Shown here one piece after another: positions 1 to 36,827 of a stretch of 36,827 nucleotides of DNA; positions within the stretch are counted from its first letter, which is position 1; each line of letters begins with the position of its first letter. The position numbers and the translations under genes were made by a program. The DNA comes from Planctomycetia bacterium. GTDB taxonomy: Bacteria > Planctomycetota > Planctomycetia > Gemmatales > Gemmataceae. Where the stretch lies: the NCBI GenBank assembly GCA_016795185.1, contig JAEUIF010000726.1, positions 1-36,827 of the forward strand. Direction: 5' to 3'. The notes beneath the pieces were generated by a model. That model saw only the letters and a program-made list of their open reading frames with translations. It made no database searches and was not told the DNA's origin.

Positions 1-830
1 TTGCCGAAGACCACAACCTGACGCACGGCATGGATGGGCACGCGGTTCAGTTCCTGGCCGTCCTTGCGGATGACCAGGTGCTCGGAACGCTTGCCGACGT
101 AGGCGCCGGGTTCCTGGAGGTAGAGCACCGCGCCGTCGTCGGACTGCGGGATGACGCGCGTCAGGCCGGCGGGAGTATCGGTGCTGGCCTGCTGCGGGCG
201 CTGCACCTGGTAGAGCGTTTCTTCGGGCAGGCAGACGGGGGCCAGCGAGCAGCCGTGACAGCGGTGGCGCAGTTCGGCCGGCAGCGGGGCCGGCGGAGTG
301 TCGCGGGCGGAGAGTTCGCGGATCTGCGCGATGGCGGCGCGGGTGGTTTCGCGCAGGCGGTCGTCGAACACGACTTCAACGCGCTCGCGCGAGCCGGCGC
401 AGAACTGCACGCCGCGGCGCACCGGCTGGCCGCGTTCCTCTTCGAGCAGCAGGCCCTGGGCGCAGAGCTGCACGGCGTCGTTGTCCCAGACGGTGGGGCG
501 GCCGGCCTCGTCGCGCGGCGCGGAACCGTGCTTGGTTTCGACGGGGTAGACCTCGCCGTTCTTCTCCTCGACCAGATCGAGCACGGCGGTCAGACCGAGG
601 CGCGTGGAACTCAGCGGCACGGAGCGGGTGCCGCTCGCACCGCCTTCCTTGCGCGGGCGCTGGGCCAGGCCGGGATCATCGACGCGGCGATGGTCGAAGA
701 GGCCGGCCTCGACGTGCTCGTTGATCGGCATGACTGCATCGACGTATTGCAGGTAGTAGAGACGTGGGCAGTAGGTGACCTGATTCAAGGCACGGACGGG
801 GATCAGGTCGAGCGGGGCGGGGTTCGACAT
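1..830 (-). CDS. cas4-cas1: Cas4-Cas1 fusion protein, CRISPR adaptation (3' end outside window)
   Basis: This reading frame is open from the ATG at 830 to the window edge (276 codons visible). Residues 1-205 are a Cas4 RecB-family nuclease. The first iron-sulphur cysteine is C21 in YCPRLYYLQYV. The nuclease residues are D85 in LGLTAVLDLVEE and the ExK pair E98/K100 in PVETKHG. The C-terminal cysteines are C191, C194 and C200 in CHGCSLAPVCLPEE. From about residue 234 the Cas1 N-terminal beta domain begins (VLYLQEPGAYVGKRSEHL), so this is a natural fusion, a form known from type I-G (formerly I-U) and V-B CRISPR systems. Cas4 trims and selects PAM-bearing prespacers and Cas1 integrates them. 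AGGAG lies about 9 bases before the ATG. It follows herA by 67 bp on the same strand. The Cas1 catalytic domain, cas2, the effector genes and any array would lie to the left. The family call is firm; the CRISPR subtype is not determined. Confidence 0.93.
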   Translation of the reverse strand, partial: MSNPAPLDLIPVRALNQVTYCPRLYYLQYVDAVMPINEHVEAGLFDHRRVDDPGLAQRPRKEGGASGTRSVPLSSTRLGLTAVLDLVEEKNGEVYPVETKHGSAPRDEAGRPTVWDNDAVQLCAQGLLLEEERGQPVRRGVQFCAGSRERVEVVFDDRLRETTRAAIAQIRELSARDTPPAPLPAELRHRCHGCSLAPVCLPEETLYQVQRPQQASTDTPAGLTRVIPQSDDGAVLYLQEPGAYVGKRSEHLVIRKDGQELNRVPIHAVRQVVVFG

Positions 831-897
831 CTGGGGACTCCTGATGGTGGTGAGTCGCGCAGCGCTCGCCTGCGGCTCGCGGCTAAACGGGGTAACG

Positions 898-2859
898 TTA
901 TTCCGCCAGGCGCAGCTTGCCTGGTGTGGGGTCGATGGCGACCAGCAGCGGGCGGGTCATGTGCGGGAAGGAGACGATCGCCTGGCCCGGCGCCAGGCCC
1001 GCTACCCGGTTCCAGAGGGCGGGATCGATGCCGCTGACCGTGCGCTTCAGGCCGTCGAGCACGTGCGGGTCGGTCAGCTTGTGCAGGATGAAGCTGTTCA
1101 CCAGCCCCAGCACCTGACGCGGCAGGTGGGCCGGCAGCTGCGTCACGAACGCCAGCCCCAGGTAACGCTTCCTGCCTCGCTTGGCAATTCTCGCGACCTG
1201 CTCGAAGAGGATTTTCAGCTTGTCGATGCGCTCGGCGCTCAGGAACTCGTGCGCTTCCTCGATGACGATCAACACTCGGGGCAACGTCGCTTCCAGCTTC
1301 TGGTCCTTGGTTTTCTCGTAGGCTTGATAGGCGTGGTCCTGGGCGTCCTGCACGCCGCGCAGGATGTCGGCGATGACCAGATTGTTCAGCTCGGAGGCGC
1401 CGGAATCCGACAGGTCGAGGATCGAGACCTGCCCCGGCTTCAGCAGGTCGGTGTAGCTCATCGGCTTGACGCCGTCCTGCTCGTTGTAGAAGACCCGCAG
1501 CCGTTGCAGCCGCCAGAGCTTGCCCAGGAGCGCTTTCCAGGAGATGACGTTGCCGGGCATATCGGTGGCGTTCAGGCGAATCGTCAGGGCGCGTTTGCCT
1601 TCGGGCGTCGTCAGGATCGAGTTGAACGGTTTGAACTCTTCAGTAGGCGGCTCCTCGGTCTTGTTCTTCTTGCCGTCGCGGCCAGCGCGGTCGGCTTTCG
1701 CCAGGCAGGCGCTGGCGATGTCGATCAGGAACGACAGCGTCAACCGGGGATAGCCGCGCTCGAATTCGTCCAGCTCCAGGACGATGCGCTCCTGCTCGGC
1801 GCGCTGCTGCGCCGTGACGTTCTTCTGCGGAAAAATGTCCAGGTCGCGCATCACGTCTTTGGCGATGTCGTAGGCCTTGAGGAAGCGCACTTGCTGCGCC
1901 TCGGAATCCGACAGGCCGAGAATTTCCATCGCGGCGTAAGGCGACAGCCGGGCGAATTGCAGCGAAAACGCCTGCACGTGCGGGTGCTGCGGGTTGATCG
2001 TTTCCCGGCCCGCCAGGTGATAGAGTCGGGTGCGGTCGGGCGGCAGGGCGGTCGGTTCCAGGCCGCGTTCCTTCAGGGCCAGCACCATGTCGTCGTGGTC
2101 GGTCGGTTCGTGCAGGTGGGTGTACTCGCCTTCCACGTCGAGGACGATGACGGCCATGCCGGCGGCCTGGGCCTGCTGGATCAGCCGGGCCACGGTGGTC
2201 GATTTACCGCTGCCGGTGGTGCCGAGGATGGCCAGGTGCCGGGGCAGCACCGACTTTTTCTGCGAGGGCACGTTCACCACCAGGTTTTCGTGGCCAACGA
2301 CCAGGCCCAGGCGGATGTCGCCCTCGGTGCGCAGCACGACGGCGGCTTCGGCGTCGCTCAGCGGCACGATCGGGCTGTTGGGCAACGGCCGCAGCCGGGG
2401 CGGCACCAGCGTGCCGTCCTTCAGTTCCTCGCCGAGAATGGCCAGCTGCGCCCGGCCGTGAAACGGCGGCAGGTACTCGCCGCCGCGCGTGGCCACGGTA
2501 ACGAGCATGTGCGAATCGCCGCGCAGGCTGTCGGGCTCGGCGAACGGGCCGGCGGCGACGATGCCCAGGTAGCGCCGGCCGTCCCGGCTGTGGATGCGCA
2601 CCAGCATCTGCGACGGTGCAAGGTTGATCTTGTCCTGGGCCAGCAGCACGGTGACGCTGTTGTCCTCGCTGCCGGGCAGGTCGAACATGGTGCTGCCGAT
2701 GGCGCCGGGGACGCCGGGAGGCGTGGGCGAAGCGCCTCCCGACGCCTGCATGTCGGCGTCCAGCTGTTGCCGCAGTTGCTCCGGGGTGGTGCGGGCCGGC
2801 GCGGCGGTTGCCTGCCGTCGTTCGGCTTCGGGCGCTGCGCCGTCAATGAAGTAACTCAT
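898..2859 (-). CDS. herA: HerA-family (DUF87) DNA translocase ATPase
   Basis: A 653-residue protein if started at the ATG at 2859, which has AGGAGG about 8 bases upstream; a start 11 codons earlier at 2892 lacks such a site. The N-terminal part (about 65-190) fits the HAS-barrel region of HerA. Walker A is GTTGSGKST around residues 213-221 and Walker B is VLIVIEEAHEF around 529-539. The C-terminal third has the usual HerA string with RKRYLGLAFVTQLP, LVNSFILHKLTDP and PGQAIVSFPH. HerA forms hexameric rings that pump duplex DNA and partner the NurA nuclease in DNA-end resection; related HerA ATPases pair with other effectors in phage defence. Here the gene directly follows a NurA-like gene and precedes cas4-cas1, which supports a nucleic-acid defence or adaptation role. 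An insert rich in charged residues (about 390-412) is present. The family is certain; the role is inferred. Confidence 0.9.
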   Translation of the reverse strand: MSYFIDGAAPEAERRQATAAPARTTPEQLRQQLDADMQASGGASPTPPGVPGAIGSTMFDLPGSEDNSVTVLLAQDKINLAPSQMLVRIHSRDGRRYLGIVAAGPFAEPDSLRGDSHMLVTVATRGGEYLPPFHGRAQLAILGEELKDGTLVPPRLRPLPNSPIVPLSDAEAAVVLRTEGDIRLGLVVGHENLVVNVPSQKKSVLPRHLAILGTTGSGKSTTVARLIQQAQAAGMAVIVLDVEGEYTHLHEPTDHDDMVLALKERGLEPTALPPDRTRLYHLAGRETINPQHPHVQAFSLQFARLSPYAAMEILGLSDSEAQQVRFLKAYDIAKDVMRDLDIFPQKNVTAQQRAEQERIVLELDEFERGYPRLTLSFLIDIASACLAKADRAGRDGKKNKTEEPPTEEFKPFNSILTTPEGKRALTIRLNATDMPGNVISWKALLGKLWRLQRLRVFYNEQDGVKPMSYTDLLKPGQVSILDLSDSGASELNNLVIADILRGVQDAQDHAYQAYEKTKDQKLEATLPRVLIVIEEAHEFLSAERIDKLKILFEQVARIAKRGRKRYLGLAFVTQLPAHLPRQVLGLVNSFILHKLTDPHVLDGLKRTVSGIDPALWNRVAGLAPGQAIVSFPHMTRPLLVAIDPTPGKLRLAE

Positions 2860-2894
2860 GCGGGGCCTCCTGGGGGATTCGCCGACGATCAATT

Positions 2895-2957
2895 AGCTGT
2901 CAGCTATCAGCTATCAGCCATTAGCTGTCAGCTATCAGCCATTAGCTGTCAGCAATG
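2895..2957. repeat. 7-bp tandem array between nurA-like gene and herA
   Basis: Nine consecutive heptamers run without a break: AGCTGTC, AGCTATC, AGCTATC, AGCCATT, AGCTGTC, AGCTATC, AGCCATT, AGCTGTC and AGCAATG. They also form a higher-order unit of three heptamers (21 bp), with one extra heptamer in the first copy. The array ends 8 bases before the 3' end of the nurA-like gene and lies about 35 bases upstream of the herA start. It has no spacers, so it is not a CRISPR array. It would be transcribed in the operon leader of herA. AGCT cores could pair with one another in RNA. Its function is unknown. Confidence 0.85.
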
Positions 2958-2964
2958 CCGTGGT

Positions 2965-4233
2965 TCACCGGGAGCGGGTGGAGCGTTCGCTGAAGTAACG
3001 CCAGGGGACGCCGGCCGCCGCGTAGGCTGATTCGCTCAGACCGTGCAGCGTGCCACGGAACATCGACCGGCAGACGTGGTCGGCCAGGTCGAGCAGCAGC
3101 GGGAAACCGCGATGCTCCTGGAGCATGCCGTCGGCCAGCACCAGCCGGCCGGCGACCAGGGCGTGGTCGGCGTGGGCGTAGAAGAGCTGCGCCGTCGCGT
3201 AGGCGCTGGCGCGGTAGAGGCCAACCACCACTTGCGAGGCGACCTCGTCGATGAAGCGCGGAATCCAGTCGGCGGGCGTCAGCGCTGCACCGTCCCAGTC
3301 GAGCGTGGTGCGGACGCCGACCTTGAAGCGCTCCTGCGAGAACCAGCGGTGCAGCGAGTCGGCCAGCGTTTCGACGATGGCGAACTCCAGGGGCCGCAGC
3401 GCCTGGCCGATGGTCAAGAGCACGCGGTCGCGCGGCTCGCTGGCCACGTAGACGAACTTGCGGTGGCCCTGGATCAGCTCGCGCAGCAGTTGCGTGCCGG
3501 CGACCATCAGTTCCAGCAGGCCCGCGCCGGTGAGCAGTTCGTAGGTGATCGGGTTGCCGTGGCCCAGCCGCCAGATCGCCTGTGAGCGCCGCAGCAGCAC
3601 CGCCCGCTCGGCGTAGTCGAGCAGCGTCTTGCGGACCAGTTCGCCGAGCGGGTCTTCGGGAGAGTGGCGCTGCTGGCCCTCGCGGCGCGCGCGGCGTTCG
3701 AGCAGTTCCAGGACTTCGGCCACTGGGTCGGCGCAGTGCTGCCGCAGGTCGCGGCGGAACAGCCGCTGGCTCCAGGTGCCCTGGTCGCCGCGATACGACA
3801 CCAGGCTGACGCCGACCTGATAGACCGTCAACGGCAGCGTATCGTGGACTTCCATCGTGCCGTCGCAGCACTCGACGCCGCCGGTGAACAGCAAGCCGCG
3901 CTGCAAGCGCTCCAGTTCCGCGGGCGTGGCCTGATGCACGCCGGCATCCTTCGGCGCTACCGGACGCTCTTGCAAGCGCGGGAAGACCACGTCGCGCAGT
4001 TGCTTCTGGTAATCGGTCTCGCGGGCGACGGCATCGCGGATTTCACGCTCGATGCGGGCGAACTCCCGGCCCAGGTCGGGGCCGACGCCCCATTGGGTCA
4101 CGTCGAGCACCTGGCGCAGCTCCTCGCCGAAGCTGGCGTGGAATTGCTCGGCGGTGGCGTCGCCAAGCGTCAGCTGCCGCAGCGGTCGAGAGTCGGCCGG
4201 CAAGGTCGCGCCGTTGGCGGGTGCGGTGGACAT
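2965..4233 (-). CDS. NurA-like nuclease, HerA partner
   Basis: A 422-residue soluble protein. Its start at 4233 is supported by GGGAGGAACAAAA before the ATG. It does not match a textbook NurA closely, but three regions fit the NurA fold. The first is an acidic strand with D124 in ECCDGTMEVH followed by a hydrophobic strand (YQVGVSLVSY). The second is a central helix-strand block with E209 and a later hydrophobic strand (KFVYVASEP, 259-267). The third is a C-terminal RGFPLLLDLADHVC (375-388), resembling the GYPxxLxxA region of NurA. NurA is a Mn-dependent 5'-3' exonuclease and endonuclease that works with HerA. Its position immediately upstream of herA on the same strand (105 bp apart) is the strongest argument. 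Alternatively it may be another HerA-associated effector of unknown activity. Moderate confidence. Confidence 0.6.
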   Translation of the reverse strand: MSTAPANGATLPADSRPLRQLTLGDATAEQFHASFGEELRQVLDVTQWGVGPDLGREFARIEREIRDAVARETDYQKQLRDVVFPRLQERPVAPKDAGVHQATPAELERLQRGLLFTGGVECCDGTMEVHDTLPLTVYQVGVSLVSYRGDQGTWSQRLFRRDLRQHCADPVAEVLELLERRARREGQQRHSPEDPLGELVRKTLLDYAERAVLLRRSQAIWRLGHGNPITYELLTGAGLLELMVAGTQLLRELIQGHRKFVYVASEPRDRVLLTIGQALRPLEFAIVETLADSLHRWFSQERFKVGVRTTLDWDGAALTPADWIPRFIDEVASQVVVGLYRASAYATAQLFYAHADHALVAGRLVLADGMLQEHRGFPLLLDLADHVCRSMFRGTLHGLSESAYAAAGVPWRYFSERSTRSR

Positions 4234-4287
4234 TTTTGTTCCTCCCGAGTGCTTCCGATGCTCGTCGCGAAAGTTCGACAGGATTTT

Positions 4288-4992
4288 TCAGGAAAGCAGG
4301 CCGAGTCGTCCGAGCAGCGCGGGCGGTGCGGCTGGCAGCAGCCATGCGGCGTAAGTGCCGGCCGCCGATGCGGGCAAGCCGAACTCGCGTTGTAGCACGG
4401 CAATCAGTTCCGCCGGCCCCAGTCCCTGGCCGTAGCGCGCCTCCAGGATGTCGGCTGGCGCCAGCAGTTCGTAGGCCAGCAGGTCGGCGGCCTCCTCGGC
4501 GTCGGCGGCCTGATCGCGTTCCAGCAAGTGGAAGAAGTAGCCGAGCGGCACGCGGGCCAGCAGGGCATCGACCCGTTCCGTCGCGGTGGGCGGCCGCTGC
4601 CCGTCAAGGACTTCGAGGGCTTGCGGTCCCAGCTGGCGGATGGCCGCGCGGCGCGGTTGCCAGTAGTCGCGCAGGAAGTGCGCCAGCTCGTGTGCCAGCG
4701 TGAAACGCTGTTCGTCCTCGGGGTCCGCGCCGTCGATGAAGACGAAGCCCTGGCCGCGCTGGGCCATCAGGCAGCCGCGCAACGCCCGGTCGGCGCTGCG
4801 GCACGGGCAGGGTACGCCGTTGCGTGCCAGCCAGTCGCGCACGACCGCCAGGCCCAGGTGCGGCAGGTCGATGATCGACAACGGCAGTGCTCGGCATGCC
4901 GGCCCGCGCAACTGGCGCGGGAATGGCTCTCGCCGCCCGGCCGCCGTCCAGAAGGCCGCGGCCAGCTCGTGGACCCAGCCGGCGACCATCAT
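4288..4992 (-). CDS. ImmA/IrrE-family zinc metallopeptidase
   Basis: A 234-residue protein started at the ATG at 4992, which overlaps the TGA of the upstream HTH gene (ATGA) and follows GGAGAAGAAG. The zinc site is HELAHFLRD with H101, E102 and H105. The third ligand is expected in EEAADLLAYELLAPADIL (E166/E167), the usual ImmA/IrrE downstream helix. Family members cleave HTH repressors: ImmA cleaves ImmR in ICEBs1, and IrrE (PprI) cleaves DdrO after radiation damage in Deinococcus. The gene is coupled to an HTH-like protein and a sigma-like protein upstream and to nurA-herA-cas4-cas1 downstream. A role in induction of this operon is therefore likely but inferred. An in-frame extension to 5244 would overlap most of the upstream gene and is disfavoured. 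Family call is strong. Confidence 0.88.
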   Translation of the reverse strand: MMVAGWVHELAAAFWTAAGRREPFPRQLRGPACRALPLSIIDLPHLGLAVVRDWLARNGVPCPCRSADRALRGCLMAQRGQGFVFIDGADPEDEQRFTLAHELAHFLRDYWQPRRAAIRQLGPQALEVLDGQRPPTATERVDALLARVPLGYFFHLLERDQAADAEEAADLLAYELLAPADILEARYGQGLGPAELIAVLQREFGLPASAAGTYAAWLLPAAPPALLGRLGLLS

Positions 4993-5369
4993 GGCTTCTT
5001 CTCCACGGGAGGCGGCGGTTCGTCGGGCTGTTCGCGCGCTGCGAGTAGATAGCCGGCGTCGCTCGCTGGGGTTTCGGAGGCACGCAGCGACAGCAGGTTC
5101 TGTCCCCGGCGCACTACCTGCGCCAGCACCTCGGCCTCGACGGCAAAGCGTTCGGCGATGCGGTCCACATCCTGGCCGAAGCCGGGCGGCTCCGCGCGCG
5201 GCATCCGGCACAAGCGCAGCAACGGCAGGTTTTCCATCGGGCACCTCAGGCGCGCGGCCAGCGCGGCATCGTCCAGCCCCTCGCTGCGGGCGTACAGCGC
5301 CAGCGCTGGGGCCAGGAACCAGGCATCGTTCGCCACGCGCCGCGCCAGGTAGTTGAGGGAATCACTCAT
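4989..5369 (-). CDS. Small HTH-like regulatory protein
   Basis: A 126-residue protein. It overlaps the sigma-like gene by 8 bp upstream and the peptidase gene by 4 bp downstream, so the three are probably translationally coupled; its own ribosome site is weak. The segment at about 24-75 (LALYARSEGLDDAALAARLR, then LPLLRLCRMP and FGQDVDRIAERFAVEAEVL) looks like a compact helical DNA-binding domain, with a turn between LDDAALAARLR and the next helix and a second helical pair. The tail (about 95-126) is proline-rich and probably disordered. HTH proteins encoded beside ImmA/IrrE peptidases are usually the cleaved repressors, so this is a candidate substrate. It could instead be an accessory to the sigma-like protein. 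I recognise the arrangement, not a named family. Confidence 0.6.
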   Translation of the reverse strand: MSDSLNYLARRVANDAWFLAPALALYARSEGLDDAALAARLRCPMENLPLLRLCRMPRAEPPGFGQDVDRIAERFAVEAEVLAQVVRRGQNLLSLRASETPASDAGYLLAAREQPDEPPPPVEKKP

Positions 5370-5988
5370 TGGCTTGCCGTGCCCGTTTCCAGCGGTGCTT
5401 CAGTTTGTCCTTGAGGCGGTTGACCGCGTCCACCTGCTCCTCGGCCGGCAGCTGGGTCAGGCCGCAGGTTTCGGCCCAGACCGCCGAACTCCGCTCGCCA
5501 TGCAGCAGCAGGCCGACGCCACGCACCTCATCATCCGTCAGTCCATCGAGCACGTCGACCGGCACCGCTTGCCATAGCTCTGCTTCCGCCTCGGCCTGCT
5601 GCATGGGCAGCGAGGGATCGTCGTCCCGCCCCAGGTACTTCCCGACATCTTCCGAATGTTCGACGGAATTCCAGGGCACGCGCCCCCGCTGATGCCGGAA
5701 TTCGCTCCGCCGGAGATTGCGCAGGTCGCACAGCGCCGCCAGGCGCAGGTACGCTTCAAGGGTTTGTTTTTCGGGCCGATAAGCGGCCGGCCGCTTGATG
5801 AAATCCAATAACGCTTGGCCGGCCGCTTCCAGGTAAAGGTGGGGATCGACGCCGCGCAGGCAGGTGGTCAGCCAGGCGGCCAGGGGATCGAGAAAGGCTT
5901 CCGCGAGGTCGGACGAAGCAGTGGGATCGCCGGCCAGGAGGCGTTGCAGGAGCACCAGTTCATCGTCGTGGTCGGGCGAAGCGGCCAT
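5362..5988 (-). CDS. Sigma-70 (ECF-like) family protein, divergent
   Basis: A 208-residue protein at the head of the minus-strand operon. ATG at 5988 is preceded by GGAAG. Residues about 10-95 resemble sigma region 2 (LQRLLAGDPTASSDLAEAF, LDFIKRPAAYRPEKQTLEAY, LRLAALCDLRNLRRSE). Residues about 140-205 could be a degraded region 4 (VDVLDGLTDDEVRGVGLLL, then VNRLKDKLKHRWKRARQ). The canonical region 4 HTH is not obvious, so it may act as a sigma factor with altered specificity or as a sigma-derived regulator. It overlaps the next gene by 8 bp. Being first in the operon, it may autoactivate it. Confidence is moderate for the family and low for activity. Confidence 0.65.
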   Translation of the reverse strand: MAASPDHDDELVLLQRLLAGDPTASSDLAEAFLDPLAAWLTTCLRGVDPHLYLEAAGQALLDFIKRPAAYRPEKQTLEAYLRLAALCDLRNLRRSEFRHQRGRVPWNSVEHSEDVGKYLGRDDDPSLPMQQAEAEAELWQAVPVDVLDGLTDDEVRGVGLLLHGERSSAVWAETCGLTQLPAEEQVDAVNRLKDKLKHRWKRARQANE

Positions 5989-6018
5989 CGGACTTCCGTG
6001 AACCGGAATGAGCGGAGA

Positions 6019-6036
6019 GGGGCTCGGGCGAGCCCC
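6019..6036. promoter_or_regulatory. Leader hairpin upstream of the sigma-like gene
   Basis: GGGGCTCG and CGAGCCCC form a perfect 8-bp inverted repeat around a 2-base centre. It lies about 30 bases upstream of the ATG at 5988. Transcribed on the minus strand, it would make a tight hairpin in the 5' leader of the defence-like operon, just before the ribosome site. It may be an operator or an attenuating or stabilising hairpin. Confidence 0.4.
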
Positions 6037-6045
6037 AATGCAGGC

Positions 6046-6073
6046 AGTCTAGCGTATCCAGTAGCTGCCGCAA
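6046..6073 (-). promoter_or_regulatory. Possible sigma-70-type promoter for the sigma-HTH-IrrE-NurA-HerA-Cas operon
   Basis: On the minus strand a TTGCGG element (6073-6068) is followed, after 16 bases, by TAGACT (6051-6046). The match is partial. The position, about 55 bases before the first start codon, fits. It is reported only as the best candidate in the gap. Confidence 0.22.
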
Positions 6074-6112
6074 GCAAATCCCGTCGTCAAAGTCGCACAG
6101 GATTGGTCGGCG

Positions 6113-6126
6113 AATTCCCCGGAATT
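6113..6126. repeat. Near-palindrome AATTCCCCGGAATT
   Basis: AATTCC and GGAATT flank a CC centre and are followed by AACCGC. A related perfect palindrome is found at 25853-25868, followed by GCGGC. The two sites roughly bracket the stress/ion-transport region. They may be ends of a mobile element or scars of one; no transposase is present in the window. Confidence 0.35.
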
Positions 6127-6179
6127 AACCGCGGGACGACAAGTGTGGCCCTGACTACAACCACGCCGAAGCGCGGTGC

Positions 6180-6197
6180 GTCCGCGTCGACGCGGAC
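6180..6197. repeat. Perfect 18-bp palindrome
   Basis: GTCCGCGTC is followed directly by its reverse complement GACGCGGAC. It lies between the 3' end of the M50-like gene (6263) and the sigma-like operon. There is no T-run on the minus-strand side, so a classical intrinsic terminator is unlikely. It could be a dimeric regulator's operator for the downstream operon. Confidence 0.45.
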
Positions 6198-6262
6198 TAT
6201 TTAGCCTTTGGTCGAACCCACCTGTTAGCAGGCCATCACAACCGGCCAGAAATGGGCGCGCG

Positions 6263-6895
6263 CTAAGCGGCCCTGTTGAGGAAGGAATCAGGGAAGATTT
6301 CCTCCAAGGCCCGGGCGCCGTCGTCCGGCAGGTCGGTGCCCTTGGAGACCGTCTCGACCACGGCGTTCTGCTGACAGGGCAGGAAGCAGCAGGCGTATGC
6401 GAGCAGTAGCCATTTCTCGATGATGCGGCGCACGCCCTTCAGGTCGGGATGCTTGGCGATCTCGGCGTCCGTGGGTGAACGCACCTGGAGCGGCAAGAAG
6501 CCGATGGACTTGCCGCGCAGCAGGTCGGCTTTGACCAGCTCGTAGGCGTAGTCCGGCAGCCAGTCGTCTTGCGGCCAGCTTTCGGGCCGGGGCTCGCCGC
6601 CCAGTTCGGCCACGCCGCCGAAGACAAACAGCCGGATGCCGCGCACGGGGATGCCGAAGCGCCGCGCCACGAAGGCGTGGCCCAGTTCGTGCAGGAGGAT
6701 AGAGACGAACAAGCCCAGGGCGGCCAGCAGGCCCAGTCCCCAGTACACCCGACGGTCGGCAGTATATTCGGGCAAGGTCTGGGGAAAGAAACCATTGGCC
6801 AGGGGCCAGGAGATCAGGAACACGGCCAGAAACCAGCTCCAGTGGTGCCGGAAGGGAACCCCCAGCAGCCCGCCCAGGTTGATGTCGCCGGTCAT
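6263..6895 (-). CDS. Chimera: truncated M50 metalloprotease fused to phage prohead-protease-like tail
   Basis: A 210-residue ORF from the ATG at 6895 (GAGGTG just upstream). Residues 1-101 are the front of a membrane-embedded M50 site-2-type protease: HHWSWFLAVFLISWPLANG, a second membrane segment, the zinc motif HELGH (H69, E70, H73) and GGVAELGGEP. The second M50 metal-binding motif and the rest of the membrane core are missing. From about residue 115 the sequence changes to the C-terminal half of an HK97-type prohead protease: YAYELVKADLLRGKSIGFLP, then VRRIIEKWLLLAYACCFLP, then NAVVETVSKG. No stop or frameshift interrupts the join. Most likely this is a recombination product that inactivated the M50 peptidase. 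A functional chimera is possible but not supported. A sigma-54-like promoter precedes it. Confidence 0.6.
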   Translation of the reverse strand: MTGDINLGGLLGVPFRHHWSWFLAVFLISWPLANGFFPQTLPEYTADRRVYWGLGLLAALGLFVSILLHELGHAFVARRFGIPVRGIRLFVFGGVAELGGEPRPESWPQDDWLPDYAYELVKADLLRGKSIGFLPLQVRSPTDAEIAKHPDLKGVRRIIEKWLLLAYACCFLPCQQNAVVETVSKGTDLPDDGARALEEIFPDSFLNRAA

Positions 6896-6973
6896 GGTCG
6901 CACCTCGAAAGCCTGCCGACAGCCCTGGGGCCGGGCAACCCCGTAGTCCCAGTACGGACTCCGGCAGATGTTC

Positions 6974-6989
6974 AGCAAATTCCGAGCCG
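6974..6989 (-). promoter_or_regulatory. Candidate sigma-54 (-24/-12) promoter for the M50 chimera gene
   Basis: Read on the minus strand the site is CGGCTCGGAATTTGCT. It matches TGGCACG-N4-TTGCW with the invariant GG and GC exactly 10 bases apart, a perfect TTGCT -12 box and two mismatches in the -24 box. Transcription would start near 6963, about 70 bases before the start codon. Together with the two other sites in this region it suggests a shared NtrC-dependent regulon. Confidence 0.45.
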
Positions 6990-7145
6990 CCGGGCCGAGC
7001 GCGAGAACAGGGCGCGGCGATTTGCCCGACCGTGCACGGACGTTCGTGCGCCGGGAACTTCGGCATTCCGGGCGGTCAGTGTCGGGTGCGAAAGGCTTCT
7101 CCCCGCCGACGAGGGCGAGGGGCGTCCGGGACGGACTCTTACCGG

Positions 7146-9947
<2,802 letters not shown>

Positions 9948-10042
9948 AGGCCTCCTCGCGTCATTCGATTCCCAGAAAGCGCCGGCCGCCGATTGCTCAG
10001 GCAGTCGTGCCGCGGTGGTCAGCAGTCAAGGTAGGAAGTCGC

Positions 10043-11137
10043 TCAGGCCTGTTCCAACTTTTCGGCCCGATGCCGATAGTAGCCGGCCAGGTCCGGCCGA
10101 TCCAGCCGTTCATACGCCTCGGCCAGTCCCCGCGTGGCCGCCACGTGGAAGGGGTTGTGCGCCAGGGCCTGCCGGAATCGGCCGACGGCCGCGTCCGGCG
10201 CGCCGGCGGCGAGCGCCGTGCGGCCGTCGACCATGAGCTGTTGAATCAGCTGTAATTCGCCCTCGAAAAGTTCCTCCAGCACGTCCTCTTCCTTGACGGT
10301 CAGCAGGGAACAGGGGAGTCGCTCCAGCACGCGGCGGGTCGTGCTGCCCAGCAGGACGCGCACCAGGCCCGTGCGCCCGGTCGCCCCCATGACGCTCACA
10401 TCGGCCTGATGGTCGCGGGCGGCGGCGAGGATCTGCTCGTGGGGTGAGCCGTACCGGACCTCCGTCCTGGTTGCGACCCCGTGGGCGGGGATGCCGGCCA
10501 CGAACCGGTCGAACTCCTCCCGCCACTTGGCGTCATACTCGGCCCGGGCGTCCGCCAGTTGCCCGGTTTCGGCGGCCGCGGTCAGCCAGGACACCTCCGG
10601 CACGACGGTCAGGACAACAAGTTCGCCCCCGAGCGCCTGGGCTAGCCGGACGGCGTTGCTTAAACCCTGTGCCGACGGGCCGGACTGATCGACCGGGCAG
10701 AGGATCTTGCGGAAGGCGAGGTCCGGCTGGCCGGGCCGCACGGCCAGGACGGGCTGCGGGGCGTGCTCGATCACGGTGACGGCTGTGGGGCCGCCCGAGA
10801 ACTGGAAGAGCCCGGTGCGGTCCCCGGCGCCCATCAGGATCAAGTCGGCATCGAGTTCCCGTGCCCTGTCCAGGATGGTATGCGCCGCCGGGCCGACCGC
10901 GAGGGACATGCCGGCGACCTCGACCTGCTGGCCGGCGAGTTGCGCCGCCAGGACGTGGAGGGCCACCTCTTTCTCCGGTTCTTGCCGGTGGGCCGGCCAG
11001 TTCGGGAGCGGCTCCATGACATGGAGCAGGGTGACGCGCGACCCGAAAGCCGCCGCCAGCCGGACGGCGGCCTGGGCCGCCGCCTGGCTGGCCGGCCGAA
11101 AGTCCGTGGCCAGCAGGATCGATTTCAACATGCGCAT
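10043..11137 (-). CDS. Tandem universal stress protein with C-terminal helical (TPR-like) extension
   Basis: A 364-residue cytosolic protein. The first UspA domain is about residues 4-136 (SILLATDFRPAS; LILMGAGDRTGLFQFSGG). The second is about 143-278 (KILCPVDQSGPSAQ; VSVMGATGRTGLVRVLLGST, ending CSLLTVKEED). The second domain keeps the G-x2-G-x9-G-S/T-like ATP-binding pattern. The last 75 residues (DGRTALAAGAPDAAVGRFRQ, then HNPFHVAATRGLAEAYERLD) look like one or two TPR helices, which is unusual for Usp proteins and may tether a partner. ATG at 11137 is preceded by AGGAG at 10-base spacing; an ATG two codons later is also possible. It sits between a predicted sigma-54 promoter with a small membrane peptide and the cation ATPase. 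Confidence 0.88.
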   Translation of the reverse strand: MRMLKSILLATDFRPASQAAAQAAVRLAAAFGSRVTLLHVMEPLPNWPAHRQEPEKEVALHVLAAQLAGQQVEVAGMSLAVGPAAHTILDRARELDADLILMGAGDRTGLFQFSGGPTAVTVIEHAPQPVLAVRPGQPDLAFRKILCPVDQSGPSAQGLSNAVRLAQALGGELVVLTVVPEVSWLTAAAETGQLADARAEYDAKWREEFDRFVAGIPAHGVATRTEVRYGSPHEQILAAARDHQADVSVMGATGRTGLVRVLLGSTTRRVLERLPCSLLTVKEEDVLEELFEGELQLIQQLMVDGRTALAAGAPDAAVGRFRQALAHNPFHVAATRGLAEAYERLDRPDLAGYYRHRAEKLEQA

Positions 11138-11181
11138 GGCTCGGCGTCTCCTGGTTCTTCGCGGTTATGCCTGCGGGAATT

Positions 11182-11206
11182 TGCGCCCGTCCCCGCAGCG
11201 GGCGCA
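11182..11206. repeat. Intergenic hairpin between the small membrane ORF and the Usp gene
   Basis: TGCGCCCG and CGGGCGCA form a perfect 8-bp stem around a 9-base loop. It lies about 45 bases upstream of the Usp start codon. No T-run follows on the minus strand, so RNA stabilisation or processing between cistrons is more likely than termination. Confidence 0.4.
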
Positions 11207-11308
11207 CTTTACGCTCGTCATGGGCCGGTCCCGACCTGTCGCGTACTGGCTCGGTTCACGGCCCCCGGTACAGCGCGGGCTCCGCCGCTGGCGCGCTCCC
11301 CGACCGCC

Positions 11309-11446
11309 TCACGGGCCGCGCAGGATCTTCGACCAGACGACCACCGCTAGTGCGAGGCACAGGACCGTCAGCACAATGAGGACACGGCGGAAGGTAAGAA
11401 GTTGCGGGGAGTCCTCGTCGCCGTCACTCCCCGGAAATCCGTTCAT
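11309..11446 (-). CDS. 45-residue single-span membrane peptide
   Basis: A short ORF with a strong ribosome site, GGAGGTCAGGGAG directly before the ATG at 11446. It encodes 45 residues: an acidic N-terminus (GSDGDEDSPQ), then one membrane helix of about 19 residues (VLIVLTVLCLALAVVVW), then a basic end (SKILRGP). Positive charges sit just before and after the helix. It lies downstream of the predicted minus-strand sigma-54 promoter and upstream of the Usp and P-type ATPase genes. It may be a small regulatory or accessory subunit of that pump, in the way KdpF-like peptides assist ATPases, but that is inference. Confidence 0.55.
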   Translation of the reverse strand: MNGFPGSDGDEDSPQLLTFRRVLIVLTVLCLALAVVVWSKILRGP

Positions 11447-11859
11447 CTCCCTGACCTCCAGCGGAGAGCCTGGGCGGTCCGGGGGACGGAGCTCGTTGTC
11501 GGAACGGCTCGCAGGATGCTGAGCACAATGAATCCGTCCCCTGTTCGCTCAGGCTCCGCGATTGAACCGAGTGGTTGAACCTGGAACTCCCTCAACCGCC
11601 GCGGGGACCGCCGTGCCGGGCGGGTGGCGTCAGCCCCACGAGATCCCTGCTGGCCGTCCACGTGCGTCAGCAGCAGCGGCTGCGCCTGCACCTGCTTCGT
11701 CGAGGCTTGCAAATGACATGCCGGCGGAGCGGCCGGCGGGGCGCCAGGGCCACTACCACCTGCCGGCCGCCTATGACGATTGGCTGGGAAATGCAGTGTG
11801 GGGCTGCCGCCAGGAGCCGTGGAGCCGGTGCGGCGGAAAAGTCCGGCGCGCCGCGGGCG
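11447..11859. other. 413-bp regulatory gap with no convincing gene
   Basis: The gap between the response-regulator gene end and the small membrane ORF holds a sigma-54-like promoter at 11708-11723 that points left. An 89-codon minus-strand ORF here has low-complexity, shadow-like sequence and overlaps the small ORF start. No gene is called. The predicted leader of about 250 bases is long. Confidence 0.5.
11708..11723 (-). promoter_or_regulatory. Candidate sigma-54 (-24/-12) promoter, minus-strand stress arm
   Basis: Read on the minus strand the site is CGGCATGTCATTTGCA. It has GG and GC exactly 10 bases apart, a perfect TTGCA -12 box, and GGCA-G of the -24 box (mismatches at positions 1 and 6). 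It would drive the 45-residue membrane peptide, Usp and P-type ATPase genes. The adjacent NtrC-family regulator is the natural activator. Confidence 0.5.
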
Positions 11860-13326
<1,467 letters not shown>

Positions 13327-13341
13327 GGCAGGCGTCCTCCG

Positions 13342-14922
13342 TTACAGGGTCGACGGCACGGCCCGCGCGGGCGGGGCCGGTGGCCGGGCGTCCGGGGCCG
13401 CAGGCGCGGCGTGCAGCGGCAGGCGAATGGTGAACACGGCGCCGCCGCCCGACCGGGGGTCCGCGGCAATCTGCCCGCCGTGCATCTCGACGATCCGCTT
13501 GCAGATCGACAGGCCCAGGCCCATGCCGGTGTCCTTGGTCGAGACGAAGGGCTCGAAGATCCGCGGCCCCAGCTCGGCCGGGAGGCCGCAGCCGGTGTCC
13601 GCCACCTGGACCGTCAGCCACTCGCCCGGGCACGGCTCCCCTACGGGGCCCTTGGCGTCCGGTTCGTCGTCCTCGCGGGGGAGGATCTCGATCCGCACCG
13701 TCCCGCCCTCCGGGGTGGCGTCCAGGGCGTTGAGCAGCAGGTTGAGCAGGACCTGGCGGACCTGCACCATGTCGGCTTCGATCACGACGGGCTGTCCCGG
13801 CACGTCGCACTCGACGCGCACGCCGCGCTGCTCCGCCCGGCCGGACACCAGGTACGCCGCCTGCTCGACGACCGCGCGGGCCTCGAACGGCCGCTTCTCC
13901 GGCTGGGGCGGCCGGGCGAAGTCGAGAAAGGTCTGGATCGACCGCTCGAGGCGCGTGATCTCCTCGTGGAGCACCGCCAGGTCTTCCGGACTCAGACTGA
14001 CCGCGGCGTCCGGCGCGGCGGCCGGTTGCACGAGGATCTTCATGGCCATCAGCGGGTTGCGCAGCTCGTGGGCGAGTCCGGCCGCCATCTGGCCGACGGC
14101 GGCGAGTTGCTCGGCCCGCAGCACTTCGCGCTCGCTGTGGTGCAGCCGGGCGACCACCGTGCCGGCCTGCTGGGCGACCTTCAGCAGGTTGGCTTCCAGG
14201 TCCTGCAACTCCTGGCCGGGGGAGACGGCCACGGGGCTGGCCGCCTGGTTGAGCTTGCCGGCCGCATCCTGAATCGGCCGACTGAGCTTCCCGATCGAGT
14301 GGGCGATGTTGCGGGCGATGCCGTAGCCCGCCAGCAAGCCGGCCACGGCGCCGCACGAACCCAGCAGCACCAGCGACAGGGCCATCTGGCGGCTGATCGC
14401 CTGGTTCTGCGCGCTGTTCCGGGCGGCCGTCGTTTCGTTATAGGCGCGGTATTCGCGGGCCGGCCGCAGGATGTCCTTGGTCAACACCTCCGCGAGGAGC
14501 GTACGCACTTGCTCCGCGGAAGCGGCGTCCGGCCGCTCCCGCGCGGCAAGGCGGTCGAACTCCCGGGTGAAGCGCCCGTACCCCTGCTTGATCTCGGCGA
14601 TCAGTTCCTGTTCACGAGCAGTGGTCGCCAGGAGTTCCGCCTCCCGGAGCGCCTGGTCGGCCTGCCGTCGAAACGGTGGGACCGCTTCCAGATGCTGGGG
14701 CTCGCCCGTATACGCATAGTCCTTGAGGAGACTGCGCACTTCCAGCAGGCTGATCTCCAGCTCCTCGGCCGCACGGACGCTGGCGACGTTCAGAGCCAGG
14801 ACGTCCGAGGCCTGCTTCTGGAGCCGGTGCACATACCAGGCGGCGGTTCCCCCGAGGGTAACCAGGAGGAGGCTGATGGCCACCACGGGAGCGATCATCC
14901 GCATCATCAAACGGCTACGCAT
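13342..14922 (-). CDS. Membrane sensor histidine kinase, partner of the NtrC-type regulator
   Basis: About 526 residues from the ATG at 14922; a TTG at 14952 would add 10. The first membrane helix is near 10-30 (APVVAISLLLVTLGGTAAWY). A periplasmic helical sensor region of about 145 residues follows, rich in Arg/Glu/Ala and without a recognised ligand fold (CHASE3-like or four-helix type). The second helix is near 180-202. Then come a HAMP-like linker and a HisKA domain with H285 in GLAHELRNPLMAMK. The HATPase_c domain has LLNLLLNALDATPEGG, DTGCGLP and GMGLGLSICKRIVEMHGG. The C-terminus is proline/alanine-rich. It is 15 bp upstream of the response regulator gene. The signal is unknown; the surrounding transporters suggest ionic, pH or envelope stress. 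Confidence 0.9.
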   Translation of the reverse strand: MRSRLMMRMIAPVVAISLLLVTLGGTAAWYVHRLQKQASDVLALNVASVRAAEELEISLLEVRSLLKDYAYTGEPQHLEAVPPFRRQADQALREAELLATTAREQELIAEIKQGYGRFTREFDRLAARERPDAASAEQVRTLLAEVLTKDILRPAREYRAYNETTAARNSAQNQAISRQMALSLVLLGSCGAVAGLLAGYGIARNIAHSIGKLSRPIQDAAGKLNQAASPVAVSPGQELQDLEANLLKVAQQAGTVVARLHHSEREVLRAEQLAAVGQMAAGLAHELRNPLMAMKILVQPAAAPDAAVSLSPEDLAVLHEEITRLERSIQTFLDFARPPQPEKRPFEARAVVEQAAYLVSGRAEQRGVRVECDVPGQPVVIEADMVQVRQVLLNLLLNALDATPEGGTVRIEILPREDDEPDAKGPVGEPCPGEWLTVQVADTGCGLPAELGPRIFEPFVSTKDTGMGLGLSICKRIVEMHGGQIAADPRSGGGAVFTIRLPLHAAPAAPDARPPAPPARAVPSTL

Positions 14923-15000
14923 CTCCGCTCCGTCCTGGATTCCTGTGCGCAAAAACTGACCACGGCGAACAAAGCGAGGGCAACGCCGCCAGTCGGTTCC

Positions 15001-15023
15001 AGGGCAGGTGGGCCGCCTGCCCT
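15001..15023. repeat. Intergenic inverted repeat
   Basis: AGGGCAGG and CCTGCCCT form a perfect 8-bp stem around a 7-base loop, upstream of the histidine kinase start. It looks like a repetitive extragenic palindrome. It has no T-run on either side. Confidence 0.45.
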
Positions 15024-15292
15024 CGGTGTCTCCTGGAAGTTCATTCTACTCCTCCCACAAGTCCGATCGGAATGGGCTATCGTCACGGCAAGATGTTCAC
15101 GGCAACCTGTCGGCAACCGCTGGCGCCGTCGGTGCACAATGGATCTGCGAAGCAGTGTCCAAGAGCCGCCCGCGTAACAACTTCAGGGTGGGCGGAATCG
15201 CAAACCGCATGCCAGCAGGCCAGTGAAGACTACGGTTGCCGAGTGCTCCCCTGTGTTCTGCGGTATTCGCCGCGCCGGTCGCCCAGCCCACC

Positions 15293-15308
15293 TGGCACGC
15301 CAGATGCA
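15293..15308 (+). promoter_or_regulatory. Strong candidate sigma-54 (-24/-12) promoter, plus-strand stress arm
   Basis: TGGCACGCCAGATGCA carries a perfect -24 box (TGGCACG) and a -12 box ATGCA (consensus TTGCA/T), with GG and GC exactly 10 bases apart. Transcription would start near 15319, about 210 bases before the Usp start, and could continue into kefB and mrp. It is the best sigma-54 match seen in the window and lies next to an NtrC-family regulator. Confidence 0.65.
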
Positions 15309-15527
15309 AAGCCGGGGGAAGAGCACGGCTCGCGCGGATCCGCGCGACAGCTCCGTCGAGTCCCCGACGTCGGCCGGAGAGCCGCGTTCACGGCCGCCCC
15401 GTAGACCTCGTTGTATCCAGCCCACCGTTGCATGCTGGACAGTGTGGATTGTCGAGCCAATACTGTACGCCTGGGGCGCCTGAGTTGGATCAGCGCACTG
15501 AAGAGTGAACCGTGAGCGCACGCCACC

Positions 15528-16037
15528 ATGAAAATCCTGCTAGCCATTGACGATTCGCCGTGCAGCGACGCCGCCGTCGCCGAGGTGGCGCGGCGGCCGT
15601 GGCCCGCGCAGAGCGAGGTCCGCCTGATCACCGTGGACCCGCCGCTCGATCCGGGTCTCTTGTGGAGCGGTCCTGCCACCGTCTTCGATGAGTTCATCCA
15701 GCGCCAGCGCGCCGAAGCCGCCGAGCGCCTGCGCAAAGCCACGGCCGCCCTGGCACACGGCGCGCCCGCCTTGCGTGTGACGCCGGCGCTGCTGGAAGGG
15801 CGGCCCAAGGACGCCATCCTTGCCGAGGCGGAACGCTGGGGCGCGGAACTGGTCGTCGTCGGATCGCACGGCTACGGGCCGGTCCTTCGGTTCTTCCTCG
15901 GTTCGGTGGCCTTGTACGTCGCGCTGCACGCGCCGTGCTCCGTCGAGATTGTGCGCCGGCGGCCCGGGCCGCCGGAATCCCCGCCCCAGGACACGCATGA
16001 GCGCGATCCAGGACGCGCCTCTTCCGTCGTGCCGTGA
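15528..16037 (+). CDS. Universal stress protein (UspA family)
   Basis: A 169-residue single-domain Usp. The N-terminus MKILLAIDDSPCSDAAV carries the ATP-binding aspartates. The C-terminal signature ELVVVGSHGYGPVLRFFLGS (about 110-130) is the G-x2-G-x9-G-S nucleotide loop, followed by a strand with CSVEIV. The last 25 residues are proline- and arginine-rich. No clear ribosome site precedes the ATG at 15528. It is the first gene after the predicted sigma-54 promoter and lies 55 bp upstream of the KefB-type antiporter. Usp proteins next to cation antiporters are often ATP- or stress-responsive regulators of the transporter; here that is inference. Confidence 0.9.
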   Translation: MKILLAIDDSPCSDAAVAEVARRPWPAQSEVRLITVDPPLDPGLLWSGPATVFDEFIQRQRAEAAERLRKATAALAHGAPALRVTPALLEGRPKDAILAEAERWGAELVVVGSHGYGPVLRFFLGSVALYVALHAPCSVEIVRRRPGPPESPPQDTHERDPGRASSVVP

Positions 16038-16092
16038 AGCCGAATCGCTGGCAGCGCTGCGGCGACGAACCGGCGGGAGCGGATAACCGGAC

Positions 16093-18156
16093 ATGGACGA
16101 GCTGTTGCGCGACCTGGTGTTGGTTTTCGTCCTGGCTGGGGCCGTCCTGGCTGTCTTTCACCACCTGCGCCTGCCGGCGCTCGTCGGCCTCCTCTTTGCC
16201 GGAGGCCTCATCGGGCCGCACGGCATCGGCGTGCTGCGGGACGCCGGCCAGATCGAGCGAATGGCCGAACTGGGCATTCTGCTGTTGATGTTCTCGATCG
16301 GCCTCGACTTCACGCCCGACCGGGTACACGAGTTGGTGCGCGCCGTGGGCATGGGCGCGGCGCAGATGCTCTTCTGCGTCGTTGTCACGCTGCTCCTTGC
16401 CGTCGCCTTCGTCGGCCGGTGGGCCGAGGCAGTCTTGCTGGGCTTTCTGGTTGCGCACACCAGCTCGACCTTGATGTTGAAACTGTTCCTCGACCGGGGA
16501 GAGCTGAGCAGCCCGCAAGTGCGGCTCGGCCTGGGAATCAGCATTGCCCAGGACCTGTCCGTCGTCCCCATGCTGCTCGCCGTCCCGATGATAGCGGGCG
16601 GCGGCTCGCTCGCGGACTTCGCGCTGGCCCTGCTGAAGGTCGCGGGGGTGCTGGTGGTGGCGCTGGGTCTGGCCCGCTGGGTCATTCCGCTGTGGCTGCA
16701 CCAGGTCGTCCGCAGCCGCAGCCGCGAACTTTTCCTGATATTCCTGGTGGTCGTCAGCCTGGGGACCGCATGGGCCACGCTGGCAGTCGGCCTGTCGGGC
16801 GCGCTCGGCGCGTTCCTGGCGGGCCTGGCGATCGCCGCCTCGGCGTACAGTCACCAGACGCTGGCCGAGGTCGTGCCCTTCCGGGACTTGCTGGTGAGCC
16901 TCTTCTTCATTTCCATCGGCATGCTCGTGGACGTCCGCACGGCGCCGCAGTTCGCCGCGCCCGTGGTGCTGCTGGTCCTGGTCGTGCTGGCCTTGAAATT
17001 CGTCAGCGGTTTCCTCCCCGTCCTCGCCTGGGGCTACCCGCTGCGGATCGCCACGCTGGTCGGCCTGGGGATCGCCCAGGTCGGCGAGTTTTCGTTCGTG
17101 CTGGCGCACGCCGGAAGGGAAGCCGGGCTGATGTCGGGCGAGTGGTTCCAGGTCTTCGTCCTGGTGGCCGTCCTGACCATGCTGGTCAACCCGTTCCTGG
17201 TTGCCGGCGGCCCCAGGATCTCCCTGGCGCTGGCCGCACTGCCCTGGGCCGCCCGGTTCGACGGGCGGGGATCGGCCGAGGAGGCAACGCCGACACCGGC
17301 CCTGGAGGGCCACGTGGTGGTCGCCGGTTACGGACTCAACGGCCAGACGGTGGTGCGGGCGCTACAGGCCCTGGGAGTGCCCCACGCCGCCCTGGACCTC
17401 AACCCGGACACGGTCCAGGCCGCCCAGCAGCGCGGCGAGTCGGTGTTCTATGGCGACTGTACGCGGGCTGAGGTCCTGCGCAAGCTCCACCTCGACGCCG
17501 CGCGGGCCTACGTCGTGGCCATCTCGGACGCGCGCGCGACGCGGCAGGCCGTCCAGGTGGCGCACCAGGAAGCCCCCGGCCTGCACATCCTGGTGCGCAC
17601 CCGCTACCTGGCGGAGATCGATGCGCTGCACCGCCTGGGAGCGGAGGAGGTGATCGCCGAGGAATTTGAAACCTCGCTGGAAATCGTGGCACGAGTGTTG
17701 CACTCCTTCCATCTGCCGCGAACGCGGATCGAGGGAATCGTCCAGCATTTCCGCGGAGACGCTTACGAGGCCTTCCGCGGGCCGTCCCCGTTGCCGAACC
17801 CGGACCTGCTCGGCAGGATCCTGCCCGCCCTCCAGATCGAGGCCGTCGTTATCCAAGAAGGCGCGGCGGCCGACGGCCGGAGTTTGCGGGAGCTGGAACT
17901 GCGGACGCGCACCGGCGCCACCCTGCTGGCCGTGCAGCGCGACGGCCGGATGGAGACAGTCCCCGCTCCAGACTTTCGCTTGCAGGTGAAGGACCTGGTC
18001 GTGCTCGCCGGTACGTCGCGCCAGATTCTGACGGCCGTCGGCTTGCTGGAGCGACCCGAGGGGCGGTCCCTCAGGGACGTTGTCGAGCCGCCCCCGGGCG
18101 TCCAGGAGGGCGACTCGCGCGGGCCGACCGATGCAGGCGTTGGTTCGGACCAGTGA
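16093..18156 (+). CDS. KefB/CPA2-type cation:proton antiporter with RCK domain
   Basis: A 687-residue inner-membrane protein. Residues 1-380 are a Na+/H+-exchanger fold with about 12 membrane helices (LVGLLFAGGLIGPHGIGVL, LGILLLMFSIGLDFTPD, LGISIAQDLSVVPMLLAVPM). The QD pair in IAQDL is the likely ion-binding motif. A TrkA_N/RCK_N domain follows at about 405-520 (VVVAGYGLNGQTVVRAL; D433 region ALDLNPD; VFYGDCTRAEVL). A TrkA_C domain occupies about 585-665. It exports K+ (or Na+) in exchange for H+, gated by nucleotide binding to the RCK domain. Full length is normal for the family. A weak GGGAG site lies upstream. It sits between the Usp gene and the Mrp operon. Confidence 0.92.
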   Translation: MDELLRDLVLVFVLAGAVLAVFHHLRLPALVGLLFAGGLIGPHGIGVLRDAGQIERMAELGILLLMFSIGLDFTPDRVHELVRAVGMGAAQMLFCVVVTLLLAVAFVGRWAEAVLLGFLVAHTSSTLMLKLFLDRGELSSPQVRLGLGISIAQDLSVVPMLLAVPMIAGGGSLADFALALLKVAGVLVVALGLARWVIPLWLHQVVRSRSRELFLIFLVVVSLGTAWATLAVGLSGALGAFLAGLAIAASAYSHQTLAEVVPFRDLLVSLFFISIGMLVDVRTAPQFAAPVVLLVLVVLALKFVSGFLPVLAWGYPLRIATLVGLGIAQVGEFSFVLAHAGREAGLMSGEWFQVFVLVAVLTMLVNPFLVAGGPRISLALAALPWAARFDGRGSAEEATPTPALEGHVVVAGYGLNGQTVVRALQALGVPHAALDLNPDTVQAAQQRGESVFYGDCTRAEVLRKLHLDAARAYVVAISDARATRQAVQVAHQEAPGLHILVRTRYLAEIDALHRLGAEEVIAEEFETSLEIVARVLHSFHLPRTRIEGIVQHFRGDAYEAFRGPSPLPNPDLLGRILPALQIEAVVIQEGAAADGRSLRELELRTRTGATLLAVQRDGRMETVPAPDFRLQVKDLVVLAGTSRQILTAVGLLERPEGRSLRDVVEPPPGVQEGDSRGPTDAGVGSDQ

Positions 18157-18175
18157 CAGCGAGGCAGGGTGGGCA

Positions 18176-18205
18176 GCACGGGGCGGCCCCCGGGCCCGCC
18201 CGTGC
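18176..18205. terminator. GC-rich hairpin between kefB-like gene and mrpA
   Basis: GCACGGGGCGG and CCGCCCGTGC pair over about 10 bp with one bulged G. No T-run follows. It may slow or partly end transcription between the antiporter and the Mrp operon. Confidence 0.3.
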
Positions 18206-18211
18206 GGTTGA

Positions 18212-18227
18212 CGGCAAAGGGGTTGCC
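18212..18227 (+). promoter_or_regulatory. Weak sigma-54-like element before mrpA
   Basis: CGGCAAAGGGGTTGCC contains GGCA and TTGC with correct 10-base spacing. The start site would be only about 4 bases before the annotated ATG. It is probably fortuitous, unless the true mrpA start lies further downstream. Confidence 0.18.
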
Positions 18228-18241
18228 CAGAAAGCACCAGC

Positions 18242-20698
18242 ATGGGGATCATGACGGCAGTCCTGTCCGGGTTCGTCCTGGCCCTGGTCGCACCGGGGCT
18301 GTACCGGCGCGCGCGCGCGGGCGCCGGCTGGTTGCTCGCCCTGCTGCCGCTAGGGCTGGCCGGCTATTTCGGCAGCTACACCGAGGCGGTCGCGGCCGGG
18401 GAGACCGTCCGGGCAAGCTATTCCTGGGCGCCCGCGCTCGGCGTCGACCTTTCGTTTTGCCTGGATGGGTTGAGCCTGCTGTTCGCCCTGCTCATTACCG
18501 GAATCGGGGCGTTGATCCTGATCTACGCGGGAGGCTACTTGAGCGGGCACCCGCAGCTCGGCCGACTCTATGCCTTCCTCCTGCTGTTCATGGCGTCGAT
18601 GCTCGGGCTCGTCCTCGCCGACAACCTGCTCGCCCTGTTCGTCTTCTGGGAGCTGACCAGCCTGAGTTCCTACCTGCTGATCGGCTTCGACCACGAGCGC
18701 GCGGAAGCGCGGGCGGCGGCCTTGCAAGCACTGCTCGTGACCGGCGGCGGCGGCCTGGCGCTGCTGGCGGGACTGCTCTTGCTGGGCCAGGCCGGCGGCA
18801 GCCTGGAGCTCTCGGTACTCCTCGGCCAGCCCCATGACCTGCGTGGCCATCCGCTCTATCTGCCGATGCTGTTGCTCGTCCTGCTGGGGGCCTTCACGAA
18901 ATCGGCCCAGTTCCCGTTCCACTTCTGGCTGCCCGGCGCGATGGCGGCGCCGACGCCGATCAGCGCCTACCTGCACTCGGCGACGATGGTCAAGGCGGGC
19001 GTGTACCTGCTGGCGCGGCTGCACCCGCTCCTGGGCGGGACTGACGCCTGGCACGCACTGGTAACCGGGTTCGGAGCGGCGACCATGCTGGCGGGCGGCT
19101 TGCTGGCGGTGACCCAGACCGACCTCAAGCGCATCCTGGCCTACTCGACGGTCAGCGCCCTGGGCACGCTGGTGTTGCTGCTCGGCATCGGCACCAGCGC
19201 CGCCGTCACGGCGGCGCTGGTCTTCCTGCTGGCCCACGCCCTATACAAGGGCGCGCTGTTCCTGGTGGCCGGCGCCCTGGACCACGAGACGGGCACCCGC
19301 GACGTGCGCCAGCTGGGCGGCCTGTGGCGGACCATGCCGGTGACCGCCGCAGCGGCCGGACTGGCCGCGCTGTCGCTGGCCGGCTTTGCCCCGTTTCTGA
19401 GCTTTATCGGCAAGGAACTCGTGTTCGAGGCGGTGTGGGCCGCGCCGGGCGCGGGGTTCATACTTGCGCCTGCCGCGGTGCTGGCCGGGGCGCTGTTCGT
19501 GGTGACGGCGGGCCTCACCGGCGTGCGTCCGTTTTGGGGCGCGCCACGGGCCACGCCCCGGCCGCCGCACGAAGCCCCGCTTAGCTTGTGGCTGGGGCCA
19601 GTGTTGCTGGCTGGCAGCGGCCTGCTCTTCGGCCTCTGGCCCGCGCTGGTGGCCGCCCAGCTGGTGTCGCCGGCCGTCACGGCCGTCGTCGGGCACCCGC
19701 AACACGTCCTGCTCGCCCTGTGGCACGGCTTCAACCTGGCTCTCGCCCTGAGCGGGGTGTCCCTGGTTCTGGGGCTGGCCCTCTACCTCGGCTGGAACGC
19801 GATCCGCCGGGCGTCCGCGTGCCTGGAACCACTGCTGAACCGGGGGCCGGCGATGTGGTACGAAGTCGCGCTGCGCGGGTTGAACCGGCTAGCCCAGGGC
19901 CAGACGCGCCTGCTGCAAAGCGGTTACCTGCGCTACTACCTGATGATCGTCCTCGTCGCCACAGCCGGCCTGACGGGCGCCACTTTAGTGCGGCGCGGCC
20001 GCCTGGCGTCGCCGGTGGACTGGTCGGGCCTGAGCTTCTACGACGCCGGGCTCGCCCTGCTCATCCTGCTGGCGACCGCGGCGGCGGTACTGGCCCGGTC
20101 GCGGCTCGCCGCCATCGCCGCGCTCGGGGTGGTCGGCTACAGCGTGGCGCTCGTCTTTGTCCTGTTCGGCGCCCCGGACGTGGCGATGACCCAGTTTCTG
20201 GTCGAGACCCTGACCGTCATCCTCTTCGTCCTGGTCTTCTACCACCTGCCCGAGTCGCCGGCGGTATCCCATACCCTGGCGCGGCTGCGGGACGCCCTGC
20301 TGGCCGCGGCGGTCGGCGTGCTGATGACGGGCCTGGTGCTGCTCGCCGGCGACGTGCAATATCACCCGCCCATCTCCGCCTACTTCGCCGAGCACAGCCT
20401 GGCCGACGCCCACGGCCGGAACCTGGTCAACGTGATCCTGGTGGACTTCCGCGGGCTGGACACGCTCGGCGAAATCACCGTGCTGGCCGTGGCGGGTGTC
20501 GGCGTGTACGCCCTCCTGAAGCTGCGCGTGGGGGCGCAGGGGCACTCGGCGGCGGGTAGCACCGAGGTTCAGCCGGCCCGCACGGATGCCGCGCCGCTCG
20601 AACCCGAGCCGGGGCCGGTGCCCGCCGTCAACGGGGCGCCTCAGGACGGCGGCCTCGCGCTCGCCAACCCTGCGGCCGAGGAAGGAGGGGGCCGGTGA
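18242..20698 (+). CDS. mrpA: Mrp Na+/H+ antiporter subunit A, with fused MbhD/MbhE-like C-terminus
   Basis: An 818-residue membrane protein homologous to complex I NuoL. The proton-channel core has [20 protein letters not shown] (glutamate in WEL), the lysine helix [16 protein letters not shown] and [20 protein letters not shown], and the broken-helix [22 protein letters not shown]. The C-terminal part has an MbhD-like segment ([20 protein letters not shown]) and an MbhE-like end ([20 protein letters not shown]). A hydrophilic, proline-rich tail of about 50 residues follows. It is somewhat shorter than many MrpA proteins but all domains are present. Mrp exports Na+ using proton import and supports alkali and salt tolerance. 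Its GTGA overlap with mrpB shows translational coupling. The upstream ribosome site is weak; an ATG three codons later is an alternative. Confidence 0.92.
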
Positions 20699-21108
20699 AC
20701 TCCCTGATCCTGCGGGTGGCGACCCGCTTCATGCTGCCCCTGCTGCTCCTGTTCTCGGTCTTCCTGCTGCTGCGCGGACACAACGAGCCGGGTGGGGGGT
20801 TCAGCGGCGGACTGGTCGCGGCGTCCGCCTTCGTACTGTACGGCTTCGCCTTCGGCGCGGCGGAGGCGGGGCACGCCCTGGGCGCGGACCCCCGTCGTCT
20901 AATCGGTGCGGGATTGCTCCTGGCCGTGGGCAGCGGGAGCGCGGCCCTGCTGGCGGAACAACCGCTGATGACCGGACTCTGGGCCGTGGTGGCCGTGCCC
21001 GGTTTCGGCGACCTCCACCTCGGCACGCCGCTGTTGTTCGACGTCGCCGTCTACCTGGTGGTCGTCGGCGTCACGCTGTCGATCGTCTTGCCCCTGGCGG
21101 AGGAGTGA
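20695..21108 (+). CDS. mrpB: Mrp antiporter subunit B
   Basis: A 137-residue four-helix membrane protein. It starts at a GTG that overlaps the mrpA stop (GTGA) and is preceded by GGAGGGGG. The MnhB signature is clear: [20 protein letters not shown] near residues 24-43, a hydrophobic second helix, and the C-terminal [20 protein letters not shown]. It is an obligate subunit of the hetero-oligomeric Mrp complex. Confidence 0.92.
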
Positions 21109-21109
21109 C

Positions 21110-21457
21110 ATGGCCGCGCTCCTGGCGATCCTCATCGGCTGCCTCTACGCCGCCGGCGTCTACATGATGCTGCGCCGCAGCCTGTTCAAGCTGATCCTGG
21201 GGCTGGTGCTGCTGTCGCACGGGGCGAACCTGCTGATCTTCACGGCCGGGGGGCTCACCCGCGCCCAGCCGCCGATCATCCCGGCCGGCGCTGACGCGCC
21301 TGTCGTGCCGTCCGCGGATCCGCTGCCCCAGGCGCTGATCTTGACGGCCATCGTCATCGGCTTCGGCGTCCTCGCCTTCGCGCTGGTACTGTTCCACCGC
21401 GCCTACCAGACCATCGGCAGCGACGACCCGGACGAACTGAGGGTGAGTGACGGATGA
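21110..21457 (+). CDS. mrpC: Mrp antiporter subunit C (NuoK-like)
   Basis: A 115-residue three-helix protein homologous to NuoK. Typical features are the first helix [20 protein letters not shown], then [20 protein letters not shown], and finally [20 protein letters not shown]. The ATG is 1 base after the mrpB stop, with GGAGGAG upstream. Its stop overlaps the mrpD start (ATGA). Confidence 0.93.
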
Positions 21458-22986
21458 ACGTGCTGCTCGTGCTGCCCCTGGTGATCCCACTGACGACGGC
21501 CGCGGCCTCGCTCCTGGCCTGGCGGCGGCTGCCGCTACAGCGTTTCCTCGCCGTCGCCGGCGCCGCCGCCTTGCTCGCCGCGAGCGCAGCGCTTCTGGCC
21601 GGCGTGTGGACGAACGGGATCGCGGCGACCCAGATGGGCGGGTGGCCGGCCCCCTTCGGCATCACCCTGGTCGCGGACCTGTTCAGCGCCGTCATGGTGG
21701 TGCTGGCCGGGGTCGTCGGCCTGGCCGTGGCCGTTTATTCGCTGGCCAGCCTGGACGAGCCGCGCGAGTCGTTCGGCTATTACCCGCTGCTGCACGTGCT
21801 GCTCATGGGCGTGTGCGGCGCCTTCCTGACCGGTGACCTGTTCAACCTCTACGTCTGGTTTGAAGTCATGCTGATGGCCTCGTTCGTGCTACTCGCGCTG
21901 GGCGGCGAGCCGGACCAGCTGCGCGGGGCGATCAAGTACGTCACGCTGAACCTGGTGGCCTCCGCGCTGTTCCTGGCGGCCGTCGGCATCCTCTACGGCC
22001 TGGCCGGCACGCTCAACCTGGCGGACCTGGCGGGCAAGCTCAACAGCCTGGCGGAGCCCAGCACGGTGACGGCGCTGGCAATGCTGTTCCTGGTCGCCTT
22101 CGGCATCAAGGCCGCCGTCTTCCCCCTGTTCTTCTGGCTGCCAGCCTCGTACCACACGCCGCCGGTCGCCGTGTCCGCCGTCTTCGCCGGCCTGCTCACC
22201 AAGGTGGGCGTTTACGCACTCATCCGGGTCTTCACGCTGCTCTTTGTCCAGGATGTGGGCTACACCCACACGCTGATCCTCGTCCTCTCCGGGCTGACCA
22301 TGGTGACCGGGGTGCTGGGCGCCGCCGCCCAGCAGGAGTTCCGCCGCATCCTGTCGTTCCACATCATCAGCCAGATCGGCTACATGATCCTGGGGCTGGG
22401 CCTGGCCGGGCTGACGACTTCCACGGCGCTGGCGACGCTGGCGCTGGCCGGCTCGGTCTTCTACATCACGCACCACATCATCGTGAAGACGAACCTATTC
22501 CTGGTGAGCGGCGTGGCCCGCCGGCTGGGCGGCTCGTTTGAACTGAAGGCGCTGGGAGGCCTGTACCGCGGTCGTCCCGGGCTGGCCATTTTGTTCCTGA
22601 TCCCGGCGCTGTCCCTGGCCGGGATGCCCCCCCTGTCCGGCTTCTTCGCCAAGCTGTCGCTGGTGCAGGCCGGCCTGGGCGCGGGGCAGTACGCGATCGT
22701 GGCCGTGGCGCTGGTAGTCGGCCTGCTGACGTTGTTTTCCATGACCAAGATCTGGGCGGAAGCGTTCTGGAAGCCCGCGCCGGCCGACTCGGCCCTGGAC
22801 TCGCCGCCGCCCGACCTGGGGCCGCGGGAGCGGTACACGCTCCTGCTGCCCATCGGCCTGCTGGCGGTGCTGACCGTGACCATCGGCCTAGCGGCGGGGC
22901 CGGTCTTCACGCTGGCGACCCGGGCCGCGGAACAGCTGGTCAACCGGGACGCCTACGTCCACGCCGTTCTGGGAGGGCAGCGATGA
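21454..22986 (+). CDS. mrpD: Mrp antiporter subunit D (NuoM/N-like)
   Basis: A 510-residue, about 14-helix proton-channel subunit. Key features: [20 protein letters not shown] with the conserved glutamate; lysine-bearing [37 protein letters not shown]; the loop [20 protein letters not shown]; and [20 protein letters not shown] near the C-terminus. Length is normal. It overlaps mrpC and mrpE by 4 bp each (ATGA junctions), so all subunits are probably made in fixed ratio. Confidence 0.94.
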
Positions 22987-23462
22987 CGACTTTTCTCTGG
23001 AACCTGTTGCTGGCCCTGGCCTGGACGGTCTCCACCGGGCTGTTCACGGTCGCCAACCTCCTGGTCGGCCTGGTCCTGGGCTACTTCATCCTGCTGTTCG
23101 CCCAGCGGGCGCTCGGCCCGTCCGCTTACTTCGCCAAGGTGCCGCTCGTCGGCCGTTTCGCCCTGTTCTACCTCGGGCAGCTGATCCTGGCGAACCTGCG
23201 GGTGGCCTATGACGTGCTGACCCCGAAACATCACATGCGGCCCGGGGTGATCGCCGTGCCCCTGGAAGCCCGGACGGACGCCGAGATCACGCTGCTGGCC
23301 AACCTGATCACGCTGACGCCGGGGAGCCTGAGCCTGGACCTGTCCGGCGACCGGCGGGTGCTCTACGTCCACGCCATGTACATCGACGGCGGCGACGTGG
23401 ACGCGGCGCGGCGGCAGATCAAGGAAGGGCTGGAACGCCGGGTGCTGGAGGTGCTGCGGTGA
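22983..23462 (+). CDS. mrpE: Mrp antiporter subunit E
   Basis: A 159-residue MnhE-family protein. Two N-terminal membrane helices ([36 protein letters not shown]) are followed by [20 protein letters not shown] cytoplasmic domain then has [20 protein letters not shown] and [10 protein letters not shown], the family signature. ATG overlaps the mrpD stop by 4 bp. Confidence 0.93.
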
Positions 23463-23749
23463 GCCTGTACGCGGTGACGCTGCTGGAGGGGGCGGTGACG
23501 CTGGCGCTGGCCATGTCCGGCCTGGCGCTGTTCCTGGCCTTCTTCCGCCTGGTGCGCGGCCCGAGCCTGCCGGACCGGGTCGTCGCCCTCGACCTCATCG
23601 GGGTGATCGCGGTCGGCGTCATCGCGGCCTACGACATTCTCACCGAGCAGCCGGTCCTGCTCGACGCCGCCACCGTGGTGGCCCTGGTGGCGTTCCTGGG
23701 GACCGTGGCCTTCGCCCACTACGTGGAGAGGAGGAAGCAGGATGAATGA
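23459..23749 (+). CDS. mrpF: Mrp antiporter subunit F
   Basis: A 96-residue three-helix protein of the MnhF family with the signature [20 protein letters not shown] near residues 30-50 and [20 protein letters not shown] at the end. It starts at a GTG that overlaps the mrpE stop by 4 bp (GTGA). It overlaps mrpG by 8 bp. Confidence 0.92.
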
Positions 23750-24095
23750 CATCGCGAGTGCGCTGCTGATCGTCGTCGGCGGCGCCTTCATGCTGCTGGC
23801 CGGGGTCGGGGTCGTCCGCATGCCCGACCTGTTCATGCGGATGCAGGCCGCCACCAAGGCCGCGACCCTGGGGGCCGGCTGCATGCTCCTGGCGGTGGCG
23901 GTCCACTTCGGTGAACTGACGGTGGTGACCCGCGCCCTGCTGGTAACCGCCTTTGTCTTCCTGACCGCGCCGGTGGCGGCGCACATGATCGCCCGGGCGG
24001 CGTACTCGGTCGGCACGCCCCTCTGGGAGGGTACCATCGCCGACGAACTCCGCGACCGACGGCAGGCGCTCGGTGAAGAGGGCGACGCCCCGTGA
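23742..24095 (+). CDS. mrpG: Mrp antiporter subunit G
   Basis: A 117-residue three-helix MnhG protein. Signature segments are GGAFMLLAGVGVVRMPDLFM, RMQAATKAATLGAGCMLLAV and LLVTAFVFLTAPVAAHMIAR. The ATG at 23742 lies inside the mrpF end, with GAGGA upstream. It completes a full A-G set in the standard order, which supports a functional complex. A CBS protein follows 72 bp downstream. Confidence 0.93.
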   Translation: MNDIASALLIVVGGAFMLLAGVGVVRMPDLFMRMQAATKAATLGAGCMLLAVAVHFGELTVVTRALLVTAFVFLTAPVAAHMIARAAYSVGTPLWEGTIADELRDRRQALGEEGDAP

Positions 24096-24167
24096 CACCA
24101 GTGATGACGTCGAGACGGCTTGCTGGTGGCTGACTGCGCTCGAACCGCTCGGAAAGGCAGGCAAGGC

Positions 24168-24608
24168 ATGCAGGTGCAAGAATTGATGATTCGACCTGTC
24201 GTCGTGGTCCGCGAGCACGCCACGCTGGAGGAGATTGCGCAGCTGATGCTCCAACGCCGCATCGGCAGTGTGCCGGTGGTCGACGACCGCGGCAAGCTCT
24301 GCGGCATCGTGACGGATTCGGACTTCATGCCCCGGGAGTACCGCGCCCCGTTCGAGCTCAAGGGCTGGGCCTACCTGTTCGGCTTCCAGATGCTCCGGGA
24401 CAAGATCCAGCGCATCTACGAGAACTCGCGGACCCGCACCGCGGCGGAGATCATGAGTTTTCCCGTGATCACTGCCACGGAGGACGCCGAGATCGACGCC
24501 GTCGTCAACACGATGCTTGCCTATCAGGTCCACCATATCCCCGTCGTCCGTGGCGGCGTGCCGGTGGGCATGGTGGCGCGGCACGACCTGCTCTTGATGA
24601 TGGTGTGA
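24168..24608 (+). CDS. Two-CBS-domain protein
   Basis: A 146-residue cytosolic protein made of a CBS pair. CBS1 is about 1-60 (QELMIRPVVVVREHATLEEI; RRIGSVPVVDDRGKLCGIVT, then DSDFM). CBS2 is about 85-145 (AAEIMSFPVITATEDAEIDA; HHIPVVRGGVPVGMVARHDL). A linker with aromatic residues (GWAYLFGFQMLRDKI) replaces the usual short spacer. CBS pairs bind adenine nucleotides and often regulate ion channels and transporters; its place right after the Mrp operon suggests energy sensing for these antiporters (inference). The start at 24168 is chosen because the MQVQELM stretch begins the CBS fold; an ORF extension to 24120 looks non-coding. Confidence 0.88.
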   Translation: MQVQELMIRPVVVVREHATLEEIAQLMLQRRIGSVPVVDDRGKLCGIVTDSDFMPREYRAPFELKGWAYLFGFQMLRDKIQRIYENSRTRTAAEIMSFPVITATEDAEIDAVVNTMLAYQVHHIPVVRGGVPVGMVARHDLLLMMV

Positions 24609-24799
24609 GCAGTCTAGGCCGTGCGCGTCTGGAGCCGCAGGGGCAAGGTATCATGGGCCCCATAACCGAAACACGGGCTGTTGACAGTCACAAAAAATGT
24701 CCGTCCATTGCAGTTCCGGCAATGGAAACTGAGAAGTATGCAAGCAGTTTCGGCAAAACCTTGGTCTCCGCATCGCGGGCCACCGTCGCAGCACGACAG

Positions 24800-25420
24800 T
24801 TCCCCCAGCTGCCCGATAAATTCTGGACTGCCGAGAAGGATGCCCTCCTGGGCTGAGAATGGTGGCCGATCGGGCGGCAACCCGGAAACTCGGCTGTAGT
24901 CTCCAAGCCGTAAAGGCTCGCCGGGAGCACCTGAGGATTGCGGCCTACTCCCCCGGCGCGGCGCGCGAAATTGACCCGGGCTACCGGGGGCCGCCCCCAA
25001 CCAAGTACGGCGAGCCCGGGTCCGGCGGTTGCGGTCCCAGGGCCTGCCGATTACCGAGATTGCCCGCCGGCTGGGTACGAGCCGCCAGGCCGTTTACGCC
25101 TTGCTCAAGCGCTGCGGCCCCGTGCGGCGGCTGAACGAGACGATCGTCTGGACCCCGGAGCGGGAAGCCCTCCTCGGGAGGGTGAGCGATCAGGGCCTGG
25201 CGCGGAACTGCGCAGCACCAGGCATGCGGTAATGATCCGGCACCGCCAACTTTGCATCGCGGCCCACGGGCGGACAGGCGGGACGCACCGTTGCCCGACG
25301 GCTTTTGGACGCCGGAGAAGCACGCACTCCTGGGCACCACGTCGGACCAGGCGGTGGCCCACGAGGTTCGACACATCCTTCGCGATCCCGCTGCGGTCCC
25401 GCGACGACCGGCGCAGCCGC
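24800..25420 (+). pseudogene. Decayed HTH protein with SANT/Myb-like repeats (remnants in three frames)
   Basis: Fragments of one protein style are scattered over three plus-strand frames. LPDKFWTAEKDALLG ends near 24855 in one frame. MVADRAATRKLGCSLQAVKA continues it from 24859 in a second frame, so a single-base shift separates two parts of one repeat. In a third frame LPITEIARRLGTSRQAVYAL (from about 25040) is a canonical HTH; the repeat-like ETIVWTPEREALLGRVSDQG follows. LPDGFWTPEKHALLGTTSDQ recurs near 25305 in another frame. The shared W-T-x-E-x-x-A-L-L-G unit, three copies, resembles the Myb/SANT-like repeats of planctomycete DNA-binding proteins. Frameshifts and stops show that it is not expressed as one protein. 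It could also be fragments of more than one paralogue. Confidence 0.6.
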
Positions 25421-25475
25421 GCGAGCCGGGAACGCACCGGGCCGCCTCCGGCCATCCACGCCAGGGCGCGGAACG

Positions 25476-25865
25476 TCAACCGCCGGGCAGTGTGGGCACG
25501 ACGCTCAGGTGCAACCGGTCGTCCTCCACGAGGAGCACAAAGAACCAGGGTGCCGGCAACGGCAGGGCCAGCAGCCGCCCCGTGTCGGGCGCCAGCGCCC
25601 GCGCCAGCCGGTCCAGGGCCCGCCACTGCGCGAAGTTCGTCTCGCAGGGTTGCGCGCCCAGGACGCGCAGCGCTTCGGGCACGGGCACGAGGCCCACGGC
25701 CGTCTCCTCGCGCAGCAGCTCCTGCTGCGCTGTCGCCGTGTTCTCGGCGAACGCCGCCGCGGCGACGCGCCCCCAACTACAACGCGTGTCCAGCACCACC
25801 ACGACCGGCGTCGCGCCGGCCGCCCGGTAGCGGACGACGGCCCGCCGCCCCCTAATTCCCGGGAA
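25476..25865 (-). pseudogene. Truncated ORF of unknown family, interrupted at a palindrome
   Basis: About 130 codons are open on the minus strand, with plausible protein character: VVVVLDTRCSWGRVAAAAFA, then ENTATAQQELLREETAVGLV, and the C-terminus PAPWFFVLLVEDDRLHLSVV. The frame is closed at its 5' end by a TAA that is part of the perfect palindrome at 25853-25868. A GTG at 25802 would give 108 residues but cuts a beta strand. It most likely is the 3' remnant of a larger gene whose front was removed by an insertion or deletion at the palindrome. No family is recognised. Confidence 0.4.
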
Positions 25866-25868
25866 TTA
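25853..25868. repeat. Perfect 16-bp palindrome TAATTCCCGGGAATTA
   Basis: This is an exact inverted repeat at the broken 5' end of the minus-strand ORF remnant. It resembles the near-palindrome at 6113-6126. It may be the end of a mobile element, a scar, or a regulator site. No target duplication could be defined by eye. Confidence 0.45.
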
Positions 25869-26669
25869 GCGGCAGCAATGGACGCCGCGCAGTGAGCAAG
25901 CAGTAGGATCCAGAAACGGAATACGGGCGAGCCTTCTGGAAAGGACCGCAGGCCACGTTCGCTGATAAGGGTAACTATTCTGGGCCTGGTCGATGCTGCG
26001 GACAGTGACCGCGGCGGTGCGGGAGTTCCTTGCAAAGCGTCGTTGGCATCCGAAATCGTCCGCTGACCTTGTAGCGGCGCGCTGGCGTCCGAGCTTTGAC
26101 GGAGCATTTACTGGCTGGTGGTCCACTTCGCTGACGGCGACCGACGCGAGGTGAGCCAGGTCAAGCGCTTCGGCGTGGCGAACCGACGCACGCAACGGAC
26201 ACCAGCTTGCGCGCGGCTGTCGATGTGACGTAGCGCGCAACGCTACGGCACTTGCGTTGGGCTTCGTGCGCTCTGGGACTGGACCGACCGGGGCTGTCCG
26301 AACCTGGCGACACGGATAACCCCGAGCGAATACGACTCGCAAGCCTCTCAGTATGGTTAGCGCTCTGGGGAAGTGGCTGCGCGGCGCGCCAGCAACCACG
26401 ATCGTCCCAGGATGAGTTGCTTGGTACTCAACGTGCGGCAGTCGTTCACGGATCGAGGCGGCGACCTCCAGCAATTCTGGCGAACTTGCTCGATCTATCC
26501 CAAGCAACAGAAATGGTTTGCGTCACGCCCGTCGTCTGGAGCAGGCGATCTCGACAAGCGGATTGTTACCTTTTCCTGGCTATTGGAACAGTTAAAGCGT
26601 GCTCCCGCTAGCTATCTCCGTGGCCCTGCCGTCTGGATCCTCGCAAGCTCTTCCCGGGAGAATCCGGCG
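25869..26669. other. About 800-bp region without a convincing gene
   Basis: Base composition is visibly less GC-rich than the flanks. Several overlapping ORFs of 119 to 213 codons on both strands have erratic composition and no recognisable family. A short plus-strand stretch near 26110-26190 (LVVHFADGDRREVSQVKRFG) has protein-like character but is closed quickly. It probably holds the promoter of the DUF operon, decayed DNA, or both. Confidence 0.45.
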
Positions 26670-29246
26670 ATGCCGCTAACCTATGATCGCTCGTCGTCAG
26701 TGTGGCTGATCTTGGTCGCGGTGGCATGGCTGGCCATGACCCCGCCAGCCGTCAGCCTGGAGCCATTGCCTGGCATTGGGACGGGCGAGTTGAAGTCGTT
26801 ATCGACTTCGCCCGAAAAAGCCGTCTTGCGGGGAGCCGATCAGGTCCAGCAGGTGTTGGTCACTGGTCATTATGCCAACGGTGGCGTCCGCGATCTGACG
26901 GCACAAGCCCAATTTGCCTCAGCCGATCCCAGAGTTGTCCGGGTGGAACAGCGCGGCCTGCTGGCTGCGGTCGGCAACGGCACGACGGAGGTCACTGCCG
27001 AGGTCCAGGGCCAGAGAACCCGGCTGCGTGTCACGGTGGCAGGGACCGACCGGGAGCAGCCGATCAACTTCGCCAACGAGATCGTACCGATCTTCAGCAA
27101 GCTGGGCTGCAATGCGGGGGCCTGTCACGGCAAGGCCAGCGGCCAGAATGGCTTCAAGCTGTCGCTCCTGGGCTTTGAACCGGACAGTGACTATGTAGCC
27201 CTGATCCGGGAAGCTCGTGGCCGGCGTATGTTTCCCGCTGCCCCGGCGTCCAGCCTGCTGCTGCTCAAGGCAACGGGCGGGATCGCGCACGGCGGTGGCA
27301 AGCGACTTGACCCGAACGGGCGGGATTACCAACTAATCTTGCGCTGGATTGGTTCGGGTGCGCCATTCGGTCATGCGAGCGATTCGCAGGTGGTCCGGAT
27401 CAGCGTCACCCCCGTCCACCGCTTGCTGGCTCCGCGGTCGACGCAGCAGCTGGCCGTGACGGCCCATTACAGCGATGGCTCGATGCGGGACGTGACTCGC
27501 CAGTCCGAGTATTCCAGCAACGAGCCGGAGCTTGTGGCGGTCAGCGAGGCTGGCCTGGTCGAGACGCACGACCGGCCGGGTGGAGGCGCCATCATGGTCC
27601 GCCACCTCGGGCAAGTCACCGTCTTCCGGGCCACCGTTCCCCAGAACGTGCCAGCAGACAAGTTCCGCGCCCCGGCACCTGCCAACTTCATCGACGAGCT
27701 GGTTTTCGCCCGGCTCAAGCAGCTCAATGTGCCGCCTTCGGTCCTGTGCAGCGACAGCGAGTTCCTCCGCCGGGCGTCGATCGACATCACCGGCACCTTG
27801 CCGACCGTGGCCGAGGCGGAAAAGTTTCTCGCCGATACCGATCCGCAAAAGCGCGCCAAGCTGGTTGATGAATTGCTGGCCCGGCCGGCCTATGCCAGCA
27901 CCTTCGCCCTGAAATGGGGCGATATCCTGCGGAACCGACGCAATGGACTGGTCGGCGTCGGCGGCGCCCAGGTGCGGACCACGGCACTGCACGGCTGGAT
28001 TCACGACAGCCTGGAGAAGAACAAGCCCTACGACCAGTTTGTCCGCGAGATCCTCACGGCCAAGGGCGACTTCTCAGGGGCCGACGCGCAGCCGCCGGTC
28101 GGCTGGTACAACGTGCTACGAACGCCGCAGGCCCTGGTGGACGACACGGCCCAGGCTTTCCTCGGCACGCGCATCCAGTGCGCCCAGTGTCATCATCATC
28201 CCTATGAGAAATGGAGCCAGGACGACTACTGGGGCCTGGCGGCCTTCTTCGCACGCGTGCAGCTGGTCAATCCCAATGCCAAGGCCCCGCTCAAGGGCCC
28301 CGCCAAGGCCGACAAGAGCGCCACCCGCGTGGTGCTGGCGGGCGAAGGCGAGGTGACCAGTCCCCACGGCAAGAACTATGTGAAGCCCCGGCTGCTCGAC
28401 GGCGCCGAGCTGACCGTACCGGTCGAAGAAGACCCCCGGCAGAAACTGGTGGACTGGATGGTCCAGCCGGACAATCCATTCTTCGCCCGCGCCCTGGCGA
28501 ACCGGTACTGGGCGCACTTCTTCGGCCGAGGCATCGTCGAGATGCCCGATGATATGCGCGTCACCAACCCGCCGAGCAATCCCGAGCTGCTCGACGCCCT
28601 GGCGAAGGGTTTTGTCGCACAGAAGTTCGACCTCAAGCAGTTGATCCGCACAATCTGCACGAGCAAGACTTATCAGCTTGCAAGCATTCCCAACGAGTAC
28701 AACGCCAAGGACCAGCAGAACTTTGCTCGCTATTATCCCAAGCGGTTGCCCGCCGAGGTGCTCTCGGACGCCATCGACCAGGTGACGGCCGTGCCCAGCA
28801 GCTTCGGCCAGGCCAAGTCCGGCCCGGCCAGGGCCATCGACCTGCCCGACGAAGCAGTGAAGACGCCGCTCTTGGCCGCATTCGGCAAGCCGGAGCGCGG
28901 CTCGGCCTGCGAGTGCGAGCGGAGCGGCGCCGCCACCTTAACACAGAGCCTATACTTGATCGGCTCGGCCGACGTACACAACAAGCTGAAAAACCCGAAG
29001 TCGCGGGCCGGTTTGCTGGCGGCGGACTCCCGCCCGGTGGCGGAGAAGATCAAGGAACTCTACCTGTGGGTGTATGCGCGCCCGCCGTCGGCCGAGGAGC
29101 TGAAGATCGCCGAGGCGTTTCTCGCCAAGCCGGTAGTGCCTGCCGCGGACGTGCCTCGGCAGCAGGCGGCGCTGGCCAAGCAGTGGCCCTATGAAGACCT
29201 CCTCTGGGCCTTGCTGAACACCAAGGAGTTCCTGTTCAACCATTGA
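26670..29246 (+). CDS. Planctomycete DUF1549/DUF1553 protein with Big2-like domains and cytochrome motif
   Basis: An 858-residue exported protein. The start at 26670 has GGGAGA 8 bases upstream and gives a signal peptide (SVWLILVAVAWLAMTPPAVS); an in-frame extension to 26373 looks non-coding. Two bacterial Ig-like (Big2) domains are at about 42-125 and 245-330. Between them is a cytochrome-like segment with CNAGACHG (C147, C152, H153). DUF1549 follows (about 340-545), containing RRASIDITGTLPTVAEAEKF and CAQCHHHPYEKWSQDDYWGL. DUF1553 follows at about 600-850 (FFARALANRYWAHFFGRGIV; RLPAEVLSDAIDQVTAVPSS). The family is very abundant in Planctomycetota, probably periplasmic, of unknown substrate. 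It heads a four-gene run (DUF1549, DUF1592-type, DUF1552, DUF1501). The typical DUF1549 partner is DUF1501, here three genes downstream. Confidence 0.92.
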   Translation: MPLTYDRSSSVWLILVAVAWLAMTPPAVSLEPLPGIGTGELKSLSTSPEKAVLRGADQVQQVLVTGHYANGGVRDLTAQAQFASADPRVVRVEQRGLLAAVGNGTTEVTAEVQGQRTRLRVTVAGTDREQPINFANEIVPIFSKLGCNAGACHGKASGQNGFKLSLLGFEPDSDYVALIREARGRRMFPAAPASSLLLLKATGGIAHGGGKRLDPNGRDYQLILRWIGSGAPFGHASDSQVVRISVTPVHRLLAPRSTQQLAVTAHYSDGSMRDVTRQSEYSSNEPELVAVSEAGLVETHDRPGGGAIMVRHLGQVTVFRATVPQNVPADKFRAPAPANFIDELVFARLKQLNVPPSVLCSDSEFLRRASIDITGTLPTVAEAEKFLADTDPQKRAKLVDELLARPAYASTFALKWGDILRNRRNGLVGVGGAQVRTTALHGWIHDSLEKNKPYDQFVREILTAKGDFSGADAQPPVGWYNVLRTPQALVDDTAQAFLGTRIQCAQCHHHPYEKWSQDDYWGLAAFFARVQLVNPNAKAPLKGPAKADKSATRVVLAGEGEVTSPHGKNYVKPRLLDGAELTVPVEEDPRQKLVDWMVQPDNPFFARALANRYWAHFFGRGIVEMPDDMRVTNPPSNPELLDALAKGFVAQKFDLKQLIRTICTSKTYQLASIPNEYNAKDQQNFARYYPKRLPAEVLSDAIDQVTAVPSSFGQAKSGPARAIDLPDEAVKTPLLAAFGKPERGSACECERSGAATLTQSLYLIGSADVHNKLKNPKSRAGLLAADSRPVAEKIKELYLWVYARPPSAEELKIAEAFLAKPVVPAADVPRQQAALAKQWPYEDLLWALLNTKEFLFNH

Positions 29247-29284
29247 TCCGCAAGCCCAGCGGTGCTTGCCAGGAGATCGAGGTC

Positions 29285-31342
29285 ATGATCCGGGGTCGAT
29301 GCTTCACCGTCCTGCTCGTGCCCGCATGGGCGCTGGTGGCGGGCCACGCTGCCGATGACGCCGTGCGCGGCACGGCCGACCGGCCGGGCAATGAGCCCCG
29401 GGACATTCGGCCGCTGCTGGTGAAGTATTGCGTCTCCTGCCACGGGGAGACGAAGCCCAAGGCGGGGCTGAATCTCGAAGCACTGCGGGAAGAAGGAAAC
29501 CCCAAGGTCTGGAAGCTGGTCTGGGACCGGATCAAATCGCGGCAGATGCCGCCCTCCGCCAGGCCCCAGCCAACCGCCGAGGAGCGCGAGCGCGTCACCA
29601 CCTGGATCGAGGCGGCTTTTGCCAAGCACACCCTCGACGGCCATCCTGACCCCGGTCCGCTGCGGCCGCGCCGGCTGAACGTCCGCGAACACAAGAACAC
29701 CTTCCGCGATCTGGCAGTTGCCAGGGGCAATGCACAGATCAGAAGGGTCGCCTACCACTCCAAGCCGGACGGGACCGTCAACCTCTACGGCGCGATCATT
29801 CCGCCGCCGGAGCATCCCTGTGCGTTTGTCACGCGCACCTTGCCGCAGGACACCAACGACGGCGGCTTCGACACCATCGGCGAGAACTTGTCGATCCCGC
29901 CGTTCTTGCTGGAGAAGTACCTCCGCTGTAGCAAGGTCTTGCTCGATGAGATGTTCACCCTCAATCCCGCACGCGGTTCATCGTATCAGTGGCCTCTGTA
30001 CCAGGACCTGGTGAAGCTCCGGAACGGGCCACATCCAAAAGGGCTGACCCAGCGGCAAGCGCTGACAGCATTCCTGACCGAATTTGCCAGCCGGGCCTTT
30101 CGCCGCCCCGTGGCTGCCGACGAGGTGGAGAAGTACGCCCAGCTCTTTGACAAGGCCCAAGCAGATGGCGGGGATTTCGAGAGTTCGATCCGTCTGCCGT
30201 TGCAGGCCATCCTGGTGTCGCCGCGCTTCGTGGTGCTGTGGGGTGATAGCAAGGCCGACAAGGACTCCGCGCCAGTACGTGTTCTCGATGACTATGAGCT
30301 GGCCACGCGTCTCTCTTATTTCCTCTGGAGCAGCCTGCCAGATCGGGAGCTGTATCTGGCCGCACAGCAGGGACGCTTGCGGGACCCACAAGTGCTCGAA
30401 CAGCAAGTCCGCCGGATGCTGCGCGACCAGCGGGTCACGGATGGCTTCCTGGAAGGGTTCCTCTGTCAATGGCTGCAACTGGACCGGCTCGACCGGACCA
30501 CGCCAGACGCGGAAAAGTACGCCGCCTATTTCCAGAACAACCTGGCCGAGTTGATGAAACAAGAGTTGCTGCTGTTCACGGATGCGATCGTGGTCGAGGA
30601 CCGGAGTATCCTGGAATTCATCGATGCCGACTGGGGCTTCGTCTGCTATCCGCTGGCGCAGCACTACGGCATTGACAACTTCCCTGGCAAGAAACCGCCG
30701 AGCAACGCGCAGCCGCCCTGGTATCGCATCCGGTATCCGGACAAGCGCCGTGGTGGGGTGCTGACGATGGGAAAAGTGCTGACGGGTACATCGCAGCCGG
30801 TGCGGACCAGCCCGGTCCATCGCGGCAAATGGATCCTGGAAACGATCCTGGGTACGCCGCCGCCACCACCGCCGCCCGAGGTGGACAACGTCCTCAAGGA
30901 AGAGAAAGAAGCGGGGAAAACAAATCTGACCGTGCCGCAGCTGCTGGCCAAGCATCGCGCCAATGCCGCTTGCTACTCGTGTCACCAGTTGATCGATCCG
31001 CTCGGCATGGCTTTTGAAACATACGACCCGGTGGGGAAATGGCGCGACAAGGACCAGGACCAGCCGATCGATGCCCGCGGGACGCTGGTGGACGGCAAGG
31101 AATTCAACGGCGTCGTGGAACTCAAAGCGTTGCTGATGTCGCGTAAGGAAGATTTCTCCCGCTGCTTCGTGGAGCAGATGCTGGCGTATGCCCTGGGCAG
31201 GAAACTGGAGTTCTACGACGCAGCGACGGTCAAGCAGATCACCCAGGCGGTCGCCCAGGACGAATACAAGTTGTCCCGGGTGGTGGTGGAGGTGGCCAGG
31301 AGTTACCCATTCCGACATCGGCGGACGAAGGAAACCCAATAG
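29285..31342 (+). CDS. DUF1587/DUF1592/DUF1588/DUF1585 cytochrome-like exported protein
   Basis: A 685-residue protein from the ATG at 29285 (AGGAG upstream, 38 bp after the previous stop); an earlier TTG overlaps that stop. A signal peptide is present (FTVLLVPAWALVAGHA). A haem-type motif CVSCHG is at 49-54. Then come DUF1587 (RLNVREHKNTFRDLA), DUF1595, DUF1592 (LATRLSYFLWSSLPDRELYL), DUF1588 (RGGVLTMGKVLTGTSQPVRT) and DUF1585 (FSRCFVEQMLAYALGRKLEF). A second motif, CYSCHQLIDPLGMAFETYDP, lies between the last two. Full domain set, normal length. These proteins are almost always followed by a DUF1552 gene, as here. Function is unknown; a redox or polymer-degrading role in the periplasm is often supposed. 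Confidence 0.93.
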   Translation: MIRGRCFTVLLVPAWALVAGHAADDAVRGTADRPGNEPRDIRPLLVKYCVSCHGETKPKAGLNLEALREEGNPKVWKLVWDRIKSRQMPPSARPQPTAEERERVTTWIEAAFAKHTLDGHPDPGPLRPRRLNVREHKNTFRDLAVARGNAQIRRVAYHSKPDGTVNLYGAIIPPPEHPCAFVTRTLPQDTNDGGFDTIGENLSIPPFLLEKYLRCSKVLLDEMFTLNPARGSSYQWPLYQDLVKLRNGPHPKGLTQRQALTAFLTEFASRAFRRPVAADEVEKYAQLFDKAQADGGDFESSIRLPLQAILVSPRFVVLWGDSKADKDSAPVRVLDDYELATRLSYFLWSSLPDRELYLAAQQGRLRDPQVLEQQVRRMLRDQRVTDGFLEGFLCQWLQLDRLDRTTPDAEKYAAYFQNNLAELMKQELLLFTDAIVVEDRSILEFIDADWGFVCYPLAQHYGIDNFPGKKPPSNAQPPWYRIRYPDKRRGGVLTMGKVLTGTSQPVRTSPVHRGKWILETILGTPPPPPPPEVDNVLKEEKEAGKTNLTVPQLLAKHRANAACYSCHQLIDPLGMAFETYDPVGKWRDKDQDQPIDARGTLVDGKEFNGVVELKALLMSRKEDFSRCFVEQMLAYALGRKLEFYDAATVKQITQAVAQDEYKLSRVVVEVARSYPFRHRRTKETQ

Positions 31343-31378
31343 CTGCGCAGAGCGCTTTTGATCGAAATGAGGATGACC

Positions 31379-32755
31379 ATGAGCAAGAGCTGGCACATTT
31401 CGCGGCGAACGCTGCTCCGGGGGCTGGGGGCGGCAGTCGCGTTGCCCTGGCTCGAAGCGATGAGCGTGGCTCCGGCCCGCGCCGCCGCGGCCGGCAAGCC
31501 GCCGTTGCGGGCGGTCTTCATGTACCATCCTCTCGGTGCCGAGACGACCGCCTGGAAGGGCGTGACCGGGCAGGGCAAGGACATGCTGTTGACGCCCACC
31601 TTGAAGGCGCTGGAGCCGGTCAAGGAACAGTTGCTGATCCTGGACGGTTTGAACGGCCGGCCGCATCCGTCATCCGGCCACAATCGTTCCGCCTGCCTCT
31701 GGCTCAGCAGCGCCCCTCCCGGCAAGGCGGATACGTGGGGCGCCGAAACCGATGTGACGCTCGACCAGGTGCTGGCACCGAAGCTGAGCGCGGGAGCACG
31801 CCAGAACTCGCTGGAGCTGAGCTGCACCAGCGTCGGCAATTTGATGCACGCCATGAATATCTGCTGGCGCGGCCCGGGCGTCCCCATGGGCGCTGAGACC
31901 AGCCCCCGCGATGTTTTTGCCCGGATGTTTGGCGATGCCCAGGAAGACCTGAAGCGCAAAAGCATCCTCGACGTGGTGGCCGACGATGCCCGCCAGTTGA
32001 AGGGGAAGCTCGGTCAGGGCGACCAGCGCCGCCTCGACGAGTACCTCGAATCGGTCCGGTCGCTGGAACGACAGATGGCGACCGCCGAGCAAGGCGCGCG
32101 CGGGCGACCGGCGCCGCCGATTGCCCGGCCGGAGCCGCCCCAAAGTCTGCGCGAGCACGTCAGGCTGATGATAGACCTGCTGGTCATTGCGCTGCAAACG
32201 GACTTCACGCGCGTCCTCACCTGTGCCCTGGGCGATGAAAGCGAAGCGAGCAAAGGCACAACCTACGAACGCACGCTGACCGATTTCGGCATCGACAAGG
32301 CGCTGTTGGCCGGTCAGGTGGGTCCGCAGTACCTGGACTGGGGACACCACAAGTGTACCCATGACCCCAAGCCAACCCTGCCCATCATCCAGGCGATGGA
32401 TCGCTGGTACGTGGACCAGTTCTCGTACTTGCTGCAAAAGCTCCAGACGGTTCGCGAGGGCGACGGCAATTTGCTGGATCACAGCATCGTGGTCTACGGT
32501 TCCACCAACGCAGGCGGTACCGTGGTCGGCGGCTGGCCCGGCCACGGCCTCAAGGACGTCGGCTGTGTCCTCGCCGGCAAGGGCGGCGGACTGCTGCCCA
32601 GGCCGGGACGGGTGATCCAGTATTACGGGAAAGACAAGAAAGATGGCAACAGCGGCCTTCCACTCTCCAATCTGTGGCTGACGCTGGCGCAGCTGGTGGG
32701 CATCGAGCGGAAGGAATTCGGCCGCAGCACCGGGACCTTGTCGGGGCTGAGCTAA
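31379..32755 (+). CDS. DUF1552 Tat-exported protein
   Basis: A 458-residue protein. The start at 31379 is preceded by GAGGATGACC; three alternative starts lie just upstream. A Tat signal peptide (SRRTLLRGLGAAVALPWLEA) directs folded export. The body matches DUF1552: FMYHPLGAETTAWKG, LDGLNGRPHPSSGHNR, LMIDLLVIALQTDFTRVLTC and VVYGSTNAGG, with GWPGHGLKDVGCVLAG near the end, a sulfatase/alkaline-phosphatase-like metal-site style shared with DUF1501. It is paired with the preceding DUF1592-type gene (36 bp apart). Confidence 0.93.
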   Translation: MSKSWHISRRTLLRGLGAAVALPWLEAMSVAPARAAAAGKPPLRAVFMYHPLGAETTAWKGVTGQGKDMLLTPTLKALEPVKEQLLILDGLNGRPHPSSGHNRSACLWLSSAPPGKADTWGAETDVTLDQVLAPKLSAGARQNSLELSCTSVGNLMHAMNICWRGPGVPMGAETSPRDVFARMFGDAQEDLKRKSILDVVADDARQLKGKLGQGDQRRLDEYLESVRSLERQMATAEQGARGRPAPPIARPEPPQSLREHVRLMIDLLVIALQTDFTRVLTCALGDESEASKGTTYERTLTDFGIDKALLAGQVGPQYLDWGHHKCTHDPKPTLPIIQAMDRWYVDQFSYLLQKLQTVREGDGNLLDHSIVVYGSTNAGGTVVGGWPGHGLKDVGCVLAGKGGGLLPRPGRVIQYYGKDKKDGNSGLPLSNLWLTLAQLVGIERKEFGRSTGTLSGLS

Positions 32756-32774
32756 CGAGCATTGAATGTACTTG

Positions 32775-32802
32775 GCGAGCCGGGGGTGCCAGTCCCCGGA
32801 GG
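32775..32802. repeat. Extragenic hairpin before the DUF1501 gene
   Basis: CCGGGG (32780-32785) and CCCCGG (32794-32799) form a hairpin with an 8-base loop, within GCGAGCCGGGGGTGCC. It ends about 20 bases upstream of the DUF1501 start codon, just before GAGGAG. It looks like a repetitive extragenic palindrome and may modulate translation of the downstream gene. Confidence 0.45.
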
Positions 32803-32821
32803 AAACACGAGGAGCATTCCC

Positions 32822-34174
32822 ATGCTGGATCTGACCGGTAATTCACACAGCAACTGCGAAGGCGTGACCCGGCGCAGCTTTTTGAAAATCGGCAGCCTGG
32901 GCCTGGCCGGGCTGACGCTCCCGGACCTGCTGCGTCTGCGTGCCGCCGAGGCCGCCGCCGGCAAGAACGTGGCCGATACCGCCGTCATCCAGCTCTGGTG
33001 CGGCGGCGGGCCGACGCAGATCGAGACCTACGATCCCAAGCCGGACGCCCCGGTTGAGTATCGCGGGCCGCTCAAGCCCATCCGCACGAAGGTGTCCGGC
33101 ATCGACATCTGCGAGGTGTTTCCCCGCCAAGCTCAGCTCGCCGACAAGTTCGCCATCATCCGCTCGTGTGCTCATAAGGAGAGCGGCCACGGCAGCGCGA
33201 CCAAGAACCTCCTGTCCGGGTACCCCCATCCGCCGAACACGAATGAAGGTTCGCTGCTCTATCCCTCGGTGGGCTCCGTCGTCGCCAAGGTCCGCGAGTC
33301 CGAGCGCCGCAACTTGCCGCACTACGTCTGCGTTCCGAATGACTCCGTCGGCCGCGGGAATGGTGAAACCGGTTCGGCCTATCTGGGGGCCGCTTATAAC
33401 CCGTTCGGGGCGAGTCCCAACGATGGACCCAAGTCCTTGATGGTGCCGCCCGAGCTGACTGCCCAGCGGCTGGAGAACCGCCGGGGGCTCCTGACCGCGC
33501 TGGATCGCCTGCGCCGCGACAGCGATGCCAGCGGCATGCTCGACGGGATGGACGCGTTTACCCGGCAGGCCTTCGAGATGGTCAGCGGCAAAGCCGCCCG
33601 CGCTGCCCTGGACCTGAGCCTGGAATCGGTCAAGGTGAAAGAAAAATACGGCCACGGTACTGCGGTGGATAGGGGCTATCCCTGGGGTCAGGGATGTCTG
33701 CTGGCGCGCCGTCTGGTCGAGGCGGGCGTCAGCTTCGTCACGGTCGTCATGGGCAGCTGGGACGACCACAGCAAGGAAAAAGAGGCCATGGAGAAGCGCG
33801 GCCCGGTGTTCGATGCCGCGGTGGCGGCGCTGCTCGAAGACTTGAGCGAGCGTGGCCTGGACAAGCAGGTGGCCGTGGTGGCCTGGGGCGAGTTTGGCCG
33901 AACGCCGCTGGTCAACAAGGGCGGTGGCCGCGATCACTGGCCCGGTAGCATGTCGGTGCTCCTGGCGGGCGGCGGCATGAAGATGGGTCAGGTGATCGGC
34001 TCGACCGATGACAAGGGCGCCCGCCCCAAGGAGCGGCCGCTGCACCCCAATGATGTGCTGGCGACTCTCTACAAGCACCTGGGTATCGACCACACCCGGG
34101 CCTTTGTCAACCCAGCGGGTCGGCCCATCCCGCTGCTGCCGCATGGCGAACCGATTGCCGAACTCATTGGTTGA
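32822..34174 (+). CDS. DUF1501 Tat-exported protein
   Basis: A 450-residue protein from the ATG at 32822 (GAGGAG 8 bases upstream); an in-frame ATG at 32762 lacks a ribosome site. The N-terminus has a Tat motif (TRRSFLKIGSLGLAGLTLPD). The DUF1501 body shows IQLWCGGGPTQIETYDPKPD, FAIIRSCAHKESGHGSATKN, YPHPPNTNEGSLLYPSVGSV, TVVMGSWDDHSKEKEAMEK, VVAWGEFGRTPLVNKGGGRD and HPNDVLATLYKHLGIDHTRA. The Asp/His-rich motifs resemble the alkaline-phosphatase superfamily metal site. It belongs to the DUF1549/DUF1553 gene at the head of the run. Substrate unknown. Confidence 0.94.
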   Translation: MLDLTGNSHSNCEGVTRRSFLKIGSLGLAGLTLPDLLRLRAAEAAAGKNVADTAVIQLWCGGGPTQIETYDPKPDAPVEYRGPLKPIRTKVSGIDICEVFPRQAQLADKFAIIRSCAHKESGHGSATKNLLSGYPHPPNTNEGSLLYPSVGSVVAKVRESERRNLPHYVCVPNDSVGRGNGETGSAYLGAAYNPFGASPNDGPKSLMVPPELTAQRLENRRGLLTALDRLRRDSDASGMLDGMDAFTRQAFEMVSGKAARAALDLSLESVKVKEKYGHGTAVDRGYPWGQGCLLARRLVEAGVSFVTVVMGSWDDHSKEKEAMEKRGPVFDAAVAALLEDLSERGLDKQVAVVAWGEFGRTPLVNKGGGRDHWPGSMSVLLAGGGMKMGQVIGSTDDKGARPKERPLHPNDVLATLYKHLGIDHTRAFVNPAGRPIPLLPHGEPIAELIG

Positions 34175-34274
34175 CGCTTTGTTTCCAGGGTGCCGCCTGC
34201 CATGAAATGAGCGGTGTGTCAGCGTAATCCGTTACTTTTGGCAGTTCCAGGGAACACCATTGCTGAAGGATGGG

Positions 34275-34799
34275 ATGCCCAACCAGATCAAAGCCCTGTC
34301 AGCGCGGTTCATGGCGGAGCGGCATGCGCTGATGGGCTTCATCTACAGCATGGTCCGTGACCTGTCCGGGACGGAAGACATCCTACAGGAAGTCTGGATC
34401 CGGCTGGCGGAAGCGGCCGAGCGCGGTGAAGTCATCGCGGAGCCGGGGAAATGGTGCCGCGGCGTGGCCAAGAACCTGATCCTGCACTACTGGCGTGACA
34501 GGCGCACCGCCAAGGTGTTCGCCGACAGCGAACTCCTTGACCTGGTGGAAGAGGCCCTCAACGAGCAACCAGAGGCGGCAGGCGACCGTCGGCAAGCCCT
34601 CATGGAATGCATCGATCGCTTGCCGGAGAAATCGAAGCAGTTGTTGCGGATGAAATACGAACAGGGGCTATCCTTTGCCGCGATGGCCGAGCGACTCCAG
34701 CGCTCACTGGACAGCTTGAAGATGGCCCTGTGCCGGGTACGCCAGGCACTGCTGGAATGCGCGGAAAAGAAACTCCGTTTTGCGGAGCCGAACCTATGA
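34275..34799 (+). CDS. ECF RNA polymerase sigma factor
   Basis: A 174-residue sigma-70 family protein with the start at 34275 (AAGGA upstream; a TTG 15 bases earlier is possible). Region 2 is about 8-75 (ALMGFIYSMVRDLSGTEDIL, then QEVWIRLAEA; RGVAKNLILHYWRDRR). Region 4 is about 105-165 (CIDRLPEKSKQLLRMKYEQG, then LSFAAMAERLQRSLDSLKMA). The style is that of planctomycete ECF families encoded with FecR-like anti-sigma proteins. Its TGA overlaps the start of the FecR-WD40 gene (ATGA). It lies about 100 bp after the DUF1501 gene and may control the DUF gene run (inference). Confidence 0.92.
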   Translation: MPNQIKALSARFMAERHALMGFIYSMVRDLSGTEDILQEVWIRLAEAAERGEVIAEPGKWCRGVAKNLILHYWRDRRTAKVFADSELLDLVEEALNEQPEAAGDRRQALMECIDRLPEKSKQLLRMKYEQGLSFAAMAERLQRSLDSLKMALCRVRQALLECAEKKLRFAEPNL

Positions 34800-36712
34800 C
34801 TCGCCTGGAAGAACTGCTGCTCCTCTGGCAGGACCAGACCTTGACCGAACCCCAGCTGGCTGAAATGAAGCAACTCCTGGCCAGCGCCGCGGGACGCGCC
34901 AAGATGGCCGAAGACCTGTTTCTGACCGGCGTCGTCCTGGAATCCTTGCGGGCACAAGGCGCGGCGCGGCAAATGCTCGCGGGTCGCGAAGTCCTTGCCG
35001 GGTCGGAAGAACCGCGTGCTCAGGCCACTCCGGCTCACCATTCCATGTTTAGTCTCGGTGCCGTTCAGCGGGGACAGGTCATCGGGTTGGCCAGTGCGGC
35101 AGCCGTGGTGCTGGTCGTCCTGGGATCGATCTTGTGGTTGCGCCCATCGCCCACGGATCCGCTTCCAGCCGCCACGGCGTTCGCACAGGTCGAGCAGGTG
35201 CACGGAGAAACTTTCGTTCTCAGCAGGGAGCAAAGGCGGCCTGTCCAGGAAGGCCACGTCCTGACTCCCGGTCAGGGGATAGCGACCCAGGGTGAGGCCA
35301 GTGAGGCCGTAGTGCAAATGGAGAACTCGGTCCGGCTGACGCTGGGCGGCGACACGACGGTATTCACGACCACGGAAACCGAGGCGCCGAGGGCCACCGG
35401 CCCCAAGGTGGTACTTGAGCAGGGCGACCTGCTCGTGGAAGTGACCCGTTCGCTGAAACGCAAACAGATGACCGTAGCAACACCGATCGGAGTGGCGGTC
35501 ACCGAGACGGAAGATGCTGCGCTCCATATTTCGGATGCGGCGGGCATCGTTGTCGTGCGCGGCGAGATCAACTTCACCCACCGGCCCACGGGGCAATCCA
35601 TCCGGATCAAGGCGGGACAGTACCTGGCCGGTACCCAGCAAGGCGAACTCTATACGTCCCAGTTCTATTCCGGGCATGGGCACGTCTGGACCACGTTTCC
35701 GCGCTCGGGCCTGGGAGTGAACGCACTGGGGTATGCGCTCGCGTTCGCCCCAGACGGTCAATCGTTGGCTGCCGCCTCCCGCGCGAGCGAGAGTGGCGTC
35801 CGCTTCGGGCCGGTGGACGGAGAAGAGGCTCCGCAAGAACGCCCCGGACGCCTTGGTGTAGGGGTTTCTCCCGCCGGCATGCCGGGGCTACCCCTGCTGG
35901 CTACCATTGACCACGGCAATGTCTTGCTCTACGAACTGACCACCGGCAAACAGCATGCCGTCCTGAAAGGTGATCGACGGATTCCGCCAACTTGCCTGGC
36001 TTTCTCCCCCGATGGCAAGACGCTGGCGGTGGGGAGAGGTACGGGGCGAGATACAGCTGGCGTCGTGGAGATGTGGCAACTCGACACGGGCACGCTGCGC
36101 GCCACGTACCGCGGCCATGCGGCCGGCGTCACGGCGCTGGCCTTTTCTTTAGACAGCAAATTTCTGGCCACCGGCAGCCTGGACAAGACTGTGGTGCTCT
36201 GGGACACAGCAACCGGCCAAGAGCGGACCCGCAGCCTGATGAGCCCACCTTCCGTCGTCTGGTCCGTGGCTTTTGCGCCCGACGGCAAGACGCTGGCCGT
36301 CGCGACCGGCCCCGATGATTTTCGGCTGCGGCAACCGGGAGATATCAAGTTGTGGGACATCGCCACCGAGACCGTGCGGACGACCCTGCGCGGCCACAGC
36401 AGGGCTGCGACCTCGATCGTCTTTTCGCCCGATGGCCAATCGCTTATCAGCGGCAGCGCTGATACGACGGTACGTTTCTGGGACACCAGCACTGGCCGGG
36501 AGTACGGCATGCTCAAAGGACACCAGGCGGCACCTGGGTTTGAGGCCCTGACCGTTGCCCTGTCTCCCGACGGCAAGTGGTTGGCGACGGCCAGCTTCGA
36601 CCGAACCGTCAAGGTATGGAAAACGACGTGGAACCGAAACGAGGGCGGCATCCGCATCCTTACAGCGCAGTCGAAGCCGAAGATGCCCTGGCATGATGTG
36701 TGGCCCTGCTGA
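34796..36712 (+). CDS. FecR-domain membrane protein with WD40 repeats, probable anti-sigma partner
   Basis: A 638-residue protein started at the ATG overlapping the sigma stop; an earlier in-frame start at 34607 would lie inside the sigma gene. The N-terminal cytoplasmic part (1-90) is helical and begins TRLEELLLLWQDQTLTEPQL, like planctomycete anti-sigma regions. One membrane helix is at 95-116 (VIGLASAAAVVLVVLGSILW). A FecR beta domain is at about 125-275 (VLTPGQGIATQGEASEAVVQ; VEVTRSLKRKQMTVATPIGV). Several WD40 repeats fill about 330-620 (CLAFSPDGKTLAVG; ALAFSLDSKFLATGSLDKTV; IVFSPDGQSLISGSADTTVR; VALSPDGKWLATASFDRTVK). The sensor thus lies outside the membrane and the sigma-binding part inside. 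Sigma coupling is strong evidence of partnership. Confidence 0.9.
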   Translation: MTRLEELLLLWQDQTLTEPQLAEMKQLLASAAGRAKMAEDLFLTGVVLESLRAQGAARQMLAGREVLAGSEEPRAQATPAHHSMFSLGAVQRGQVIGLASAAAVVLVVLGSILWLRPSPTDPLPAATAFAQVEQVHGETFVLSREQRRPVQEGHVLTPGQGIATQGEASEAVVQMENSVRLTLGGDTTVFTTTETEAPRATGPKVVLEQGDLLVEVTRSLKRKQMTVATPIGVAVTETEDAALHISDAAGIVVVRGEINFTHRPTGQSIRIKAGQYLAGTQQGELYTSQFYSGHGHVWTTFPRSGLGVNALGYALAFAPDGQSLAAASRASESGVRFGPVDGEEAPQERPGRLGVGVSPAGMPGLPLLATIDHGNVLLYELTTGKQHAVLKGDRRIPPTCLAFSPDGKTLAVGRGTGRDTAGVVEMWQLDTGTLRATYRGHAAGVTALAFSLDSKFLATGSLDKTVVLWDTATGQERTRSLMSPPSVVWSVAFAPDGKTLAVATGPDDFRLRQPGDIKLWDIATETVRTTLRGHSRAATSIVFSPDGQSLISGSADTTVRFWDTSTGREYGMLKGHQAAPGFEALTVALSPDGKWLATASFDRTVKVWKTTWNRNEGGIRILTAQSKPKMPWHDVWPC

Positions 36713-36827
36713 ACCCAGAAATGTTCCTTGCTTGCCTCGCCTTTGTGGCGATGCCTTGCGCGATTCGGTCCGACACGCCGAATGCGATTGCCTCTGGGCG
36801 TTGCGCGCTTCGGTCTGATCGACCGGC

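Follow-up and report, generated by a model that had tools for sequence, protein, structure and literature searches.

A sigma/HTH-like/M78 gene trio at the head of a HerA operon in planctomycetes: a candidate repressor-cleavage switch

Results

Three overlapping genes precede a row of DNA-processing genes

The window, by which we mean the whole stretch of 36,827 nucleotides that was analysed, forms a single contig in a draft genome of 9.5 Mb. On its minus strand, genes for an ECF-type sigma factor (5362..5988, 208 aa, P0003), a small helical, probably Xre/HTH-like protein (4989..5369, 126 aa, P0002) and an ImmA/IrrE-type M78 metallopeptidase (4288..4992, 234 aa, P0001) are followed by genes for a NurA-like protein (2965..4233, 422 aa), a HerA-family helicase/translocase (898..2892) and a type I-G-like Cas4-Cas1 fusion (1..830), which is truncated by the contig end. 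The sigma and HTH-like genes overlap by 8 bp, and the HTH-like and M78 genes by 4 bp (ATGA); both overlaps, first pointed out in the sequence-only reading of this DNA, are exact. Because the gap sizes recur across 29 complete cassettes from related genomes, the overlaps are real and chance is excluded: the gap between the HTH-like and M78 genes is -4 in 27 cassettes, and that between the sigma and HTH-like genes is -4, -8 or -17 in 26. Overlaps kept in this way are of the translational-coupling type. Upstream of the sigma gene, an intergenic region (5989..6262, minus strand) is the expected site of a promoter or operator. Directly upstream of the cassette and on the same strand lies an M50 (site-2-protease-like) gene (6263-7066), whose Pfam match spans part of the domain and which may be degraded.

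The trio comprises an M78 peptidase, an ECF sigma factor and a probable Xre-like protein

The third gene of the trio had been read as ImmA/IrrE-like, and it encodes a clear M78 peptidase. Its product matches PF06114 with 39.4 bits against a curated cut-off of 22 and carries the HExxH metal site as HELAH (residues 101-105; codons 4678..4692, minus strand). H101, E102 and H105 are invariant in 15 M78 sequences, as is the distal E166, a putative metal ligand judging by its position. The nearest solved relatives by profile search of the PDB are CapP (7t5t, 3.8e-5), IrrE (0.0054) and an IrrE ortholog (0.01). The protein also matches the PADLOC capP profile at 3.4e-8.

The first gene, earlier called sigma-like, proved to have the fold of an ECF sigma factor. 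The window's own protein has no Pfam match; among 14 aligned family members, seven match Sigma70_r2 (best 1.2e-5), and one family member matches Sigma70_r4 weakly, at 0.012. The AlphaFold model (pLDDT 85) includes C-terminal helices, and a fold search of the PDB with it returned essentially sigma factors only, sigmaE (6jbq) and full-length ECF factors among them. Region 2 of sigmaE (4lup) superposes on the model with a TM-score of 0.85 at 1.7 A. No recognisable anti-sigma gene adjoins the sigma gene.

The HTH label of the second gene holds as probable. The protein of the window matches no Pfam family, HTH_3 included, and one paralog matches HTH_3 at 0.0036. The model of the window's protein is confident and helical (pLDDT 89), and its best fold matches in the PDB are the Xre-type regulators ClgR, CapH and SinR, all of them weak (best E 0.26); CapH, the third, is a weak match at E 0.63 with a TM-score below 0.5. 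The weak sequence matches of the family include HipB antitoxins. Taken together, these matches make an Xre-like identity probable for the small helical protein.

HerA is clear and its partner is NurA-like by position

Downstream of the trio, the identity of HerA is clear (DUF87 4.7e-21, HerA_C 5.3e-12). The 422-aa protein belongs to a conserved family encoded beside HerA, in which the Pfam NurA domain (PF09376) was matched neither by 14 aligned members nor anywhere in the window's own genome; for this reason we call it NurA-like by position only. Homology to NurA was considered and rejected, as hhalign gave no useful match to Pfam-type NurA or to the NurA candidate of a locus from another genus (L057). 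The Cas4-Cas1 protein matches NF049935 at 8.5e-77 over the first half, below the full-length cut-off since the gene is contig-truncated. What had been called a defence operon comprises HerA, this truncated, type I-G-like Cas4-Cas1 fusion and a 422-aa gene named by its position.

At the locus from another genus mentioned above (L057, 2526-10734), an M78 gene is followed in turn by a gene that matches NurA weakly (0.0018), one of 618 aa, and two that resemble SbcD and SbcC; here M78 sits among double-strand-break repair genes, with no CRISPR in the cluster. The locus gives an independent hint of an association between M78 peptidases and the processing of DNA ends in these bacteria.

The trio is a conserved unit

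We collected relatives by a search with the M78 protein, fetched their flanks and then ran an HTH profile over 398 genomes of the class. This yielded 30 complete five-gene cassettes, running from the sigma gene to HerA, with identical order and strand, nearly all in the window's own planctomycete family and the rest in one other family. The HTH family occurs in 31 genomes of the window's family and one genome of another family among the 398, and sampling the phylum gave no further match. One cassette copy (L008) comes from a possibly misbinned draft that carries the label Chloroflexi. Three genomes hold two copies of the cassette or of part of it (G234, L094 and L118; G205, L092 and L117; G048, L041 and L045).

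At loci where the contig continues past the M78 gene, the NurA-like gene comes next in 33 and fails to do so in one (L052). Co-occurrence of the trio elsewhere, a check proposed with the sequence-only reading, therefore shows that the trio does not commonly stand without nucleic-acid genes; it is a conserved unit heading a DNA-processing operon. The exceptions are few: L052 has the trio without the NurA-like gene or HerA, L054 has the trio without HerA, and L106 has the sigma-HTH pair without M78. At these three loci, judged by eye, the starts of the neighbouring genes resemble an H4MPT-linked C1-transfer/hydantoinase-like protein and an amino-acid kinase.

The HTH-like protein is tied to the peptidase by a tail motif and by co-evolution

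The C-terminal tail of the HTH-like protein is variable apart from one short motif, with the consensus [LMI]AARD and the form LLAARE in the window (codons 5031..5048, minus strand). Ala110 and Ala111 are present in 29 of 29 sequences and Arg112 in 28. Synonymous codons vary freely at the motif, and selection therefore acts on the protein. A form of it is also kept in M78-adjacent HTH proteins outside the 29 (L009, L045, L052, L053, L054 and L098), so that every M78-linked HTH protein examined carries it; 11 weaker paralog loci without M78 have no match. A degenerate form, PLAARH, occurs in L110. This contrast is suggestive, because the M78-less paralogs are distant and the absence of the motif from their tails may have other causes. 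With that reservation, the distribution of the motif suggests a tie between the HTH-like protein and the peptidase, for which it would be a candidate cleavage or docking site.

A second line of evidence comes from the partial correlation of pairwise distances (mirror-tree). The HTH-like protein and M78 give a partial r of 0.57 (jackknife 0.47-0.60), and the NurA-like protein and HerA give 0.78. Adjacency alone cannot explain the value of 0.57, because the equally adjacent sigma-HTH and M78-NurA pairs give 0.14 and 0.13, respectively. Within genus g17 the contrast is weaker (HTH-M78 0.39, sigma-HTH 0.39, HTH-NurA 0.41). The sigma factor is only weakly tied to any of its partners, and the positive feedback that had been ascribed to it found no support.

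We lean, by a modest measure, towards the reading that the trio acts as a local repressor-cleavage switch, comparable to CapP/CapH or IrrE/DdrO, for a HerA-NurA-type resection operon. Of the switch proposed earlier, the tail motif and the co-evolution speak for the tie between HTH-like protein and peptidase; local control is pointed to by an upstream element seen in one genus (below).

The same genes could work differently. The small protein might hold the ECF sigma factor as an anti-sigma would, and M78 would then destroy it, releasing sigma for transcription of the operon; the signal from DNA may be unchanged, and a DNA-binding repressor would be absent. The sigma factor is genuinely ECF-like and has no recognisable anti-sigma gene beside it, the HTH assignment is weak, the sigma-HTH overlap is conserved, and the pair persists without M78 in L106. 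Such a partnership, however, would be expected to show tight pairing, whereas the sigma-HTH correlation is 0.14 overall, reaching 0.39 within g17, and the helix pattern and the paralogs of the small protein resemble Xre HTH proteins. We regard regulated anti-sigma proteolysis as unlikely.

An addiction module offers a further alternative, in which an Xre-like antitoxin and an M78 'toxin' stabilise the cassette and regulate nothing. Pairs of an Xre protein and a zinc metalloproteinase have been investigated as type II toxin-antitoxin systems (PMC10538038), and HipB antitoxins appear among the family's matches, as noted. Against this, the module is locked to one cargo across genera, the peptidase has no plasmid or phage match, and neither a conserved tail motif nor an ECF sigma factor is expected in a bare toxin-antitoxin pair. 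We consider this explanation very improbable.

An upstream element points to local control in one genus

If the trio does form a repressor-cleavage switch, an operator would be expected ahead of the sigma gene. An EM motif search over the 160-nt regions upstream of the sigma starts recovered a 16-bp element, RCAACYGACATCGGCG, in about 10 loci, nearly all of genus g17, where it occupies positions between -57 and -69 relative to the sigma start, with a log-likelihood of 105 against about 52 in shuffles. Exact matches in seven genomes number five, in four genomes, and all lie upstream of cassettes. A wider regulon was set aside: one-mismatch sites occur 1-5 times per genome in these seven genomes, against 0-1 for the reversed control. 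The element could serve as an operator or belong to a promoter, and phylogenetic inertia could account for part of its conservation. The window's own upstream region (5989..6262) has no recognisable copy. In another locus (L091, 8879-8971), degenerate 20-bp tandem repeats (TTCTGGAGAGTTTTGGCTGA, about four copies) lie some 300 bp upstream of the sigma gene.

This element bears on a third alternative, namely that the genes form a constitutive housekeeping end-resection operon whose overlaps set stoichiometry, or that the trio answers metal or redox cues and not DNA damage. A consensus scan found no sigma-70 promoter across the cassette region, a result that agrees with this view and says little about regulation, and activation by zinc or redox is reported for IrrE (PMC7907104). 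Three regulatory-type proteins kept at the head of the operon and, in one genus, an upstream element specific to the cassette argue against it, and we judge it quite unlikely.

The link to CRISPR is recurrent and optional

The earlier reading had made CRISPR adaptation a target of the switch. Cas4-Cas1 adjoins 16 of the 23 cassettes in which its presence could be decided and is absent beside seven; seven further cassettes end too soon. In 15 cassettes it follows HerA on the same strand at a distance of no more than 2 kb, and in one (L043) it is divergent and upstream of the sigma gene. Conversely, the fusion occurs in 167 of the 398 genomes of the class, mostly without the cassette. Because seven cassettes lack Cas4-Cas1 and most fusions lack the cassette, the link is recurrent but optional: the cassette is independent of CRISPR, and adaptation is not its defining target, with at least seven cassettes standing apart from it. 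The more constant target of the operon is HerA with the NurA-like protein.

Where the contigs reach further, Cas2 follows Cas4-Cas1 in two loci (L050 and L048); the window ends before that region. We found no CRISPR arrays beside the cassettes in segments that extend no more than about 15 kb beyond HerA and in many cases less; arrays may lie further out. A gene for a PD-T4-6-like protein kinase follows shortly after Cas4-Cas1 and Cas2 in L050 (8020-9483), and a similar one follows Cas4-Cas1 in L049. A DUF2130 gene (L043, 6779-8050, with relatives in L046 and L051) either flanks the cassette or separates HerA from Cas4-Cas1.

Discussion

A model for the proposed switch

The model builds on published relatives, in which ssDNA activates PprI/IrrE to cleave DdrO and CapP to cleave CapH (PMC10904395; PMC13373217). 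By analogy, the small HTH-like protein would at rest repress a promoter ahead of the sigma gene. A build-up of ssDNA, from double-strand breaks or phage DNA, would render the M78 peptidase active, which would then cut the HTH-like protein at or near its C-terminal [LMI]AARD motif. Cleavage would derepress the genes from sigma through the HTH-like protein, M78 and the NurA-like protein to HerA, and possibly cas4-cas1 where these lie next to the operon in the same orientation. The role of the ECF sigma factor would be to guide transcription to the operon or to strengthen it. HerA and the NurA-like protein may in turn generate more ssDNA, so that the product of the enzymes would also be the inducing signal. 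Once damage is cleared, fresh HTH-like protein would reset the switch. We infer repression, cleavage, ssDNA activation, damage induction and co-transcription of cas4-cas1 alike, and the action of the sigma factor on the operon is likewise presumed.

A bolder version holds that the sigma/HTH/M78 switch makes resection by HerA and its partner, along with spacer capture by Cas4-Cas1, inducible by the very ssDNA that comes from resection. We offer it tentatively and think it rather doubtful. If true, it would describe a feed-forward loop that joins DNA repair to CRISPR learning in planctomycetes.

M78-HTH switches at the head of immune operons were discovered only recently. For the question of how the timing of CRISPR adaptation follows the presence of free DNA ends, the cassette provides a compact case that recurs in nature: a candidate damage switch, a machine of the end-resection type and genes for spacer capture stand in line. 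The tail motif and, in one genus, the upstream element offer defined and directly testable handles.

Relation to known systems

We found no published description of the five-gene cassette in the literature searched, which lay mostly outside subscription journals. Among its closest counterparts is CapH with CapP, where separate, adjacent HTH and M78 genes likewise stand at the head of an operon, one of putative defence type in the cassette, and whose peptidase is the nearest to ours by profile. CapH and CapP precede CBASS, Bub and further immune operons, whereas the cassette heads HerA, the NurA-like gene and sometimes Cas4-Cas1. The cassette also differs in its ECF sigma factor in front and its own C-terminal AARD motif, and its HTH-like protein is not demonstrably homologous to CapH, given the fold match noted above.

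IrrE/PprI and DdrO of Deinococcus share with the cassette the M78 family and a presumed repressor substrate with a C-terminal target region. That system, however, governs a dispersed regulon through RDRM sites, in contrast to the exact matches of RCAACYGACATCGGCG, which are confined to the cassette in the genomes searched, and the regulatory genes of the cassette are co-linear with HerA. Among mobile elements, ImmA and ImmR of ICEs and prophages similarly combine an M78 peptidase with an adjacent HTH regulator in a single transcription unit; unlike them, the cassette has no integrase or transfer genes, and its peptidase is without plasmid or phage relatives among the matches.

For the downstream genes, HerA-NurA counts among the resection machines that produce ssDNA, and an archaeal-type HerA-NurA operon occurs in Deinococcus (PMC10904395). 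In Pyrobaculum, nurA-csm6-herA adjoins CRISPR arrays, and a role in spacer acquisition has been proposed for the HerA-NurA paralogs (PMC3396285). The Pyrobaculum genes thus resemble the cassette in linking HerA-NurA to CRISPR loci; they differ in being archaeal, in including csm6 and in lacking the sigma/HTH/M78 trio, and the partner of the cassette is a type I-G-like Cas4-Cas1. Elements of these published systems stand here in one gene row, with an ECF sigma factor in front.
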